Shown here one piece after another: positions 1 to 64,000 of a stretch of 64,000 nucleotides of DNA. The stretch covers positions 248,001 through 312,000 of the forward strand of contig NZ_VSLZ01000003.1 in the NCBI RefSeq assembly GCF_010747475.1, written 5' to 3'. The notes under the pieces were generated by a model. The model did no database searches. It saw nothing but the letters and a program-made list of their open reading frames with translations, and had not been told where the DNA came from. The position numbers were made by a program, and so were the translations under genes. Source of the stretch: Halorussus sp. MSC15.2. GTDB taxonomy: Archaea > Halobacteriota > Halobacteria > Halobacteriales > Haladaptataceae. Position 1 is the stretch's first letter. Every line of letters starts with the position of its first letter.

Positions 1-593
1 TAATCGTTGGCGACCTCGAACACGAGGTCGATAGACTCCTCGACGACCGCTCGTTGTTTTTCTGTCGGCCACGCGTTTCGCGGGAAGTATTCTTCGAGGA
101 ACTCCGCCACTTCTGCGCTGGTCGCCGATTCGACCGGCCGAGCGTAGTGGTTCCCCATGAAATCCGCGAACGCGGCGACGTTGTCGCCGTGAACACGACC
201 GTGTTCGCGCCGCACTTTCTCGGCGATGTCGCGGTTGTGCTCCTCGACGGAGTCCCAGTCGTCGGGGTCGCCCGGCCCGGACAGCGACACCTCGACCGCG
301 CGGTCGGTGTCGTCGATGCGCTCGGTCCGAATCGTCCCGTCTTCGAGCCATTCGTCGGGATGAAGGACCAGCGTCGCGCCGGTGTCCTCCTCGCGGACCC
401 GCGCTCTGAAGTCGTAGTCGGCGAGCAGGTCGGCCCGGTCCTCGCGGTAGGCGTCGGCCTCCGCGTCGTCCACGGCCTCGCGCGCGAGTCGCGTCAAGCG
501 CTCGACGCGCTCGACCGTCTCTCTGGGGAGTTCGCCGTCGGCCGGTTCGTCGCCGTTCTCGATAGCGTCGTCGGAACTGTCGGTCTCAGGCAT
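1..593 (-). CDS. rnhA-operon protein, DUF7108-like (partial, runs off left edge)
   Basis: The ATG at 593 overlaps the rnhA stop in the shared bases ATGCCTGA, so the gene is probably co-translated with rnhA. The 197 readable residues are acidic and contain no membrane segment. They include a stretch of charged helices and a conserved-looking FADFMGNHYARP segment near residue 145. The frame is open to base 1, where the two leftover bases read TA, so a stop may fall exactly at the edge. It resembles a haloarchaeal family that I associate with the position next to RNase HI (DUF7108). No catalytic motif is visible and I do not assign a function; involvement in nucleic-acid metabolism is only a guess from the neighbour. 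Confidence 0.75.
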   Translation of the reverse strand, partial: MPETDSSDDAIENGDEPADGELPRETVERVERLTRLAREAVDDAEADAYREDRADLLADYDFRARVREEDTGATLVLHPDEWLEDGTIRTERIDDTDRAVEVSLSGPGDPDDWDSVEEHNRDIAEKVRREHGRVHGDNVAAFADFMGNHYARPVESATSAEVAEFLEEYFPRNAWPTEKQRAVVEESIDLVFEVAND

Positions 594-1179
594 CGTCGAG
601 GGCCTCGTTGGCCAGTTTGTCGGCGCGCTCGTTTATCTCTCTCGGCACGTGACTCAGTTCCCAGTCGTCGAAGTCGGTCAGCAGTTCACGGACCGTGACG
701 CGATACTCGCGCAGGTCGGGGTCGTTGGTGTTCCACGCGCCCGTGACCTGTTTGACGATGAGTTCGGAGTCGCCTTTCACCTCGACGGTGTCGAACCCGT
801 AGTCGCGCGCGGCCCGAAGCGCGTGAATCAGTGCCTCGTACTCGGCCTGATTGTTCGTCGCGCGCCCGATGGTCTCGCTGCCCTCCGCGGCGATACCGTC
901 GCTCGTGACGACGACCCATCCGACGGACGCCGGTCCGGGATTCCCCCTGCTCGCGCCGTCGAAGTAGACGTAGGCGTGGCCGCCCTCCTCGCGGAGCAGC
1001 GACTCGATGTCGTGCGGATTCGAACCCTGTATCACGACTTTCTCGTCGTACGCGACGGCGTTCGCGTCGCCGTACTCCGCGCGCCACCGCTCGTGGTCGG
1101 AGTTGCCCGCCGACACGTCCGCACCCGCGTCGGCTAGTTTCTGGCGCGCGGCGTCCACGTCGCACTCGATAACGGGCAT
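586..1179 (-). CDS. rnhA: Ribonuclease HI (archaeal halophile type)
   Basis: This enzyme hydrolyses the RNA strand of RNA-DNA hybrids, for example R-loops and primer remnants, in the cytoplasm. The 197-residue protein has an N-terminal extension of about 65 residues, then an RNase H fold. The four acidic active-site residues are visible: D74 in YFDGASRGN, E113 in NQAEYEAL, D137 in KGDSEL and D187 in ERADKLAN. An N-terminal extension of this kind is known from halobacterial RNase HI. A TTTAAA box at 1202-1207 lies 23-28 bases before the ATG, which fits a leaderless transcript. The downstream gene overlaps the stop codon. Recognition is confident. Confidence 0.95.
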   Translation of the reverse strand: MPVIECDVDAARQKLADAGADVSAGNSDHERWRAEYGDANAVAYDEKVVIQGSNPHDIESLLREEGGHAYVYFDGASRGNPGPASVGWVVVTSDGIAAEGSETIGRATNNQAEYEALIHALRAARDYGFDTVEVKGDSELIVKQVTGAWNTNDPDLREYRVTVRELLTDFDDWELSHVPREINERADKLANEALDDA

Positions 1180-1201
1180 GACAGTTCATCCACGATAGCC
1201 G

Positions 1202-1207
1202 TTTAAA
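1202..1207 (-). promoter_or_regulatory. TATA box of rnhA
   Basis: TTTAAA, inside the palindrome GTTTAAAC (1201-1208), lies 23-28 bases upstream of the rnhA ATG on the minus strand. This is the usual archaeal TATA spacing for a transcript with almost no leader. Confidence 0.6.
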
Positions 1208-1318
1208 CGCCTTCCGATGGCGGTTTGCGCCGCTAATGGTGACCACCGGCAGAACTCGAAATGACGATGCGCGCCGCGGAATGTGACCTTCGAGTAAGGG
1301 GCCATTACCGGGCAAGGG

Positions 1319-1324
1319 TTTAAG
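1319..1324 (+). promoter_or_regulatory. TATA box of tfb
   Basis: TTTAAG lies 30-35 bases before the ATG at 1354. A second TATAAA at 1342-1347 is too close to the start codon to work as the box, so the first one is preferred. This spacing also supports ATG 1354 over the in-frame start 30 bases upstream, which would sit at the TATA box itself. Confidence 0.55.
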
Positions 1325-1353
1325 TGCATCGACACTACTACTATAAAAGTGCG

Positions 1354-2319
1354 ATGACACGGTCCACTCGCCAGCGGGAGCGCCAAGCCGAGGCGGAGCA
1401 AACGGAGGACGAGTCAGAGGGTGTACGCGAATGCCCCGAATGCAATTCTGACAACCTCGTGAAGAGTTCCGACAGGGCGGAACTCGTATGTGAAGACTGC
1501 GGTCTCGTCGTCGAGGAGGAGCAAATCGACCCCGGTCCTGAGTGGCGCGCGTTCAACCATCAGGAGCGTCAGGAGAAGTCGCGCGTGGGTGCCCCGACCA
1601 CCCAGACGATGCACGACAAGGGCCTGACGACCACCATCGACTGGAAGGACAAGGACGCCTACGGTCGGTCCATCTCCTCGAAGAAGCGAAGTCAGATGCA
1701 TCGACTGCGAAAGTGGCAGGAGCGAATTCGGACGAAGGACGCGGGCGAGCGCAATCTCCAGTTCGCGCTCAGCGAAATCGACCGCATGGCCTCGGCACTC
1801 GGCGTCCCGCGGTCGGTCCGGGAGGTGGCGAGCGTCATCTACCGGCGTGCGCTCAAGGAGGACCTGATTCGGGGGCGCTCCATCGAGGGCGTCGCCACGA
1901 GCGCACTCTACGCCGCGTGTCGAAAGGAGGGCATCCCGCGAAGCCTCGAAGAAATCTCGGAGGTATCGCGCGTCGAACGGAAGGAAATCGGTCGAACCTA
2001 CCGGTACATCTCGCAGGAACTCGGCTTGGAGATGAAACCGGTGGACCCGAAGAAGTACGTCCCGCGATTCTGTTCCGAACTCGAACTCAGCGAAGAGGTC
2101 CAGACCAAGGCCAACGAAATCATCGAGACCACCGCCGAGGAAGGACTGCTCTCGGGTAAATCGCCGACCGGATACGCCGCGGCCGCGATTTACGCCGCCT
2201 CGCTGCTCTGTAACGAGAAGAAGACCCAGCGCGAAGTCGCCGACGTCGCTCAAGTCACCGAAGTGACCATCCGGAATCGCTATCAGGAACAGATTGAGGC
2301 GATGGGCATCCACAGTTAA
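1354..2319 (+). CDS. tfb: Transcription initiation factor IIB (TFB)
   Basis: TFB bridges TBP-bound promoter DNA and RNA polymerase and reads the BRE element. The 321-residue protein has an N-terminal zinc ribbon (C27, C30, C46, C49), then a B-reader/linker around residues 55-110, and two cyclin-like core repeats at about 125-225 and 228-321. The second repeat ends with a helix-turn-helix ([19 protein letters not shown]) that contacts BRE. ATG 1354 was chosen because an upstream in-frame ATG would fall at the TATA box. Haloarchaea usually encode several TFBs, so which paralogue this is cannot be decided here. It is divergent from rnhA and convergent with cetZ. Confidence 0.96.
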
Positions 2320-2425
2320 CGCCTCGGGGCCTTCGACCATCCTCTCGCGGTTTCCGACACTCGATAGGAACCGGCAGCGATGTGACCGTCTTCTCGACAC
2401 GAAGACGCTCAACGAGCGACCGGAC

Positions 2426-3506
2426 TCAGATGAGGTCGTCTAGTTTTTCGTTTCGGAACTGCTCGGCGGGGTCCTCTTTCGGTTCGTCGGTCTGCTTGCT
2501 CGCCTCCTTCGCGCGTTCGAGGAACTCGTCGATGCGCTCGGAGCGCTCGACGCCACCGAGCAGGATGAGCGAGGCGAGACGTCCGCTGTCGAGGGGGAAG
2601 TCGCCGCCGCGGACCTGTAGACTCCCGGTCTCCTCTTCGAGCCACTTTCGAGCGCGCTCGACTCCTTTCCGCGGGATTGCTTCCGGTTGCCCGGCGACGA
2701 CCAGCAGTCCCGAGTCGGCGTCGATGGCGTTCGGAAGGCTGAGGTTACTCAGGAGCGCCCGACGGGTCGTGGAGGTCACGGTGTTGATGTTCTCCTCGGC
2801 GTCCTCGCTGGCCTCGGCGCTGGCGAACCCGAGCGTGGCGATGCCGCCCGACCGGAGGGTGTTGATGACCTCGCTGGAGTCCACGACGCTCTCGCCGACG
2901 CCCTCGACCGCTTCGCCCGACGCGAACAGCAGACCGACCCGTTGAGCGATGTTCTGGTTTATCTTCTCGAACGCTTCGCCCATGCTCTCGCCCGAGGTGT
3001 GCCACGCGTCGTTGTCGATGAGGAGGGTCGCGTCGGCTTCGCGGACGAGAGTCTTGAGCGAGCGCCCGGCGTTGGCCTGATACATCGCGCCTTCGCCACG
3101 GCCGGGGAGGACGCCGAGACCGTAGACGGGAATCTCGTAGACGCGGTTGAGTTCGTGAGCGAGGACCGGCGCGCCGCCGGACCCGGTGCCGCCACCGAGA
3201 CCGGCGACGACGAAGATGGCCTCGGCCTGCGCGGTGATGCGGCCGTCGAGCGCGTCCATCACCTCGGTCGCGTCGCTCTGCATCACTTCCGCGCCGAGTT
3301 CGTTGTCACCGCCGACGCCGTGGCCTTTCACACGCTCCTGTCCGACGAGGACCGTATCGAGGTCGAGTTCCCGGAGGTCGGCCTCGGCGGAGTTGACGGC
3401 GAGCGCTCCCTGTACCGCACCGAATCCCATCTGTTGGTCGTATTCGGCCAGCCGTTGGGTGAGTTTCCCCCCCGGCCTGTCCGACACCAATCAGGACGAC
3501 TTTCAT
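2426..3506 (-). pseudogene. cetZ: CetZ tubulin-family protein (CetZ2-like), one-base frameshift near the start
   Basis: CetZ proteins are archaeal FtsZ/tubulin-family GTPases that influence cell shape and motility. The ATG at 3506 begins MKVVLIGVGQAGG, the first nucleotide-binding loop. The rest of the protein (GKLTQRLAEYDQQ onward, with GLGGGTGSGGAP as the tubulin signature and NDAWHTSGES later) is in another frame. The break is a run of seven C (seven G on the coding strand) at 3467-3473; six would restore 359 intact residues. A TTG at 3490 could start the second frame but would lack the first loop. The C-terminal part (ERARKWLEEETGSLQVRGG) looks like the CetZ2 group rather than CetZ1. Either a sequencing error in the homopolymer or a true null allele; I favour the error. 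Confidence 0.85.
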
Positions 3507-3527
3507 GCGAGTTGGGTCGAATTGACG

Positions 3528-3535
3528 GTTAATCA
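3528..3535 (-). promoter_or_regulatory. TATA box of cetZ
   Basis: GATTAACC on the minus strand lies 22-29 bases upstream of the cetZ ATG at 3506. In the same divergent spacer ACGTATC occurs twice (3559-3565 and 3583-3589), 24 bases apart, which could be an operator shared with the gene at 3629. Confidence 0.4.
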
Positions 3536-3596
3536 ACCTTCCGGCGTCGAACCATTTGACGTATCCGGAAGTAAATACGATTACGTATCAGCGTAG

Positions 3597-3604
3597 TTTT
3601 AAAT
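3597..3604 (+). promoter_or_regulatory. TATA box of the secretion gene cluster
   Basis: TTTTAAAT lies 25-32 bases before the GTG start at 3629. The spacing fits a leaderless transcript. Confidence 0.55.
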
Positions 3605-3628
3605 GATGGGGCGGGACGAACCTCGCCC

Positions 3629-4141
3629 GTGTCCGACCACGACGCACTCGACGAAAGACTCCGGGCCGTGGAGCGCACCTTGACCGACGACGACTGTGAC
3701 TTGACCGACCTCCGAAGCGCCGCGGAACTGACGGGCAGCGTCGAAACGCTCGCCGAGCGACTCGACGACGCGGAAGACCGACTCGACGAACTCGACGCCG
3801 CGACGCAGGCACTCCGAGGGTACGTCGGCAACGTCCGCGCGGTAAACGACTCGGTTGAGCGACGGGCCGACGCCGCGTTGGCGAAGGCCGAGACCCTCGA
3901 ATCGGAACTGACCGACGCCCGGTCCGATTCCGACACCAACCTGCGGCGGAGGACCGGCACCCGCCCGGCCGACGTCGCCCCGAAGACTCGACCAGACCGT
4001 CCGGACCCTGCGGCCGGTCCGGACGGACAACGTGAGTGTGAACTCTGTCGACGCGCCGAGACGGACACCCCGGCGAGCGAAACCGGACCGAACAGCCGCC
4101 TGCTCGCTCGCATCGCGGAGTCGTTACGAGGGTTACCGTAG
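3629..4141 (+). CDS. Coiled-coil protein of the secretion cluster (DUF7310-like)
   Basis: The 170-residue acidic protein starts with GTG at the correct distance from a TATA box. Residues 1-100 are predicted long helices with heptad-like Leu/Ala spacing (coiled coil, e.g. SVETLAERLDDAEDRLDEL). A Pro/Arg/Asp-rich linker follows, then a CxxC (ECELCRRAE) near residue 138 and a short amphipathic tail (LLARIAESLRGLP). No signal peptide or membrane segment is visible. It overlaps the next gene by one base. The arrangement coiled-coil protein, small membrane protein, ATPase, TadC recurs in haloarchaea (I recall the families as DUF7310 and DUF7311), so it is probably an accessory factor of the secretion ATPase. 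The exact role is unknown. Confidence 0.7.
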   Translation: MSDHDALDERLRAVERTLTDDDCDLTDLRSAAELTGSVETLAERLDDAEDRLDELDAATQALRGYVGNVRAVNDSVERRADAALAKAETLESELTDARSDSDTNLRRRTGTRPADVAPKTRPDRPDPAAGPDGQRECELCRRAETDTPASETGPNSRLLARIAESLRGLP

Positions 4142-4737
4142 TGTTTCGGGTGGTACTCGGCGTCGCGCTCGCGGTGGCGCTAGTCGCGGCCGTCGTCCCC
4201 GCGCTCGAAGACGCGCGAGCGGCTCGGACCGAGCGTCTCACCGAACGCGAACTCGACCGGGTCGAGGCGGCCGCGGTGACGCTCGCCCGTGAGGAGTCCC
4301 CCGGCGCACGTCGCACGCTGTCGGTGTCGCTTCCCGGCGACCCGCCGACTGCGACTCCCGTGTTGTTCGTCGCGCTCGGCGGACTCCCGGGGAACGGGAA
4401 CACGACCGCGACCGATACCGCCGCGCGCGACGTGTTGGCGTACAGCATTGCAGGGGGAGACCGCCACGTCCGTCGCGTCGAGACCGACCTGCGAGTCGGT
4501 CGGGCGAGGCGAACGTCGAGCACCGAGAGTCGTACGCCGGGCGGTGAGAGTCGTCGGAACGGCGACGGTCCCTCCGGAGACGACAGTCGAGCGCTCGTCC
4601 TCCGGGGCGGCGAGGACTACGAGGTGACGCTCCGCCTCGTCTCACCGGACGGACGTCGGACGGTCGCGGTGTCTCTTCGACCGTCGAGCAGTGGTGCAAC
4701 CCGCGGGACTGTAAAGCGCGGCCACGCCAGAGTTTAA
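4141..4737 (+). CDS. Membrane-anchored protein of the secretion cluster (DUF7311-like)
   Basis: The GTG at 4141 shares a base with the TAG of the preceding gene. The 198-residue protein starts with one hydrophobic helix (VVLGVALAVALVAAVVPAL, residues about 3-21) directly followed by DARAARTERLTERELDRVEAAAVTLAREE. That layout resembles a class III signal/pilin-like N terminus, although no clear cleavage motif precedes the helix. The rest is predicted beta-rich and probably extracellular, with a Ser/Arg/Gly-rich disordered loop around residues 120-150. It sits between a coiled-coil protein and the secretion ATPase, so it may be a pseudopilin-like component of that machine. This is inference; the family itself has no known function. 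Confidence 0.65.
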   Translation: MFRVVLGVALAVALVAAVVPALEDARAARTERLTERELDRVEAAAVTLAREESPGARRTLSVSLPGDPPTATPVLFVALGGLPGNGNTTATDTAARDVLAYSIAGGDRHVRRVETDLRVGRARRTSSTESRTPGGESRRNGDGPSGDDSRALVLRGGEDYEVTLRLVSPDGRRTVAVSLRPSSSGATRGTVKRGHARV

Positions 4738-4738
4738 A
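4733..4738 (+). promoter_or_regulatory. TATA box of the secretion ATPase
   Basis: TTTAAA inside GTTTAAAC (4732-4739) overlaps the stop codon of the preceding gene and lies 26-31 bases before ATG 4764. The ATPase can therefore also be transcribed on its own. Confidence 0.55.
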
Positions 4739-4763
4739 CCGGAAGACGGGACGAACCCGACCC

Positions 4764-6692
4764 ATGCGAAACCCACTGGCGCGATTCCGCGATGCGGACC
4801 CCGACTGCGCCTGCGACCCCACCTTCGAGGGCGACCGCCTCCTGCTCGACGCCGCCGACTGCCCCGGCGCGGGCGACCTCGCGGCCGCATCGGCGTGCCG
4901 CCGGACGGCAATCGGTGGCCTCGCCGACCGCGAGGCCGACGCGGTCGTGACCCGGACCGACCACCTCGAACGCGCCTACGAGGGAGAGTCGGCCGCGCTG
5001 CTCGTCGCCGCCGGACGGTTCGCCGAGCGCGCGGCGTTCTACGACCGACACCTCGCCGACCGCGCCACGCGCGACCCGCTCGGGGCCGCCCGCGCCGCGG
5101 TCGGGCGCTCGGGACCCGTCGGCGAACTCGTCGCCGAGACCGGTCTGGCAGAGTGTGGCCATCGAGCGGAAGGGTACGCCGACGCGCTCCGACCGTTCGT
5201 CGGGCCGCCGATAGCGAAGGCCCGCGTCGCCGCCGAACCCCCGCCCGACGCGACCTTCGCCGAGACGCGCCGACTCTCCACGGGTGCGACCGTCAGGGTC
5301 TACGAGGACCGGCGCGCGCTCCGGACCTACCACCTCGAACCGGTCGAACACACTCTCGACGAGTCCGGACTCGCGGTGCTCTCGCGGGCCTACGGACTGC
5401 TCGCCGACGGGGCCGTCGAACCCGGGGAGCGCGCGCCCGGCCGGGCGGTCCGGCGGGTCGCCGACCGCGACGCGCCAGTCGAGGCCCTCACCGCGGCGCT
5501 CCACAAGCACACTTGCGGGCACGGCGTGCTGGCCGACTTCTTCGCCGACCCCCGAGTCTCGGACGTGTTCGCCACCGCCCCGGTCGGCGAGAACCCGATT
5601 CGAGTGACGGCCGACGGCGAGCGCATGCGGACGAACGTCCGACTCACCGAGTCCGGCGCGGCGGCGCTCGCCTCCCGCTTCCGCCGGTCCAGCGGCCGGG
5701 CCTTCTCCCGGGCGGCACCCACCCTCGACGCGACGGCGGAACTCGACGCCAACGCCACGGTCGCCGCGACCGACGACTCCGACGCGGCCCCCGACACCGC
5801 GACCGGGACGGTCCGGGTCGCGGGCGTCACCGACCCCGTGAGCGACGGGCCGGGGTTCGCGTTCCGCGCTCACGACCCCACGCCGTGGACGCTCCCCGCG
5901 CTGGTGGCCAACGACACCGTCACTCCGAAAGCCGCGGCCCTGCTCTCGCTGGCCGCCGAGCGCGCCGCGGCCGGACTCGTCGCCGGACCCCGCGGGGCGG
6001 GCAAGACCACCCTGCTCGGCGCGCTCTGCTGGGAACTCCCGGCCGCGACGCGGACAGTCCTCATCGAGGACACGCCCGAACTCCCCGTCTCCGCGCTCCA
6101 GCGCCGCGGTCGGGACGTGCAACCGCTCCGGACGGAGTCCGGCGACGGGCCGGGTCTCGAACCCGCGGAGGCGCTCCGGACCGCGCTCCGACTCGGGGAG
6201 GGCGCGCTGGTCCTCGGTGAGGTCCGCGGCGAGGAGGCCGCGGTCCTCTACGAGGCGATGCGAGTCGGCGCGAGCGGCGACTCGGTTCTCGGCACCATCC
6301 ACGGCGACGGCGGCGCTGGCGTCCGCGAGCGCGTCGTCTCGGACCTCGGAGTCCCCGAATCGTCGTTCGCGACGACCGACCTCGTGGTGACGCTCGAAGC
6401 GTTCGAGACTCCCGTTGGCAAGCGCCGCCGAGTGAAGGCTATCGAGGAGGTCGTAGACGGCGACCAGTTCCAGACGCTCTTCGGAGTCCGGTCCGACGGT
6501 CTCGCTCCCACGGGTTGCATCGACCGTGGAAACAGCGTGCTCGTCGACTCGCTCGCCAGCAGTAACGAGTCCTACGCCGACGTGCGCGAGGAACTCGCCG
6601 ACCGCGAGCGTCTGCTCACAGAGTTAGCCCGCGAGGGGCGCACGGACCCCGAAGCCGTGGTGCAGGCGTACGCCGACGGGAGGGAGCCGTGA
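4764..6692 (+). CDS. Type II/IV secretion system ATPase (PilB/TadA/GspE family)
   Basis: This is a hexameric ATPase that powers assembly of a type IV pilus-like structure. The 642-residue protein has a Walker A motif GPRGAGKTT (408-416), an Asp box LIEDTPEL (433-440), a Walker B region ALVLGEVRGEE (481-491) and a His box GTIHGD (510-515). The N-terminal 50 residues carry four cysteines (C15, C17, C33, C45), perhaps a metal site. A flexible acidic insertion lies around residues 325-350. GTG of the TadC-like gene overlaps its stop codon, so ATPase and membrane platform are made together. No prepilin gene is visible nearby. Haloarchaea usually carry several such pairs; the substrate of this one is unknown. 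Confidence 0.93.
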   Translation: MRNPLARFRDADPDCACDPTFEGDRLLLDAADCPGAGDLAAASACRRTAIGGLADREADAVVTRTDHLERAYEGESAALLVAAGRFAERAAFYDRHLADRATRDPLGAARAAVGRSGPVGELVAETGLAECGHRAEGYADALRPFVGPPIAKARVAAEPPPDATFAETRRLSTGATVRVYEDRRALRTYHLEPVEHTLDESGLAVLSRAYGLLADGAVEPGERAPGRAVRRVADRDAPVEALTAALHKHTCGHGVLADFFADPRVSDVFATAPVGENPIRVTADGERMRTNVRLTESGAAALASRFRRSSGRAFSRAAPTLDATAELDANATVAATDDSDAAPDTATGTVRVAGVTDPVSDGPGFAFRAHDPTPWTLPALVANDTVTPKAAALLSLAAERAAAGLVAGPRGAGKTTLLGALCWELPAATRTVLIEDTPELPVSALQRRGRDVQPLRTESGDGPGLEPAEALRTALRLGEGALVLGEVRGEEAAVLYEAMRVGASGDSVLGTIHGDGGAGVRERVVSDLGVPESSFATTDLVVTLEAFETPVGKRRRVKAIEEVVDGDQFQTLFGVRSDGLAPTGCIDRGNSVLVDSLASSNESYADVREELADRERLLTELAREGRTDPEAVVQAYADGREP

Positions 6693-8392
6693 GTACGTCA
6701 CCGCGACGCGGGAGCCTCGTCGAACTCCTCGCCGGACTCTACCCGTGGCCGGTCGAGACCGGCGACGACCTCGGGCGCGCGCTGGCCTACCTCGACGCCG
6801 GAACCGACGCGGAAACGGCGGTCCGGGCGGGCTACGGGACCGCCGCGCTGGTCGCGTTGCTCGGACTTCTCACGGCCGCAGTCTCGCCCGGAACCGTCCG
6901 CGTGTCGGTGGTGGCCGGGACTGTCGCGCTGGCGGGAGGAGTCGCCTGCGCCGCGCGCCGAGGACCGATTGCGCTCGCGACGGCCCGTCGCACCGCGGCG
7001 CTCGGGGCCGCACCCGCGCTGGTCGCGCGAGCGGTCCTGCGGATGCGCGTCGAACCCGCGACCGAGCGCGCGGCGGCGTTCGCTGCCCGCGGCGAGGGCC
7101 GACTCGCGGAGAGCCTCCGGGGACACGTCCGACGCGCCGCCGGGACGCCGAACTCGGGGTTCGCGGCGTTCGGCGCGGCGTGGGCCGACTGGAACCCGCC
7201 GCTCCGGCGGGCCGCCCTGCTCGTGGAGTCGGCGGCCGACGCCCCGCCGGGCGAGCGGGAGGTCGCGCTGGACCGAGCGATGGACGCGATGCTGGACGGG
7301 ACCCGCGACCGGATGGCCGCGTTCGCCGAGCGGGTCCGGGGACCGACGACCGCGCTCTACGCGTTCGGCGTCCTGCTCCCGCTGGCGCTGGTCGCGGTCC
7401 TCCCGGCGGCGCGCGTGGCGGGCGTCCCGCTCTCGGTTCCGGCGCTGATAGTCCTCTACGACCTGCTCTTGCCTACCGGGCTGGTCGGCGCGGGCGCGTG
7501 GTTGCTCGTGCGCAGACCAGCCGCGTTCCCGCCGCCGGAGGTGTCGCGCGACCACCCGAACGTGCCCGACCGGCGCTGGACGACCGCCACGGCGGTCACA
7601 GGCGCGGCACTGGTCGCAGTCACCGCTACCGCACCGTTTCCGGACTGGACGCGCTGGCCCGCGGTCGTCGGCGGAGCGGTCGGCGCGGGGCTGGTGGTGC
7701 GGTTCCGGCCGGTCAAACTCGTCCGGGACGACGCCCGCGCGGTGGAGGCGAACCTGACCGACGCGCTCTACCTCGTCGGTCGACGGGTGAGCGACGGCGC
7801 GGCCGTCGAATCGGCGGTCGAAGACGCCGCGCCAGAGGTCGCCGGGCGCACGGGCGAGATGTTGGCCGAGACCGCGGGCGTCCAGCGACGACTCCGGGTC
7901 GGCGTCCGCGAGGCGTTCCTCGGCGAACACGGCGCGCTCGCCGACGTCCCGAGTCCGCAGGCCCGGAGCGTGGCCGCCCTGCTGGCCATCGCGGCGCGCG
8001 AGGGGCGTCCCGCCGGTCGCGCGGTCGTCTCGATGGCCGACCACGTTGACGACCTCCAGCGCGTCGAGCGCGAGGCCCGGCGCGAACTCGCCAGCGTGAC
8101 CGGGACGCTCCGCAACACGGCGGCCGTCTTCGGTCCGTTGGTCGGCGGTGCCACGGTGGCGCTCGCCGACGGGATGGCCGCCGGTCGATTGGGGGAACCG
8201 CTCCCGACCGCGGCGCTCGGTCTCGCGGTCGGCGGGTACGTCCTGCTGATGGCCGCGATTCTGACCGCGCTGGCGACCGGACTGGAGCACGGGTTCGACC
8301 GCGCGCTGGTGGGCTATCGAGTCGGTCTCGCGCTCCTCGCGGCGGTTGGTTCGTTCTTCGCCGGATTCGCCGGGGCCGGGTTCGCGGCGTGA
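6689..8392 (+). CDS. Type II secretion system F / TadC-family membrane protein
   Basis: This is the integral membrane platform on which the secretion ATPase acts. The GTG start overlaps the ATPase stop (GTGA). The 567-residue protein has hydrophobic segments near residues 50-95 (two helices), 220-275 (two helices), around 300-340, and a cluster at the C terminus (about 475-567). Two cytoplasmic helical regions lie between them (about 110-215 and 350-470). This duplicated F-domain topology is that of archaeal TadC/PilC proteins. It is the last gene of the cluster; 136 bases separate it from nreA, which has its own promoter. Confidence 0.88.
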   Translation: MSTSPRRGSLVELLAGLYPWPVETGDDLGRALAYLDAGTDAETAVRAGYGTAALVALLGLLTAAVSPGTVRVSVVAGTVALAGGVACAARRGPIALATARRTAALGAAPALVARAVLRMRVEPATERAAAFAARGEGRLAESLRGHVRRAAGTPNSGFAAFGAAWADWNPPLRRAALLVESAADAPPGEREVALDRAMDAMLDGTRDRMAAFAERVRGPTTALYAFGVLLPLALVAVLPAARVAGVPLSVPALIVLYDLLLPTGLVGAGAWLLVRRPAAFPPPEVSRDHPNVPDRRWTTATAVTGAALVAVTATAPFPDWTRWPAVVGGAVGAGLVVRFRPVKLVRDDARAVEANLTDALYLVGRRVSDGAAVESAVEDAAPEVAGRTGEMLAETAGVQRRLRVGVREAFLGEHGALADVPSPQARSVAALLAIAAREGRPAGRAVVSMADHVDDLQRVEREARRELASVTGTLRNTAAVFGPLVGGATVALADGMAAGRLGEPLPTAALGLAVGGYVLLMAAILTALATGLEHGFDRALVGYRVGLALLAAVGSFFAGFAGAGFAA

Positions 8393-8497
8393 ACGGGACC
8401 GCTTCGCGAGTGTCGTCTCGGTCGGTTCGCACGATACGACGAACAATCCGTCCGCACGACACGGCGAGGCGTTCGTTCCGCCTCGGAGCGAGTAAGG

Positions 8498-8504
8498 TTC
8501 AAAT
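8498..8504 (+). promoter_or_regulatory. TATA-like box of nreA
   Basis: TTCAAAT lies 25-31 bases before ATG 8529, giving a leaderless-type promoter. Confidence 0.4.
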
Positions 8505-8528
8505 CGCTCGGGTCCCAAGCAGCGACGA

Positions 8529-9788
8529 ATGCGTCTCGACGAGTACATCGAGGACCTCGGTCCCGACGAGGACGACCGCAAGCGTCGCCTCGCCGAGGAG
8601 AAGTCCTACGAGATTCTCGACTACGTGGACGACTTTCAGGACCGCTTCGCCGAGGTCACGCAGGGCGACTCGCTGGTCGGGAGCACCTCTCCGTCGGTGT
8701 TCGTCGGGCGCTCGAACTACCCCGACGTCTCGACCGGCATCCTCTCGCCCGTCGGCGAGGAGGACCGCGCCGACGAGTTCACCACGAGCAGCGAGTGGTA
8801 CGAGCGAGGTCTCGACATCGACAACGTCCTCCAGTACCGGACCGGCCTGCTGAACTCCAACCACTCGGCGAACGTGGACAACGTCGAGGACGTGTGGGAC
8901 GGGTTCGTCGGCACCCAGCGCGAAGTCGCCATCGCCGACCGGCCCGTGGACGTGGAAATCGGTCTCTCGGACTCGCTGGACCTCGACGTGGACGTGGACG
9001 AGATTACGACGCCGACCGGCCCCTCGGCCCGGGCCACCTCCGCGGACCTCACCGAGAACCCCCACGTGCCGCGCCCGGTGAAGAAGACGCTCGAAGACGA
9101 CGACTGGCAGGCCCAAGGCGCGATGACCTACCTCTACCGCCGCGGGTTCGACGTGTACGAGATAAACGACATCCTCTCGGCGGGCGCGCTCGGCCGGGGG
9201 CAGAACCGCCGCCTCGTCCCGACCCGGTGGTCCATCACCGCTGTGGACGACACCATCGGGAAGTTTCTACGCGGCCAGATTCAGACCCGGCCCAGCATCG
9301 ACGAGACGCAGGTCTGGGTCAACGAGTACCTCGGCAACCGCTACTGGGTCGTCCTCACGCCCGGCCAGTGGGAGTACGAACTCGTGGAGATGAAGGCTCC
9401 CGGGAGTATCTGGAATCAGGACCCCACCGGCGAGACGTGGATGGGGAGCGCCCACGAGGGCTTCGAGGGCCGGACCGGGTACGTCGAGGAGACGGCGGGC
9501 GCGTACTACGCCTCCAGACTCGCGGTCCTCGAACATCTCGAATCGGTCGGGCGGCAGGCCAAGTGTCTGGTCCTCCGTGAGGTCTCGGACGACTACTGGG
9601 CACCGGTCGGCGTCTGGCAGATACGCGAGAGCGTCCGCAACGCCTTCGAGGGCGAGTACGGCGAGGCCGAGACGTTCCACGGCGCAGTCCGCGAAATCGC
9701 CCCGCAACTCCCGGTCTCGCTGGCCGCGCTCCGACGGAAGTCCAACATGCTCTCGGGACTGCAGGCGAACCTCGCGGACTTCTCGTGA
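8529..9788 (+). CDS. nreA: DNA repair protein NreA
   Basis: NreA is an archaeal repair protein linked to DNA damage tolerance and to PCNA. The 419-residue protein shows the characteristic segments SPSVFVGRSNYPDVSTGILSP (read as SPSVFVGR followed by YPDVSTG), WYERGLDIDNV and RYWVVLTPGQWEYE. The C terminus ends QANLADFS, which fits the QxxLxxF core of a PCNA-interacting (PIP) motif reported for haloarchaeal NreA. No N-terminal zinc finger of the longer NreA type is visible; this is the short halophile form. It stands alone behind its own TATA-like box. Confidence 0.93.
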   Translation: MRLDEYIEDLGPDEDDRKRRLAEEKSYEILDYVDDFQDRFAEVTQGDSLVGSTSPSVFVGRSNYPDVSTGILSPVGEEDRADEFTTSSEWYERGLDIDNVLQYRTGLLNSNHSANVDNVEDVWDGFVGTQREVAIADRPVDVEIGLSDSLDLDVDVDEITTPTGPSARATSADLTENPHVPRPVKKTLEDDDWQAQGAMTYLYRRGFDVYEINDILSAGALGRGQNRRLVPTRWSITAVDDTIGKFLRGQIQTRPSIDETQVWVNEYLGNRYWVVLTPGQWEYELVEMKAPGSIWNQDPTGETWMGSAHEGFEGRTGYVEETAGAYYASRLAVLEHLESVGRQAKCLVLREVSDDYWAPVGVWQIRESVRNAFEGEYGEAETFHGAVREIAPQLPVSLAALRRKSNMLSGLQANLADFS

Positions 9789-9799
9789 GGACGAGAAGA

Positions 9800-9805
9800 T
9801 TTATT
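9800..9805 (+). promoter_or_regulatory. TATA box of the 73-residue membrane protein
   Basis: TTTATT lies 24-29 bases before ATG 9829, just after the nreA stop. It supports the short reading of the gene rather than an extended frame. Confidence 0.5.
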
Positions 9806-9828
9806 CCGCGCTCCGACCAGTCTCCGGT

Positions 9829-10050
9829 ATGGTCCCACTGTTCGGTCCCGTCCCCGGCGGGATGGAGATGATGGTAATCCTCCTCGTGGCAGTCCTGATG
9901 TTCGGGCTACCGCTCGCGCTACTCGGCGGCGGGTTCTTCCTCTATCAGCGGTCGAATTCCGACGGCGTCGCCGACGACGAACTCGACGCGCTCCGCCGGG
10001 AAGTCGAACTGCTCCGCGAGGAGATTCAGCAGTTGGACGACGAGGAGTAG
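9829..10050 (+). CDS. Small membrane protein with C-terminal coiled coil
   Basis: The 73-residue protein has one long hydrophobic stretch (about residues 13-37, MEMMVILLVAVLMFG and LPLALLGGGFFLY), then a charged helix (DELDALRREVELLREEIQQL) of coiled-coil character. The start was fixed by the TATA box at 9800-9805. It is likely a single-pass or hairpin membrane protein with a cytoplasmic acidic tail, conserved in type across haloarchaea. No function is known. It meets the DUF302 gene tail to tail with no spacer. Confidence 0.75.
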   Translation: MVPLFGPVPGGMEMMVILLVAVLMFGLPLALLGGGFFLYQRSNSDGVADDELDALRREVELLREEIQQLDDEE

Positions 10051-10503
10051 CTAGGCGGTGTCGAGGTTCGCCCACGCCTCCTCGACCAGTTCGCCCGTCT
10101 CGTCCACGATGTCGTCCCACTCCTCGTCGTCGGGAGCCAGCCCGACGAGTCGTGCGATTCGCATGATGCTGACGTGGTAGACGGTCTGTGTCCCGGGTTC
10201 CTCCTGCCAGATAACGACGTTGCACGGGAACAGCGCGCCGATGCGGTTGTCGCTGGCGTCGAGCGCGCGGTCGGCCATGTTCGGGTTACACGCGCCCAGC
10301 ACGTAGTAGTGGTCGTGGTCCGCCCCTTCGACTTTCTCGTTGAGGAGTTCCGACGGGGAAAACTCCTCCGGCACGCCGAACCCGGCGTCGGTGAACGCCT
10401 CGCGGACGTGTTCGACCGCCTCTTCGTGGTCCATCTCCAGCGTCGCGCGCTTCTCGCCGACGTCCGCGCCGTCGAGTTGCGCGGGGTCTATCGGAAGACT
10501 CAT
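10051..10503 (-). CDS. DUF302 domain-containing protein
   Basis: The 150-residue soluble acidic protein contains the DUF302 pattern: a helix (MDHEEAVEHVREAFTDAGFGV), the segment YYVLGACNPNMADRALDA near residues 68-85, and GALFPCNVVIWQE with a conserved Cys around residue 96. DUF302 proteins bind or sense small ligands in many bacteria and archaea, but no reaction is established. ATG 10503 was chosen because upstream codons are non-coding in character and ATTTTTCACC (minus strand, about 10530-10538) gives a TATA-like box. It lies downstream of a CPBP-family membrane protein on the same strand, with 71 bases between. Confidence 0.85.
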   Translation of the reverse strand: MSLPIDPAQLDGADVGEKRATLEMDHEEAVEHVREAFTDAGFGVPEEFSPSELLNEKVEGADHDHYYVLGACNPNMADRALDASDNRIGALFPCNVVIWQEEPGTQTVYHVSIMRIARLVGLAPDDEEWDDIVDETGELVEEAWANLDTA

Positions 10504-10574
10504 ACGAGACTCGCTTCGCGTCCGAAGGTGAAAAATCCGCGCTCCGCGGTCGGGGGTCGGCGTCACAGGCGCGG

Positions 10575-11255
10575 TCAAATCGGAACCGGGAGCCACGAGA
10601 ACCAGCGGACGACCCGCTCGGGCGACAGCAGCGGTGGGTGGAGAACCAGCCAGTCCAACAGCGCCAGTCCGATGCCGTGGGCCACCACCGACGGGAGTAT
10701 CGAGTTGCTCTTGTAATCGACCGCGCCGAACAGCACGTCGGTCGGTCCTGAGAGCATCAGTTCGACCGGCGGCTTGTACATGTGGTGGAACGCGTAGACG
10801 ACCGGACTGATGAAGACGCTCTTGAACCCGATTTCGCGCACGCCGACGCAGAGCAGGCCCCGGTAGTACGTCTCGGCGGCCAGCGCGATGACGAACTGCA
10901 TCAGCGCGTGCGGGAGAAACTGCCCGAGCGCGGGACTGGTCTCCCACATCGGGTAGTACGCCCGAATCGTCGGCAGCGACGACCCGACGACGTAGAACGG
11001 GAGGACGAACAGCGAGAGCAGGACTGTGTTGCGAACCGCGGTCCGGTCGATTCGGTACCCGAGGTGGCGGCCGTGTCGGACCGCCAGCGCGAGAGGCGCG
11101 AGGATGTAGACGACGGTGTCCCGAACGAGTCGCTCGTTCAGTCCGCGCACGTCCCACGCCATCCACGCTACGGTGAGGACTGCGCCTGCGAGGAGCGCGC
11201 GCTGGACCCAACTCGACCGGGCGACGCCCCGGCGGACCGACCGCGCGACCGACAC
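10575..11255 (-). CDS. CPBP-family intramembrane protease-like protein
   Basis: The 226-residue protein has six to seven hydrophobic segments. It shows the CPBP (Abi) motifs: ALAAETYYRGL (motif 1, normally EExxxR, here a single Glu followed by Thr), a FHHMYKP-type motif 2 near residue 155, and SVVAHGIGLALLDW with the third motif His. These residues would form the metal site of a membrane glutamic protease. The GTG start is one base downstream of the stop of the DUF5789 gene, so the two form an operon. The altered EE pair may lower or abolish activity. Targets are unknown. Confidence 0.8.
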   Translation of the reverse strand: MSVARSVRRGVARSSWVQRALLAGAVLTVAWMAWDVRGLNERLVRDTVVYILAPLALAVRHGRHLGYRIDRTAVRNTVLLSLFVLPFYVVGSSLPTIRAYYPMWETSPALGQFLPHALMQFVIALAAETYYRGLLCVGVREIGFKSVFISPVVYAFHHMYKPPVELMLSGPTDVLFGAVDYKSNSILPSVVAHGIGLALLDWLVLHPPLLSPERVVRWFSWLPVPI

Positions 11256-11256
11256 G

Positions 11257-11550
11257 CTACTCGTCGGCCGTCGGAATCGGGCCGGTGCCCGTCACGTCGC
11301 GTACCAGTTCGAGGAACTCCTGACGGCTCTGGAAGTAGCTCTCGTCGACTCGTTCCAGCAGGTCGCCCAGTTCACGGGGACCGTCCGGCGTCCGGACGGT
11401 CGTTTCCTCGCTCTCTTTGCGGAGAATCTCGCTCTTCTGCACCGGCCAGTGGAGTCGCGAGGCGATACGCACGAGCGGCGCGCCCTCGACGGGTTCGCCG
11501 TCACCGAGTTCGACGGCAGGCTCTGCTTCTTCCTCGTTGTCGTCGGCCAT
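11257..11550 (-). CDS. DUF5789 family protein
   Basis: The 97-residue acidic soluble protein has a DUF5789-type layout: RIASRLHWPVQKSEILRKE, then TPDGPRELGDLLERVDESYFQSRQEFLELV. Another DUF5789 protein lies at 44295. This small haloarchaeal domain (a PADR/wHTH-like or alpha-beta fold; uncertain) has no known function. ATG 11550 is preferred over a farther in-frame ATG because a perfect palindrome (11556-11569) and a TATA-like CTCTAATCC (about 11571-11579) lie just upstream. It is followed after one base by the CPBP gene. Confidence 0.8.
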   Translation of the reverse strand: MADDNEEEAEPAVELGDGEPVEGAPLVRIASRLHWPVQKSEILRKESEETTVRTPDGPRELGDLLERVDESYFQSRQEFLELVRDVTGTGPIPTADE

Positions 11551-11555
11551 ACGGC

Positions 11556-11569
11556 GGGATTCGAATCCC
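11556..11569. promoter_or_regulatory. Perfect 14-bp palindrome before the DUF5789 gene
   Basis: GGGATTCGAATCCC is a perfect inverted repeat that sits between a TATA-like box and the ATG at 11550, where a repressor would block transcription. It also looks like a tRNA T-arm but no tRNA surrounds it. Confidence 0.4.
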
Positions 11570-11761
11570 TCGGGATTAGAGCTTTCGGAACGACCTTTTC
11601 CCCGCAGAAGCACGTCCGACCGACGAATCGCACCGAGTCGGGTTCAGCGCACGCGGTCACGTGACTACGGGCAACCGAAGCCCGACGGGTTTCTCATCGA
11701 CGGTGTCGTACAACGTTACAGGCGGTGTCGTCCACCGCAGCGCACGTCTACCGGAAGGCAG

Positions 11762-12058
11762 TCACTCGCGGACGACGATGTGGCCGTCACTGTAGACCGT
11801 CACTTCGTAGTCCAGAAGCGTGAAGACGACGTGTCCGCTCCCGCGGGGCATTCCGTTGTGTCTGTCGCTAAAGAGATTGTCGAGCGCGTCCGGGTCGATT
11901 TGGTCGTAAAGGGGAGTTCCGAGTTCTGCGGGGTCCACGTCAGCGGCCTCGGCCACAGCGTCGATAACTGCCGCGCTGAGTGGTTCGTCTCGGTCGTAGG
12001 TGGTATTCTCGGTGATAGCAGGGGCCTCGTTCGGGTTTTCGGTAATATTCTCACTCAT
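11762..12058 (-). CDS. HalOD1 output domain-containing protein
   Basis: The 98-residue acidic protein has a disordered N terminus (about 25 residues) and a HalOD1 domain: PLSAAVIDAVAEAADVDPAEL, LYDQIDPDALDNLF and GHVVFTLLDYEVTVYSDGHI. HalOD1 is a small haloarchaeal domain often placed as the output of signalling proteins; its ligand or partner is not known. The gene stands alone. An AT-rich stretch with TATAAAAAAT (12111-12120) lies about 55 bases before the ATG. This is a typical accessory regulator gene. Confidence 0.85.
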   Translation of the reverse strand: MSENITENPNEAPAITENTTYDRDEPLSAAVIDAVAEAADVDPAELGTPLYDQIDPDALDNLFSDRHNGMPRGSGHVVFTLLDYEVTVYSDGHIVVRE

Positions 12059-12202
12059 CTGTCGTCTTCCTCCATCCGGTCAGGGATACCCCAACGTTGG
12101 CGGAGCACTGTATAAAAAATCACCGTATCAAATTGAACTTGTTGCTCTATAAATCATTCTCCTCCGGAACGTCGGTTCGTCGTCGCGAACGAACCGCTCC
12201 GT

Positions 12203-13486
12203 TCAGGGTCGCTTCGACGCGATGTCGCGGATGGCCCCCGCGAGTACGTCGATGCCGACCGGAATCGACTCCTCGTCCACGTCGAACGTCGCGGTGTGGT
12301 GGCCGCCGGGGTGGTCGGTGCCGACGCCGACGTAGGCCGCCTTCCCGCCGTTGCGCTGGACCGCGCGCATCAGGTAGGTCGCGTCCTCGCTCCCGCCGAG
12401 TTCGTCGCGCTCGACCACGTTCTCGACGCCGCCGGTCCCGCCCGCCACGTCGGCGACGACGCCGACGAGTTCGTCGTCGCTCTCGGCGCTCGGGGCCTCG
12501 CCGTTGGTCGTGATATCGACCTCACAGCCGTGCATCTCGGCCGCGGATTCGAGGACGCGCCGGGCGCGTTCCTTCATGTAGTCTTTGAGTTCGGTGGTCT
12601 CGCCCCGGACCTCGCCCTCCACGAACGCCTCTTCGGGGATGATGTTGGTCGCGGTGCCGCCGCCGACCTGTCCGGCGTTGACTCGGGTCGCGCCGTCCTC
12701 GTGGCGCGGGATGGCGTAGAGGTTCTGGACCGCCGTCGCCATCGCCTGCACCGCGTTCTCGCCCGCGTTGGGTTCGCCGCCCGCGTGGGCCGGAACGCCC
12801 TCGAACTCGGCCCGGAAGTGACTCACCGCGAGGAATCCGTCGAGACCCGCGACGATTTCGCCGGTCGGGTGGTCGAGTCCGACGTGGGCCGCCAGCAGGT
12901 AGTCCACGTCGGCGAGGTGGTCGCTCTCGGCCATCGACTTCCCGCCGGCAATCATCTCCTCGCCGGGTTGGAAGAACACCTTGAGGGTGCCCTCGAAGTC
13001 GCTGTCCTTGACTGACTCGACGACGCCGAGTCCGATGGTCGCGTGGGCGTCGTGGCCGCAGGCGTGCATCGCGCCGTCGTGTTCCGACCGGAACCCCTCC
13101 GCGACGGGGGCGTGGTCGTCGTCAGTCGATTCGGCCCGTAGCAGACCGTCGATGTCCACCCGGAGACCGACGGTCGGTCCCTCGCCGCGTTCGAGGACCG
13201 CGACCGCGCCTGTGTACCCGCCCTCGAGTTTCGCCAGCGTCTCGGGGTCCGCACCCGCTTCGCGGGCCTGCTCGTACCACTCGTCGAGTTCGTCGTCGTC
13301 CGGGACCGCCATGCGCTCGTCCTCCGCGATGGCGTCCGGGCCGACGTACACGTCGTCCACGCCGATGCGTTCGAGTTCCTCGACGATTCGGGCCGTCGTG
13401 TAGAACTCCCGCCACGCGGGTTCGGGGTGTCGGTGGAGGTCGCGTCGAATCTCGACCAGTCGGTCGCGTTCGGCCTGTTGGCTCAT
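12203..13486 (-). CDS. M20-family amidohydrolase
   Basis: This is a metal-dependent hydrolase of N-acyl amino acids or similar amides (M20D, IAA-amino acid hydrolase/hippuricase type). The 427-residue protein shows GLRVDIDGLL, MHACGHDAHAT (metal ligands) and FQPGEE (catalytic Glu region), a dimerisation domain with VPAHAGGEPNAGENAV, and a C-terminal GTDHPGGHHTATFD metal-site segment. ATG 13486 was chosen because CATAAGT (minus ACTTATG) at 13511-13517 is 25-31 bases upstream. It is divergent from the NhaC antiporter. The substrate cannot be read from the sequence. Confidence 0.9.
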   Translation of the reverse strand: MSQQAERDRLVEIRRDLHRHPEPAWREFYTTARIVEELERIGVDDVYVGPDAIAEDERMAVPDDDELDEWYEQAREAGADPETLAKLEGGYTGAVAVLERGEGPTVGLRVDIDGLLRAESTDDDHAPVAEGFRSEHDGAMHACGHDAHATIGLGVVESVKDSDFEGTLKVFFQPGEEMIAGGKSMAESDHLADVDYLLAAHVGLDHPTGEIVAGLDGFLAVSHFRAEFEGVPAHAGGEPNAGENAVQAMATAVQNLYAIPRHEDGATRVNAGQVGGGTATNIIPEEAFVEGEVRGETTELKDYMKERARRVLESAAEMHGCEVDITTNGEAPSAESDDELVGVVADVAGGTGGVENVVERDELGGSEDATYLMRAVQRNGGKAAYVGVGTDHPGGHHTATFDVDEESIPVGIDVLAGAIRDIASKRP

Positions 13487-13510
13487 GTGCGGTCGGAGGG
13501 ACGCCGGGAC

Positions 13511-13517
13511 CATAAGT
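13511..13517 (-). promoter_or_regulatory. TATA box of the M20 amidohydrolase
   Basis: ACTTATG on the minus strand lies 25-31 bases before the ATG at 13486. Confidence 0.45.
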
Positions 13518-13560
13518 GCTGGAGGGTCGGCAAACTACGTCCGTGTCATTGCGTGACTTC

Positions 13561-13566
13561 TTAATA
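13561..13566 (+). promoter_or_regulatory. TATA box of the NhaC antiporter
   Basis: TTAATA lies 27-32 bases before ATG 13593, giving a leaderless-type promoter. Confidence 0.5.
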
Positions 13567-13592
13567 CCTGTGCTCAAGAGTCGAGATAGAGT

Positions 13593-15173
13593 ATGGTAGA
13601 CAAGGGAGACGACCCACCGGAAGAATCCGTCGAAGAAGAGCTTGAAGACGCCAGAGAGGCCCGCAGCGGGCGGCGAATCGATTTCTACGGCGGACCCGCC
13701 GCCAGCGCCATCCCAATCGCGCTGTTCATCGGGTGGGCCATCTTCCAGACCGGACTCCTGCGAATTAGCGACACGACGGGACTCGTCGCCGGGATGCTGG
13801 TTTCGCTCATCGTGGGGATGTTCTTCGCCAAGGGCGACTGGAAGAACTACGCCAACACCATCTTCGAGGGGATGACCCAGCGCGTGGCCGCGACGGCCAT
13901 TGTGGCGTGGCTCTGGGCGGGCATGTTCGCCCAGACGATTCAGGATGGGCAGTTCGTCGGCGGTCTCGTGTGGGCCGCCGACGCGCTGTCGGTCGGTCCG
14001 GCGCTGTTCCCCGCGGTCACGTTCATCCTCGCGGCCCTGCTCGCGACGGGTATCGGGACGGGCTACGGGACCACCATCGCGTTCTCCGGCCTGTTCTTCC
14101 CCGCCGGCGTACTCGTGGGTGCGAACCCCGTCCTGCTGTTCGGGGCCATCCTGTCGGGCGCGGTGTTCGGCGACAACCTCGCGCCGGTCTCGGACACGAC
14201 CATCGTGAGCGCAGTCACGCAGGACAGCGACATCGGCGGCGTGGTGGCCTCGCGGTTCAAGTACGCCCTCGTCGCCGCGAGCCTCGCGTTCGTCAGCTAC
14301 CTCGTCGCGGGGTCGGTGATGCCCACGGTCAACGTCGCCGGCGCTGCTAACGTGCTGGGCGAACAGGCCAACCCGCTCGGCCTGATTCACCTCGTCTCCA
14401 TCGGCGTCGTCATCTTCACCGCGGTTCGGGGCCGCCACATCGTGGAGGCCATCTCGTGGGGCATCATCGTCGCGGCTATCGCCAACGTCGCGTTCGACCT
14501 CGCGTCGGTCGCCGACATGATAGTGTTCCGCGCGCCCGAGAACGTCGCCGCGGCCGAGTCGCTCTCGTGGCTCCCCTTCCTGACGACGGTTCCGGCCGGG
14601 TCCGACCAAGTCGGCGTCGGCGGGAGCATCTACACGGGTGCCCAAGGGTTCTTCCCGCTCATCGTCCTCACGCTGCTCATCGTGGCCGGGGCGCGCATCA
14701 TGATTCGAGGCGGCGGCTTCGCGGCGATTCAGGAGTTCCTCCTCGCACGCGTGGCCACGAACGTCCGGCGTGCCGAGACCACGATGGTGCTGGGCACGGC
14801 GTCGGTCAACGCGATGATAACCATCAACACCGCCGCGGAAATCGCCATCGCGCCGTACGTCGCTCGCATCGGCGAGCGGTTCAACATCAACGGCTACCGA
14901 CGCGCGAACATCCTCGACGCCAACACCTCCGCGCTCGGCTACATCTTCCCGTGGGCGGGCGGCGTCCTCGTGGGTTACGTCCAGATTCAGTCGCTGGTCG
15001 GGTCCGAGAACTTCGAGTGGTTCACCCGCGAACTCGTGGTCAACCCCGCGGAGGTCTGGCCGTTCGTCTTCCACGGCTGGTTCCTGTTCGCGGTGTTCAT
15101 CGTCTCGGCGCTGACCGGGTTCGGACTGGAGTACACCACCGACCGCGAGTCCGAGGAGGTGGCTCGCGTATGA
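13593..15173 (+). CDS. nhaC: Na+/H+ antiporter, NhaC family
   Basis: This is a membrane cation/proton exchanger that would export Na+ for pH and osmotic balance. The 526-residue protein has an acidic cytoplasmic N terminus (about 35 residues) followed by about 12 hydrophobic segments. Family motifs include GTGYGTTIAFSGLFFPAG (about 150-167) and GDNLAPVSDTTIVSA (about 190-204), with conserved Asp and Asn/Thr residues in the membrane. NhaC-family proteins also include lysine, arginine or malate-lactate exchangers, so the exact substrate is not certain. Its stop overlaps the next gene (ATGA), so both are probably translated together. Confidence 0.88.
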   Translation: MVDKGDDPPEESVEEELEDAREARSGRRIDFYGGPAASAIPIALFIGWAIFQTGLLRISDTTGLVAGMLVSLIVGMFFAKGDWKNYANTIFEGMTQRVAATAIVAWLWAGMFAQTIQDGQFVGGLVWAADALSVGPALFPAVTFILAALLATGIGTGYGTTIAFSGLFFPAGVLVGANPVLLFGAILSGAVFGDNLAPVSDTTIVSAVTQDSDIGGVVASRFKYALVAASLAFVSYLVAGSVMPTVNVAGAANVLGEQANPLGLIHLVSIGVVIFTAVRGRHIVEAISWGIIVAAIANVAFDLASVADMIVFRAPENVAAAESLSWLPFLTTVPAGSDQVGVGGSIYTGAQGFFPLIVLTLLIVAGARIMIRGGGFAAIQEFLLARVATNVRRAETTMVLGTASVNAMITINTAAEIAIAPYVARIGERFNINGYRRANILDANTSALGYIFPWAGGVLVGYVQIQSLVGSENFEWFTRELVVNPAEVWPFVFHGWFLFAVFIVSALTGFGLEYTTDRESEEVARV

Positions 15174-15436
15174 GCCTCCGCGAGAAGTACCTCGCCGGGT
15201 GGGGCTTCCGGACGAACAAGCCCTCGTTCGAAGCGGGCGAGGAGATTTCGGCGTTCGTGACGGGCCACGACGGCGACGCGCCCGTGGTGCGCATCGGGGA
15301 TACGATTCTCCGGGTCGAAGGCGCGCCCGGAGACGCGCTCGACACCCGCGTCAGACTCCGCGTGGACGAGTTCGACGACAACGACCACCACGGAACGGCG
15401 ACGTATCTGGAGACGGTCGGCCAGTCGTCGTTCTGA
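15170..15436 (+). CDS. Small conserved haloarchaeal protein coupled to NhaC
   Basis: The 88-residue acidic protein overlaps the NhaC stop codon (ATGA). Its sequence suggests a small beta barrel: FEAGEEISAFVTGHDGDAPVVRIGDTILRVEGA then TRVRLRVDEFDDNDHHGTATYLE. Alternating hydrophobic strands of this kind resemble OB-fold or TRAM-like domains, but no diagnostic motif is present. I recognise it as a recurring haloarchaeal small protein without known function. The tight coupling with the antiporter suggests a partner or regulator of transport; this is inference. Confidence 0.75.
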   Translation: MSLREKYLAGWGFRTNKPSFEAGEEISAFVTGHDGDAPVVRIGDTILRVEGAPGDALDTRVRLRVDEFDDNDHHGTATYLETVGQSSF

Positions 15437-15509
15437 GTCGGTCGCGGACGACCTTTTCCCGTACCGATTCGACAGACAGCGTAACTCTATTTCTCCGACC
15501 GCTGGCTCG

Positions 15510-15974
15510 CTAATCGTCCTCGCCGATTCGGAGGAACGCGAGCGCGCCGCCCAGTAGCGCGAGGTTCTTGAGGAAGTGAATCATCTGCTGTTGCTTCTGC
15601 TCCTCGTCGTCTATCGCCCAGAAGTCGTGCATGACCGGCGTGATGCTCAGGAAGAAAGTGGCGACCGCTCCGGCCGCGAGTCGCGGGAGCTTCCACGCCG
15701 CGATGCCGAGACCACCGAACAGCAGACTCCCGGTAACCGCCGGAACGGTCGTCTCGGCCATCGGCGCGCCTTTGCTCTCGGCGTACCCGACCGTCTCCTC
15801 CAGATTCCGGAAGTTGTCCACCGCCATGAACGCCAGCACGCCGCCGAACAGCAGGCGGGCGAGTTTGAACGACGTGGAACTGGTCTTCGGCGGAGTCTCT
15901 CCCTGCACGGCCTCCCTGGTCTCCTGCACGGTTTCTGCGACGCTCTCGGTCGAGTCGTCTCCGAGTAGAGCCAT
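15510..15974 (-). CDS. DoxX-like membrane protein
   Basis: The 154-residue protein has an acidic 35-residue N terminus, then four hydrophobic segments (about 38-53, 74-95, 95-112 and 134-148). DoxX-type features are LARLLFGGVLAFMAVDNFRNLE and the TPVMHDFWAI segment with a conserved His. DoxX-family proteins are small membrane proteins linked to redox chains or oxidative stress. ATG 15974 is preferred because the next upstream in-frame start adds only a basic stretch without family similarity. It is convergent with the NhaC pair. Confidence 0.8.
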   Translation of the reverse strand: MALLGDDSTESVAETVQETREAVQGETPPKTSSTSFKLARLLFGGVLAFMAVDNFRNLEETVGYAESKGAPMAETTVPAVTGSLLFGGLGIAAWKLPRLAAGAVATFFLSITPVMHDFWAIDDEEQKQQQMIHFLKNLALLGGALAFLRIGEDD

Positions 15975-16082
15975 GGGCAAACGTAGCACGGCGAGCGACT
16001 TACGTCTGTTCGCCACGCTCGCCGCCCGATACGCCGACTTTCTGACCGCCTGTCACTTCGGCGCGGGAAGACGCTCCCTCTG

Positions 16083-16664
16083 TCACTCCGGCGCGGGAAT
16101 CGGAAACCCGGCCAGCTCCGGATACAGCAGCTCTTTCGGGCGCTCGCGCCACCATCGCACTTCGGCGATTTCGCCCTCACGGGGGCGGACCTCGCCAGAG
16201 ACGTACTCGCCGTCGAAGATAACGATGAGGCGGTGGACGGGCGGTCGGTCCGGTCGTGTGTTCCCTCGCTGTTCCGCCCCGTCGTCTGCGCGCTGATTCT
16301 CGATACTCCGAATCTCGATGCGGTGGGCCTGCCGAACCCCCGTAATCTCGGCTTCGACGCCGGTCTCCTCGCGGGTCTCTCGCCGGGCGGCGTCTTCGAG
16401 GGTCTCGCCCGGTTCCTGTTTCCCGCCGGGGTCGCTCCACGCCGACTCGTCCTCGTGGCGCACTAGCAGCACCCGGCCATCGTCGTCGGTGGTCCAGATG
16501 CCCGCCCCGCCGAGCGTCCCGGCCTCGAAGCGCTCGCGGACGCGGTCGTAGGCAGCGGGCGGATGCTTCCACGTCTTCTCGACCACCTCGACCGCGTCGT
16601 ACTCGCGTCGGAGGCGGTCGAGCGCCGATTCGACCCTGCGGCGCGAACGCTCGGGTATCGTCAC
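16083..16664 (-). CDS. NUDIX hydrolase
   Basis: NUDIX enzymes cleave nucleoside diphosphates linked to another moiety. The Nudix box reads GKQEPGETLEDAARRETREE followed by TGV, matching Gx5Ex7REUxEExGU, in the second third of the 193-residue protein. The N-terminal 60 residues form a helical extension (RVESALDRLRREYDAVEVVEK). The GTG at 16664 is chosen because the only other extension starts with TTG inside the upstream permease gene. It lies 37 bases after that permease, on the same strand, and may be in its operon. A near repeat of TGTCACTYCGGCGCGGGAA spans its end (16051-16069 and 16081-16099). The substrate is unknown. Confidence 0.85.
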   Translation of the reverse strand: MTIPERSRRRVESALDRLRREYDAVEVVEKTWKHPPAAYDRVRERFEAGTLGGAGIWTTDDDGRVLLVRHEDESAWSDPGGKQEPGETLEDAARRETREETGVEAEITGVRQAHRIEIRSIENQRADDGAEQRGNTRPDRPPVHRLIVIFDGEYVSGEVRPREGEIAEVRWWRERPKELLYPELAGFPIPAPE

Positions 16665-16701
16665 GACAGAGGCTTCGACCCCCGAGCAGAAGGAGACTTC
16701 G

Positions 16702-17535
16702 CTATCCGAGTTCGGCGCGCTCGAACCGCCAGTAGCCAACCAACAGCGGACCGACCACCCAGACCGCGAGGATTACCAGCATGAACTCCGGTTCGAGGTA
16801 GAACGGCGTCGAGGGGTCCGGAGCGGGGATGTCCCGGTAGCCCGGGGGAAACGCGAGTTCGAGCGACTGGAGGTAGGCGGTCGTCGGACTCAGACTCCGG
16901 ACGAACGACTCGGTGTTCGACGAGAGCGCGACGCCCAGCGTGTCCTCGAACACGAACCGGAGCGCGCCCACGACGGAGAACGCCGACCCCTGAATCCAGA
17001 GGACGTTGAACACGAAGAAGTAGCCGATGGACCCGGCCATCGCCCGGGACCGGGAGGCCGTCAGCGCCGAGATGCCGACCGCGACCGAGACGTACGCCAG
17101 CGTGAAGTAGAGGGTCAGGCCGACCACGCGAGCGAACGTCGGGAGTTCGAGGTCGGGGTACCACACCGCCGACAGCACCGCGGCGACCCCGAACGCCAGC
17201 AGGATGGCTCCGGTGACCACGGCCGCCCGCGAGAGGTACTTGCCGAACACCACGTCCCTGCGCCGGTTGGGAATCGAGAGCAGGAACTTCATGCTCCCGG
17301 ACTCGCGCTCGCCGGCGATGGAGAGGTAGGCCGCCACGAGCGCGACCAGCGGGATGAACAGCACCGCGAGTCCCGACATGTTCCAGAGCTGCAGGAGGAC
17401 GCGCGGGTTCTCGCCCGTGCTCCCGGTGTAGAAGAACAGCACGGCGAACAGGGTGTAGATACCGCCGACGAACCAGAGTAACTTCGCCCGGCGAACGTCT
17501 TTGAAGTCCTTGCGGACCACGGCGCGGAGGCTCAC
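16702..17535 (-). CDS. ABC-2 type exporter permease
   Basis: The 277-residue protein has six hydrophobic segments and an extracytoplasmic loop around residues 195-245 between segments 5 and 6. Family features are an N-terminal amphipathic helix (VVRKDFKDVRRAKLLW) and the ERESGSMKFLLSIPNRRRDVVFGK coupling segment (read ERESGSMKFLL, then RRRDVVFGKYLSR). The GTG start overlaps the ATPase stop (GTGA). It is a paralogue of the permease at 39452, whose coupling segment reads ERESGSIRFLLGLP. Together with the ATPase it would export an unknown substrate. Confidence 0.87.
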   Translation of the reverse strand: MSLRAVVRKDFKDVRRAKLLWFVGGIYTLFAVLFFYTGSTGENPRVLLQLWNMSGLAVLFIPLVALVAAYLSIAGERESGSMKFLLSIPNRRRDVVFGKYLSRAAVVTGAILLAFGVAAVLSAVWYPDLELPTFARVVGLTLYFTLAYVSVAVGISALTASRSRAMAGSIGYFFVFNVLWIQGSAFSVVGALRFVFEDTLGVALSSNTESFVRSLSPTTAYLQSLELAFPPGYRDIPAPDPSTPFYLEPEFMLVILAVWVVGPLLVGYWRFERAELG

Positions 17536-18488
17536 GCCGCCACCTCCGGGGAGTCGTCGGTGTCGCCGTCGGTCGCGTCGCCGGGGTCGGCGTCGGTGTA
17601 CCGGTTGAACAGGTCTTCGAGCGACGCCTCCGCGGACTGGATGTCGAGTATCGTCGCCGCCTCGTCGATGCGCTTGAGCACGTCTATCTTCGCACCGGGG
17701 TCCGAACAGACCGCGGTGACGGCGTTCCCGTCCGCGTTCCACCGTTCGACGCCCGCGAGCGCGGCGAGGTCGAGGTCCGCGGGCACGCGGTCCACCGTGG
17801 CCGTAATCTGACTGCTCCCGCCCGCGCCCTCTCGGAGACCGGCGATGGTGTCTTCGGCGACGAGTCGGCCGTCGCTCATGATGCCCACGCGGTCGCAGAT
17901 GGCTTCGACCTGGGGCAGGATGTGACTGGAGAAGAAGACGGTCGTCCCGCGCTCGGCCTCCTCGCGGAGCAGGTCGCGCATCTCCTGAATCCCGTTCGGG
18001 TCGAGACCAGACGACGGTTCGTCCAGAATCAGGAGGTCGGGGTCGCCGACCAGCGCCATCCCGAGTGCGAGGCGCTGGCTCATCCCCTTGGAGTAGCCGC
18101 CCGCCCGGCGCTGGCGGTCGTCGCGGTCGAGTCCGACCCGGTCGAGAATCGCGTCCGGGTCGGCGTCGGCGTCCTTGGTCTCGGCGACCCACGCGACGTG
18201 CTCGCGGCCGGTCAGTCGGTCGTAGAGCGTCGCGCCCTCGGGGAGGACGCCGACGCGCTCGCGGATAGCTTGGGTCTCGCGCTGGGCGTCGTGGCCCAGC
18301 ACCTCGGCCGACCCCTCAGTCGGTCGGATGAAGTCCAACAGCACGTTGATAGTCGTCGATTTGCCCGCCCCGTTGGGACCGAGGAAGCCGAAAATCTCCC
18401 CGGTCTCGACCGTGAGGTCGAGCGAATCGACGGCGAGGACGTCGTCACCGAATCGCTTCGTCAGGTCGTGAGTGTCGATTGCAGACAT
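17532..18488 (-). CDS. ABC transporter ATP-binding protein (ABC-2 exporter)
   Basis: The 318-residue ATPase shows Walker A LGPNGAGKSTT (about 38-48), an ABC signature YSKGMSQRLALG, Walker B LLILDEPSSGLDP, and the switch His in SSHILPQ. The C-terminal 100 residues are the regulatory extension common in DrrA/CcmA-type exporters. Start ATG 18488 gives the usual MSAIDTHDLTKRFG beginning. It is followed by its permease with a GTGA overlap, and probably by the NUDIX gene. It is a clear paralogue of the ATPase at 40317. The exported compound is not indicated by the neighbours. Confidence 0.92.
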   Translation of the reverse strand: MSAIDTHDLTKRFGDDVLAVDSLDLTVETGEIFGFLGPNGAGKSTTINVLLDFIRPTEGSAEVLGHDAQRETQAIRERVGVLPEGATLYDRLTGREHVAWVAETKDADADPDAILDRVGLDRDDRQRRAGGYSKGMSQRLALGMALVGDPDLLILDEPSSGLDPNGIQEMRDLLREEAERGTTVFFSSHILPQVEAICDRVGIMSDGRLVAEDTIAGLREGAGGSSQITATVDRVPADLDLAALAGVERWNADGNAVTAVCSDPGAKIDVLKRIDEAATILDIQSAEASLEDLFNRYTDADPGDATDGDTDDSPEVAA

Positions 18489-18700
18489 GAGTTGACTGTC
18501 GTAGTCGTGTGGTTCGTCACCTCTCGCCGCTCGGTTCTCGGCACTGCCGCGTCGCGGCGTCGAGCGCGTGACGACGCGTCGCTCGTCGGTGGCACGAGAG
18601 GACGATGGACCGCGATTGGGATAAACACCCCGACAGTTTGCAGAACCAGCAACCGCGCTCGCGTTTGAAGGACCATCTCGCTCGCAGGGCGACTGCCCGC

Positions 18701-20506
18701 TCAGACGTGTTCGTCGAGGAACGCGGCGACGCTGGTGTAGGCCTCGATGCGGTTCTCCAGTTTCGAGAAGCCGTGGCCCTCGTCGTCGAAGATGAGTTTC
18801 TCGACGGGGACGCCCTGCTCGGCGACGACGTCGGCTATCTGCTCGGCCTCGCCGACCGGAACGCGGGGGTCGTTCGCGCCGTGGAGGACCATCAGCGGTG
18901 CCGCGACGTTCTCGGCGTGGTTGCTCGGACTGATGGATTCGAGGAACTCGCGGTCGTCTTCGAGCGACCCGTACTCGGCCTCCCGGTGTTCGCGCCGCCA
19001 GTCGCCCGTGTTCTCGAGGAACGTCACGAAGTTGGCGATGCCCACGATGTCCACGCCCGCCGCCCAGAGGTCGGGGTACTCGGTCAGCGCCGCCAGCACC
19101 ATAAACCCGCCGTAAGACCCGCCCATGGCGACGACTCGGTCGGGGTCGATTTCGGGCCTGTCGCGGAGCCACTGGACGCCCGCCTCGATGTCGGCGACCG
19201 AGTCCATCCGCTTCTCCACGTCGTCCAGATGGGTGTACGCCTTGCCGTACCCCGCCGACCCGCGGACGTTCGGTTCGAAGTAGGCGTAACCCCGGTTCAG
19301 GAAGTACTGCTTGACGGGGTGGAACGAGGGGCGGCGCTGGCTCTCGGGACCGCCGTGGATGTCCACGATGACGGGCGTCGCGCCGTCCGGAGTCTCGTGG
19401 GGGACCGAGAAGAAGGCCGGAATCTCCCTGCCGTCGAATGTCTCGTAACGGACCAGTTCGGGTTCGACGAACGAGGACTTCGGGAGTCCGGCGGTAGCGG
19501 CGTCGGTCCACCGCTCGGTCTCGCCGGTCTCGACGTCCACGACGTGGACGTTGGTGTTTCCGGTACTCGCGGTGACGGTGAGCGCGAACCGCTCTGCCTC
19601 GTCGTCGAACGACGGGCCGCCTGCCACGCAGGACGGCAGGTCCGGCGTCGGGAACTCGCGATACTCGGTCTCGCCCGTGAGTTCGCCGACCGTCAACTCG
19701 GTGTAGCCGTCCACGTTCCGCCCGAGGACGAACCGGCCCGTGTCCTCGTCCACGGTGGCACTATCGACGTTCCAGTCGCCGCCCTCCGCGACGGTTTCGA
19801 CGGTACCGGTTTCGAGGTCGAGTCGAGCGAAGTACGTGGTGTCGGCCCCCTCGTCGGTGGTGAGATAGAGCGCGTCGCCGTCGGGACTCCAGTTGACCGA
19901 CCCGTAGCGCACGTTGCCTTCGTGGGGCGTGAGGTGGTCGCAGTCCCCGGTCTCTACGTCGAGGACGTACAGGTCTTGGTCGAAACTGGAGTGGGATTCG
20001 AGGACGGCGAGCGACTCGTCGTCGGGACTCCACCCGACCGCCGAGAGCCAGCCGTCGCCCTCGTAGACCATCTCGGCGTCGTCGCCGCGCTCGTCGCGGC
20101 CCTGCACGTACACGTCGAACACCGATTCGTCGCGACGGTTCGAAGCGAACGCGAACCGCGACCCGTCGGAGTTCCACCCGCCCCAGTAGTGGATGGCGTC
20201 CGGCATGTCGGTCAGCGGCGTGATGGTCTCGCCGTCGCCGTCGAGGCGGAATAGCTGGGTGCGCTCGTCGCCGCCTTGGTCCATGCCGAATATCAGTTCG
20301 TCGCGCTCGGGCGACCACGACGCGAAACTGACGGCCTCCTCCTCGAAGGTGAGTTGCCGGGGCCACTCGCGGGGCGCGTCGAGTCGCCACACCTGCGGGA
20401 CGCCCGTCGTGTCCATCAGGAACGACAGTCGCTCGCCGTCCGGGCCGAACGACGGCGTGTTCGCGCTCCGCACGTTGAGGTAGCGCTCGAAGTCGTACGT
20501 TTGCAT
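18701..20506 (-). CDS. S9 family serine peptidase (prolyl oligopeptidase/acylaminoacyl peptidase type)
   Basis: The 601-residue enzyme has an N-terminal beta propeller built of repeats such as SWSPERDELIF, NWSPDGDALYL and GWSPDDESLAVL (residues about 15-320), then an alpha/beta hydrolase domain. The catalytic triad is visible: S464 in GGSYGG, D546 in GANDPRV and H578 in DDEGHGF; DIHGGPES near residue 375 forms the oxyanion region. No signal peptide is present, so it is a cytoplasmic peptidase that degrades short peptides. It stands alone between the exporter genes and a decayed region. Confidence 0.94.
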   Translation of the reverse strand: MQTYDFERYLNVRSANTPSFGPDGERLSFLMDTTGVPQVWRLDAPREWPRQLTFEEEAVSFASWSPERDELIFGMDQGGDERTQLFRLDGDGETITPLTDMPDAIHYWGGWNSDGSRFAFASNRRDESVFDVYVQGRDERGDDAEMVYEGDGWLSAVGWSPDDESLAVLESHSSFDQDLYVLDVETGDCDHLTPHEGNVRYGSVNWSPDGDALYLTTDEGADTTYFARLDLETGTVETVAEGGDWNVDSATVDEDTGRFVLGRNVDGYTELTVGELTGETEYREFPTPDLPSCVAGGPSFDDEAERFALTVTASTGNTNVHVVDVETGETERWTDAATAGLPKSSFVEPELVRYETFDGREIPAFFSVPHETPDGATPVIVDIHGGPESQRRPSFHPVKQYFLNRGYAYFEPNVRGSAGYGKAYTHLDDVEKRMDSVADIEAGVQWLRDRPEIDPDRVVAMGGSYGGFMVLAALTEYPDLWAAGVDIVGIANFVTFLENTGDWRREHREAEYGSLEDDREFLESISPSNHAENVAAPLMVLHGANDPRVPVGEAEQIADVVAEQGVPVEKLIFDDEGHGFSKLENRIEAYTSVAAFLDEHV

Positions 20507-20726
20507 GGGTCGTGGTTACGAACCGACCGACAAATCGCTTTGGACTCCGGCGGTCGGCGGCCCGCGGCCCGAGGACTGAGACCACACGCTGCCAACGCGT
20601 CAGTTCCCTATCTAACCGACTCCCCGCCCCGATTTTCCGGGGCGACTATCCGCCCCGGAAACACTCAGTTACGACGGTTCATCCGCCGATTAACAAAACC
20701 CGACTGCCACGAACGCCGACCGAGAG

Positions 20727-21590
20727 ATGAAGCGGACTCGGAGACGGACTTCGTAGTCGCGTCGTTGCTCGTAGCGGTAACTGCACTCGGCGCTGGCGGG
20801 GCGGGTCTCGCTCTCTCGAACCCCGGCGACGCTCTCGCTCGCAGGACGATTCCATCGACGCCTCTGCCGGACGGGACGGGAGTCCGGCCGGAACCCTAGG
20901 CTTCCACGACGCCGACGCGACCGTCGTCGGGGCGGCCCCCGACGACCGCGCTGGCTTCGGCGCGGCGGGCGGCGACGTGAACGGCGACCGAGACGGACGA
21001 CCAATCGACGGCCGAGACCATCGACGACGACCGAGCAGGGGACGACCGGGAACGACGAGTACGACAGAGACGACCGCAACCGAAAGCACGGCCACGACGA
21101 CTGACGGAACCACCACGGAGGGGAGGACGAGCGAGGAACCACCACCGAAGCGGGGACGACCGAGACCACCACGCCGGTAGGTAGGACGGCGTGCGCGGCG
21201 ACGCGAAGTGGAGCGACGCGAACGTGGAGGCGGGAGCGCCCGTCGCGGCTGACTCAGATACCGTTTTCGTCGCCCGCTCGGTGTGTATACGGGCGGATTC
21301 CGTCGGATTCGACGTTCGCCTGACCGACCGACGCACGACCGTCGGACGGGGACCGCTCGCTCCGACTGCTCGAAACAACCAATGGAACCGCGGTAACGGA
21401 CGGTTCCCCGAGGGCCGGGTGTCCAGGGCACGTCGCGGTCGGCACGTCCGGAACTCCGGTCGGTGGCACGAACGGAGTTCTCGGCGGGTTGTCAGTCGGG
21501 GTTTCGGCAGCGGGTTCGAATTCGACGGTCGCCACGGAACGGGGAGTTTCTTCTGGCCCCGTCCGCACAACTTTCGGTTGAACAGTTGAA
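20727..21590 (+). pseudogene. Decayed secreted FG-GAP-type protein
   Basis: No frame stays open, but pieces of one protein follow each other in shifting frames. ATG 20727 (MKRTRRRT) is followed in another frame by a hydrophobic signal-like stretch (FVVASLLVAVTALGAGG, about 20750-20800), then in a third frame by DDSIDASAG and GAAPDDRAGFGAAGGDVNGD (about 20840-20990). The latter resembles the FG-GAP/integrin-like repeat of haloarchaeal secreted proteins. A Thr-rich linker (TTSTTETTATEST and TTTEAGTTETTT, about 21050-21180) follows, again in two frames, then low-complexity remains to about 21590. At least three frame changes make a single sequencing error unlikely, so a true remnant is preferred. 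Confidence in the FG-GAP identity is moderate; the exact ends are approximate. Confidence 0.45.
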
Positions 21591-21623
21591 CGATACCGGC
21601 GAGCGCGTAAACAGTCGAATCGG

Positions 21624-21629
21624 TTTATG
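21624..21629 (+). promoter_or_regulatory. TATA box of the first winged-helix membrane protein
   Basis: TTTATG lies 30-35 bases before ATG 21659. Confidence 0.45.
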
Positions 21630-21658
21630 CGCGTTTCTATCCTCCGTTTTCCGCAGTG

Positions 21659-22222
21659 ATGGCCACCGAAAGTTCACGGACGTCCCGGGAGGAGGTCTTC
21701 GACGCCGTCAAGAACCTGCGCCGTCGCTACGTGCTCTACTATCTCCAGCGGTACGGGGGACCGGTCGAACTCGGCGAACTCGCCGAACAGGTCGCGGCGT
21801 GGGAGAACGACACGACGGTGTCGCAGGTATCGACCGGCCAGCGCAAGTCGGTGTACAGCGCGCTCCATCAGACCCACCTACCGAAGTTACAGTCGGCGGG
21901 CGTCCTCCGGTACGACCCCGACCGGAGTCTGGTCCACACGACCGACAAGGCCGCGAAACTCGACATGCAACTGGCCAGCGACCCGCAAACGTCGCTTCCG
22001 TGGCACCGCGTGTACCTCGGTCTCGCCGCGCTGAGTCTGGTCCTCTTGGCCTCGGTCTGGGTCGGGTTCTACCCCTTCTCGCTGCTCTCGGGGGTCGAGT
22101 ACGCCCTGCTGGTCATCTCGGTGTTCGGCGCGACGGCGCTGTTCCACACGCACGACCTGCGACGCTGGCGGCGGCGCGCGGACAACGCCGCGCCGGACTT
22201 CATCCTCGAAGTCAACGACTGA
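21659..22222 (+). CDS. DUF7344-type winged-helix protein with two membrane segments
   Basis: The 187-residue protein has an N-terminal winged-helix-like domain (REEVFDAVKNLRRRYVLYYLQ, then GQRKSVYSALHQTHLPKL and AGVLRYD; residues about 10-100), followed by two hydrophobic segments (about 118-135 and 139-158) and a basic cytoplasmic tail. It is probably a membrane-anchored DNA-binding or signalling protein. A second member of the family lies at 53058, with the same SVYxxLHQTHLPKL core. The start could also be the GTG at 21656, one codon earlier; the ATG is taken. Targets are unknown. Confidence 0.82.
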   Translation: MATESSRTSREEVFDAVKNLRRRYVLYYLQRYGGPVELGELAEQVAAWENDTTVSQVSTGQRKSVYSALHQTHLPKLQSAGVLRYDPDRSLVHTTDKAAKLDMQLASDPQTSLPWHRVYLGLAALSLVLLASVWVGFYPFSLLSGVEYALLVISVFGATALFHTHDLRRWRRRADNAAPDFILEVND

Positions 22223-22484
22223 GACGAGGGGTTCCCTCCTCGGAGTTCTCCGTTCTCGTCTGTAATCGTGGCCCTCAGAACGGCCCGAACACGCACCGTC
22301 ACGGTCCCCGTCCTGCTCCGGTCTCGTCGGCCTCGTCCCGGAGGAGAGTCCTGCTCGCGTCGCTGAACGGACTCCGTTCGGTACCTCCAATCTACCGCGT
22401 CCCGCGGGTTTCGATACGTTTTCGAGTCAGCGTCGGGAACGAGCGTAGAACCAACGGAGCGGACCGCGAGACGAGAAAGGAGGG

Positions 22485-22490
22485 TTTTTA
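22485..22490 (+). promoter_or_regulatory. TATA box of the glycosyltransferase gene
   Basis: TTTTTA lies 25-30 bases before ATG 22515. The preceding spacer (22223-22484) holds a weak hairpin CGAGG/CCTCG at 22225-22242 just after the upstream stop, and otherwise nothing I can name. Confidence 0.45.
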
Positions 22491-22514
22491 GTGGGGCGCT
22501 TCGTGGCGGTTCGT

Positions 22515-23650
22515 ATGCGCGTCGCGTTCGTCTCGGAGACGGTGGCCCAACACCGCGAGACGGGGGTAACGCGACGAATCCGACGCACTGCCGAGGCACT
22601 CGCTGGCCGGGGTCACGACGTGTTCATCTGTTGTGCGCAGTGGTGGGACGGCGACCACGACTCGTTCGAGCAGGACGGCGTGACCTACCGGGCGGTCACC
22701 GCGAAGTCGCCCGGCGAGGGTCGGTTCGCCGTCTCGCTCCCGGCCGCACTCCGGGCCATCGACCCGGACGTAATTCAGGCCACCGCCGCCGACCCGACAC
22801 ACGTTCTCGCCGCGAAGGCCGCCAGTATCGTCCTCCGAGCGCCGCTCGTGGTGGACTGGTACGAGTCACCCGACGCGGGCGACGCCGACGACCCGCTGTG
22901 GCGACTCGCCGCCAGCCTCCCCGAACTCGTTCTCGCGCCCTCCGAGACCGTCAGGACCCGCGTCCGGGAACTCGGTGCGGACGGCGACGCGGTCTGGGTC
23001 GTCCCCAACGGTATCGACATCGACGCCATTCGGGCGGCCCAACCGCGCGACGTCGCCGACATCGTCTACTCCCGCCGCCTCGACGCCGACGCCAACTTGG
23101 AGAGCCTGTTGCTCGCGCTCGCCGAACTCCGGGACCACGACTGGTCGGCGTCGTCATCGGCGACGGTCCCGAGCGCGACGTGTACGAACGACAGGTCCGC
23201 GACCTGCGAATCGAGGACCGCGTCTCGTTCGCGGGCGACCAACCGCTCGAAAACCGACTGTCGGCGTTCAAGGGCGCGCAGGTCTACGTCCAGACCGCGC
23301 GCCGAGAGGCGTTTCCGACCGACCTGCTCCGGGCGCTGGCCTCCGGTAGTACGGGCGTCGTGGAGTACCACGTCGAGTCGAGCGCCCACGAACTGGTCGA
23401 ACAGGAGAACCGCGCGTTCCGGACCACCAGCGAGCAGGAACTCACCGACGCCCTCGTCACGGCGAGCGAGATGGAACCGATGGAGTTCAACGAGAACTTC
23501 GCCGAGTACGACGAGGAGCAGGTGCTTGACAAGTACCTGACAGCCTACGACGAGGCCGAAGAGCGCATGAGCTGGGTCGAACCCGCGGCGCTGGCGGGCG
23601 GCGCGGTGGCGGTCGTGGCGCTGGTGGTGCTGTTGGTCGTGCTGTTGTGA
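22515..23650 (+). pseudogene. GT4-family glycosyltransferase, one-base frameshift in the middle
   Basis: GT-B glycosyltransferases move a sugar from an activated donor to lipid or glycan acceptors. The first frame (from ATG 22515) covers the N-terminal domain: FVSETVAQHRETGVTRRI, TAEALAGRGHDVFI and VVPNGIDIDAI (about residues 1-205). From about 23146-23150 the protein continues in the next frame with VVIGDGPERDVYERQVRDL, the donor-binding ARREAFPTDLLRALASG, and a C-terminal membrane helix (about the last 22 residues). Adding one base in the GGCGTC stretch restores 378 residues. The C-terminal anchor suggests membrane glycolipid or S-layer glycan work. The break is more likely a consensus error than decay because both halves are well preserved. 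Confidence 0.82.
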
Positions 23651-23677
23651 AAACAGGACAATCGTCGCGTCAGGTAG

Positions 23678-26122
23678 CTACTCCTCGAATCGGTCCGGGT
23701 CGTCCGCGGCCTCCACCGCACGCACCGCCTCGACGTTCTCTTCGACGTCGTGGACGCGAACGATGTCGGCACCGCGCTCCGCCGCGATGGCGGTCCCGGC
23801 CACCGTCGCGGCGGTCCGGTCCTCCTCGGCACCGACCAGACCGAACATCGACTTGTGGGAGTGACCGACGAGGACGGGACACTCCAGCGCGTGGAACTCG
23901 TCGGTCCGGCCGAGCAACTCGAAGTTCTCCCGCATCGACTTGCCGAAGCCCAGACCGGGGTCCACGATTATCTGCTCGCGGTCGAGACCCGCCTTCTCGG
24001 CCAGCAGGACCTGCTCCTCCAGTTCGTCGATGACGTCCTCGACCACGTCGTCGTACTCCACGTCCCTGTCGGGGACGACCGGGGCGTCGATGCTGTGCAT
24101 CACCACGAGGGGTGCGTCGTACTCGGCCGCCACGAAGCGCATCTCGGGGTCCTCTAATCCGGACACGTCGTTGAGTACGTCCGCGCCCGCTTCGAGGGCG
24201 GCCCGACCGACCGCGGCCTTCCGGGTGTCGATGGAGAGCATCGCGTCGAGGTCCGCGATGCGCTCGATTACCGGGACGACGCGCTCGATTTCCTCCTCGA
24301 CCGAAATCTCGTCCGCGCCGGGTCGCGTGCTCTCGCCGCCAACGTCGATGATGTCCACGCCCGCCTCGACCATCTGCTCGGCGCGGGCCACCGCGTCCTC
24401 GACCGCCTCGTACCGGCCGCCGTCGTGGAAACTGTCGGGCGTGACGTTCAGGATGCCCATGACCGCGGTGGCGTCCTCCCACGGGTAGCCCCGGCGCTCG
24501 GTCTCGGTCCGGATGCCCAGCGCCTCCCGGAGTTCGTCGGCGAACACCGACAGGCCGTACGGTTGGTCGTCGAGTTTCGCCGCGAGGCGCTTGAACTGGG
24601 CCAACGTCCCCATCAGCACCACGTCCACGTTCTCCTCGTCCTGCTCGTTGACGCCCGAGACGGCGCACTCGCCGCCGAGGCTCAGCATCTCCTCCTTGAG
24701 GTAGCGGGCCTGCCGGACCTGCACGCGGGTCTTCAGCACCCGGTGGACGGCCTTGCCGCGCATCCGCCAGACGCCGGGGTCGGTCACGTCCGCGCCTTCC
24801 AGCGCGTCGCGGGCGTCGTCGAGATTCCGGATGCGCTTGGGAATCTCGGCGCGGGTCCACCGCGACCGGGCCTCCGCGACCGCGAACAGCGACCCCGCGA
24901 CCAGCACGAGGTCGTCCTCGCTCGCGGCGTCCAGCGCGTTCTCCAGCGCGCCTTCGACGGAGTTGCGGGTCAGCACCTCGTCCGCGCCCGACTCCTCGAA
25001 GGCGCGGGCGACGACCGCCTCGTCTTCCGCCCGGTCGAGGTTCGGTTGACAGGCGACCACCCGGTCTGGGGTCGGGAGCGCCGCGGCCATCCCCCGGAGG
25101 TCCTTGTCGTGCATCGCGCCGAAGACGAGGTGGAACTCGTCGGTTTCGCCGTCGAACTCCGCCAGCGTCTCGGCCAGCGCCTCGCACGCGCCGGGGTTGT
25201 GCGCGCCGTCGAGGACGACGACGGGGTCCCGACCCATCACCTCGAACCGACCCGGCCAGTCGGCCTTCCGGAGACCGCGGGCCAGTTCGGTCTCGCTCAG
25301 GTCGGTGACCTGCCGGGCCAGCGCGGCCGCCACGCCCGCGTTCCGGGCCTGATACTCGCCAAGCAGAGGGATTTCGGTCTCGACGCTCCACTCGTCTCCG
25401 GTCAGCGAGACGGCGGCCTCGGTGTGGTTGGTCCGGCCGCCGTACTCGACGCGCACGTCCGCGTCGTTGGTCTCTCCCACGGTGCGGACCTCGCCCGCCT
25501 GCGCTCGCACGGCGTCGAGCGCCTCGCCGGTCGTCGCGGTCACCAGCGGCGCGTCGTCGGGCGCGACGTGGGCCTTGTCCCGGGCGATTTCCTCGATAGT
25601 TTCGCCGATGATGCCGGTGTGTTCGAGGGTGACGCTCGTGACCGCGCTGGCGACCGGGTCCACGACGCTGGTCGCGTCATACTTGCCGCCGATGCCGACT
25701 TCCAGCACCGCGACGTCCACGTGCTCGCGGCCGAAGTGCCAGAGCGCGAGTCCCGTCATCACCTCGAAGAAGGTCGGGGCCTCGCCGTCGGCCGCCCGGT
25801 CGGTGACGTACCCACGGACCGAATCGGCGTACGTCGCGACCGCGGACTTGGGAATCTTGCGGCCGTTCACCCGAACTCGCTCGCGCACGTCGTCGAAGTG
25901 CGGGGAGGTGTACAACCCCACGTCGAGACCCGCCTCCCGGAGCGCGCGCTCGGTCATCCGGGCCGTCGAACCCTTCCCGTTCGACCCGGCGACCTGCACG
26001 TACTCGACCCCCTCGTGAGGGTCGTCGAGGTGGGCGAGCAACTGCGCGGTCGATTCCGTGCCCGGTTTGGGGCGGAACCGACGCAGGTCGAACAGGAAGT
26101 TCGCCGCCTCGTGGTAGTCCAT
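23678..26122 (-). CDS. folCP: Bifunctional folylpolyglutamate synthase / dihydropteroate synthase (FolC-FolP fusion)
   Basis: This one 814-residue protein covers two folate steps. The FolC part (about 1-420) has the P-loop AGSNGKGSTARM (about 46-57), an EVMTGLALWHF segment and VLDGAHNP. A middle region (about 430-540) precedes the DHPS part (about 545-814), which has MGILNVTPDSF starting at M555, GGESTRPGA, SIDTRKA, NDVSG, IIVDPGLGFGKS and GHSHKS. DHPS joins 6-hydroxymethyl-dihydropterin diphosphate and p-aminobenzoate; FolC adds the glutamate. Such fusions are known in haloarchaea. The ATG at 26122 follows a CCTAAGCG box at 26145-26152. It stands alone between the glycosyltransferase (convergent) and a lipoprotein gene (divergent). 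Confidence 0.95.
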   Translation of the reverse strand: MDYHEAANFLFDLRRFRPKPGTESTAQLLAHLDDPHEGVEYVQVAGSNGKGSTARMTERALREAGLDVGLYTSPHFDDVRERVRVNGRKIPKSAVATYADSVRGYVTDRAADGEAPTFFEVMTGLALWHFGREHVDVAVLEVGIGGKYDATSVVDPVASAVTSVTLEHTGIIGETIEEIARDKAHVAPDDAPLVTATTGEALDAVRAQAGEVRTVGETNDADVRVEYGGRTNHTEAAVSLTGDEWSVETEIPLLGEYQARNAGVAAALARQVTDLSETELARGLRKADWPGRFEVMGRDPVVVLDGAHNPGACEALAETLAEFDGETDEFHLVFGAMHDKDLRGMAAALPTPDRVVACQPNLDRAEDEAVVARAFEESGADEVLTRNSVEGALENALDAASEDDLVLVAGSLFAVAEARSRWTRAEIPKRIRNLDDARDALEGADVTDPGVWRMRGKAVHRVLKTRVQVRQARYLKEEMLSLGGECAVSGVNEQDEENVDVVLMGTLAQFKRLAAKLDDQPYGLSVFADELREALGIRTETERRGYPWEDATAVMGILNVTPDSFHDGGRYEAVEDAVARAEQMVEAGVDIIDVGGESTRPGADEISVEEEIERVVPVIERIADLDAMLSIDTRKAAVGRAALEAGADVLNDVSGLEDPEMRFVAAEYDAPLVVMHSIDAPVVPDRDVEYDDVVEDVIDELEEQVLLAEKAGLDREQIIVDPGLGFGKSMRENFELLGRTDEFHALECPVLVGHSHKSMFGLVGAEEDRTAATVAGTAIAAERGADIVRVHDVEENVEAVRAVEAADDPDRFEE

Positions 26123-26144
26123 ATCTGCGTGAACAAACGCGGCG

Positions 26145-26152
26145 CGCTTAGG
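26145..26152 (-). promoter_or_regulatory. TATA-like box of folCP
   Basis: CCTAAGCG on the minus strand lies 23-30 bases before the ATG at 26122. Confidence 0.35.
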
Positions 26153-26206
26153 AGTGTCGGAGTCGGAAGGCCGGGCGAACGACTGTGTATCACCGACCTG
26201 AAGGCA

Positions 26207-26212
26207 TTTACC
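26207..26212 (+). promoter_or_regulatory. TATA-like box of the lipoprotein gene
   Basis: TTTACC lies 24-29 bases before ATG 26236 and supports that start over an upstream in-frame ATG. Confidence 0.4.
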
Positions 26213-26235
26213 GGTGCGCCCGGTTGCCTCCGGAT

Positions 26236-27108
26236 ATGCGACGACGCCGCCTCCTCTCGTCCCTCTCTGCCCTCGGCGCAAGCCTCCCCATCGCCGGGTG
26301 CGTCGGGGCCGAGTCGCCCGGCACGCCGACTGCTGGAAGGACGACCGAAACCGAGACCACTCCTCCCGCGCCAGAGACGACGACCGCCTCGTCCGATGCG
26401 TCCGCTGACTCTGAAACGCTCGCACTCGGTGGGACCTTCGAGACGCCCGAGGGCGGGACCGTTACGGTCCACGACGTTCACGTCCAACGGACTGCCTACA
26501 CTCAGTTCCCCCACGTGAGTCCTATAGCCTATTCTAGCAGGCAGTTCGTCGTCGTCGATGCGACGGTGTCCGACCACGAGTTGTTCCGGCAGTTCTCGGT
26601 GGCCGTCGACGGGCGACTCCTCGACGGAGCGGCCAGCGCACTGACTGGGCCGTTCTCGGAACCGGAGGGCGAACTGTTCGGCGTATCGGTTCCGGCACCC
26701 CTCGACGCCGAGCGCGCGGCGGTTGTCTGGTCTGCCGAGAAGGGTACGGCCGACGAGGAGTACGCGACCGCGCGCTGGCCGCTGTCGGCCGACCACCGCC
26801 GCGCGCTGGCGAACCCGCCGGAGTTCTCGGTCGAGGGGTTCGAGGTTCCGAGCGAGGTCGAGCGTGGGTCGTCGTTCACCGCAGAGTTGACCGTCGCCAA
26901 CTCGGGAACGGGCGACGAGACCTTCTCCGCGGAACTCGGCGCGACGACCATCTCCGACACGCCCGAAATCCGGGTCGAAGTGCCCGCAGGCGAGACGGTT
27001 TCTACAGAACGAACGGTCGAACCGCATTATCCGGAGAACTACGAGGAGTTGACCGTGCAGTTGAACTGGGGCATCGAATCAATCGAGCAGACGGTCGCGG
27101 TAGTTTGA
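26236..27108 (+). CDS. Secreted lipoprotein (Tat-type), CARDB-like C-terminal domain
   Basis: The 290-residue protein begins MRRRRLLSSLSALGASLPIAGC: a poly-Arg n-region, a short hydrophobic core and a lipobox (PIAG before C22), which is a haloarchaeal lipoprotein signal. A Thr/Pro/Ser-rich linker follows (about 28-57), then a beta-rich domain (GTFETPEGGTVTVHDVHVQR) and a C-terminal CARDB/DUF-like module (FEVPSEVERGSSFTAELTVANSGTGDE, read in two parts) that is typical of extracellular adhesion domains. It would be anchored on the outer face of the membrane. Ligand unknown. It is divergent from folCP. Confidence 0.82.
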   Translation: MRRRRLLSSLSALGASLPIAGCVGAESPGTPTAGRTTETETTPPAPETTTASSDASADSETLALGGTFETPEGGTVTVHDVHVQRTAYTQFPHVSPIAYSSRQFVVVDATVSDHELFRQFSVAVDGRLLDGAASALTGPFSEPEGELFGVSVPAPLDAERAAVVWSAEKGTADEEYATARWPLSADHRRALANPPEFSVEGFEVPSEVERGSSFTAELTVANSGTGDETFSAELGATTISDTPEIRVEVPAGETVSTERTVEPHYPENYEELTVQLNWGIESIEQTVAVV

Positions 27109-27218
27109 ACGGACGAGCGAGAGACGACACTACAAGCCCATATTTATTTCCTTAAAGGATTCGAACGTTATTATGGCAACAGATTAGTTTCTTTGGGTCG
27201 GAGTGGAGACCCTGCCCG

Positions 27219-27755
27219 TCACCACTCGTACTCGCGTTCCCGTCCCTTCCCGTCGCGTCCGGTCCGCTCTCGCTCGCGTCGGGCGTGTTCGTCCTCGACG
27301 CCCTCCTCGTTCATCAACTCCTGCAGTCGGCGCTCGTACTCCAGTTCGGTTATCTCGCCATCGACGTACTCCTGCTTGAGCGCCTCGATGCGGTCCTCGG
27401 CCGTCGGTTCGAAGCGCTCGGACAACCCGAGGCGTCGGGCTTCCGACGAGTAGCGTTCGAGGAATCGGGCGAACCGCGCGAGGCGGTCGTTGCGGGGGAT
27501 GGAGGCGCTCCGGACCGCCGCGACGGTAAGCCCCACCAGTAGGAAAAACGAGAGCATCCCCACCAGCGCCGACGCGACGAGATACGGCGCGACGGCTTCG
27601 AGGAGGACGAAGACGAGCGAGGTCCCTGCCGGGGGCGCGGCGAGCGCCGAGAGCGCGGCCACGAGTCCGAACCCGACGAGGCCGACGAGCGCGAACAGCG
27701 AGAGCAGAAACCCGGCGCCGAGCAGTTTGACTTTCGGGTCGTCTGAAAGTCCCAT
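27219..27755 (-). CDS. SHOCT domain membrane protein
   Basis: The 178-residue protein has two hydrophobic regions (about 10-40 and 47-80, probably four short or two long helices), a linker, and a C-terminal SHOCT motif (DRIEALKQEYVDGEITELEY ERRL, about 120-145), then a highly charged Arg/Glu tail. SHOCT is a short C-terminal oligomerisation-type domain found on many membrane proteins; function unknown. The ATG at 27755 follows a GTG at 27758. It is downstream of the CxxxPxxPxC pair on the same strand, 60 bases away. Confidence 0.82.
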   Translation of the reverse strand: MGLSDDPKVKLLGAGFLLSLFALVGLVGFGLVAALSALAAPPAGTSLVFVLLEAVAPYLVASALVGMLSFFLLVGLTVAAVRSASIPRNDRLARFARFLERYSSEARRLGLSERFEPTAEDRIEALKQEYVDGEITELEYERRLQELMNEEGVEDEHARRERERTGRDGKGREREYEW

Positions 27756-27815
27756 CACCCGGTCGTTGGTGGCGGCCGTACTTGAACTTCGTCCTCTCGC
27801 AGAGGACGGGCGCGT

Positions 27816-28142
27816 TCAGCGCCGCCGGGCGTCGCGGTACGCCGAGAGGTACTCCCACGCCTCCGGGCACCCGCCGCCGTCGGCGAACCCGTCGAGGTGG
27901 TCCCCGACTCGACGGTCGGACCGCGAGTCGCCGATTAGACGGTCGAACTTCCGACAGAGCGGGTCGTAGGGATACTCGTCACAGTAGGCCGCCACGCGGT
28001 CGCGGCGGTCGGTCGTCTCGGCGTGCCGGTCGATTTCGAGCGCCGCGAGGATGACCCGTCGTTCCTCCGGCGTGAGGTCCGCGATGCGGTCGCTGAGTTC
28101 GGCCACGGACGGGTCGTCGTCTGTCGGCGTCAGAACCAACAC
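27816..28142 (-). CDS. Unknown small protein with CxxxPxxPxC motif
   Basis: The 108-residue protein has no family that I recognise. The N-terminal helix SVAELSDRIADLTPEERRVIL (residues 12-32) matches the corresponding helix SIDELSQRIQQL of the upstream gene product. A cysteine motif follows, AYCDEYPYDPLC (C54 to C63), with prolines at the same places as in the upstream protein, and a single Cys near the end (GGGCPEAWEYL). No signal peptide or membrane segment is seen. GTG 28142 is chosen because it overlaps the upstream stop by 13 bases; an earlier GTG at 28190 would overlap more. The two genes are probably co-transcribed and of common origin. Confidence 0.65.
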   Translation of the reverse strand: MLVLTPTDDDPSVAELSDRIADLTPEERRVILAALEIDRHAETTDRRDRVAAYCDEYPYDPLCRKFDRLIGDSRSDRRVGDHLDGFADGGGCPEAWEYLSAYRDARRR

Positions 28143-29017
28143 CCCCAGCAAATCGGGTTCGACGGTTGATAGTAGCAAATCGGCGGACACCGTCTACCGT
28201 CGCACTGCGGTAACCACGGCGCGAGTTCGCAGATGTCCCGCGGCGGGAATCTATCGTCGGGAATCCTGTCCGGAACACGCTCGGGTCGGTCCGGGATGGC
28301 TGGGAGACCGACTCCCTGCCCCGAGAACAGCCTATTGCGACTCGACATCGGCGTGCGCGCCTCGCCCCGAGCGAACGGCACGGGGTCCGGCCGAGGCCCG
28401 GGTCGCGGAATCGGGTCCGGAAACGGGAACGGGTCCGGAGTCGGCCAGTTGCCGCAGAACCACGGGTACAGCATGCAGAAATCCGGCCACGGCCACGGGT
28501 CGCTGGGGTCGGGGGTGTAGCCGTGTCGAGAGTCGAACCCCGGGAGGTCGCTCGCACGTCCAAGTCCACTCGCTCCCCCGAGTCCTTCCACGCTCGACGC
28601 TCCGGTCGTAGCCATCGTCGAGTCGAGACCCGCCATCGGTTCGAGACCGGTCGGTCCGCCCCCTTCGTCCTCCGAGAGCAGTCCCTGCTCCCGAAGACGG
28701 TCCACGAACTGTCCCCTCGCTCGCTGATACGCTTCGAGTCGCTGGCGCTGTTGTTCGCCCGTCACGATACGCTGACAAATCGGGTCCTCGGGATGTTCCC
28801 GGCAGTAGTCCGACCACGGACCCTCCGGGTATCCGGGCATCAGTCCCTCCTCGCGGAGATTGTCGATGTACTCCCCTCGCGCGTCGAGGTACGACGATAG
28901 CTGGTCGCCTCTGACGGACTCCAACAGGTCGGCCCGGTCCGCCGACGAGAGTTGCTGAATTCGCTGGCTCAGTTCGTCTATCGAAGTGTCGTTCTCTGAG
29001 GTGTCGTCCCCTGCCAT
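28130..29017 (-). CDS. Unknown Pro/Cys-rich protein with repeated CxxxPxxPxC motifs
   Basis: The 295-residue protein has no recognised family. Order of features: acidic N terminus; a helix SIDELSQRIQQLSSADRADL (12-31); an internal repeat YLDARGEYIDNLREEGL (43-59) and YQRARGQFVDRLREQGL (97-113); a Gly/Ser-rich linker (about 118-160); a Pro/Trp-rich region (170-215) with a PDPIPRPGPRPDP stretch; and a Cys-rich end. The motif C-x3-P is found at C72 (CREHPEDPIC), C181 (CMLYPWFC), C263 (CELAPWLPQC) and C281 (CYYQPSNPIC). No signal peptide or TM helix is visible, so it is either cytoplasmic or exported by an unusual route. ATG 29017 is preferred over a GTG at 29056. Confidence 0.65.
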   Translation of the reverse strand: MAGDDTSENDTSIDELSQRIQQLSSADRADLLESVRGDQLSSYLDARGEYIDNLREEGLMPGYPEGPWSDYCREHPEDPICQRIVTGEQQRQRLEAYQRARGQFVDRLREQGLLSEDEGGGPTGLEPMAGLDSTMATTGASSVEGLGGASGLGRASDLPGFDSRHGYTPDPSDPWPWPDFCMLYPWFCGNWPTPDPFPFPDPIPRPGPRPDPVPFARGEARTPMSSRNRLFSGQGVGLPAIPDRPERVPDRIPDDRFPPRDICELAPWLPQCDGRRCPPICYYQPSNPICWGCWF

Positions 29018-29404
29018 GAGTCCCCCTTGCACGGGGCCACTGGTCCGGTACCCCACCGAAGATTTTGAACCCCGTGACTACCGTAATCAATCGTTCTCGG
29101 AGCTATTCGTTATTTGCCTCGTCTCATGTACTATCGACTACCTAGGTAAACAGAACGGTCGTGTTGAAAACTCGTAATGAGCGTTTCGGCCGGACGCCGA
29201 ATAGGGTCGATGACCAGCAACCGGTACCGGGACCGTCCGCAGAAACGAACGGTGACGGAATCGGGACCTGCAGTTCTGCCGGAAATACCGGAGGACACAC
29301 CACGCTCTCCGACTGTTAAACGACTCCTTCCGAAACGGTCCGTCGTGCCGGAAGCACCGTCAGAAACGAGTTCTGTCGAGTTTCAGACGACTCCTTCGCT
29401 CCGC
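29018..29404. other. Intergenic spacer with two hairpins
   Basis: This 387-base spacer lies between the purNH stop and the start of the Cys/Pro-rich gene. It holds a hairpin CTTCCG/CGGAAG (29327-29354), part of a second one (29380-29421), and AT-richer sequence near 29060-29130 that probably contains the promoter of the downstream gene (TTCAAAATC, minus, about 29062-29070). I see no convincing gene. Confidence 0.4.
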
Positions 29405-29421
29405 TCAGTCGTGTCTGAAAC
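29380..29421 (-). terminator. Hairpin at the 3' end of purNH
   Basis: GTTTCAGACGACT pairs with AGTCGTGTCTGAAAC around a 14-base loop, with a two-base bulge. The right arm lies inside the last codons of purNH, so the hairpin would form across its stop codon. It is a candidate terminator or 3'-end stability element; no long T run follows. Confidence 0.45.
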
Positions 29422-31030
29422 ACCGACTGCCGGTGAACACCATCGTCATGTCGTGTTCGTCGGCGGCCTCGATTACGTCGTCGTCGTTGACGGACCCGCC
29501 GGGTTGGATGACCGCCTCGATGCCCGCTTCGGCCGCGGCCTCGATGGCGTCCGGGAAGGGGAAGAAGGCGTCGCTGGCCATGACCGCGCCCTCGGCGGAT
29601 TTGCCCTCGGCGTCCTTCTCGGCCTTCATCTTCGCGATTTCGACCGCATCGACGCGGGAGACCTGCCCCGCGCCGACGCCGACCGTCTCGGTGCCGTCGG
29701 CGAACAGGATGGCGTTGGACTTGACGTGCTTGATGGTCTGCCACGCGAACAGCAGACTCTCGTACTGGTCATCGGTCGGTTCTCTCTCGGTGACGACCTC
29801 CAACTCCTCGCGTGTCGGCGCTTGCAGGTCGCGCTCCTGCACGAGGTGGCCGCCGACGAGGTCCTTCTCGGTCGTGGTCTCCGTGATTTCGCCGAAGTCC
29901 GCTTCGTCACCGACATCCAGCACGCGCAGGTTGTCCTTCTCGAAGAGCGCGTCGAGGGCATCGTCGGTGTAGCCGGGAGCGACGACGACTTCCTTGAACG
30001 AGTCGATAATCCGCTCGGCAGTGGTCTCGTCGCATTCTCGGTTGAGCGCGACGATGCCGCCGAACGCGCTCTTGGCGTCCGTAGTGAGCGCCCGGTCGTA
30101 GGCCTCGGCGAGCGAGTCCGCGGTGGCGCATCCGGCGGGGTTGGTGTGCTTGATGACCGCGGCGGCGGGCCGGTCGAACTCCTTGACCAGATTCAGCGCG
30201 GCGTCGGCGTCGTTGTAGTTGTTGTACCCCATCCCCTTCGCGCCCTCGTTGAGTTGGGGCGCGTCTACGACGCTGGCCTCCTCGCAGGTGGCGTCGCCGT
30301 AGAGCGCGGCGTCCTGATGCGGGTTCTCCCCGTACCGGAGGTCGGCCTCGCGGTCGGCGGTCTCGACGCGCCGGGCCGGGAACTGTCCGGCCTCGTCGCC
30401 CTCGACGCGGACCGAACCGGTCTCGGCATCGACCGTCAGTCTGTCCTCGGCGAACCACCGGACTGCGCGGGGGTAGGCCTTGAACTCGCCCTCGTAGAGG
30501 ACGCGCTCTTTCAGGTCGCTCTCGTCGTCGCCCTCGTACACCGGAATCGGTTCCTGCGTGACGACGGGACCGGCGTCCACCTCGTCTTCGACCACGGTTC
30601 CGTCCTCGTCGGTGGCGTCGGTGACGACGTGGACCGTGCAACCCGTGGTCTTCACGTCGGCGTCGAGGACCTGCGCGTGGGCGTCCGTGCCGGGGAACGA
30701 CGGCAGGAGCGAGGGGTGGACGTTCAGCGTCAGCGGCGTCTCGTCGAGGAACGCGTCCGAGAGGATGCGCATGTAGCCGTCGAGGCAGACGAGGTCGAAG
30801 TCGTAGTCCGCGAGTGCCGCGACGACGCGCTCCTCGTGGTCGCGGCGAGTCTCGTCCTCCTCGCGCGGGACGACTTCGGTGGGAATCCCGCGCTTCTCCG
30901 CCGCGTCCAGCACCGGCGCGTCCGCGTCGTTGGTCAGGACCACGTCGATTTCGGCTCCGCCGGGCGACCGGTCGGCGAGGTGCATCAGGTTCCGTCCGCG
31001 GTTACTGGCGAGTCCAGCGATGCGTGTCAT
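29405..31030 (-). CDS. purNH: Phosphoribosylglycinamide formyltransferase / AICAR formyltransferase fusion (PurN-PurH)
   Basis: One 541-residue protein performs two formyl transfers in purine synthesis. The N-terminal part (about 1-190) is a GART-like domain with LNVHPSLLPSFPGTDAH and GCTVHVV. The C-terminal part (about 230-541) is the AICAR transformylase with RYGENPHQ, KHTNPAGCA and FPFPDAIEAAAEAGI. The IMP cyclohydrolase domain of bacterial PurH is absent, consistent with the separate PurO of archaea. ATG 31030 is taken because the family start MTRIAGLASNRG follows. purB is divergent, so the two purine genes share a 167-base promoter region. The extreme C terminus reads RCFRHD rather than the common RHFRH. 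Confidence 0.93.
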   Translation of the reverse strand: MTRIAGLASNRGRNLMHLADRSPGGAEIDVVLTNDADAPVLDAAEKRGIPTEVVPREEDETRRDHEERVVAALADYDFDLVCLDGYMRILSDAFLDETPLTLNVHPSLLPSFPGTDAHAQVLDADVKTTGCTVHVVTDATDEDGTVVEDEVDAGPVVTQEPIPVYEGDDESDLKERVLYEGEFKAYPRAVRWFAEDRLTVDAETGSVRVEGDEAGQFPARRVETADREADLRYGENPHQDAALYGDATCEEASVVDAPQLNEGAKGMGYNNYNDADAALNLVKEFDRPAAAVIKHTNPAGCATADSLAEAYDRALTTDAKSAFGGIVALNRECDETTAERIIDSFKEVVVAPGYTDDALDALFEKDNLRVLDVGDEADFGEITETTTEKDLVGGHLVQERDLQAPTREELEVVTEREPTDDQYESLLFAWQTIKHVKSNAILFADGTETVGVGAGQVSRVDAVEIAKMKAEKDAEGKSAEGAVMASDAFFPFPDAIEAAAEAGIEAVIQPGGSVNDDDVIEAADEHDMTMVFTGSRCFRHD

Positions 31031-31197
31031 GTTCGAAGCCGCGCCGTCTCCGCGGAAATGTATTGCGATTGCGTCCGAGTCGATATCCACGAACGAGCAT
31101 ACTTTCGGCCCCTATCGACACTCTAGTCGCAGTAGTATGCACGACTGTGACGACTTCGACCGACACGCTTTTGCCGCCCGACGGGGCAGATTCTCAC

Positions 31198-32583
31198 ATG
31201 AATCCCCTCTACGCCGTGTCGCCGCTGGACGGCCGGTACGCCGGGCGGACCGAACCCCTGCGCGAGTACGCGAGCGAGGCCGCGTTGATGCGCGCTCGCG
31301 TTCGGGTCGAGGTGGAGTATCTGGTCGCGCTGGCCGACCTCGACGCGACGCCGCTGCAACTGGACGCCGCGGACCGGGACCACCTCCGGAACCTCTACGA
31401 GGAGTTCGAAGAGGACGACGCCGAACTCGTCAAGCGAATCGAGACCGAGGGGTACGGCGACTACGCGGCGACTAACCACGACGTGAAGGCCGTCGAGTAC
31501 TTCGTCCGCGAGAACCTGCCCGAGGGCGCGCAGGACGCCTCCTCGTGGATTCACTTCGCGCTGACCAGCGAGGACGTGAACAACCTCGCCTACCGACTGC
31601 TGGTGAAGGGGACCGTCGAAGACGTTCTCCTGCCGCAACTCCGCGAGATTCGGGACTCGCTCGGGGACCTCGCGCGCGAACACGCCGACGTGCCCATGCT
31701 CGCGCGGACTCACGGCCAACCCGCGACTCCCACGACGTTCGGCAAGGAGATGGCCGTCTTCGCCTCACGACTCGGCCGGGCAATCGGTCGCGCGAAGGAC
31801 GCCCGCGACGGACTGCAGGGCAAGTTGGCGGGCGCGTCGGGCACCTACGCCGCCCACGTCGCGGCCTACCCCGACGTAGACTGGCCCGAGTTCGCCCGCG
31901 AGTTCGTCGCGGGACTCGGACTGGAGCAGGCCCCGGTGACCACGCAGGTCAACCCCTGCGACGACCTCGCGGAACTGTTCGACGCGCTCCGGGGCGCGAA
32001 CAACGTCCTGCTCGACTTGGACCGCGACGCGTGGCGCTACGTCAGCGACCGCTACCTCGGGCAGGTCGCTGCCGAGGGCGAGACGGGGTCCTCGACCATG
32101 CCTCACAAGGTCAACCCCATCGACTTCGAGAACAGCGAGGGCAACCTCTCGAAGGCCAACTCGGACCTCGTCTTCCTCGGCGACTACGTCACCAGTTCCC
32201 GCCTCCAGCGCGACCTCTCGGACTCGACGGTCAAGCGCAACATCGGCGGAGCGTTCGCCTACTGCCTGCTCGGGTATCTCAAGTTGCGAGACGGACTCGA
32301 CAAGGTCGTCCCCAACGAGCAGGTCATGCGCGAGGCCCTCAAAGCGACCCCCGAAATCATCGGCGAGGCGGTCCAGACCATCCTCCGGCGCGAGGGCCAC
32401 GACGACGCCTACGAGCGCGTCAAGGACCTGACCCGCGGTCGGCGCGTGACGCTGGCGGACTTCCGGGACCTCTTCGAGGAGTTGGACGTGGACGAGGACA
32501 CCCGCGAGGAACTGCTGGACCTGACGCCCGCGGGATACACCGGCGTCGCCAGCGGGATGGTCGAGTCGCTGGACGACGAGTAG
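31198..32583 (+). CDS. purB: Adenylosuccinate lyase
   Basis: PurB removes fumarate from SAICAR and from adenylosuccinate, acting twice in purine synthesis. The 461-residue protein shows the superfamily signature GSSTMPHKVNPIDFEN (about 299-314) with the flexible catalytic loop, RTHGQPATPTTFGKE with the catalytic His, and SSWIHFALTSEDVNN. Start MNPLYAVSPLDGRYAGRT is typical. TATA-like TTTTGCC near 31168-31174 is 24-30 bases before the ATG. It is divergent from purNH, which acts in the same pathway. Confidence 0.96.
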   Translation: MNPLYAVSPLDGRYAGRTEPLREYASEAALMRARVRVEVEYLVALADLDATPLQLDAADRDHLRNLYEEFEEDDAELVKRIETEGYGDYAATNHDVKAVEYFVRENLPEGAQDASSWIHFALTSEDVNNLAYRLLVKGTVEDVLLPQLREIRDSLGDLAREHADVPMLARTHGQPATPTTFGKEMAVFASRLGRAIGRAKDARDGLQGKLAGASGTYAAHVAAYPDVDWPEFAREFVAGLGLEQAPVTTQVNPCDDLAELFDALRGANNVLLDLDRDAWRYVSDRYLGQVAAEGETGSSTMPHKVNPIDFENSEGNLSKANSDLVFLGDYVTSSRLQRDLSDSTVKRNIGGAFAYCLLGYLKLRDGLDKVVPNEQVMREALKATPEIIGEAVQTILRREGHDDAYERVKDLTRGRRVTLADFRDLFEELDVDEDTREELLDLTPAGYTGVASGMVESLDDE

Positions 32584-32630
32584 CCGAGAGCGGCGGTAGC
32601 TACCGCCGACGGTCCCATCGACGAAAACGA

Positions 32631-32637
32631 TATATAA
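32631..32637 (+). promoter_or_regulatory. TATA box of the small two-TM protein
   Basis: TATATAA lies 22-28 bases before ATG 32659 and is one of the best TATA matches in the window. Confidence 0.6.
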
Positions 32638-32658
32638 CCAGAGATACATTCCCGGGGC

Positions 32659-33098
32659 ATGAGCGATACCCTCCACTTCGGTCTCTTCTTCCTCGGTATC
32701 TTCCTGTTGACCGGCGCACTCGTCGTCGGCGTCGGGGCCTTGGAGTACGAGGTCCAGTCGCAGGGGACCACGGCGGCGATTCCCGAAGACGCCGAGTCGG
32801 TCGTCTCCTACGACGACCTGTCCGAGCGCGACCGGCAGACGGTAGACCGGGTTCTCGACGGTGAGCGCTCGTGGTCCGGAACCCGAGCGACCTGCCGGGT
32901 CCGCGTAAGACGAGGGGGAAACTAGTGGTGGAGCGCGGGGACGACCTCTATCTCGTCACCCGACGACTGTTTTTCAACTGGCGGACCGTGTTCGGGGCGA
33001 GCGCGGTAGCGATGGTGGTGGCCGGAGTCGCCGTCGTCAGCGAGGCCGTCCGCCGCCACCACTTCCCGCACCGCACGGTGTTCTGGACTACGCGGTGA
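32659..33098 (+). pseudogene. Small two-TM haloarchaeal protein, one-base frameshift
   Basis: The first frame encodes a membrane helix (FGLFFLGIFLLTGALVVGVGAL, residues 7-28 without longer quotation) and an acidic region with DDLSERDRQTVDRVLDGE. At about 32869-32871 the protein continues one frame on: SDLPGPRKTRGKLVVERGDDLYLVTRRLFF and a second membrane helix (GASAVAMVVAGVAVVSEA), then the stop at 33098. Adding one base gives 146 residues. Such TM-soluble-TM proteins are common in haloarchaea (I recall a DUF7979-like family, not certain). Function is unknown. The preserved second half points to a consensus error or a very recent mutation. Confidence 0.7.
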
Positions 33099-33286
33099 GT
33101 GTGCGAGACGAACCGGTTCGATTCCGCCGTCTTCAGTAATCATCTCGACGTGGAACACCGATTCGGACGTAGCGGTGACGGGAGAAGAGAGGACGAACGA
33201 AGTCCGGCCGCAGAGATGCCGATAGATGGTCCCGAAAGTCGATGGTCGGTACCTCCGAAGACGACAACGAGCGGGACGGCGACGAC

Positions 33287-34393
33287 TCAGGAACAGATGT
33301 CGGCAAGCGCCGCTTCGACGGCCTCGCCGGCGCGTTCGACCTCCGTGAGGCGGACGTACTCGCGGGGCGCGTGGGCCACCGCGCCCTCGTCGTCGGCCAG
33401 CGACCCCGGCCCGAACACGACCGTCGGCGCGACCTGCGCGAAGTACGACGCCTCGGTCGCGGCACCGAACGGCCGGACCGCGCCGCCGCTGGCCTCCCTG
33501 AGCGCCCGGACGACGGGGTCGTCTTCGGGCGTCTCGAACGCCGCCAGAAACGGGGTGTCGCGCTCGGCCAGCGCCACTTCGACGCCAACCTCTGCCGGGG
33601 CGCGCTCCCGGAGGTGTTCGGCCAGCGCCGCCCGGAACCCCTCGGCGGTCTCCGGCGGGACGCTCCGGCGGTCCACGACGAACGAACACTCCGCGGGCAC
33701 CTGATTCGTCGCGGTGCCGCCCTCGATTGTCGTCGGCGTCAGCGTCGGCGCACCCAACTGCTCACTGGGGTCGGGGGTGTCCTCGCGTTCGCCGAAGTCG
33801 TCGAGCGCTGCCAGTAGGTCGCCCGCCGCGCGGACCGCGTTGACGCCGGACTGCGGTTCGGCGGCGTGGGCGTTCGCACCCCGGACGGTGACGGTCGCCT
33901 GAAATCGGCCCTTGGCGGCGTTGCACACGTCGAGTTCCGTGGGTTCGCCCACGACGACGGCGTCGGGGACCGGGTCGAAGTCGAGCGCGGCCGCACCTGT
34001 CGAGTTCGTCTCCTCGTCTGGCGTGACCGCGAGAGTCACGCGACCGCGCTCGGGGGCAGGCCCGAGGAACGCCGCGAGCAGCGCCGCCAGCGGTCCCTTC
34101 GCGTCGCAGGACCCCCGGCCGCGGACGACGTCGCCTCCGCCGTCAGCGCCGCTGACCCGCTCGAACTCGACGTGGGGCGGCACGGTGTCGATGTGCGTGT
34201 TGAGGACGACGTGCGGTCCCTCGCGGCCGGTATCCCGGACCGCCACGGTGTTCCCGGCGTCGTCTACCTCGACCGCGCAGTCGGCGTCCGCGGATTCGAG
34301 CGTCTCCACCAGCAGGTCGCGCATCTCGGTCACGTCCTCGTGGGAGGGCGTCTGCACCGCCGCTTCGAGGAACTCGACGGGGTCGAAGCTCAT
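33287..34393 (-). CDS. dapE: Succinyl-diaminopimelate desuccinylase-type M20 peptidase
   Basis: DapE removes succinate from N-succinyl-LL-diaminopimelate. The 368-residue protein has the M20 metal-site residues H67 and D69 (NTHIDTVPP), D97 (GSCDAKGP), the catalytic Glu in TPDEETN (127-128), and a dimerisation domain (ANAHAAEPQSGVNAV). It is the last gene of the lysine operon; its ATG overlaps the dapF stop (ATGA). M20 members are hard to separate by sequence, but the operon makes the desuccinylase role very likely. Confidence 0.9.
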   Translation of the reverse strand: MSFDPVEFLEAAVQTPSHEDVTEMRDLLVETLESADADCAVEVDDAGNTVAVRDTGREGPHVVLNTHIDTVPPHVEFERVSGADGGGDVVRGRGSCDAKGPLAALLAAFLGPAPERGRVTLAVTPDEETNSTGAAALDFDPVPDAVVVGEPTELDVCNAAKGRFQATVTVRGANAHAAEPQSGVNAVRAAGDLLAALDDFGEREDTPDPSEQLGAPTLTPTTIEGGTATNQVPAECSFVVDRRSVPPETAEGFRAALAEHLRERAPAEVGVEVALAERDTPFLAAFETPEDDPVVRALREASGGAVRPFGAATEASYFAQVAPTVVFGPGSLADDEGAVAHAPREYVRLTEVERAGEAVEAALADICS

Positions 34394-35280
34394 GCTTCCG
34401 AGACGCGCCGGGGTTCCGGCGTCGAGGCGACCTCCCCCTCGAACTCGCGCTCGGTCGGACCCGTGAGCGTCGCCCGTCCGTTCCGGAAGCCGACTTCGAG
34501 TTCGCCGCCCGGCGGGAAGACCGACACGGGGTCCTCGTCGGTCCGTCCGAGTCGTCGGGCCGCGACGCCGATGGCGACCGCGCCCGTCCCGCAGGACCGG
34601 GTCTCGCCTTCGACGCCGCGCTCGAAGGTCCGCTGGTCGAACCCGCCGTCCGCGCGCTCGGCGGCGAACGTCACGTTCGCGCCCTCGGGGAAGACGTCGG
34701 CGTGGCGAATCGCGGGCGCGACCGCGTCGAGGTCCACGTCGTCCACGTCCTCGACGAACGCGACGGCGTGGGGGACGCCGGTGTTGACCGCGGTGAGTTC
34801 GATGTCTTCGGGGGCCTCGGCCACGTCGGCGTCGATGAGCGGGTCCTCGCGGTCGGACGCGAGCGGTACGTCTTCGGGCGCGAACGAGGGTTCGCCCATC
34901 TCGATGGTCACTTCGTCGCCGCGAATCTCGGCCCGGCGGGTCCCCGCCTGCGTGTCGAGCATGATGGCGTCCGCGCCGGTCCGCTCGGCGGCCCACTTGG
35001 CCGCGCACCGCGCGCCGTTGCCGCACATCGCCGCGGTCGAACCGTCGGGTTGGACCAGCGTCATCACCACGCGGGGCGGCGAGAACTGGGGTTCGAGCGC
35101 CAGAAACAGTGTCCCGTCGGCACCGACGGACTCGTCCGTCGAGTCGTCCGCGACGCTCACGCCGTCGCGTCTGTCGCACACCTTCCGGGCGAACGCCGCC
35201 CGGTCGGGGACGTACTCGTCCGCGTCTACTACTACGAAATCGTTACCAGTGCCGTGAAACTTCTCGTACTCGATGCTCAT
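34390..35280 (-). CDS. dapF: Diaminopimelate epimerase
   Basis: DapF converts LL- to meso-diaminopimelate by a two-base mechanism without cofactor. The 296-residue protein has both catalytic cysteines: C86 in AAMCGNGARC and C230 in TRSCGTGAVAIG. The N-terminal FHGTGNDFVVVD is typical. It overlaps lysA and dapE with ATGA at both ends, so the operon is translated as a coupled unit. Confidence 0.95.
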   Translation of the reverse strand: MSIEYEKFHGTGNDFVVVDADEYVPDRAAFARKVCDRRDGVSVADDSTDESVGADGTLFLALEPQFSPPRVVMTLVQPDGSTAAMCGNGARCAAKWAAERTGADAIMLDTQAGTRRAEIRGDEVTIEMGEPSFAPEDVPLASDREDPLIDADVAEAPEDIELTAVNTGVPHAVAFVEDVDDVDLDAVAPAIRHADVFPEGANVTFAAERADGGFDQRTFERGVEGETRSCGTGAVAIGVAARRLGRTDEDPVSVFPPGGELEVGFRNGRATLTGPTEREFEGEVASTPEPRRVSEA

Positions 35281-36530
35281 GCTTGGTCCTCCGGTTCGAC
35301 CGCCGTCACGTCCGCAATCGTCTCGCGCCGTCGCGCCATTCGGACGTCGTCGCCGTCGAGGACGACGGACGCCGGGCGCGGGCGGGAGTTGTACTGGTTC
35401 GCCATCTCGTAGCCGTAGGCCCCCGAGTTGCCTATCGCGAGCAGGTCGCCGCGTTCGGGGTCCGCCAGCCAGTGGTCGCCGAGGGTGTCGGCGCTCTCGC
35501 AGACCGGACCGGCGACCGTCACCTCGCGGTCCGGGCGGCTCTCGGCGTCGGCCGCGCAGTTGCGCATCTCGTGGCGGGCGTCGTAGAGCGCGGGGCGAGC
35601 GAGGGTGGTCATCCCCGCGCCGACGCCGACCACGACGCCGTCGCCCGCCTCCTTGACCGTGTTGACCGCGGTCAACAGGACGCCGGCGTCCGCCACGAGA
35701 TACCGGCCGGGTTCGACCGCGAGGGTCGCGTCAACCTCGCCCAGCGCCTCGCGGGTCGCGCCCGCCACGGCGGCGAGGTCGAGGGGGTCCTCGTCGGGGC
35801 GGTAGGGGACGCCGAACCCGCCGCCGACGTCCACGAACTCCAGTTCGACGCCCCGGTCCTCGACCTCTCGCGCGAGGTCGCCCATGCGCGAGACCAGTTC
35901 CCGGTGGGCCGAGAGGTCCTCGCCAGAGATACCGCTTCCGGCGTGGGCGTGGAGACCGACCACCTCGAAGTCGGTTGCGGCCGATTCGACCGTGTCGGCC
36001 GCGCGGTCGTACGGGACGCCGAACTTGGCGTCCGCGCCGGTCGCCACCTTCTCGTGGTGGCCCGCGCCGACGCCGGGGTTGACTCGCAGACAGATTCGGC
36101 CGTCGTACCCCCGCTCGGCGAGTCTGTCGAGGGTGTCGGCTGCGCCCGCGGTAATCGTCAGTCCGGGGTGGTCGTCGGCGAGTCGGACCGCCACGTCGAG
36201 GTCGCGGTCAGGCGGGTTGACCGCGGTGTAGTGGACGCGCGACCCCGCGACGCCCGCGTCGAGGACTCTCGCGAGTTCGCCCGCGGACGCGCACTCGATG
36301 CCCGCGCCCTCGTCGGCGAGCGCTCGCAGGACCGGCCGGGCGGTGTTGGCCTTCGCGGCGTAGTACACCTCGGCCTCCGGGAAGGCGTCGTCCATCCGTC
36401 GGTAGTTCTGCCGGACGCGGTCCAAATCGAGGACGTAGAGGGGCGTCCCGTGGTCGTCGGCCAACTCCCGGAGGCGCTCGGCCGACCAGTCGGCGAGTCG
36501 TCGGACCGCCGGGTTCCGGACCGCGTTCAT
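35277..36530 (-). CDS. lysA: Diaminopimelate decarboxylase
   Basis: LysA is a PLP enzyme that decarboxylates meso-diaminopimelate to L-lysine. The 417-residue protein has the PLP lysine K60 in YYAAKANT, the HAHAGSGI and VDVGGGFGVPY segments of the TIM barrel, VEPGRYLVADAG, and PVCESADTL with the active-site Cys of the partner subunit. It carries ATGA overlaps with dapD and dapF. The order (lysA in the middle of the dap genes) ties the last step to the rest of the pathway. Confidence 0.95.
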   Translation of the reverse strand: MNAVRNPAVRRLADWSAERLRELADDHGTPLYVLDLDRVRQNYRRMDDAFPEAEVYYAAKANTARPVLRALADEGAGIECASAGELARVLDAGVAGSRVHYTAVNPPDRDLDVAVRLADDHPGLTITAGAADTLDRLAERGYDGRICLRVNPGVGAGHHEKVATGADAKFGVPYDRAADTVESAATDFEVVGLHAHAGSGISGEDLSAHRELVSRMGDLAREVEDRGVELEFVDVGGGFGVPYRPDEDPLDLAAVAGATREALGEVDATLAVEPGRYLVADAGVLLTAVNTVKEAGDGVVVGVGAGMTTLARPALYDARHEMRNCAADAESRPDREVTVAGPVCESADTLGDHWLADPERGDLLAIGNSGAYGYEMANQYNSRPRPASVVLDGDDVRMARRRETIADVTAVEPEDQA

Positions 36531-37405
36531 TCCCGCAGGGCCTCCTCGCGCTCGACGCCTTCGAGGGTCGTCTCCTCGACGTCCATCGCCACGACCGCGG
36601 GCTTGTACGCCCCGCCCTCGAACAGGTCGTGGTCGCCGACCGACGACTCCACGAACCGGGTGAACGCCCGGCGCTCGGGCGGGAGGTGACCGTAGACGAC
36701 CTCCTCCTCGACGAGGTCGTAGACCGGGATGCGAGGCGTGAGCAGGGTGTTCTCCGCGACCACGCTGTTCTCGCCCACGACGAATCCCGAGGTGACTCGA
36801 CAGCCAGCGCCGAGCGACGCGCCGTCCTCCACGACGACGGGCGCGTCCTCGACCGGTTCCAGCACGCCGCCGATGAGGGTGTTCGCACCCAGCTTCACGT
36901 CCGAGCCGATTTGCGCGCACGACCCCACGGTGTCACAGGAGTCCACGAGGGTACCGTCGCCGACGTGCGCGCCGATATTGACGAAGCTCGGACTCATCAT
37001 GATGCAGTCCGACCCGAGGTACGCGCCGCGTCGAATCACGGTCCCGTCGGGGGTGTTGCGGGTGCCCCGGCCGGGCAGGTCGTCGGTCTCGCGCAGGGGC
37101 AACACGTCGTGGTAGGTCACGTCGCCGTACTCCCGGCCCTCGATGCCGCGCAGGCCGAAGTTGAGCAGGATGCCCCGCTTGACCCACTCGTTGGACTCCC
37201 ACTGGCCGTTACCGGACTGCGTCCGGTCGCTCGCCGAGCCTCGCTCGGCGGTGCCGCGCTTCTCGGCGGCCCGGACCTCGCCGGTTTCGAGCGCGTCGAG
37301 GAACGCTTCGAGGACGGCGTATTCCTCCTCGCCCGCGTCGGCCGCGGTGAGGTCGCCGTCGTCGTATCGATGCCACAGGTCGTCTACCTCAGTTTCCAGA
37401 CTCAT
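36527..37405 (-). CDS. dapD: Tetrahydrodipicolinate N-succinyltransferase
   Basis: DapD succinylates tetrahydrodipicolinate with succinyl-CoA, so this organism uses the succinylase branch. The 292-residue protein has an N-terminal helical domain (1-90) and a left-handed beta helix of hexapeptide repeats (VIRRGAYLGSDCIMM, VNIGAHVGDGTLVD, CAQIGSDVKLGANTLIGG). A Ser/Gly-rich insert (GTAERGSASDRTQSGNGQ) sits between helix and beta region. It carries ATGA overlaps with dapB and lysA. Confidence 0.94.
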   Translation of the reverse strand: MSLETEVDDLWHRYDDGDLTAADAGEEEYAVLEAFLDALETGEVRAAEKRGTAERGSASDRTQSGNGQWESNEWVKRGILLNFGLRGIEGREYGDVTYHDVLPLRETDDLPGRGTRNTPDGTVIRRGAYLGSDCIMMSPSFVNIGAHVGDGTLVDSCDTVGSCAQIGSDVKLGANTLIGGVLEPVEDAPVVVEDGASLGAGCRVTSGFVVGENSVVAENTLLTPRIPVYDLVEEEVVYGHLPPERRAFTRFVESSVGDHDLFEGGAYKPAVVAMDVEETTLEGVEREEALRE

Positions 37406-38220
37406 GCGTCTCCCTCCACTACGTCGGCAAAATCGTACCAGCCGGGTTCTCGTTCGGCAAGCCAGACCGCCGCGTCGAGCGCCCCCTCGGCGAAGACGCC
37501 CCGGTCCTCCGCTCGGTGGGTGAGGCGGACCTCCTCGTGGTTACCCGCGAGCAGGACCTCGTGTTCGCCCGTAATCGTCCCGGCGCGCCGGGCGTGGACG
37601 CCGATGTCGCCCGCCTCGCGGGGGGCCTCGCCCTCGCGCCCGTGGACGCGCTGGGTTCGCGGCTCGGTTCCCTCGCCGCTCGGGTCCGAGGCGCTCTGCG
37701 CCTCGCGCGTCTCTTCGATTCGCTCCAGAATCGTCTTCGCGGTGCCGCTCGGCGCGTCGCGCTTCCGGTTGTGGTGGGTCTCGGTGACCTCCACGTCGTA
37801 GCCCGGCAGGTCCGCGACCGCGGACTCGACTGCCGAGAGCAGCGCCTGCACGCCCCGACCGAAGTTCGACGCCTTCAGCACGGGCGCGTACTCCGCGAGT
37901 TCACGGAGCGCCGCCTCGCCCTCGTCGTCGAACCCGGTGGTGCCGACCACGCTGGCGACACCGGCCTCGGCGGCGACCGCGACGTAGTTCTGACTGCTCG
38001 CAGGGCCGGTGAAGTCCACGATTACGTCCGGGTCGCGCTCGGCCACCAGTCGGTCGAACTCGCGGGCGGGTTCGACCGAGACCTCGCCGACGGACTCTTC
38101 GTCCGCGGGGTCGCGGTTGACGGCGAAGGCGACGCTCACGTCCTTGCGGGCGCTGGCGGCGTCGAGGACCGCCCTCCCCATCTGGCCGGTCGCGCCCGTC
38201 ACTGCGACTGCTACGCTCAT
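37402..38220 (-). CDS. dapB: 4-Hydroxy-tetrahydrodipicolinate reductase
   Basis: DapB reduces hydroxytetrahydrodipicolinate with NAD(P)H. The 272-residue protein has the Rossmann motif VTGATGQMGRAV (7-18), VDFTGPASS, GTTGF and the substrate motif ETHHNRKRDAPSGTA with the catalytic His and Lys. It overlaps dapD by ATGA. A spacer of 61 bases separates it from dapA, the only gap in the operon. Confidence 0.95.
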   Translation of the reverse strand: MSVAVAVTGATGQMGRAVLDAASARKDVSVAFAVNRDPADEESVGEVSVEPAREFDRLVAERDPDVIVDFTGPASSQNYVAVAAEAGVASVVGTTGFDDEGEAALRELAEYAPVLKASNFGRGVQALLSAVESAVADLPGYDVEVTETHHNRKRDAPSGTAKTILERIEETREAQSASDPSGEGTEPRTQRVHGREGEAPREAGDIGVHARRAGTITGEHEVLLAGNHEEVRLTHRAEDRGVFAEGALDAAVWLAEREPGWYDFADVVEGDA

Positions 38221-38281
38221 GGTCGTCTCTGCGGTCCGGTCGGTCGTCGCTCGCTTCCCGCCGGTCGTCGCTCGGTCTCGG

Positions 38282-39190
38282 TCATGGCTGTACCTCAGTC
38301 GGTTCTCCCTCTAACTCTCCGAGGATACCCGCAAGTTCTGCGCGGTGGTCCTCCGAGAGGCGGGACAGCGGCGAGCGCAGGTGCGCCGGGCCGTAGTCCC
38401 GAATCTCCATGGCCTCCTTGACCGGGATGGGGTTGGTCTCCTCGAACAGCGCGCGGACGAGGGGCGCGAGTTCCTCGTGGACCTCGCGGGCCTCGGCGAA
38501 GTCGCCCGACAGGGCGGCCTCGACCAGCGCCACGGTGCGCTCGGGTTCGACGTTCGCGGACACGCTGATGGTGCCGGTCGCGCCGAGCGAGAGCATCGGG
38601 AGCGTGAGGAAGTCGTCGCCCGATAGCACCGAGAACTCCTCGTCGCGGGTGCGCTCTATCACGTCGCCGATTCGGTTCAGGTCGCCGCTGGCGGCCTTGT
38701 AACCGACGATGTTCTCGTGTCGCGCGAGCGATTCCGCGGTCTCGACCGCGATGTTGCGGCCCGTGCGCGAGGGGACGTTGTAGAGTATCTGTGGGAGGTC
38801 CACCTCGTCGGCGATAGTGCGGTAGTGGCGCTCCATCCCCTCGGGTTCGGGCTTGTTGTAGTACGGCGAGATGAGCAACAGCGCGTCCGCCCCGGCGTCG
38901 GCCGAGCGCCGGGAGAGTTCGAGGGCCTCGCGGGTGTTGTTACTCCCGGCCCCTGCGATGACGGGCACGTCCACGGCGTCGGTGACCGCCTCGACCACCT
39001 CGACGTGTTCGTCGTGGCTCAGGGTCGCGCTCTCGCCGGTCGAACCGACCGCGAGGAGACCGTCCACCCCGGCGTCCGCGAGGCGCTGGGCGTCTGCTCG
39101 GAGCTGGTCGAAGTCGATACTGTCGTCGGATTCGAAGGGGGTCGTCATCGCGGGGTAGACCCCACTGAAGGGTTCGTCGGTGCGTGTCAT
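38282..39190 (-). CDS. dapA: 4-Hydroxy-tetrahydrodipicolinate synthase
   Basis: DapA condenses pyruvate with aspartate semialdehyde, the committed step to lysine. The 302-residue TIM barrel has the Schiff-base Lys K165 (GYKAASGD), the catalytic Tyr Y137 (LYNVPSRTG) and GSTGESATLSHDEH. It is the first gene of the lysine operon. No strong TATA box is visible close to the ATG, and an imperfect inverted repeat lies 125-170 bases upstream (39314-39361), so a longer leader is possible. Feedback by lysine cannot be read from the sequence. Confidence 0.95.
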   Translation of the reverse strand: MTRTDEPFSGVYPAMTTPFESDDSIDFDQLRADAQRLADAGVDGLLAVGSTGESATLSHDEHVEVVEAVTDAVDVPVIAGAGSNNTREALELSRRSADAGADALLLISPYYNKPEPEGMERHYRTIADEVDLPQILYNVPSRTGRNIAVETAESLARHENIVGYKAASGDLNRIGDVIERTRDEEFSVLSGDDFLTLPMLSLGATGTISVSANVEPERTVALVEAALSGDFAEAREVHEELAPLVRALFEETNPIPVKEAMEIRDYGPAHLRSPLSRLSEDHRAELAGILGELEGEPTEVQP

Positions 39191-39313
39191 GTTGCGTTAT
39201 GTTCGGGACTGGTGGGCGCGCGGTGCAAAACGAGGACGGCCAACGACGGGTCGCCACGCCGCCGAGGACCTGTTAGTAACCGGGTTTTGTGCGTTTCAGC
39301 CCCGAAAAACCGA

Positions 39314-39361
39314 CCGACCCACCGCTGGCCGAGCGAACGCGAACGGCCGCGGCGGGGTCGG
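39314..39361. repeat. Imperfect inverted repeat in the dapA upstream region
   Basis: CCGACCC and a GGCC box on the left pair with GGCC and GGGGTCGG on the right; 12 of 17 arm positions match, around a 14-base loop. It lies in the 261-base spacer between the ABC permease stop (39452) and the dapA start (39190). It could end the exporter transcript or act in the dapA leader. The rest of the spacer shows no gene. Confidence 0.35.
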
Positions 39362-39451
39362 AGTGCATATGCGTGACACTCACCTCCGGGGACTTAACCT
39401 TTTGGCCGTGGGCGATATCTGCTATCCGTGTCCCTAGCTAACCGACTTCAG

Positions 39452-40312
39452 TCATCGAATTTCTACACTTCTAAATCGCAGGTATCCGACGAATAGCGGA
39501 ACGACGAGCCAGAGGAAGAGCATTCCGAAGCCGAACATGTACTCCGGAGAGTCGACCAGATACACCCAGACCTGAGTCGTGGATTTGGACCGGAGCAGTT
39601 CCGATAGTAGGGCGCGACTGTACTGATAGCTCCTCACCGGATTGAGACGCTGAACGTAGAGGTACCAAGTTGGCCCCTGCGCCGTCGCAATCGGTCGGAG
39701 TCCGCTCGTTGAGACCGTTCCTGTGAACAAATACGCTGCAATCGGTAGGACATGATGTTGCCAGAAGAAGTGCGTCACTGCGTACAATCCGAATACTATC
39801 GCAACCGCCCGAAATCGGGACATGACCATTGCCGAGATTCCGACTGCGATTCCAGTCCATACCAGCCCGTAGATTAACAACAGAATCGCGTGGACGAAGA
39901 GTTCGAACGCCGCAACTCCGCCGTACAACGCTATGGACTCTGCGACTAAAATGGTAATTGTCGTCACGACTACGACGGTGAGAACGGCTGACCGCCCCAG
40001 AAACTTACCAATCAGCACTTCGTGATGAGTCGTGGGTAAACCGAGCAGAAAACGGATACTCCCGGACTCACGTTCCCCGACGACCGCTTTGTATCCCGTT
40101 AGAAGTCCAACGACGGGCAGAAAGCGATATAGATGTAACGGAATGTTCTCGGCTACGACGCCTAACGATGCTGGCGAAGCGGGACCCACGTACATGTTTA
40201 GCGTGGACGAGGTCCCCATCAAAATCAACGCGACAACGGTTCCCCACAGCATCCGTGAACGGATTGCTGAGGTGAGTTCTTTTCTTACGATAGTGGCTAT
40301 CCGTGCTCGCAT
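39452..40312 (-). CDS. ABC-2 exporter permease next to the halocin-like gene
   Basis: The 286-residue protein has six hydrophobic segments and the ABC-2 coupling segment ERESGSIRFLLGLP. The N terminus (IATIVRKELTSAIRSRMLWG) is the usual amphipathic helix. It lies four bases after the ATPase. Codon choice is visibly less GC-rich than in neighbouring housekeeping genes (many A/T third positions), as in the whole island to about 42000. Given the divergent cysteine-rich precursor it probably serves export of, or immunity to, that peptide. It is a paralogue of the permease at 16702. Confidence 0.87.
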   Translation of the reverse strand: MRARIATIVRKELTSAIRSRMLWGTVVALILMGTSSTLNMYVGPASPASLGVVAENIPLHLYRFLPVVGLLTGYKAVVGERESGSIRFLLGLPTTHHEVLIGKFLGRSAVLTVVVVTTITILVAESIALYGGVAAFELFVHAILLLIYGLVWTGIAVGISAMVMSRFRAVAIVFGLYAVTHFFWQHHVLPIAAYLFTGTVSTSGLRPIATAQGPTWYLYVQRLNPVRSYQYSRALLSELLRSKSTTQVWVYLVDSPEYMFGFGMLFLWLVVPLFVGYLRFRSVEIR

Positions 40313-40316
40313 ACAC

Positions 40317-41228
40317 TCATCCCTTCATCTCGTACTGCGTGGTAGTTGCCTCGACGAACAAGTCCTCTAACGAGGCCCTTTTCGTCGTAAAATCGGAGAT
40401 AACCACGTCTCTTTTGGTCAGTTCCGTCAGGACTCTTCTTTTCGCATCTCGGCCCCGGTACCGTATCCGTAGCGTGGACTCCGTGTCGGAAACGCCGGTC
40501 ACGTTCTCGATTCGTTCCAGTTTACTACCATCCGGAACGGGGTCTGCTTCGATGAGGAGCGTATCGCTCGTCCGTTCGTGTAAACCTTCAATTGTATCTA
40601 AATTGATAAGACTACCGCAGTTTATAATTCCAATGCGGTCACACAATGTCTCTACCTCCGACAAGTTGTGACTAGAGAAAACGACCGTCGCACCACGGTT
40701 TCGCTCCTTGCGAACAATCTCGCGTAATTCGCGAACGCCGTGAGGGTCGAAACCGGTCGACGGTTCGTCGAGGACGAGCAAGTTTGGACTACCGACGAGA
40801 GAGATGCCGAGGGCGAGTCGCTGGCGCATACCCCTAGAGTATCCCGCGACTTTTCTCTCGGTGGCACTCGTCAAACCGACGCGTTCCAAAACGTCCGACG
40901 GGTTGGCGTCTACACCCTTTATACCGGCCGCGAACTCGATGTGTTCTCGCGCCGTGAGGCGGTCGTACAATCCGTATCCTTCCGGAACGATACCGAGTTG
41001 CTTGCGGACAGCCTGCGGGTCCGTCCAAGGGTCCAACCCGAAGACGGATGCCGTGCCCTCCGTCGGTTCGAGAAATCCCAAAATCAGATTCAGCGTCGTG
41101 GACTTTCCCGCGCCGTTCGGCCCGAGAAGGCCGAATATTTCCTCTCGTTCGATAGAGAGAGTAAGGTCTTCGACCGCAGTTACCTCTCCGAACTCTTTCG
41201 TTAAACCGCGTGTCTCAACGGCGGCCAT
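40317..41228 (-). CDS. ABC transporter ATP-binding protein next to the halocin-like gene
   Basis: The 303-residue ATPase has Walker A LGPNGAGKSTT, an ABC signature YSRGMRQRLALG, Walker B LLVLDEPSTGFDP (a Phe replaces the usual Leu of the D-loop region) and the switch His in SSHNLSE. It resembles the ATPase at 17532 over its full length. It is divergent from the Cys-rich precursor across a 99-base AT-rich spacer with a promoter for each side, so both are likely to be controlled together. The role in peptide immunity or export is inferred from this arrangement. Confidence 0.9.
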   Translation of the reverse strand: MAAVETRGLTKEFGEVTAVEDLTLSIEREEIFGLLGPNGAGKSTTLNLILGFLEPTEGTASVFGLDPWTDPQAVRKQLGIVPEGYGLYDRLTAREHIEFAAGIKGVDANPSDVLERVGLTSATERKVAGYSRGMRQRLALGISLVGSPNLLVLDEPSTGFDPHGVRELREIVRKERNRGATVVFSSHNLSEVETLCDRIGIINCGSLINLDTIEGLHERTSDTLLIEADPVPDGSKLERIENVTGVSDTESTLRIRYRGRDAKRRVLTELTKRDVVISDFTTKRASLEDLFVEATTTQYEMKG

Positions 41229-41253
41229 GCGAGTTGAAAGTCTGACTCACCTC

Positions 41254-41262
41254 GAATTAATG
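41254..41262 (-). promoter_or_regulatory. TATA box of the exporter ATPase
   Basis: CATTAATTC on the minus strand lies 26-34 bases before the ATG at 41228. Confidence 0.5.
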
Positions 41263-41298
41263 TTTCCATTCTAATCTTATCTTATACTCAATAAATTA

Positions 41299-41305
41299 CT
41301 TATAG
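41299..41305 (+). promoter_or_regulatory. TATA box of the Cys-rich precursor
   Basis: CTTATAG, inside an unusually AT-rich stretch (41265-41327), lies 23-29 bases before ATG 41328. It is back to back with the exporter promoter. Confidence 0.55.
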
Positions 41306-41327
41306 TTAGATTGATTACTATTACGGT

Positions 41328-41963
41328 ATGTCGGAGGAAAGTGACAAGGGAAGCGCATTGACCACGAACCGACGCGAGTTCCTGAAACGGGCTACGGTCA
41401 GCGGCGCGTTAGGCGTTACTGGAATCACAAGCAGTGCTACCATCGTCGCGGGAAACGAAGGCCCGAAAACGGACGAAAAACCGCGCCAACAGGAGGCGAA
41501 GGGCGTCTTCACTACGTACGCAGACGACCTGCTCTCATTGTTAGCGTCGGAGGGCATCTTGGACAACGGGACGATTACGGAACTTCCACTTGACGAACCG
41601 GTGGACTACGAGACTGTAGCCTCGAAGTCCGGTGAAGGAGTCAACTTCGCAACGTGGAGTGGCGTTCGTGCCGACGAGTATCGCATCGTCAAACAATTAG
41701 ACGACGGCGTTCTCTCCGTTGCGGTTCAACCGGCTAAAAACCATGCTTACGCATTCTACGAACCGGATACGACCGAAGAGACGTACCTTATCAAATCGGA
41801 CGTCGGAGTGACGAACGTCGAACGAGAGGCCTGCTACAAGGACTGCGGGTGCGTCTCCCAATGCGGCAATTCCGTCTGGGCGGACAGACGCTGTTGTATC
41901 CAAGAACCGTGCGGTTCCAGTTGTGCGTGGAACGTTTGGTGCGACTGTTGTAACGGGTGTTGA
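41328..41963 (+). CDS. Tat-exported precursor with a 12-cysteine C-terminal peptide (halocin-like)
   Basis: The 211-residue protein starts with a Tat signal (NRREFLKR at 14-21, twin Arg R15-R16, then a hydrophobic core to about residue 40). A central domain of about 125 residues (42-167) is acidic and predicted alpha/beta. The last 43 residues hold 12 cysteines: 169, 173, 175, 179, 189, 190, 195, 199, 205, 207, 208 and 211. This layout (Tat signal, proregion, Cys-rich end) matches the halocin C8 type of archaeal bacteriocin, whose proregion acts as immunity protein. The peptide sequence itself is not one I recognise. No separate immunity gene is seen; the divergent ABC exporter may add protection. 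Halocin activity is an inference. Confidence 0.8.
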   Translation: MSEESDKGSALTTNRREFLKRATVSGALGVTGITSSATIVAGNEGPKTDEKPRQQEAKGVFTTYADDLLSLLASEGILDNGTITELPLDEPVDYETVASKSGEGVNFATWSGVRADEYRIVKQLDDGVLSVAVQPAKNHAYAFYEPDTTEETYLIKSDVGVTNVEREACYKDCGCVSQCGNSVWADRRCCIQEPCGSSCAWNVWCDCCNGC

Positions 41964-42033
41964 ACACTGGAACGTCGATAGTTCCATTGGGCGCAGTCTC
42001 CCCGGAACGGTAACGATGGGGGTTCCATCCGCC

Positions 42034-42156
42034 TCAACGAAGTACGTGCTGTAGGAACTCGTCCCCCGGTCCGGCGTACACCCCACCGTCCTCTCCAGTG
42101 GCGTAACCGGCGAAGGCGGCGTGATAGTCGCTGAGGTATAGCCTAAGAGTGGGTTT
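42034..42156 (-). other. Possible gene remnant between precursor and phosphoesterase
   Basis: On the minus strand a short stretch reads like real protein (LYLSDYHAAFAGYATGEDGG, then VYAGPG) and, one frame off after a GGGGG run, SYSTYFVEADGTPIVTVPGR. No start codon with a promoter is present and the phosphoesterase promoter overlaps it. It may be a scrap left when the island was inserted. Low confidence. Confidence 0.2.
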
Positions 42157-42158
42157 TA
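42153..42158 (+). promoter_or_regulatory. TATA box of the first metallophosphoesterase
   Basis: GTTTTA lies 28-33 bases before ATG 42186, giving a leaderless-type promoter. Confidence 0.5.
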
Positions 42159-42185
42159 TCTTTCCGACGGCCGAAGCCGGGAGTA

Positions 42186-42827
42186 ATGCTCGTTCTCGGA
42201 GACGCCCACGCCGACGACCCCGACAATCGGCGCGCGCTGTTCGCCGCCTATCGGGACGCCGACGCGGAGGTGGCATTGCAGTTGGGCGACCTACTCTACT
42301 ACGACCTGCCGATTCCCACGTACTTCATCGCCGGTAACAACGAGGACTTCGACACCATCGACGCGCTTCGACACGGCCGCCTCGACAGTTCCAACGTCAC
42401 GAACGCCTTCCTGCTGTCGGACGAAGCGGTCGAAATCGACGGCCTCCGAATCGCCGGTCTCTGCGGTAACTACGCGCCGACGCAGTTCGAGCGCCCCCGT
42501 CCGAACCTGCAGGGCGAGCGCAGGCGACACTTCGTCCGGGGGGACGTGGAGCGTCTGAAGACCGTCGAGGATGTGGACGTGCTGTTGACCCACGAAGCGC
42601 CCCACGGCCTGCCGGTCGCGGAGTCCTACGAGGTCGGTTGCGAACACGTGGACGGACTGCTGGAGGCGCTCGAACCCGACCTGTGTCTGGTCGGCCACCA
42701 CCACGAACACGCCGAGACCACCTACGGTGACACCCGCGTCGTGAGCGTGGCCTCCGTCGAGAAACGTTACTATCGACTCGACCCCGAGACGCTGGAGTTG
42801 ACCTCGTACCCGACGCCGTCGGCGTAA
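42186..42827 (+). CDS. Calcineurin-like metallophosphoesterase (copy 1)
   Basis: The 213-residue enzyme has the metal-ligand motifs GDAHAD (D6, H8), LGDLLYYD, GNNED, THEAPHG and GHHHEH. It would hydrolyse a phosphoester in the cytoplasm; the substrate is unknown. A second copy of exactly the same length lies inverted at 48639, with a 29-residue identical run around VRGDVERLKTVEDVDVLL. At the nucleotide level 60 consecutive bases (42512-42571) are identical to the other copy. This gene borders the AT-richer island. Confidence 0.9.
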   Translation: MLVLGDAHADDPDNRRALFAAYRDADAEVALQLGDLLYYDLPIPTYFIAGNNEDFDTIDALRHGRLDSSNVTNAFLLSDEAVEIDGLRIAGLCGNYAPTQFERPRPNLQGERRRHFVRGDVERLKTVEDVDVLLTHEAPHGLPVAESYEVGCEHVDGLLEALEPDLCLVGHHHEHAETTYGDTRVVSVASVEKRYYRLDPETLELTSYPTPSA

Positions 42828-42929
42828 GGCGTCCTGACTCTGCCGATACTTCTCTGTTCTCCTTGGATTCCGTATCGCTGTAGGGGCACCGTTTCTCTGA
42901 ACCGAGAGGGCGTCGGCCAGCGCCGGCCC

Positions 42930-44198
42930 TCAGCGGTCTAAATCGAAGTCTTCGGCGACGCACTGTGCGGCCCTCCGACCGCTCGCCATCGCGGCGTTGA
43001 GCGACGAGGTGTCGGTGTACTCGCCCGCGAGGTAGACCGGACCGTCGGGCGCGCGCACGTCGGGCAGTCGGTCGTGGAGGCCCGGCGGTTGGGCGAACTG
43101 CGCGAACTCGATGCGACTGGTGTGGAGCGGTTCGAGGTCGAGGCGACGCTCGGGGTACCACGAGTCCAGCGCCCGGGCCGTGCGCTCGGCGAGGGCCTCG
43201 TCGTCCTCGTCGGGCACGCCGAGGTAAGTCGCACTCAGGAGGTTGCGGTCCTCCGGCGCGTACTCGGGCGCGACCGCCGAGAGTTGGGCGACGTGGTTCG
43301 GCGCGGACGAGTCGGCGTTGAGCAGGAGTCGCGCGCCCGCGTCGAGTTCCGGCCCGTCGAAGGCGTAGTACTGGGTGACACAGCCCTTGGCGTCGGTGGG
43401 AATCGACTCGACGCCGGTCAACTCCCGGGCCTGCTTGGGGTCGGTGGCGACCACCACGGCGTCGGCGGTGGTCGAGTCCCTGCCGAGTTCGATTCGGGGG
43501 TCGGTCGCGCTCGGGTCGAGGTCGGTCACCGTCTCGTCCATCACGAGGTCGGCCCCGGACTCGCGCGCCGACCCGGCCAGTTGCTCGGCTATCGCGCCCA
43601 TCCCGCGGGCCGGAACCGCGATGTGGCCGACGGTCAGCATCTTGAAAGTGTACTCGAACACCCGCTTCGAGGTGCCGAGACTCCGGTCGAGGGTGATGCC
43701 GCCGTAGAACGGGGCGGCGAAGTTCGTCACGAACTTCTCGGAGAACCCCCGGTCGCGGAGGTACTCGCGGGTAGTCCGGTCCGGACCGCCGGCCATCTCG
43801 CGGTCGGACTTCTCGGCGAGTTCCCGCCGGAGTCGGAGCACCCGTAGCTTGTCGCGCACGGTCACGTCCCGATTGAGGAGCGTCTCCAGCGCGGCGTCCA
43901 CGTCGCGGAAGGGGTCGGCGAGGGTCGAGCGCTCGCCCGGTCGGGCCACCACCGCGCCGGGTTTGAACTGCCGGAGGTCGAGCGCGTCGTAGTCGAGTTC
44001 CCGCCGCGCCGCCGGGTAGGCGGTGAACAGCACCTGAAACCCGCGGTCGAAGACGAACCCGTTCCTGCGAACCGAACGCACCCGCCCGCCGGGGTCGTGG
44101 TGGCGTTCGTAGAGTCGCACGTCCGCGCCCGCGTCGGCGAGGTGGCGCGCCGCGACCAATCCGGCGAGTCCACCGCCAGCGACGACGACTTCGGTCAT
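42930..44198 (-). CDS. FAD-dependent oxidoreductase (phytoene desaturase-like/amine oxidase superfamily)
   Basis: The 422-residue protein begins with an FAD-binding Rossmann motif (VVVAGGGLAGLVAARHLADAG, G8 to G13) and the ERHHDPGGRVRS second motif. The C-terminal FAD-contact segment reads GPVYLAGEYTDTSSLNAAMASG. Overall it resembles the CrtI/protoporphyrinogen-oxidase superfamily; the reaction is not clear. Haloarchaea hold several such proteins, some acting on carotenoids or isoprenoid lipids. ATG 44198 starts the typical MTEVVVAGGG. It is convergent with the phosphoesterase. Confidence 0.87.
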   Translation of the reverse strand: MTEVVVAGGGLAGLVAARHLADAGADVRLYERHHDPGGRVRSVRRNGFVFDRGFQVLFTAYPAARRELDYDALDLRQFKPGAVVARPGERSTLADPFRDVDAALETLLNRDVTVRDKLRVLRLRRELAEKSDREMAGGPDRTTREYLRDRGFSEKFVTNFAAPFYGGITLDRSLGTSKRVFEYTFKMLTVGHIAVPARGMGAIAEQLAGSARESGADLVMDETVTDLDPSATDPRIELGRDSTTADAVVVATDPKQARELTGVESIPTDAKGCVTQYYAFDGPELDAGARLLLNADSSAPNHVAQLSAVAPEYAPEDRNLLSATYLGVPDEDDEALAERTARALDSWYPERRLDLEPLHTSRIEFAQFAQPPGLHDRLPDVRAPDGPVYLAGEYTDTSSLNAAMASGRRAAQCVAEDFDLDR

Positions 44199-44294
44199 GG
44201 TCCGGCGTTCGGCCGCGCGCCACAAAGTCTCTCCGTTCCGAGAGGTGGCCCGTCGCGGAAACGTATAAGGAGCGGGTCGTCGTAGCCCGGTCGC

Positions 44295-44552
44295 ATGACA
44301 CGGCAGGTCAAACTCAGCCGCATCGAGTCCGCGCTCTCGGAACTCTCCTACCCCGTGAGTCGGGACGAGGCCGCCAGCGAGTTCGAGGACGTGACACTCA
44401 CGCACGCCAACGGGGAGTTGAATCTCGGGGACCTCGTCGCCGACACGTCGGCCGAGGAGTACGAGTCGGTCGAGGACCTCTCGACCGAAATCGAGAACGC
44501 CTTGCCGCGGGACGCCGTGGGCGAACCGTATCAGTCGGAAGGTGAAGGGTAA
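44295..44552 (+). CDS. DUF5789 family protein (second copy)
   Basis: The 85-residue acidic protein shows the DUF5789 pattern: VKLSRIESALSELSYPVSRDEA, then ELNLGDLVADTSAEEYESVEDLSTEI. A first family member lies at 11257. The acidic tail (EPYQSEGEG) is variable. Function is unknown. It precedes tfs by 43 bases, but tfs has its own TATA-like box, so a shared transcript is uncertain. Confidence 0.8.
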   Translation: MTRQVKLSRIESALSELSYPVSRDEAASEFEDVTLTHANGELNLGDLVADTSAEEYESVEDLSTEIENALPRDAVGEPYQSEGEG

Positions 44553-44561
44553 AGCACGACG

Positions 44562-44568
44562 CTTAACT
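44562..44568 (+). promoter_or_regulatory. TATA-like box of tfs
   Basis: CTTAACT lies 28-34 bases before ATG 44596. The in-frame ATG at 44542 lies upstream of this box and is not used here. Confidence 0.45.
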
Positions 44569-44595
44569 TACCGCGTCGGCTACGGCGTGACAATA

Positions 44596-44913
44596 ATGGA
44601 GTTCTGTGACGAGTGCGGTTCGATGATGAAAGCCGAGGACGAACTGTGGGTCTGCGGAAGCTGCGGCAACAAGACGCCGAAGGACCCGGAGGCCAACTAC
44701 GTCGTGACCGAAGACCAAGAGGCCAGCGAGGTCATCGAGACCAACAAGGGCGACGAGGAGAGCGCGCTTCCGACCACCGACGCACACTGTCCCGAGTGCG
44801 GGAACGACCGCGCCCGATGGTACATGCAACAGATTCGCGCGGCGGACGAGAGCGAGACGCGCTTCTTCATCTGCACCGAGTGCGAACACAAGTGGCGCGA
44901 AGACGACAACTAG
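44596..44913 (+). CDS. tfs: Transcription factor S (TFIIS/RPA12-like)
   Basis: TFS rescues stalled RNA polymerase by inducing transcript cleavage. The 105-residue protein has two zinc ribbons: C4, C7, C20, C23 (N-terminal) and C65, C68, C93, C96 (C-terminal), with the catalytic acidic pair D84-E85 in the tip loop (RAADESETRFF). Start ATG 44596 gives the usual MEFCDECGSMM. It ends tail to tail with the formyltransferase-like gene; the two stop codons share the palindrome CTAG. Confidence 0.95.
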   Translation: MEFCDECGSMMKAEDELWVCGSCGNKTPKDPEANYVVTEDQEASEVIETNKGDEESALPTTDAHCPECGNDRARWYMQQIRAADESETRFFICTECEHKWREDDN

Positions 44914-45755
44914 AACCGCTTTTCGACGTCGTTCGTCGAGAATCTGGACGTACTACCCCACGACCGCCGAACTCGGCCCTTCCCCTCCTTGACGACGTAC
45001 TTCAACACGTCGCCGCCCTCCGGGAGCGAGTAGAGGTCGCCGAGTTCGTCGGGCGACCGGGGTTCCACGCCGCGCGAGACGTTCCCGATGCCCTTCACCA
45101 GCACGTCGTCGGAGACCGCGAAGAGGCGTCGCCGGACGCCGGACCACGTCGGGGCGTCGGCGATGTCCACCGGTTCGTACGCGACGATTTCCCCGCCGTC
45201 GAGCGTCTCCGAGAGTTTCTGCAGGGTCACGCCGGCGGTGTCCTCGTCGTGGAGGTACTCCCAGAACCCCGAGGGCATCCCGCGATACTCCCGGAGGTCG
45301 CCGTGGTGGAAGCTCAGGACGCCGTGGTCGGGCGCGTCGAGCACGTCGCCCTTGAGGATGCCGAAGCCGAACCGGACGGCGACGTCGGCCTCGCCGACCG
45401 TCTCGACCGCGTGGTCGGACAGGACGTTGCCGAAGTCGGGCGCGGGGTCGGGTTCGACCGCCAGCGTCTCGGGGTCGCCCAGTCGAGCGATGTCGGCCAC
45501 GTCTCGCGGTTCGCGGTACGCCGGCCGCTCGGTGAACTGGAACGCCGCGCCGACGGGCGTCCAGAGGGGGTACTCCCGCACTCGGTCGAGATAGTGGCCC
45601 AGACCGCCGTCGCTCCCGGCGACCGACCCTGTACTCCGGACGACGTGGCTGACCTCTGCGTCGGTTCGGGCGAGCATCGCCTCGACGGCGCTGGCCTGCC
45701 ACTCCGGAACGTCGGTACCGCGGACTAACAGCGCGACTTCGAGCGAATCGGACAT
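44910..45755 (-). CDS. Formyltransferase-like protein
   Basis: The 281-residue protein carries a formyl_trans_N-type fold (PurN/Fmt/ArnA-like): ADVAVRFGFGILKGDVLDA, HGVLSFHHGDLREYRGMPSGFWEYLHDE (read HGVLSFHHGDLR) and AGVTLQKLSETLDGGEIVAYE. In place of the usual HPSLLP the motif reads SFHHGDLREYRG. An Asp/Arg/Ser-rich C terminus follows. It may formylate a sugar, an amino compound or a tRNA, but no partner identifies the substrate. It overlaps the tfs stop. Confidence 0.75.
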   Translation of the reverse strand: MSDSLEVALLVRGTDVPEWQASAVEAMLARTDAEVSHVVRSTGSVAGSDGGLGHYLDRVREYPLWTPVGAAFQFTERPAYREPRDVADIARLGDPETLAVEPDPAPDFGNVLSDHAVETVGEADVAVRFGFGILKGDVLDAPDHGVLSFHHGDLREYRGMPSGFWEYLHDEDTAGVTLQKLSETLDGGEIVAYEPVDIADAPTWSGVRRRLFAVSDDVLVKGIGNVSRGVEPRSPDELGDLYSLPEGGDVLKYVVKEGKGRVRRSWGSTSRFSTNDVEKRF

Positions 45756-45838
45756 GGAGTTGTCGTCGTCAGGACGCGCCCAATCGGCTTTGTTATGCGG
45801 CGACTGACGCTCGCAGGTGTCGCCTACGGAAAAACAGG

Positions 45839-45852
45839 CCGCCCTTGGGCGG
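45839..45852 (-). terminator. GC hairpin downstream of trmI
   Basis: CCGCCC and GGGCGG form a 6-bp stem around TT, about 60 bases after the trmI stop on the minus strand. A candidate transcription end; no T run is attached. Confidence 0.3.
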
Positions 45853-45859
45853 GCGGCGT

Positions 45860-45874
45860 CCGGCGATTCGCCGG
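45860..45874. repeat. Perfect 15-bp palindrome downstream of trmI
   Basis: CCGGCGA-T-TCGCCGG is a perfect inverted repeat with a one-base centre, next to the hairpin at 45839-45852. It could help to end transcription or bind a dimeric protein. Confidence 0.35.
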
Positions 45875-45910
45875 GGAGATGTCGAAACGTCGGCCGGGCG
45901 TGTCACTGAC

Positions 45911-46651
45911 TCAGGGCCGACGTGCGAACGTCAAGTATCCGGTGTGACCGACCCCCGCGGTGGACGGCCGCGAGCCTCGGTCGTCGAAGTCCATCCGACG
46001 CTGGATGGTTTCGAGGGTCTCCACGTCGGCGAGACCCGCCTCGCGGGCCGACTCCACGACCTCACGGGTGTGTTCCACGAACGGCGAGTAGACCGCGACG
46101 AACCCGCCCCGGACCAGCAGGTCCGGCGCGTGAGCGACGACCTCGGGCGCGTCCTCGGTGTCGAGGGTCAGCACGTCGAACTCGCCGAGCGCGTCGCCCT
46201 CGCTCGCGTCGGCAATTTCATCGGTCACGTCGCCGACGTGCACGTCCACTCGGTCGGCGACGTCTGCGAGTTCCATGTTCCCGCGGGCCACCTCGGCGAA
46301 CTCGGGGTCGCGCTCGAAGGTGGTCACGTTCGCGCCCATCCGGCCGAGATAGCCCGAGAGGACGCCCGTCCCGGTTCCCGCGTCCAGCACGCGGTCGCCG
46401 CTGGCGACGCCGGTGTGACCGACGATGAGACCCACGTCACGGGGCATCATCGGCGCGCCGGTGCGCTCGAAGTGGTTGAACAGGTCCGGACCGCGCAGGG
46501 CGCGGACCTCGAACGGTTCGCCGAGGTGGGACTCCAGCGTCTGACCGGGTTCGACGTCCTCGGGAACGTCGACGACGCCGAGGTCGGTCTGGAGTTCCTC
46601 GCCCGGTTCTCGCAGGTACTCCCGGTCGCCGTGGACCAGCAGGACCGTCAC
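45911..46651 (-). CDS. trmI: tRNA (adenine-N1)-methyltransferase, TrmI family
   Basis: TrmI methylates N1 of adenine 58 (and 57 in archaea) in the tRNA T-loop using SAM. The 246-residue protein starts with GTG, overlapping the nac stop (GTGA). The N-terminal beta domain is followed by GAPMMPRDVGLIVGHTG and the SAM motif VLDAGTGTGVLSGYLG (about 96-111), then VHVGDVTDEI and DVLTLDTEDAPE. The C-terminal GHTGYLTFARR completes the fold. The nac-trmI coupling recurs in archaea. Confidence 0.9.
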   Translation of the reverse strand: MTVLLVHGDREYLREPGEELQTDLGVVDVPEDVEPGQTLESHLGEPFEVRALRGPDLFNHFERTGAPMMPRDVGLIVGHTGVASGDRVLDAGTGTGVLSGYLGRMGANVTTFERDPEFAEVARGNMELADVADRVDVHVGDVTDEIADASEGDALGEFDVLTLDTEDAPEVVAHAPDLLVRGGFVAVYSPFVEHTREVVESAREAGLADVETLETIQRRMDFDDRGSRPSTAGVGHTGYLTFARRP

Positions 46652-47040
46652 TGTAGCCGCTCGACGGCGGCCGCGAGGTCGCCGTCGGTGGCTTCCAGCG
46701 CTTCGCGGGCGTCGTCTTCGCTCGCTCCGGCCTTCTGAGCGACGATTTCCACGTCCGCGTCGGGGATGCCCCCGCTCCCGTCGCTGTCGTCGCCGGACTC
46801 GACCGCGGTAGTTCCGCCGGCGTCGCCCTCGGTGGTCCGGGGTTCGCCGACGACCTGATAGGTCTCCTGCCCGCGGGCGTCCATCACGGTGATGTCGGGG
46901 TTGTCGAACACCAGTTTCTCGCCGTCGCTCTTGGTGATGACGACCTCTTCGGCGTCGAGTTCGTCCACGTCGATACCCATCTGCTTCATCATCTGTTGCA
47001 TCTTGCGGGGATCGAGTCCCCCGCCGCCTCCTCCGAACAT
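46648..47040 (-). CDS. nac: Nascent polypeptide-associated complex protein (NAC)
   Basis: Archaeal NAC is a homodimeric chaperone that binds nascent chains at the ribosome exit. The 130-residue protein has a Gly-rich start (MFGGGGGGLDPRKMQQMMKQ), the NAC domain (EEVVITKSDGEKLVF and DITVMDARGQETYQVVGEP) and a C-terminal UBA domain (VEIVAQKAGASEDDAREALEA). An acidic Gly/Asp/Ser linker (about 75-95) joins them. A CTTATCC box at 47065-47070 (minus) is 25-30 bases before the ATG. Confidence 0.95.
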   Translation of the reverse strand: MFGGGGGGLDPRKMQQMMKQMGIDVDELDAEEVVITKSDGEKLVFDNPDITVMDARGQETYQVVGEPRTTEGDAGGTTAVESGDDSDGSGGIPDADVEIVAQKAGASEDDAREALEATDGDLAAAVERLQ

Positions 47041-47064
47041 ACGTGAAGCGTCGGAACGCGAGGG

Positions 47065-47070
47065 GATAAG
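47065..47070 (-). promoter_or_regulatory. TATA box of nac-trmI
   Basis: CTTATC on the minus strand lies 25-30 bases before the nac ATG at 47040. Confidence 0.5.
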
Positions 47071-47172
47071 CGTGTTGGAGCGAGTCGAAAACGGAGTCGG
47101 GCGAAGCCACGGAAGACGGTCGAGAACGGTGTCGATACGCTCGTAGAACTGGGATTCGGAGCGACGGACGAA

Positions 47173-47658
47173 TCAGTCGGCGTCGTCGCCCGCGCCCTCG
47201 CGGACCATCACGGCCATCCCGGAGTCGAAGTCGCCCATCGCGTCGGCAGAGAGTTCGGCCCGGCCGACCGCGAGCAGCGACCCGTCCTCGTGGACGACGA
47301 CAACCTCGTCGCCGGGTCGGACTTCCGGACCGGCCGCGGTGACGAACTTCGCGAAGACGTTCTTGCCGTCGCGGACGAACGGTTCGCTCTCGTCGCCGAC
47401 CACGACTCGACCCGCGGGCGCGTCAAGCGCGGCAGCGACCCGGCGGCCGCCTTCCAGTCCGAGGGTGAATCGGCCGTCGGTCCCGTACGTCACGACTCGA
47501 CCGGCGTCGCCGACGACCTGCTGTGGCCGTCCCGACGAGGACCGCTTGACTTCGGGGTCCTCGCTCTCGGGGAACAGCGTCTCGCCGACGCCCGACCCGA
47601 ACTGGTAGTCGGCAATCGTGCGGAGTCGGGGGAGGTCGTCCGTCTCTCCGGAACTCAT
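47173..47658 (-). CDS. PUA domain-containing protein
   Basis: The 161-residue protein has an N-terminal segment (LPRLRTIADYQFGSGVGETLFP, read LRTIADYQFG) like pre-PUA domains of archaeosine transglycosylase relatives, then a PUA domain (GRFTLGLEGGRRVAAALDAP, FAKFVTAAGPEVRPGDEVVVV). PUA domains bind structured RNA, mainly tRNA or rRNA. It precedes nac-trmI on the same strand with 132 bases between, so an RNA-modification role fits but is not proven. ATG 47658 is used because the upstream in-frame extension is basic and unlike the family. Confidence 0.85.
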   Translation of the reverse strand: MSSGETDDLPRLRTIADYQFGSGVGETLFPESEDPEVKRSSSGRPQQVVGDAGRVVTYGTDGRFTLGLEGGRRVAAALDAPAGRVVVGDESEPFVRDGKNVFAKFVTAAGPEVRPGDEVVVVHEDGSLLAVGRAELSADAMGDFDSGMAVMVREGAGDDAD

Positions 47659-47827
47659 TTGCCGGACGTTCGCGTCGCCCGGCGAAAAGCCTTCGTTCTT
47701 CGGTCGGTCCGCGGGCGCGGAGACTCGTTCGAGACCGACGCGCCCCATGGTACTAGATAACATCATCCTTGACATCCGACGTCAATTTAACTATTAATCA
47801 TCTTGTATTCCGGGGACTACGGTTTGA

Positions 47828-47834
47828 TTTATTA
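47828..47834 (+). promoter_or_regulatory. TATA box of the 56-residue membrane protein
   Basis: TTTATTA lies 27-33 bases before ATG 47861 and sets the start of this very small gene. Confidence 0.55.
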
Positions 47835-47860
47835 CCTTGGAGCGGCTACGGACCACCACG

Positions 47861-48031
47861 ATGAAAGCAAAGCTCGGCGTCGCACTGCTGCTCGTTGCCG
47901 GTGCCGCCATCTTCGCCGTCGCCAGCCAGCAAACGTTCACGACCTACGTCGTCTCCGCCATCGCGGTCCTCGGTCTCGCGGCCGGGGCGCTCCTGAGCGG
48001 AATCGGCGGCGAAGAAGGTCGCCCGGTCTGA
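47861..48031 (+). CDS. Very small two-helix membrane protein
   Basis: The 56-residue protein consists of two hydrophobic helices (LGVALLLVAGAAIFAVAS, residues 5-22, and YVVSAIAVLGLAAGALLSG, about 31-49) with a short acidic tail (GGEEGRPV). The start rests on the TATA box at 47828-47834. Such hairpin proteins are common in haloarchaea and often of unknown function. It is convergent with the NYN nuclease gene. Confidence 0.7.
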   Translation: MKAKLGVALLLVAGAAIFAVASQQTFTTYVVSAIAVLGLAAGALLSGIGGEEGRPV

Positions 48032-48047
48032 AAGACGCTCTTTTCGG

Positions 48048-48545
48048 TTACAGCAGGAACGTATCGGGTCGCTCGGACATGTCTATGAAGGTGTCGGCCG
48101 CCTGAATCAGTTCGTCGGACGTCGATTCCTCGAAGCTAGTGACTTCCGTCCGCACGCCCTCGTGGCGGAGGTGCGAACAGAGCCGCGAGAAGTCGCCGTC
48201 GCCCGTGCAGAGGATGACGGTATCGACGTGGTTGGCCAGCGTCACCGCGTCGAGGCTCATTCCGACGTCCCAGTCTGCCTTCTTCGACCCGTCGCCGAAC
48301 GTCTTGAGTTCCTTAATCTTCGTCTCGAATCCGATGTCGGCGAGCGCCTCGAAGAAGCGCTCCTCGTCCGGGCTATCCGCCTGAATTACGTACGCGATGG
48401 CTCGCGTGAGTTCCCGGTCCTGAACCGACTTTTCGAGGACCGCGGAGTAGTCGATGTTACGGCTGTAGACGCTCTGGGCCGTGTGGTAGAGATTTTGAGC
48501 GTCCGCGAGGACGGCGACCCGCTGGTTCGGGTGTATCTCGGTCAT
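48048..48545 (-). CDS. NYN domain protein (LabA/DUF88 family)
   Basis: The 165-residue protein is a PIN-like NYN ribonuclease fold: D15 in LADAQNLY, KKADWDVGMSLDAV with D91, D93 and D99, and CTGDGDFSRL with D116 and D118. These acidic residues would bind a metal for RNA cleavage. ATG 48545 follows a GATAAAAAG box (48569-48577, CTTTTTATC on the minus strand). Targets are unknown. It stands alone. Confidence 0.9.
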   Translation of the reverse strand: MTEIHPNQRVAVLADAQNLYHTAQSVYSRNIDYSAVLEKSVQDRELTRAIAYVIQADSPDEERFFEALADIGFETKIKELKTFGDGSKKADWDVGMSLDAVTLANHVDTVILCTGDGDFSRLCSHLRHEGVRTEVTSFEESTSDELIQAADTFIDMSERPDTFLL

Positions 48546-48568
48546 ACGCCAAGATTGGTACTCCCTAC

Positions 48569-48577
48569 GATAAAAAG
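48569..48577 (-). promoter_or_regulatory. TATA box of the NYN gene
   Basis: CTTTTTATC on the minus strand lies 24-32 bases before the ATG at 48545. Confidence 0.5.
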
Positions 48578-48638
48578 GTCCGCACAACCCCACCGCGGCG
48601 ATTCGCTCGCGGGGACCGACTCGACCGGAGACCGCCGT

Positions 48639-49280
48639 TCACTCCGCCGGTGTCTCGCGGTCGGACAGTTCGAGCGTCTCGGGGTCGAGTCGGTAGTAGC
48701 GCTCCCACGCGGGTGCGAGACTCACGACGCGGGTGTCACCGTAGGTGGACTCGGCGTGTTCGTGGTGGTGGCCGACCAGACACAGGTCGGGGTCGAGCGC
48801 CTCCAGCAGTTCGTCGATTCGGTCGCATCCGGCGTCGTAGCCGTAGTATATCAGGCCGTGGGCCGCTTCGTGGGTCAGCAACACGTCCACGTCCTCGACG
48901 GTCTTCAGACGCTCCACGTCCCCCCGGACGAAGTGTCGCCTGCGCTCGCCCGTCAGGTCGGCGCGCGACTCGTCGTACTTCGTCGGCGCGTAGTTGCCAG
49001 TCAGCCCCGCCACGCGCAGGCCCGCGACCTCGGCCGAAGTGCTAGCGAGCAGGTTCGCGTTCCGGACGGTCGTTCCCTCAGGGTCTTCGCCCGCCCGCAG
49101 GGCGTCGATGACGTCGAAGTTCTCGTTGTTGCCTCCGACGAAGTACGTGGGAATCGGCAGGTCGTAGTAGAGTAGGTCGCCGGTCTGGAGCGCGACGTCG
49201 TCGCCGGAATCGCGGTAGGCCGCGAGCAGCGCGCGCCGTTCGTCGGGGTCGTCGGCGTGGGCGTCTCCGAGGACGAGCAT
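48639..49280 (-). CDS. Calcineurin-like metallophosphoesterase (copy 2)
   Basis: This is the inverted near-copy of the gene at 42186, also 213 residues. It has the same motifs: GDAHAD, TGDLLYYD, GNNENFD, THEAAHG and GHHHEH. The loop after residue 65 and the region around 145 (IYYGYDAGC versus PVAESYEVGC) differ most. A 60-base block (48892-48951, reverse complement) is identical to 42512-42571 although its surroundings differ, which suggests gene conversion between the two. The substrate is unknown. Confidence 0.9.
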   Translation of the reverse strand: MLVLGDAHADDPDERRALLAAYRDSGDDVALQTGDLLYYDLPIPTYFVGGNNENFDVIDALRAGEDPEGTTVRNANLLASTSAEVAGLRVAGLTGNYAPTKYDESRADLTGERRRHFVRGDVERLKTVEDVDVLLTHEAAHGLIYYGYDAGCDRIDELLEALDPDLCLVGHHHEHAESTYGDTRVVSLAPAWERYYRLDPETLELSDRETPAE

Positions 49281-49410
49281 CGGTCGGTACTCGGTCGGAG
49301 CGAGGGTAAACGCTGTGGCTCGCGACCGAGGCACCGTGACTCGCGGCGGTGTCGGCGTCCCGTCGGTCCGCTCGAACCGCAATCAGTCGCTTGAGAGGAC
49401 GGGTAGGAAC

Positions 49411-50106
49411 TCAGAGTAGCCGACGGAACTCGCCCAGCGGCGGGAACGACAGCGTCTCCTCGCTCTCGTCGTCCCAGACCACCGGGCGGAGCGCGTCGGC
49501 GTCGGTCACGACCGGGGTCTGGAAGTCCCGCGCTCGCATCCCGTTGACGGTCGTCCCGGGCGCGAGGCGGTTGAACGCCGGGAGGACCACCACGTCCGCG
49601 CCGCGGAACGTCTCCGGCCCGAACAGCAGACAGGGGTGGCGCTTCCCCTCGATTTCGATGGCGGGATGGTCGTGGCCGACGACGTAGCGGGCCGCCTCGG
49701 CCGCCGGTTCGGCGTGACCGTGGTGGACGACGGTGTCGCCGACGCGGTACTCGTCGCGCGGGGCAATGCCCTCCGCGTCGAGGACCGAGTCCAGCATCGA
49801 GTCGTGATTGCCCCTGACCGCGACCAGTCGCGCCCCCGTCGCTTCGACTGTCTCGCGGAGCGCCGCCACGGTGTCGGCGACGCCCTCGGGGACCCGGTCG
49901 AAGGCGTGTAGCAGGTCGCCGGCGACGACGACTTCCCGGGGGTCGAACGCCGCCAGCAGGTCGGCCAGTCGCTCGGTCATGTCGGCGCGCTCGCCGAGGG
50001 GGAGTTCGACCGCCGAGGCGGCGTCGCGGCCGACGTGGAGGTCCGCGACCACCAGCGCGTCCTCGTCGAGGAGGTACACCGCCCTATCGCGGAACTGGGC
50101 GTCCAT
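49411..50106 (-). CDS. Metallophosphoesterase, archaeal SbcD-related type
   Basis: The 231-residue protein has all metallophosphoesterase motifs: VADLHVG, VVAGDLLHAFD, VRGNHDSM and VGHDHPAIE with HHGHAEP between. It belongs to the group of small archaeal SbcD-like phosphoesterases that often lie near DNA helicase or ligase genes; here no helicase is adjacent. It is unrelated at detailed level to the two twin phosphoesterases nearby. ATG 50106 gives the typical MDAQFRDRAVYL start. Confidence 0.87.
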   Translation of the reverse strand: MDAQFRDRAVYLLDEDALVVADLHVGRDAASAVELPLGERADMTERLADLLAAFDPREVVVAGDLLHAFDRVPEGVADTVAALRETVEATGARLVAVRGNHDSMLDSVLDAEGIAPRDEYRVGDTVVHHGHAEPAAEAARYVVGHDHPAIEIEGKRHPCLLFGPETFRGADVVVLPAFNRLAPGTTVNGMRARDFQTPVVTDADALRPVVWDDESEETLSFPPLGEFRRLL

Positions 50107-50209
50107 TGACGCGTGGTTGGGGCGCGTCGGTCTTCCGGGTTGCGGTCCACCGGAGGTGTCCGTCCGACGGTCGGAACAGCCCCGGCGAGACCGTCTCGAC
50201 CTACCGCGC

Positions 50210-50635
50210 TCACGAGAGGTCGGTGTAGCGGTCGAGGAACGCCTCCCGGGTGAGGACCGCCACGCCCACGAGACCGTCGAGCGCGCGGAGGTGGTAGTCG
50301 TCGGAGACCACCGCGTCCGCGGCGGCCGCAACCGCGCATTCGAGAACGGCGTCGTCGGCGGCGTCTTCCGCGGCGTAGATAGGGACCGCGGGTTCGACCA
50401 CGCGGGCGACGGCGACCACGCGCTCGACCGCCCGCTGGCGGCGCTCGGGCGCGCGGCCGGCCAGCGGCAGGTGGTCGTAGCCGAGGACCGCTGCGAACTC
50501 CCGGAGGAGTTCGGGCGAGACCGCCACCTCCGCGACGCCTGACTCGGCGAGCGCGACGCAGAGCGGGGGTTCCTCCGGGAAGGCGAGTTCCGCCACGAGG
50601 ACGTTGGTGTCGAAGACGACGGTCGGACGCGACAC
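50210..50635 (-). CDS. PIN domain protein (toxin-like, COG1569 type)
   Basis: The 141-residue protein has the PIN nuclease residues: D9 in VVFDTNVLV, a Glu in SPELLREFAAVL, DDAVLECA and VVSDDYHL. The family contains VapC-like toxins, but no antitoxin gene is adjacent, so a solitary RNase is more likely. The GTG at 50635 is preferred over upstream in-frame ATGs, which would overlap the divergent regulator promoter. It lies 103 bases before the SbcD-like gene on the same strand. Confidence 0.8.
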   Translation of the reverse strand: MSRPTVVFDTNVLVAELAFPEEPPLCVALAESGVAEVAVSPELLREFAAVLGYDHLPLAGRAPERRQRAVERVVAVARVVEPAVPIYAAEDAADDAVLECAVAAAADAVVSDDYHLRALDGLVGVAVLTREAFLDRYTDLS

Positions 50636-50728
50636 GGCCGAGCGTACGCGCTCGGTGGTCGAAAACCTTGGCGAACGCGGCGGGCCGAAGGCGTCTCGGG
50701 CGGTAGCCCCCGCGACCGACCGCCGGGG

Positions 50729-50735
50729 ATTTATG
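50729..50735 (+). promoter_or_regulatory. TATA box of the MarR-type regulator
   Basis: ATTTATG lies 26-32 bases before ATG 50761. Confidence 0.5.
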
Positions 50736-50760
50736 TTCGGCGTGGCCGAACTCCGCACAC

Positions 50761-51543
50761 ATGGCCGACGTACTGGAGAACAAACGTACCGCGACCCGAT
50801 TTCGCATCCTCGCCGAAATCGCCGAGCGCCAACCCGCGGTGAGTCAGGGCGAAATCGCGGAGGCGGTCGGCGTGACCAGTCAAGCCGTCAGCGAGTACAT
50901 CCGGGCGCTGGTCGAGGACGGACTCGTCGAGAAGGAGGGCCGGTCGCGGTACACCGTCACCAAGGAGGGCGTCGATTGGCTCCTACAGGAGGCGACGGAC
51001 GTGCGTCGGTACGCCGACCACGTCACCGACGACGTCCTCGGAAACGTGCAGGAGGACGCCGCCATCGCGACCGACGACGTCTCGGAAGGCGACCCCGTGA
51101 CGCTCTCGCTCCGCGACGGTCTCCTCCACGCGACCCCGGGCGAGGAGGGACCAGCGACCGGCGTCGCCACCACCGACGCGGAGGCGGGCGGGGACGTCGG
51201 AGTGACAGGGTTCGAGGGCATCATCGACTTCGACCCGGGCACCGTCACCATATTTCAGGTACCGCCGGTTCGTTCGGGCGGGTCGTCGGTCACCGACGCC
51301 GAGACGCTGACCGACGCCTGCGAGTCGGCCGACATCGTCGTCGCCACCGGCGTCGAGGCCGTGGTCGCGCTCCGACGGGCAGACGCCGACCCGGCGACGA
51401 CGTTCGCCGCGGGCGAAGTGGCCGCCGAGGCGGCGGGCAGGGGTCTCGACGCAGTGGTGGTCTCCACCGCAGACCAAGTGGGTCGGGTCACCGACGCGCT
51501 CCGCGACGCCAACGTCGCCTACGAAGTCACGGAACTCGCCTGA
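50761..51543 (+). CDS. Winged-helix transcription regulator (MarR-like) with a ligand-binding C-terminal domain
   Basis: The 260-residue protein has an N-terminal winged helix (RFRILAEIAERQPAVSQGEIAEAVGVTSQAVSEYIRAL in pieces: SQGEIAEAVG, TSQAVSEYIR; residues about 14-75) and a C-terminal alpha/beta domain (about 100-260) with SADIVVATGVEAVVALRR and GLDAVVVSTADQVG. The latter resembles a Rossmann-like sensor module. It is probably a repressor or activator with a small-molecule ligand; neither is identified. It is convergent with the TrkA-C gene, two bases apart. Confidence 0.82.
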   Translation: MADVLENKRTATRFRILAEIAERQPAVSQGEIAEAVGVTSQAVSEYIRALVEDGLVEKEGRSRYTVTKEGVDWLLQEATDVRRYADHVTDDVLGNVQEDAAIATDDVSEGDPVTLSLRDGLLHATPGEEGPATGVATTDAEAGGDVGVTGFEGIIDFDPGTVTIFQVPPVRSGGSSVTDAETLTDACESADIVVATGVEAVVALRRADADPATTFAAGEVAAEAAGRGLDAVVVSTADQVGRVTDALRDANVAYEVTELA

Positions 51544-51545
51544 AC

Positions 51546-52304
51546 CTACTCGCCGAAGCGTTTCGCCTCCTCTTCGAGGACCGCCTCGTGGTCGGCGATA
51601 GCGTCCTCGTGAGCGCGGGTGTCGCTGGCTTCCCGCCCCGAGAGTTCCCGTAGCCGCTCTTCTTTCCCGTAGAGTATCAGGGTGTCCTCGGGCCGTATCT
51701 CGGTGTCCGGTTCGGGAGCGCCGACGTACACGTCGTCCCTCCTGATTCCGAGAACGAGGACGCCCTCCGCCGCGAGGTTCAACCGGTCGAGCGTCTCGTC
51801 GGCGAGCCAATCGCCCTCGGCGACGTCGATTTCGGCGACGCGATAGTCGCTCTGCAGGCCGAGCAGTCGAGCGTAGTCCCGAACGTCGAGGCTCGTCGTG
51901 CGACTCAGCGACTGCTCGATGAGCGGCGTGACGAGTCGGTTGAACCACGAACTGCGCGCGACGAGGACGATAGCCGTCGCGCCCCCGACCACGTAGACCA
52001 AACTGCGGAAGTTCTCACCGCCGGAGTTGGTGAACGAGACGATGAGCGACGCCACGGCGCTGATGAGACCCACGCTGCCGAGTCGGATGAGCGCCTTCAC
52101 CACCTTGCGCCTCCCGGCGGTCGAGACCGCCCGCTCGGCCTCCTCGGTCGTGTACCCCGCCCCGGAGAACGCCGACGTTGCCTGAAACGACGCGACGTCG
52201 GGCGAGAGACCGGTCATCCGGAGCGCGACCGAGCCGATACGGATGATGAGCAGCGAGAGCGCGAAGATGACCAGCAGCGAGAGTACTGGATATATCGCCA
52301 CCAT
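51546..52304 (-). CDS. TrkA-C domain membrane protein
   Basis: The 252-residue protein has hydrophobic segments at about 5-30, 75-95 and 100-118, then a cytoplasmic TrkA-C domain (RVAEIDVAEGDWLADETLD, GVLVLGIRRDDVYVGAP and IRPEDTLILYGKEERL). TrkA-C modules bind nucleotides such as c-di-AMP and gate K+ or other ion transporters. Here the domain is fused to its own membrane part without a TrkA-N domain. The transported ion is unknown. Confidence 0.85.
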   Translation of the reverse strand: MVAIYPVLSLLVIFALSLLIIRIGSVALRMTGLSPDVASFQATSAFSGAGYTTEEAERAVSTAGRRKVVKALIRLGSVGLISAVASLIVSFTNSGGENFRSLVYVVGGATAIVLVARSSWFNRLVTPLIEQSLSRTTSLDVRDYARLLGLQSDYRVAEIDVAEGDWLADETLDRLNLAAEGVLVLGIRRDDVYVGAPEPDTEIRPEDTLILYGKEERLRELSGREASDTRAHEDAIADHEAVLEEEAKRFGE

Positions 52305-52348
52305 GGCGGGGAGTATCGGCCGAGCGGCAGGTAAACGTGGTCGCCGCC

Positions 52349-52918
52349 CTAACTCACCCGGTTCTTCGCGGCGGTGTACGCCTCCCGGACCTGCTGGAAC
52401 TCCTCGCGGTCACCGCCGTGGTCGGGGTGGACCTCCTTGACCTTCCGGCGATAGGCGCTCTTGACCTCCGAGAGCGTCGCACCGTGGGAGACCCCGAGGA
52501 CCGCGAAGGCGGCCTCGGTCGGGTCCACGTGGTCGTCGTCCTCGGCGAGGTCCGGCGTCTCGAAGGGGAGTCGGTCGCCCAGATGCATGCCGGGCATCTC
52601 GTGTTCCACGAGGACCGCGTAGGTCGGCGAGCGCTCGATGCGGAAGTAGGCCCGGGCGTCGAAGGTGATGGCCACGTCACGCTCGGGGAGATAGAACGCG
52701 ACGTGCTGGCCCTCCACGAAGTGGTCCTCGGCGAACTCCTCGCCGATGGCGGTGAGATACTGCCGGATTTCGACGCGGCGTCGGCCCTCGCCCGCGGTGG
52801 AGGTCGCGTTCGACGGCTGGTTGGGGTAGAGTCGCGCCCCCGCGACGAAGATGACGCCGATGATGACCCCGACTGCGACCGAGAGCCAGAGACCGACGAC
52901 CAGCCATTCGGGTAGCAC
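52349..52918 (-). CDS. Membrane-anchored J-domain protein
   Basis: The 189-residue protein has one N-terminal membrane helix (WLVVGLWLSVAVGVIIGVIF), a middle domain (about 45-125, GEEFAEDHFVEGQHVAFYL) and a C-terminal J domain with the HPD motif at 164-166 (VHPDHGGD) between helices II and III. J domains stimulate Hsp70 ATPase, so it would recruit DnaK to the membrane. The start is GTG (52918). The J domain at the C terminus is the reverse of classical DnaJ. Confidence 0.85.
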   Translation of the reverse strand: MLPEWLVVGLWLSVAVGVIIGVIFVAGARLYPNQPSNATSTAGEGRRRVEIRQYLTAIGEEFAEDHFVEGQHVAFYLPERDVAITFDARAYFRIERSPTYAVLVEHEMPGMHLGDRLPFETPDLAEDDDHVDPTEAAFAVLGVSHGATLSEVKSAYRRKVKEVHPDHGGDREEFQQVREAYTAAKNRVS

Positions 52919-52992
52919 GCGCGGAGGTACGGGCCATGCGATAAAGAAACTCTCGCCGTTCGTTCCGCGACCGTCGGTCCCGAATCGGGGAT

Positions 52993-53004
52993 AACATTAA
53001 TGTT
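52993..53004. promoter_or_regulatory. Perfect 12-bp palindrome before the second DUF7344 gene
   Basis: AACATTAATGTT is a perfect AT-rich inverted repeat 54-65 bases upstream of ATG 53058. It overlaps the likely TATA element (TAACATTAAT) and could be an operator. Confidence 0.4.
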
Positions 53005-53057
53005 CGTCGGCTGAGATTGCCAGAACAGCATGTCACCTCGGTATCGGCTGTAGTAGT

Positions 53058-53594
53058 ATGACAGTTCAGGACCAGACATCGGACCGCGAGGGCGAACTCG
53101 AACCCAGCCAGATTCACAACGTCCTCCGGAACGACCGACGCCGACACGTGATTCGGCATCTCCGGGACGAAGGTGGGCCGATTTCGGTGGACACGCTGGC
53201 CGAGCACATCGCCGCGGTCGAGACCGGCGAGTCACCGCCGCCCCGCGACGTCCGCAAGAGCGTGTACGTCTCGCTGCACCAGACGCATCTGCCGAAACTC
53301 GACGAACTCGGAATCGTGGACTACGACCAGCGCGAACAGGTGCTCGAACTCCGAGACCGCGCCGAGGAGGTCGAAGTGTACATGGAGGTCGTCTCCGAGG
53401 ACAACATCTCTTGGGCGACGTACTATCTCGGGGTAAGTCTCCTCGGAATCGTCACCCTTCTCGCGGTCCACTTCGATTTCCTTTTCGTCTCCACGTTCGG
53501 CGTCGCGTTCTGGTCGTGGTACTTCTTCGTTCTCGTGGGACTGTCGGCGACCTATCACTGGTACACCGAGCGAAAACAACGAGTGGTCGGGTAG
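53058..53594 (+). CDS. DUF7344-type winged-helix protein with two membrane segments (second copy)
   Basis: The 178-residue protein is organised like the one at 21659. The winged-helix part (SQIHNVLRNDRRRHVIRHL, SVDTLAEHIAAVE, KSVYVSLHQTHLPKLDELG; about 15-110) is followed by two hydrophobic segments (about 122-138 and 141-163) and a short basic end. It is preceded by a palindromic AT-rich element. Such proteins may sense a membrane signal and act on DNA; targets are unknown. Confidence 0.82.
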   Translation: MTVQDQTSDREGELEPSQIHNVLRNDRRRHVIRHLRDEGGPISVDTLAEHIAAVETGESPPPRDVRKSVYVSLHQTHLPKLDELGIVDYDQREQVLELRDRAEEVEVYMEVVSEDNISWATYYLGVSLLGIVTLLAVHFDFLFVSTFGVAFWSWYFFVLVGLSATYHWYTERKQRVVG

Positions 53595-53670
53595 CGAAAA
53601 CGAGTCGTTCCACTTGCGAGACACCGTCGATAGCGGCCCCGATGAACGACGAACGACGTGAGAGCAGACG

Positions 53671-54429
53671 TTAGCCGATGTACCGGAGGTTCTCGTCGGT
53701 CGGCATCCCGGACTGCTGGTTCTCCATCTCCTGAATCTTGTTCGCCACGTCCTCCATGTCGTCGGCGCGCTCCTCCAGCGAGTCGTACTCGACCTCGAAG
53801 CCGAGGACGTCCTCCAGCACTTCGAGGACCGCTCGTGCGCTCTTGGGGTCGACGAGGTAACCGCTGGTCTCGCCCATCAGACAGGTCGCTCGGAGGTCCC
53901 GGCGCTCGCCCAGACCGAGCAGGAGACCGCTAGTACCGACGATGCCGCCGGCCGGTTCGTCCTCGCGGAACTCGACTCCGGCGTCTTCGAGTTCCTCGAC
54001 GAACTCGGTGTCGGTGGCCGCGCCGACGACGGCGTACTCGTCCATGAGTTCGCCCGTCGGGACGCCGCCGAGCGCGTAGACCGTCTCGACGCCGAACGCC
54101 TCGGCCACGTCGAGGAAGGCGTCGGTGAGTCGATAGTGGCCCGCGTTGTCGCTGGCCTGATTGTCGCCCGTCAGAATCAGCAGGTCGCGGTCGTCGAGTT
54201 CGACCGCGTGAATCTCGGCGCAGGCGAGTTCGGTCGTCCCGTCGTCGGAGACGGTGACCTGCGGCGGGAAGTGTTCGGAGTAGACGCGCCGAACCAACTC
54301 GCTTTCCTTCTCTTCGAGGAGGTGTTCGACCGCGAGCTTGCCGACGTGACCGACGCCGGGAAGCCCTTCTACGAGAACCGGGTCCCGGAGGTCGGGGTCG
54401 GCGACCGTCTCGATGTCGAGTTCGTCCAT
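53671..54429 (-). CDS. Proteasome assembly chaperone family protein (PAC2)
   Basis: The 252-residue protein has the PAC2 features LVEGLPGVGHVGKLAVEHLL (about 18-37), LILTGDNQASD and YALGGVPTGEL, and MGETSGYLVDPKSA. In eukaryotes PAC2 proteins help to assemble proteasomes; the archaeal role is less well defined. It ends a translation operon (rpl44e, rps27e, aIF2alpha, nop10, pac2), five bases after nop10. The C-terminal coiled coil (EERADDMEDVANKIQEME) is typical. Confidence 0.92.
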   Translation of the reverse strand: MDELDIETVADPDLRDPVLVEGLPGVGHVGKLAVEHLLEEKESELVRRVYSEHFPPQVTVSDDGTTELACAEIHAVELDDRDLLILTGDNQASDNAGHYRLTDAFLDVAEAFGVETVYALGGVPTGELMDEYAVVGAATDTEFVEELEDAGVEFREDEPAGGIVGTSGLLLGLGERRDLRATCLMGETSGYLVDPKSARAVLEVLEDVLGFEVEYDSLEERADDMEDVANKIQEMENQQSGMPTDENLRYIG

Positions 54430-54434
54430 ATGGC

Positions 54435-54617
54435 TTATTCGCGGGCGCGCTGCTTAAGTGCCCGTCGGTACTCACCGTACGGGTCCTCGGGGTTGAAGGG
54501 CGCGGGCGCGCTGTTGACGGCCTCGGCTCCGCAGTCGGGACACGTCTCAGAAAGGGTGTAGACCGGACGAGCGTGACGGTCTCGCCACGCCGAGCAGACG
54601 CGGATGTCGGATTTCAT
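54435..54617 (-). CDS. nop10: H/ACA RNA-protein component Nop10
   Basis: Nop10 is a core protein of H/ACA guide RNPs that make pseudouridine in rRNA. The 60-residue protein starts MKSDIRVCSAW and has YTLSETCPDCG, then the conserved PAPFNPEDPYGEYRR that contacts Cbf5. The usual four-Cys site is incomplete: only C8, C26 and C29 are present, so zinc binding may be weak or absent. Its place after aIF2alpha (34 bases) is a conserved archaeal arrangement. Confidence 0.93.
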   Translation of the reverse strand: MKSDIRVCSAWRDRHARPVYTLSETCPDCGAEAVNSAPAPFNPEDPYGEYRRALKQRARE

Positions 54618-54651
54618 TGTTTGGGCGGGTCGGCGGGTGGCGTTCGGAGAG

Positions 54652-55452
54652 TCACTCGTCTTCGGTCTGGCGTTCGCGGTGGAACGACCCCGTGCCGCCG
54701 ACCGACTCGATGGCGGACTCGGCGCGGGCCGCGCTCTCTTCGAGTTGGGACTCGGCGGTCTTGTAGTTGGGCGCTCGAACCCGAATCCGGTACTCGGGCG
54801 CACCCACGTAGGTCACGTCGAGTTCCACCTCTTCGGGGATGTCGCCGTTTCCTTCCGCGGCCTGCAGCGCCTCTTTGATGTCGTCGACGCCGCTTTCGGA
54901 CGGGCTTTCGAGGTCCACGTAGCCCGTGACGGTGACGTAGGGCACCGAGACGTTCTCGCGGGCGGTATCGACGATTTGCTCTATCTCCTCGTCGGTGAGG
55001 TCGGTCGATTCGAGCGCTTCGGGACCGTGAATAGCGGCTTGCTCGAATCCGCCGTAGAGACCGCCGAACTCCGCGAGCATCGCGTTGGCGACGTGGGCGT
55101 ACTTGTCGTCGTCCACGTCTTCGCCGAAGGCCAGTTCCATCCAGTTGTCTGCCTTCTGCTCGTTCTTCCACTCCTGAATCTTCTCGGAGTGCTGGTGGTC
55201 GTTGACGTCTTTGAGCGAGAGGTCGATTTGCTGGGCGCTCTCGTCTACGTCAAGCACCTTGCAGACGACCGTCTGGCCCTCGTTGACGTGGTCGCGGATG
55301 TTCTTAATCCATCCGCTGGCGACTTCGCTGACGTGGATGAGACCGCGCTTGCCCTCGTACTCCGAGAGGTCCACGAACACGCCGAAGTCCTCTATCTCGT
55401 CTATCTTCCCGACGACGAGTTCGCCGGGTTCGGGCCAGCCGCTGTACTTCAT
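54652..55452 (-). CDS. eif2a: Translation initiation factor aIF2 subunit alpha
   Basis: With beta and gamma subunits it delivers initiator Met-tRNA to the ribosome. The 266-residue protein has the N-terminal S1/OB domain ([19 protein letters not shown], about 11-29, up to 85), a helical middle (about 90-175) and the C-terminal alpha/beta domain that binds gamma ([33 protein letters not shown]). Its ATG overlaps the rps27e stop (ATGA). Recognition is certain. Confidence 0.97.
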
Positions 55453-55622
55453 CGCGCTTCTACCGTCTCGGTCACTTCGCCTTCGAATTCGGCGTCGCCG
55501 CCGGTCGGCCGTGCGAGCGTCGCGCCGCAGACGGCGCAGGCGACCTCGGTCGCGGCCTTGCCGAAGACGGTCTGTTCGTTGTCACAGTCCGGGCACTGAA
55601 CGGTGTAAAAGTTTCCTGCCAT
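55449..55622 (-). CDS. rps27e: Ribosomal protein S27e
   Basis: The 57-residue zinc-ribbon protein of the small subunit has C10, C13, C29 and C32 (VQCPDCDN and VACAVCGA). The C-terminal acidic tail follows. It starts three bases after the (restored) rpl44e stop and overlaps aIF2alpha by ATGA. The gene is very short, and its position in the operon confirms it. Confidence 0.95.
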
Positions 55623-55625
55623 GGG

Positions 55626-55906
55626 TTAGTCCTCCAGTTCGAGTCGGCCGCGCGCCATCCCTCGCGGAGGTGGGCCTTGCCGCATTCGCTGCAGCGGTAC
55701 TTCAGGTCGGTCTTCTTCGTGGGTTTGTCGCCACCGGGCACCTTGGAGAACCGGCCGCGGTTCCCGATACCCTTCGAGCCTTCGCGCTGCTTGCGCTGGT
55801 CCCACTTCATTCCGGTCGAACGACCGGTTCGGACCTTCTGGACTTCGTGTTCTTCGTGAGCCTTACAGTGCGGGCAGTACGTGTTGAAGCGGCGTGGCAT
55901 CTGCAT
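55626..55906 (-). pseudogene. rpl44e: Ribosomal protein L44e, one-base frameshift in the last codons
   Basis: The 93-residue large-subunit protein starts [14 protein letters not shown] and has C11, C14, C72 and C75 as zinc ligands. It is intact to GWRA (residue 86). Then the expected GRLELED plus stop lies one base out of frame: GCGCGGCC near 55645-55652 lacks one G. As written, the frame would run on into rps27e. The gene is essential in archaea and otherwise perfect, so a consensus error is by far the likeliest explanation. TATA box CTTAAAAC at 55942-55949 (minus GTTTTAAG). Confidence 0.92.
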
Positions 55907-55941
55907 AGATATCTACCTTGGCGTGACGTAGGGCCACGGGG

Positions 55942-55949
55942 CTTAAAAC
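55942..55949 (-). promoter_or_regulatory. TATA box of the rpl44e operon
   Basis: GTTTTAAG on the minus strand lies 36-43 bases before the rpl44e ATG, allowing a leader of about 10 bases. Confidence 0.55.
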
Positions 55950-56114
55950 CCGTTTGGTTCACAATCGCCGTCGGCGACCGGAGCGGGTCGCCGGTGACTC
56001 TCTGTACGAACCGGGGGCCATCCGTACCGAACCTCGTCTACACGACCGGCCGCGTCCGCGCGACTCCCTTCGTGCGACTCCCGAGACAGTTTTACTTTCA
56101 CCATGGGTGGGGCG

Positions 56115-56120
56115 ATTTTA
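56115..56120 (+). promoter_or_regulatory. TATA box of the small ORF/246-residue gene unit
   Basis: ATTTTAAG (core 56115-56120) is the only strong box upstream on the plus strand. It predicts a transcript start near 56143 and so a leader of about 75 bases before the small ORF, unlike the leaderless genes around. Confidence 0.4.
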
Positions 56121-56217
56121 AGTCGTCTCTCCTCGTACAATTGGGTAACGACCGCGGAACGGCGGAAGTGGTGGTGTGACCAACTGCCCCGCCCGACTGC
56201 GGTCGTCGGAGGAGACT

Positions 56218-56310
56218 ATGCAAGTCCGAAAGAGACTCGAAAGCGCGGAACGGGAGAGAACGGGGTCGCCCGGACGCCTGCAGGGCAGGCGGCGGGGAGG
56301 TGGACGATGA
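56218..56310 (+). CDS. Possible 30-residue leader ORF
   Basis: A basic, Arg-rich 30-residue ORF (MQVRKRLESAERERTGSPG start) begins with ATG 56218 preceded by GGAGGAG (56208-56214), a Shine-Dalgarno-like match. Its TGA overlaps the next start (ATGA at 56307). It may be a real microprotein or a leader that couples translation. No similarity is known to me. Confidence 0.35.
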   Translation: MQVRKRLESAERERTGSPGRLQGRRRGGGR

Positions 56311-57047
56311 CCGGCGTCGTCGAGTTGCTGGCCTCGGCGGAGTCGAGTGCGCCGATTCAGCGCGTTCGGAACTACCACCTGACTCGTCGAGAGGCGCGCC
56401 CGCGAGCGCAGGACTTCCTCACGGCGATGCGCCGGACCGACGGCGGAGTCTGCGCTCGGTGGGCCGGACCACCCGGTGACTGCTTCGTCCGCTACACCGA
56501 CCCCGGTTGGCAGCGTGCCGAGCACAATCGGTTCCGCGGCCGACGGACCGTGGAACCGCTCGATGGAGAACGGGTGCGCGAGTGGTTCCGGAACAGCCGC
56601 CCCGAACTGGTCGCTTACGACGAGGTGCGCGACGCGTTCCGGGTATCACCGGACACCAGCGTCGAATCGGGACCCGGCGTCTCCGCAGACGGCGGTTGCG
56701 TCTCCGACGAGCGGGTGCGCGTCGCCCGGTACGGGGACCTGCTCGGCGACACGACGCTCGACAGACACGACGCGGACGCGCTCGCTGCCGCGCTCCCGGC
56801 CGGGCCGCGCGAAGTCGTCTTCGACCTCCCCGGAGCACTGGCCGAGGAGTCGGTCCTCGAATCGGTCGCCGCGAGCGACCGAGTGTTCGTCGCGGAGGTC
56901 GTCCCGGAGCGCGAAACCGAACGGGCCTACTACGTCCGACAGGACCGCCGAGGGTGTTGGGTACCAAAGGGAGAGGCGACCGTCTACGAACTCGCCGACG
57001 GAGCGGTACTGGACCGAGAGCGTGCGGAGTCCGGCGAGTCGGCATGA
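56307..57047 (+). CDS. Unknown haloarchaeal protein
   Basis: The 246-residue soluble protein has no family that I recognise. ATG 56307 follows a strong Shine-Dalgarno-like GGAGGTG (56296-56302). Features are a helix-rich start (VVELLASAESSAPIQRVRNY), a Trp/Arg-rich centre (CARWAGPPGDCFVRYTDPGWQRAEHNR, read WAGPPGDCFVRY) and an alpha/beta C-terminal half (REVVFDLPGALAEESVLESV, DRVFVAEVVPE, RAYYVRQDRRGCW). Its stop overlaps the following zinc-ribbon gene (ATGATGG), so the two are likely partners. Confidence 0.6.
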   Translation: MTGVVELLASAESSAPIQRVRNYHLTRREARPRAQDFLTAMRRTDGGVCARWAGPPGDCFVRYTDPGWQRAEHNRFRGRRTVEPLDGERVREWFRNSRPELVAYDEVRDAFRVSPDTSVESGPGVSADGGCVSDERVRVARYGDLLGDTTLDRHDADALAAALPAGPREVVFDLPGALAEESVLESVAASDRVFVAEVVPERETERAYYVRQDRRGCWVPKGEATVYELADGAVLDRERAESGESA

Positions 57048-57442
57048 TGGTCGAACACCGCTTCGAGTGCGTCCACTGCGACCACAGAGTCCACGTGACC
57101 GGAGAGGACAGCGCCGCCGCCCGTCAGCGGGCGCGCGAGCGAGGGGCCGACCACGTCAACGACGACCACGCCGACCGACTCGCGCGTTCGGTTCACTGGC
57201 CCGATGAACTCCCGGCCGAGGAGTTGCTGACTGGTGAGGCCGCTTACGGGTCGCTCAGAGGGTGGCTCGTGCCCGCGGACGACCTGCTCGTGTGTGCCGA
57301 CTGCGGCTACTACTTCGGTCGGGACGCGCCCGAGCGCACGCCGGTCGGCGACGCCGGTCTCGTCTGCACGGTCTGTTACGAGCGCCGGGTGGAGAACCGA
57401 CAGAACTCGGTGACCGACGCTATCGAGGACTTCGTTCGGTGA
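57044..57442 (+). CDS. Small zinc-ribbon protein
   Basis: The 132-residue protein has three CxxC pairs: FECVHCDH (about 9-12), VCADCGYYF (about 88-91) and VCTVCYERR (about 111-114). The first may form one site with the DHVNDDHAD histidines (C2H2-like), the second and third another. It is coupled to the upstream unknown gene by overlap. A role in nucleic-acid or protein binding is likely but not shown. The C-terminal helix is acidic. Confidence 0.72.
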   Translation: MMVEHRFECVHCDHRVHVTGEDSAAARQRARERGADHVNDDHADRLARSVHWPDELPAEELLTGEAAYGSLRGWLVPADDLLVCADCGYYFGRDAPERTPVGDAGLVCTVCYERRVENRQNSVTDAIEDFVR

Positions 57443-57488
57443 CTGCCACACCCAGACAGATAATAAAATTATATAGAATAAATACGAA

Positions 57489-57498
57489 AAATAATAAG
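57489..57498 (+). promoter_or_regulatory. TATA-like box of the Tat-exported hydrolase
   Basis: AAATAATAAG lies 25-34 bases before ATG 57523, in an AT-rich spacer. Confidence 0.45.
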
Positions 57499-57522
57499 TC
57501 GGTGGTCGTCGTCTATCGTAGT

Positions 57523-58404
57523 ATGTCGTTCAACCGCCGAACCTTCCTGAAGCGTAGTGCAGTGACTACCACCGGACTGGCCGCGCTCGCCGGAGCGTCG
57601 GGCACCGCAGCGGCCTACGACGTCCCGTTGATTTCGACCCGCGACCACTACAACGACGATGGGTCGCTGGTCTCCGGCGAGACCCAGCGCAGTTACGACA
57701 CCAACGGACTGGTCCCGGGAATCGATACGGGATGCACCGGCGACCTCACGGTGTTCATCCACGGATGGGACAAGAACAGCAGCGAGTCCGGTGCCGAGCA
57801 GGCGGCCCGGGAGAAGATTCAGCACGCCCGCGACGAACTGACGGGGGCCGGATACGGCGGCACCGTGGTCGGGTACACGTGGGACAACGACGTCGGCAGC
57901 GGCGTGGACTTCGGATGGGGCGAGGCCAAGACCGTGGCTCAGAAGAACGGTGCGAAGCTCGCGCAGGTCGCGGTGGATTACAAGTCTCAGTGTCCGGAGT
58001 CGAACGTCCGGTTCGTCAGTCACTCGCTGGGCGCGCAGGTGCTGTTGAGTTCGCTGCGCTCGCTGAACGGGTCGTGGTTCACCGACAACGGGTACGACGT
58101 CTACTCGACCCACCTGCTGGGGGCCGCACAGGACAACGAAGCGCCGACGCAGGAGAATCCGGATACCTACGACGCCATCACCAACGTGGTCACGAACGCG
58201 TACAACTACCACAGCAACGAGGACGACGTTCTCCAGTGGATTTACAACTCGTTCGAGTTCGACCAAGCCCTCGGCGAAACCGGCTACGAGGAGGGCAAAA
58301 CGCCCGCTCCGAACTACGACGAGTTCGACGCCACCTCGCAGGTCGGGAATGACCACTCGGGCTACCTGACGAACCTCTCGGACGAAATCGTCTCCGACAT
58401 GTAA
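57523..58404 (+). CDS. Tat-exported alpha/beta hydrolase (esterase/lipase-like)
   Basis: The 293-residue protein starts with a Tat signal (NRRTFLKRS, twin Arg at 5-6; hydrophobic core to about residue 34, AAA cleavage region). The mature part is an alpha/beta hydrolase: oxyanion strand LTVFIHGWDKNS (about 74-85), nucleophile elbow FVSHSLGAQ (Ser in HSLGA), and late His residues in YNYHSNEDDV and GNDHSGYL that could complete the triad. It would act outside the cell, on a lipid, ester or polymer; substrate unknown. Monocistronic behind its own promoter. Confidence 0.87.
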   Translation: MSFNRRTFLKRSAVTTTGLAALAGASGTAAAYDVPLISTRDHYNDDGSLVSGETQRSYDTNGLVPGIDTGCTGDLTVFIHGWDKNSSESGAEQAAREKIQHARDELTGAGYGGTVVGYTWDNDVGSGVDFGWGEAKTVAQKNGAKLAQVAVDYKSQCPESNVRFVSHSLGAQVLLSSLRSLNGSWFTDNGYDVYSTHLLGAAQDNEAPTQENPDTYDAITNVVTNAYNYHSNEDDVLQWIYNSFEFDQALGETGYEEGKTPAPNYDEFDATSQVGNDHSGYLTNLSDEIVSDM

Positions 58405-58452
58405 CGCCCGGCGACGGTCGATTGAATCCCCTCGGAGAGCGTTCCCGAAGCG

Positions 58453-58458
58453 TTTAAC
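58453..58458 (+). promoter_or_regulatory. TATA box of the HAH_0734-type gene
   Basis: TTTAAC lies 25-30 bases before ATG 58483. Confidence 0.5.
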
Positions 58459-58482
58459 CCCGCGCCTTCCGAATCGCCGCGC

Positions 58483-58752
58483 ATGAAGCGACTCATCATC
58501 CACGGGGACCCCGGCATCCGGAAGAACGCCGTCATCAACTACGACGGCGACGAGCGCGTCTGCCTCGCCATCAGTCGGCAGGGCGACTGGCACGGTCCCG
58601 ACGAACCCCAGTTGTGGTGTACCATCGGCACCGAGGACGAGCGCGAGGACTTCGAGAAGCGCAACTACGTCCCCCACTGGCTGGAGACCGAGTCCGTCGA
58701 CGCCGAGGACGTCGATATCGTGAAGCGCGCGGAGGACATCGCAGTCTCGTAA
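58483..58752 (+). CDS. HAH_0734-type small haloarchaeal protein
   Basis: The 89-residue acidic protein (MKRLIIHGDPGIRKNAVINY start) belongs, as far as I recognise it, to a conserved small haloarchaeal family named after HAH_0734. Predicted beta strands (RVCLAISRQGDWHG, QLWCTIGTEDE) lead to a C-terminal acidic helix (DAEDVDIVKRAEDIAVS). The first strand looks like the start of a P-loop but no Walker motif is present. Function is unknown. A T-rich stretch (CGGTTTTTC, 58780-58788) after its end may help termination. Confidence 0.75.
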   Translation: MKRLIIHGDPGIRKNAVINYDGDERVCLAISRQGDWHGPDEPQLWCTIGTEDEREDFEKRNYVPHWLETESVDAEDVDIVKRAEDIAVS

Positions 58753-58931
58753 CACCGCAGTTTCGTCACGAGCGCCGCTTCGGTTTTTCACGTGGTTCGA
58801 GTCGGGCCGGTCGGTAGTTCGAGTAGGGCAGTCGAAACAGGTCGAGACGGTCCGCAGAACCGACGACGCTACTTCTCTTCGAACTGCCCAGAACTGCCAC
58901 CGTAGCGCCACGGCACTACGACAGCCACGAA

Positions 58932-59693
58932 CTACGCCAGTACCTCCGCGGAGTTGTCGCGGGGCCGGTAGTCCAGTTTCCGCATCGTCTCTGTCAGCGA
59001 GAGATAGCGGTCGTCGTTCCGGGAGACGGCGTGGGCGGTCACTGACGACTCGGGGAGGTCGGCGCCCACCGCGGACTTGACGGCCTCTCGACAGTCGGTG
59101 TGACTCAGCCACATCGCTCGGGCGAAACGGGCGCGCGCTTCGTCGTCCCCGTCTTGGGTCTCCCGGAGTTGGTCCTCGTCCATCAGCCACCCGATGCGGA
59201 GGTTGACCACCTCGATGCCGTGGCGGTCGGCGTAGAACTCGCCGAGCGCCTCGGCCGCCACCTTGCTCACGCCGTAGTAGGAGTCGGGGCGGGTGGGGTC
59301 GTCGGGTCGGACGGCGCGAGCGTCCTCGCGCATCGACTCGGGTTCGGCGGGGTCTTCGACGTTGTGCATCTGGACCGCGTGGTTCGACGACGCGAAGACT
59401 ACCCTGTCGAGGTCGTTCTCGCGGGCGGCCTCGTAGGCGTTGTAGGTGCCGCCGACGTTGGGTTCGAAGACGCCCTCCCAGTCAGCGTCGGGCGAGGGGT
59501 TGCCCGCGAGGTGGACCAACACGTCCTGTCCGGAGAGCGCGTCGGCGAACGCCTCGGCGTCGGTCACGTCGAGCGTCGGACCCTCCAAGTCCTCGTGTTC
59601 GCGGTGCGTGACGGGCGTCACGTCGTGGCCGCAGAGCGCCAACAGCGCCTGTCGGCCTACCTTGCCCGCCGCACCTGTGATTGCCACGTTCAC
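58932..59693 (-). CDS. Extended SDR, Azf/uronate dehydrogenase-like
   Basis: The 253-residue NAD-dependent oxidoreductase has the Rossmann motif TGAAGKVG (6-13), LVHLAGNPSP, FASSNHAVQ and the catalytic YYGVSK (Tyr/Lys pair). It resembles the archaeal NAD-dependent glucose-6-phosphate dehydrogenase Azf and uronate dehydrogenases (NLRIGWL, AMWLSHTDC and the end DYRPRDNSAE), but with insertions, so it is probably a relative with another sugar substrate. It precedes the MFS gene on the other side of a 58-base spacer, same strand. Confidence 0.8.
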   Translation of the reverse strand: MNVAITGAAGKVGRQALLALCGHDVTPVTHREHEDLEGPTLDVTDAEAFADALSGQDVLVHLAGNPSPDADWEGVFEPNVGGTYNAYEAARENDLDRVVFASSNHAVQMHNVEDPAEPESMREDARAVRPDDPTRPDSYYGVSKVAAEALGEFYADRHGIEVVNLRIGWLMDEDQLRETQDGDDEARARFARAMWLSHTDCREAVKSAVGADLPESSVTAHAVSRNDDRYLSLTETMRKLDYRPRDNSAEVLA

Positions 59694-59751
59694 GGCGGGG
59701 GTACCACGACCTACCGGAAATACGTGGTCGCCGACCGGCCGAGGAGAGGCG

Positions 59752-61047
59752 TCAATCGTCGGCCGCCGCGGCCACGTGGTCGGGCGCGGGTTCCATCGTG
59801 AACAGCCACGCGAACACGACCGACGAAACCACGATGAACCCCGCGGCGGTCCAGAAGGCGACGAGGACCGAGGTGGCGTCCCAGATAGCCCCCACGAGGA
59901 CCGGGCCGCCGACCTGCCCGACCTTCCACGCGATGGACCGGAGCGAGAGGCTCGACCCCACCGCGTCGAAGTGCTCGCCCTCCTCGACGAACAGCGCCAT
60001 GCTCGCGGGGAGTCGGAGGCTGTCGGCCACCCCGAGGACCGCGTAGGCGGTGAACAGGACGAAGAACGCGCCGGGGAGCGCCAGCGACTCGCCGAGGGCG
60101 GCGAGGGTCACGCCGGGGACGTACCCCTCGGCGAACCCCGCGAGCGGGATGAGCGCGGTGCCGACCGCGTAGGTCAGCGCGCCCGCGAGGATGAACCGGT
60201 ACTTCTCGCCGAAGCGGTCGGTCAGGTCGCCGACCTTCCCCTGCGTGAGCGACTTGGTGAGTTTACCCCCGGCCATGATGCCGCCGATGACGAGGGCGTT
60301 GATGCCGAACTCGGTCCGGGCGTAAATTGGCAGGAAGATGATGACCGCCATCTTCCCCACGCTGAACGACCCCCGGAAGAACACGAGGGCCTTGATGGCC
60401 CGGCGTCCCATCAGGTCCGCGAGGGTCTCGTAGCCGGAGGCCTCCTCGGGGTCGGCGCGGCCGCCGGGGTTGTCCCGGAGGAACGCGAACACCGAGAGGA
60501 ACGCCCCGATGGTGATGACCGACAGGACCGCGTAGGTGACCTCGAAGTCGTAGAGGAACAGTAGGAGACCGCCGAACACGTCGCCCAACAGACTGGAGAA
60601 CGCTCCGACCTGATTGTACGTCCCTATCCAGAGTCCCCTCGACTCGTCGGGGCTGATTTCGCCGACGACGGTGGTACCCGTCAGCCAGAGAATGCTCGCT
60701 GAGAAGCCCTGCACGACCCGGAGCAGGATGACGTGTTCGACGCTGGAGACGAACGCGAACCCGACGAACACGGCGACGTTGAGCGCGAGACCCGCGAGCA
60801 GGAACCGCTTGGAGTCGCGCAGGTCCACGTACCGACCGAGCGGCAGGACGATGAACAACTGTACCGCGGCGAACGCGGTCCCGAACAGTCCCTCGACGGT
60901 GCCGGAGGTGTCGAACATGTCGGCGTACAGCGCCAGCGCGATGAGAATCGTCGAGTACGCCTGACTCCGGGCGAACGCGGTGCTGGCGAGCGCCACGAAC
61001 TCTCGGTTCCGGAAGAGGCGGAGTGACCCGCCGCTCGACTCGGCCAC
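59752..61047 (-). CDS. MFS transporter
   Basis: The 431-residue protein has 12 hydrophobic segments in two halves. The MFS loop motifs are GRYVDLRDSKRFLL (between TM2 and TM3) and GDLTDRFGEKYRF (the equivalent in the second half). The GTG start (61047) follows a TAATAAAT box (61078-61085). An upstream SDR-type partner suggests a metabolite, but transport direction and substrate are unknown. Confidence 0.88.
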   Translation of the reverse strand: MAESSGGSLRLFRNREFVALASTAFARSQAYSTILIALALYADMFDTSGTVEGLFGTAFAAVQLFIVLPLGRYVDLRDSKRFLLAGLALNVAVFVGFAFVSSVEHVILLRVVQGFSASILWLTGTTVVGEISPDESRGLWIGTYNQVGAFSSLLGDVFGGLLLFLYDFEVTYAVLSVITIGAFLSVFAFLRDNPGGRADPEEASGYETLADLMGRRAIKALVFFRGSFSVGKMAVIIFLPIYARTEFGINALVIGGIMAGGKLTKSLTQGKVGDLTDRFGEKYRFILAGALTYAVGTALIPLAGFAEGYVPGVTLAALGESLALPGAFFVLFTAYAVLGVADSLRLPASMALFVEEGEHFDAVGSSLSLRSIAWKVGQVGGPVLVGAIWDATSVLVAFWTAAGFIVVSSVVFAWLFTMEPAPDHVAAAADD

Positions 61048-61077
61048 TGTTACGAATCGAAATAGCAGATGTGCCGG

Positions 61078-61085
61078 TAATAAAT
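61078..61085 (-). promoter_or_regulatory. TATA box of the MFS gene
   Basis: ATTTATTA on the minus strand lies 31-38 bases before the GTG at 61047. Confidence 0.45.
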
Positions 61086-61282
61086 CCACGGCTCCCGGAA
61101 AGGGAGGAAGCGCCGACGGGGCGGTAGCAGCCACGTAACCACCGGACGGCGGGAGATTCGTCCGGGACCGATAGCCTTCGGTGCGACCGCCGCCGTCGAA
61201 TCACGCCGAGACGGAGTCGGTTACCACCGAGGCGGAGATGCAACTGTTCTCGTCGCGCGAGACGGAAAACGGGTGGACGGTC

Positions 61283-61696
61283 TCAGTCTTCGAGCGCGTC
61301 CGCGATGCGCTGGAGCTGTCGGGTCGTGTCGCGGACTTCGTCGCGGAGCTGTCGGACCTCGCGGACGAGTTCCTCGCTACCGACGGACTCGCTCTCGCCG
61401 GGTCGGCCGCCGGGGCCGCCGCCCATCGCACCGCCGGGACCGCCACCGCCGCCCATCATGCCGCCCATCATCTGCGCGAAGGGGTTGCCGCCGCCCATGC
61501 CGCCGGGGCCGCCACCGCCGCCCATCATCTCTTCCATTCGCTCGCGTCGGTCGCCCTCTTCGCCCTCGCCGTCGCCCTCCTCGGCGCGCTTCTCTCGAAT
61601 CTCCTCGACGCGCTCGCGGAAGGATTTCTCCTCGCCCTCGCCGCCCTGAGATTCAGTTTCGTCCGGTGCGTTGTCGTTGGAGTCGTCGTCTGCCAT
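61283..61696 (-). CDS. Gly/Met-rich low-complexity protein
   Basis: The 137-residue protein has three parts: an acidic helix-rich start (KSFRERVEEIREKRAEEG), a centre of Gly, Met and Pro runs (two blocks like MMGGGGGPGG, about residues 58-105), and a C-terminal coiled coil (ELVREVRQLRDEVRDTTRQLQRIADAL). The ATG at 61696 begins MADDDSNDN. The middle may be a flexible phase-separating spacer. No function is known. It sits downstream of spt5 with 228 bases between. Confidence 0.7.
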   Translation of the reverse strand: MADDDSNDNAPDETESQGGEGEEKSFRERVEEIREKRAEEGDGEGEEGDRRERMEEMMGGGGGPGGMGGGNPFAQMMGGMMGGGGGPGGAMGGGPGGRPGESESVGSEELVREVRQLRDEVRDTTRQLQRIADALED

Positions 61697-61924
61697 GCGT
61701 CGGGCTTCGGGGTGGAAGTGGAAAAGCGTGGTGTCTCGGCGGAGGCGGAACCGGTCGGCCGTCGCGGGATTCGGTGACACTGTAGCGCGCTGCCGGAGTC
61801 CACGCATTCAGAACCGGACGCTCGACAATCGGAGGCTGTCAGAACGATAGCAAAGTACTGCGGTCGTAACGATTCCGCTCTTCGGAGTCCGCTCACGGCT
61901 CCGCCGTTCGCGTGGTCTGAGGGA

Positions 61925-62362
61925 CTACCGTTCCTCGCTATCCAGCACCCGAATCTGGTCCCCGCGGACCGTCACCGGAATCGGGACCGTCGCCTCGTAG
62001 AGTTCGACCGTCACTTGGTCCTTCCCTTCGTCGATGCGCTGGACCTGCGCCTTCTCGCCCTTGAACGGACCGGCGATGAGTTCCACGATGTCGCCCTCCG
62101 CGATGCCCTCGACGTCCGGCGTCGGCGAGAGGAAGTGTTCGACCTCGGAGATGTCGCTCGCGCCGGGCACCATGCTCCGGGCGTGCGGAATCTCTTCGAG
62201 AACGCGGCTGATGACCGCGTCGTCGTCGGCTTCCACCATCACGTAGCTCGTCAGCGAGTCGGGCGCGAGCGCGGCGTGAATCTCCGGCTCTTCCCGGTTG
62301 ATAATCATGTCTGCGACGGTGCGTTCCTGACTCGCGGTCGTCTTGACTGCGTACATTGGCAT
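61925..62362 (-). CDS. spt5: Transcription elongation factor Spt5
   Basis: Spt5 clamps RNA polymerase on DNA and raises processivity. The 145-residue protein has the NGN domain (MYAVKTTASQERTVADMI, LTSYVMVEADDDA, IPHARSMVPG; about 1-85) and a KOW domain (EGDIVELIAGPFKGEKAQVQR, about 90-110). The operon with secE (10 bases apart) is an ancient archaeal/bacterial arrangement (secE-nusG). Confidence 0.96.
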   Translation of the reverse strand: MPMYAVKTTASQERTVADMIINREEPEIHAALAPDSLTSYVMVEADDDAVISRVLEEIPHARSMVPGASDISEVEHFLSPTPDVEGIAEGDIVELIAGPFKGEKAQVQRIDEGKDQVTVELYEATVPIPVTVRGDQIRVLDSEER

Positions 62363-62372
62363 TCTGAATCAC

Positions 62373-62540
62373 CTACGCTGGGAGGAAACTCATGACGGCG
62401 AAGATGATAAAGCCGAGCAGTCCCACGAGGATGATTCCGGCACCGGCGATTTTCGAGATTTTCGAGAACTCCTCCCACGAGGGCGTGCTGGCGAGTTTCA
62501 GCACCCGCACGTACGACGAGAGGTCGAGTTTGACGTCCAT
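62373..62540 (-). CDS. secE: Preprotein translocase subunit SecE (Sec61 gamma)
   Basis: SecE clamps the SecY channel. The 55-residue protein has an amphipathic helix (SYVRVLKLASTPSWEEFSKI) and one membrane helix (AGAGIILVGLLGFIIFAVM). It starts with ATG 62540 and ends TAG at 62373. It lies upstream of spt5 in the same transcript and is too small to be found by length alone. Confidence 0.95.
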   Translation of the reverse strand: MDVKLDLSSYVRVLKLASTPSWEEFSKISKIAGAGIILVGLLGFIIFAVMSFLPA

Positions 62541-62830
62541 GTTACCGGGGGTTAGAGACCGTCCTTTTTCTATCTATTGCTATCGGGTCGGTCGTTCGTT
62601 TCCAGACACGTTCCTCTGTGTCCGCTACGAAACGACGCTCGCACAGAAGTCATTCGAGAATGCGGTGAAGGCGGTCGGCGCGGCAGTCTTCGGTCGGCCC
62701 GCGTCCGAACGGGCGTCCTCGAAAGGTAGACGACTCAGTGCGTTACTCCCCGAGAATCAGAGCGAGAGGGGAACGGGGCAGGGCGACACCCGATAGCTCC
62801 CAAACCTGCGCTCGACGGGGGCGGACGCGA
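62541..62830. other. Spacer between ftsZ1 and secE
   Basis: 290 bases without a gene. Near 62564-62576 an A/T-rich stretch (minus TAGATAGAAAAAGG) lies 24-36 bases upstream of secE and is the likely promoter. The remainder shows no clear structure. Confidence 0.4.
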
Positions 62831-63976
62831 CTACTCCACGTAGTCGATGTCTTGGAGTCGCTTGTTGGCCTTGGCCTGCTGGGCCTCGTTGCGGCCGTAA
62901 ATCTGGGGCGACTCGACGCCGGTGACGACTATCATCGTGCGCATCTCGCCGTCGAGTTCCTCGTCGATAGAGGTCCCCCAGATGATGCGGGCGTCGGGGT
63001 CGATGCGGTCATATATCTCCTCGACGACGCCCTCGGCTTCCTCGATGGACATGTCGTTGCCGCCGGTGACGTTGACCAGCGCGGAGTTCGCGCCCGAGAT
63101 GTCCACGTCGAGCAGCGGCGACCGCATCGCGGACTTCACGGAGTCCTGTGCCTTGGAGTCCGAGTCGCTCTCGCCGAGTCCAATCATCGCCACGCCGCCC
63201 TTCTCCATGACGGTGCGAACGTCGGCGAAGTCGAGGTTGACGAGACCGGGTTTGGTGATGAGTTCCGTGATGCCCTTGACCGAGCGCATCAGCACCTCGT
63301 CGGCGACCTTGAACGCCTGCCGGACGGGGAGTTTGCCCACGGAGTCGAGCAGGCGGTCGTTCGGCACGACGATGACCGTGTCGGACACGTCGCGCAGACG
63401 CTCCAGTCCGGCCTCGGCGTTGGTCCGTCGGACCTCGCCCTCGGCCGTGAACGGCGTCGTGACGATGGAGATTGTCAGCGCGCCCGACTCGCGGGCGGCC
63501 TTGGCGACCACGGGAGCCGAACCGGTCCCCGTCCCGCCGCCGAGTCCGGCGGTGACGAACACCATGTCGGACCCCTGAATCGCGTCGTATATCTCCTCTT
63601 GACTCTCGAGGGCGGCTTCCTCGCCGACCTGCGGAAGCGAGCCAGCGCCGCGACCTTGGGTCTTCTGCTCGCCCATGAGAATCTTGGTGTCGGCTTCGAT
63701 TTCCACGAGGTGCTGTACGTCGGTGTTGGCCGCCACGAGTTTCGCGCCGTGGATGCCTTCCTCGGCCATTCGATTGACCGTGTTGCCACCGGCTCCGCCG
63801 CAACCGACCACGGTGATGTCGGTCTGGAGGTCCTGTAGAACGTCCTTGAGTTCCTCGTCGGTCATCGTCCCCGAGGCGTTGGCGGCGTTCGCCTTGGACC
63901 CAGCCCCCGAACTGGGCTGTTGGGAGTCCTGTCCCCCCTCGGCTTCCTCGATGGCGTCTTCGACTAGCGAGTCCAT
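62831..63976 (-). CDS. ftsZ1: Cell division protein FtsZ1
   Basis: FtsZ1 is a tubulin-family GTPase that builds the division ring scaffold. The 381-residue protein has a Ser/Ala-rich N-terminal extension (about 15-37), the nucleotide loops [15 protein letters not shown] and GLGGGTGTG (G146 to G152), the T7 loop [13 protein letters not shown] and a conserved C-terminal end. The start ATG 63976 is 24 bases from the window edge. secE and spt5 follow downstream. Haloarchaea hold FtsZ1 and FtsZ2; the N-terminal pattern ([13 protein letters not shown]) is that of FtsZ1. Confidence 0.96.
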
Positions 63977-64000
63977 GCTGAAGTTGGCTTGAGAACGGAG

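What the first reader, a model, noticed from the sequence alone, without database searches (positions are those of the whole stretch)
39452..41963. Halocin-like 12-cysteine peptide locus with a divergent ABC exporter on an AT-richer island
A Tat-exported 211-residue precursor ends in a 43-residue peptide with 12 cysteines (C169 to C211). Back to back lies an ABC-2 ATPase/permease pair, with two AT-rich promoters in a 99-base spacer. Codon use is less GC-rich than in the flanking lysine and housekeeping genes, suggesting horizontal transfer. Tat signal, proregion and Cys-rich end match the known halocin C8 layout, but the cysteine pattern is not one I know. This may be a new archaeocin class in which the 125-residue proregion gives immunity and the ABC pair adds export or resistance.
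Basis: partly seen in the sequence, partly recalled or inferred. Interest (0 to 1): 0.88.

Follow-up and report, generated by a model that had tools for sequence, protein, structure and literature searches.

The report
Hypervariable cysteine-rich secreted peptides in haloarchaea
A salt-loving archaeon carries a mobile gene cassette whose secreted protein ends in a small, fully cysteine-paired peptide; it belongs to a large unnamed family in which the carrier part persists while the peptide varies almost without limit, as in cone-snail toxins, and is probably a weapon against competing microbes, though no activity has been shown.

Summary
The window (a Halorussus species) encodes a Tat-signal precursor (41328-41963) with a confidently folded, cysteine-free proregion and a 43-residue tail with 12 cysteines. 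A divergent DrrA-like ABC-2 pair lies back to back. All three genes (GC3 0.60-0.65 against 0.85-0.90 for most flanking genes) sit in an insert at about 39423-42145. The insert is absent from this site in the 15 congeners inspected; most join the flanks directly and five carry another cassette. The nearest relative of the trio is in another genus.

I collected 78 members; 65 of 391 sampled class genomes match the profile, and this genome has seven. All 78 have an even number of mature cysteines (6-22, in 37 unrelated tail groups), which implies complete disulfide pairing rather than metal binding. Between distant members the non-cysteine tail residues are no more alike than shuffled ones, with 68 spacing patterns. 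Tandem copies share 62% of the proregion and almost none of the tail.

This looks like an archaeocin-like arsenal of disulfide-rich peptides. It is not the halocin C8 family (model does not match, spacing differs), although the predicted proregion topology is similar. Antagonism, cleavage and ABC self-protection are inferred, not shown.

The parts
41328..41963 (+). precursor gene, 211 aa
   Evidence: 78-member family
41328..41462 (+). Tat signal region (RR at residues 15-16; cleavage probably near IVA-G, residues 41-42; no lipobox Cys)
   Evidence: TIGR01409 over cutoff; R15 R16 invariant in 78 members; cleavage point by eye
41463..41828 (+). Cys-free proregion, helix-helix-beta fold (confident over residues about 51-165)
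   Evidence: AlphaFold pLDDT mostly 80-98; no PDB fold match
41832..41960 (+). 43-residue tail, C169-C211, 12 Cys
   Evidence: all 12 Cys shared with the closest orthologue
40317..41228 (-). DrrA-like ABC ATPase
   Evidence: PF00005 and PF13732 over cutoff; 55% identical partner beside the orthologue L041
39452..40312 (-). ABC-2 permease
   Evidence: PF12679 over cutoff; 59% identical partner beside L041
41229..41327 (.). divergent promoter spacer, 99 bp, 30% GC
39423..42145 (.). inserted cassette; homology to congeners stops at 39398-39422 and resumes at 42146-42156 in most
   Evidence: blastn against 15 congeneric loci, junctions read

Best explanation
The locus is a horizontally acquired cassette for one member of a haloarchaeal family of secreted disulfide-rich peptides. 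The precursor is exported by Tat. The conserved proregion probably helps the tail fold, keeps it latent, or protects the producer in a general way. The Cys-rich tail forms only disulfides and is released outside the cell by an extracellular protease, to act against competing strains. Where present, the ABC-2 pair protects the producer by expelling or excluding the peptide. Shown here: Tat signal, predicted fold of the proregion, complete Cys pairing (by parity), tail hypervariability, site-specific insertion, ABC association above chance. Inferred: cleavage, antagonism, and the roles of proregion and ABC pair.
For: Even Cys number in the mature part of all 78 members (77 of 78 by a simple cut at residue 110), spread over 37 tail clusters. 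Proregion almost Cys-free and confidently folded. Tail residues other than Cys at shuffled background, 22.3% against 21.8%, and 68 spacing patterns among 78. Tandem paralogues 62% identical in proregion and 9% in tail. Orthologous tails keep every Cys and dN is below dS where dS could be estimated, so tails are functional. Patchy distribution and seven paralogues in one genome. Insert with foreign composition at a variable site. DrrA-like ATPases near 7 of 68 sites, directly adjacent on the same strand in L134 and L135, and 4 of the 10 closest full-length ATPases of this genome within about 2.3 kb of members. Precedent: HalC8 is Tat-exported and matures outside the cell (PMC11509114), and a haloarchaeal precursor can be activated by a secreted serine protease (PMC12893001).
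Against: No member has known activity. No cleavage site is conserved. Most members have no ABC pair and no dedicated neighbour gene. No immunity gene was identified. Sequence homology to known halocins is not established.
Confidence: 0.55

Rival explanations
1. Uncleaved extracellular structural, adhesive or surface protein whose tail is a variable disulfide-stabilised recognition knob.
For: No conserved cleavage site was seen in the family alignment; hypervariable ends also occur in surface recognition proteins (general knowledge).
Against: No anchor seen (no lipobox Cys; AxA-like cleavage motif in 72 of 78); proregion is a small independent domain; the ABC-2 pair would be unexplained.
Confidence: 0.17
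2. Secreted signalling peptide (pheromone or kin-recognition signal) rather than a toxin.
For: Small, secreted, polymorphic, several per genome.
Against: No sensor or regulator recurs next to members; 6-22 Cys is unusual for a signal.
Confidence: 0.1
3. Inhibitor of proteases or of other secreted factors, including defence against predators or viruses.
For: Cystine-rich mini-proteins are often inhibitors and haloarchaea secrete subtilisins (general knowledge; halolysins in PMC12893001).
Against: No defence-system model hits the precursor and no known inhibitor family matches.
Confidence: 0.1
4. Metal-binding protein of metallothionein type.
For: Up to 22 Cys, with CxC and CC motifs.
Against: Even Cys number in 78 of 78 has no reason under metal binding; His is about 1.5% of the tail; Tat-exported to an oxidising environment.
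Confidence: 0.04
5. Precursor of a lanthipeptide or other enzyme-modified peptide.
For: Halorussus is rich in lanthipeptide clusters (PMC12144867).
Against: No synthetase in the cassette or recurring beside members; the archaeal LanA leader motif Kx(Y/F)(D/E)xx(F/Y) quoted in PMC10105419 is absent by eye; a large folded proregion is atypical.
Confidence: 0.02

Closest known systems
Halocin C8 family (TIGR04449, halC8/HalI)
   Same: Tat signal, proregion, Cys-rich C-terminal part; AlphaFold gives both proregions two helices followed by five or six strands; this genome also holds a true C8 relative.
   Different: TIGR04449 does not match any of the 40 members scanned; the C8 tail is helical, about 76 aa with 10 Cys in fixed places, this tail is 43 aa with 12; profile comparison of proregions gives probability 0.4-4%.
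Haloarchaeal antagonistic precursor HmHapP / HFX_0892 (PMC12893001)
   Same: Secreted precursor activated by an extracellular protease, the mechanism proposed here.
   Different: Its active part is the N-terminal helical fragment and the paper's text does not mention cysteine; the sequences were not compared here.
Conotoxin gene superfamilies (analogy only, own knowledge)
   Same: Conserved signal and pro part, hypervariable mature part held by cysteines, multigene families.
   Different: No relationship; Tat instead of Sec export, archaeal origin, activity unknown.
DrrA / lantibiotic-protection type ABC-2 self-protection transporters
   Same: ATPase carries PF00005 and PF13732; best NCBIfam scores include drrA and lantibiotic protection.
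   Different: Both scores are below the curated cutoffs (243.5 against 312.45; 188.7 against 309.75).

Membership tests
Halocin C8 family | matches the mature-domain model TIGR04449 | tested here: not met
   none of 40 members
Halocin C8 family | ten cysteines in conserved positions of an about 76-residue C-terminal peptide | tested here: not met
   12 Cys in 43 residues; C8 alignment with fixed Cys columns
Halocin C8 family | Tat twin-arginine signal | tested here: met
   TIGR01409 over cutoff
Halocin C8 family | HalI-like proregion with helix-loop-helix | tested here: inconclusive
   same predicted order of elements; no significant sequence relation
Halocin C8 family | antimicrobial activity and immunity from one gene | not testable with these tools
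   needs culture work
Class II lanthipeptide | LanM synthetase nearby | tested here: not met
   no such gene in the cassette or recurring beside members; flanks are dapA and a phosphoesterase-like gene
DrrAB-like ABC-2 exporter | ATPase with PF00005 and DrrA C-terminal domain plus ABC-2 permease | tested here: met
   PF00005, PF13732 and PF12679 over gathering scores
Lantibiotic protection ABC (TIGR03740) | score over curated cutoff | tested here: not met
   188.7 bits against 309.75
Metallothionein-like metal binder | Cys used as metal ligands | tested here: inconclusive
   universal even parity argues against it; no metal assay possible

The most novel reading that the evidence does not exclude
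Haloarchaea possess a large, previously unnamed arsenal of conotoxin-like peptides: a conserved Tat-exported carrier evolves ever new disulfide-bonded payloads with 3 to 11 disulfides, spread as cassettes at variable sites, some with a dedicated ABC self-protection pump.
Probability: 0.45. Interest if true: 0.85.

Novelty: new variant of a known kind. Interest (0 to 1): 0.7.

Why it matters
Very few archaeal antimicrobial peptides are known at sequence level. A family with dozens of unrelated, fully disulfide-bonded payloads on one recognisable carrier would give a direct handle on competition among archaea and a supply of salt-stable mini-proteins. Exclusively even cysteine numbers in a Tat-exported protein also raise the testable question of where archaea form so many disulfides, since Tat normally moves folded proteins.

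Tried and rejected
The search for related loci in the named genome collection found no relative, so organisms are named only through plasmid records. No curated family matched the window precursor beyond the Tat signal in NCBIfam, Pfam, PHROGs or PADLOC, and across members there were only Tat or isolated weak hits. PDB sequence hits were to Tat signals or insignificant and no PDB fold matched. The first profile hits to halocin C8 genes were largely the shared Tat signal; with the signal removed the relation is not significant, though four C8 sequences of a few close types rank near the top of the background and the reverse search shows nothing. The tail could not be modelled (pLDDT below about 50), so disulfide pairing is unknown. 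No recurring modification enzyme or immunity gene was found. Specific immunity by the proregion was considered and marked down because similar proregions carry unrelated tails. The 2019 survey of archaeal antimicrobial peptides and polymorphic toxins by Makarova and colleagues (cited in PMC10105419) was not found in the library, so it could not be checked whether it already lists this family as a candidate; this caps the novelty claim.

Full report
OBSERVATION. The precursor (41328-41963, +) has 211 residues, a twin-arginine signal and 12 cysteines confined to residues 169-211; the ATPase and ABC-2 permease lie divergently behind a 99-base spacer with 30% GC. Third-position GC is 0.60-0.65 in the three genes, against 0.79-0.90 in the eight flanking genes measured and 0.85-0.90 in six of them.

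THE LOCUS IS AN INSERT. Window DNA matches the congeners on both sides, but homology stops at 39398-39422 (earlier, from 39329, in the more distant ones) and resumes at 42146-42156 in most of the 15 congeneric loci compared, at 42183-42186 in a few distant ones. Ten congeners have only about 270-760 bases between dapA and the phosphoesterase-like gene; five (G004, G010, G008, G002, G015) carry a different insert with other genes. The closest precursor, ATPase (55%) and permease (59%) sit together in another genus of the family, with the same divergent layout; I saw no shared flanking genes there.

THE FAMILY. A search of 99 relatives found members in 19; the profile of 40 members found matches in 65 of 391 genomes of the class, in 28 of 86 genera (the weakest of these may be Tat signals only), with seven in this genome. 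A stricter phylum-wide draw of 295 genomes found matches in four, all in the same order. Public records call relatives hypothetical protein. I collected 78 members.

CYSTEINES ARE PAIRED. The mature part of all 78 has an even number of cysteines; by a simple cut at residue 110, 77 of 78 are even. The tails fall into 37 clusters at 50% identity. Numbers range from 6 to 22. Parity of this kind is what complete disulfide bonding predicts; metal ligands or free thiols would not impose it. The proregion is nearly free of cysteine (4 in 78 sequences).

CONSERVED CARRIER, VARIABLE PAYLOAD. AlphaFold predicts the proregion with high confidence as two helices followed by a beta sheet; the tail stays at low confidence. 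Between distant members the non-Cys residues of the tail are as alike as shuffled ones (22.3% against 21.8%), while the proregion is slightly above background (26.5% against 22.8%), and there are 68 spacing patterns in 78 tails. Several pairs keep 50-64% of the proregion but little of the tail: tandem genes in L129 have 62% and 9%, L068 and L075 have 64% and 22% (gaps counted, shared Cys left out). Among orthologues, by contrast, all cysteines are kept and dN is below dS in the tail wherever dS could be estimated, so tails are maintained once formed.

ABC PAIR. Within 3.5 kb of 68 members with long flanks, an ATPase at least 39% identical to the window's is found at seven (window, L041, L077, L126, L134, L135, L157). 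In L134 and L135 it follows the precursor directly on the same strand, and L077 has two pairs. This genome has ten ATPases at 45% identity or more over nearly full length; four lie within about 2.3 to 3 kb of three of its seven members, where about 0.1 would be expected by chance (my estimate from these counts). The pair is therefore associated but optional, which fits self-protection better than obligatory export.

RELATION TO HALOCIN C8. The C8 model does not match the 40 members scanned. C8-type genes were collected from the same genomes. Profile comparison of proregions without signals gives probabilities of 0.4-4%. Searching 8508 ORFs and their reversals with the proregion profile places four C8-type sequences near the top of the background but only at E 0.014 and worse. 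The predicted C8 proregion has the same order of elements, two helices then five strands. A paper on HalI in the reference list of PMC11509114 states in its title that an N-terminal helix-loop-helix is essential for immunity (the paper itself is not held). I treat common ancestry of the proregions as possible and unproven. The family works like a halocin in layout, but is not a member of the C8 family by the tests made.

MECHANISM. Most likely: Tat export, folding with full disulfide pairing, release of the tail by a secreted protease, action on competitors, and in some strains protection by the ABC-2 pair. Precedents are HalC8 and protease-activated precursors of Haloferax mediterranei (PMC11509114, PMC12893001). 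Release, action and protection are inferences. That similar proregions carry unrelated tails argues against a strictly tail-specific immunity role for the proregion.

NOVELTY. The kind (Tat-exported haloarchaeal proprotein with a Cys-rich end) is known from halocin C8; the family, its carrier domain without database match, the universal even parity and the conotoxin-like hypervariability are, as far as the tools here show, undescribed. A 2019 survey of archaeal antimicrobial candidates could not be read, so prior listing under another name is possible.

Noticed in passing
L185:4870-7280 and the same site in L186-L189: Five congeners carry another insert at this site with three genes of about 366, 202 and 159 aa in L185; no significant Pfam or PADLOC match. 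The largest has a YRGLS stretch that by eye recalls ADP-ribosyltransferases.
   Followed up: partly
L127 (G000:C4:184000-200000), about 7505-8312: True halocin C8 relative in the same genome, about 14 kb from a family member; its Tat signal appears to lie in a different reading frame (possible frameshift or sequencing error).
   Followed up: partly
L078:7489-8078: Family member on C1 whose signal peptide part lies in another frame than the rest, unlike its orthologues L058 and L059 in the same gene order.
   Followed up: partly
L128:7170-9499; L129:6772-8304; L060:6475-8219: Tandem arrays of two or three precursors with different tails.
   Followed up: partly
L055:7024-7683; L092:1486-2178: Members with 20-22 cysteines in the tail.
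   Followed up: no
tails in L094, L095, L101, L128, L138, L160, L162: Many tails outside this genus end in or near GW, perhaps a second motif.
   Followed up: no
window 41300-41305: TATA-like TTATAG 28 to 23 bases before the precursor's ATG, at a distance that fits a leaderless transcript.
   Followed up: partly
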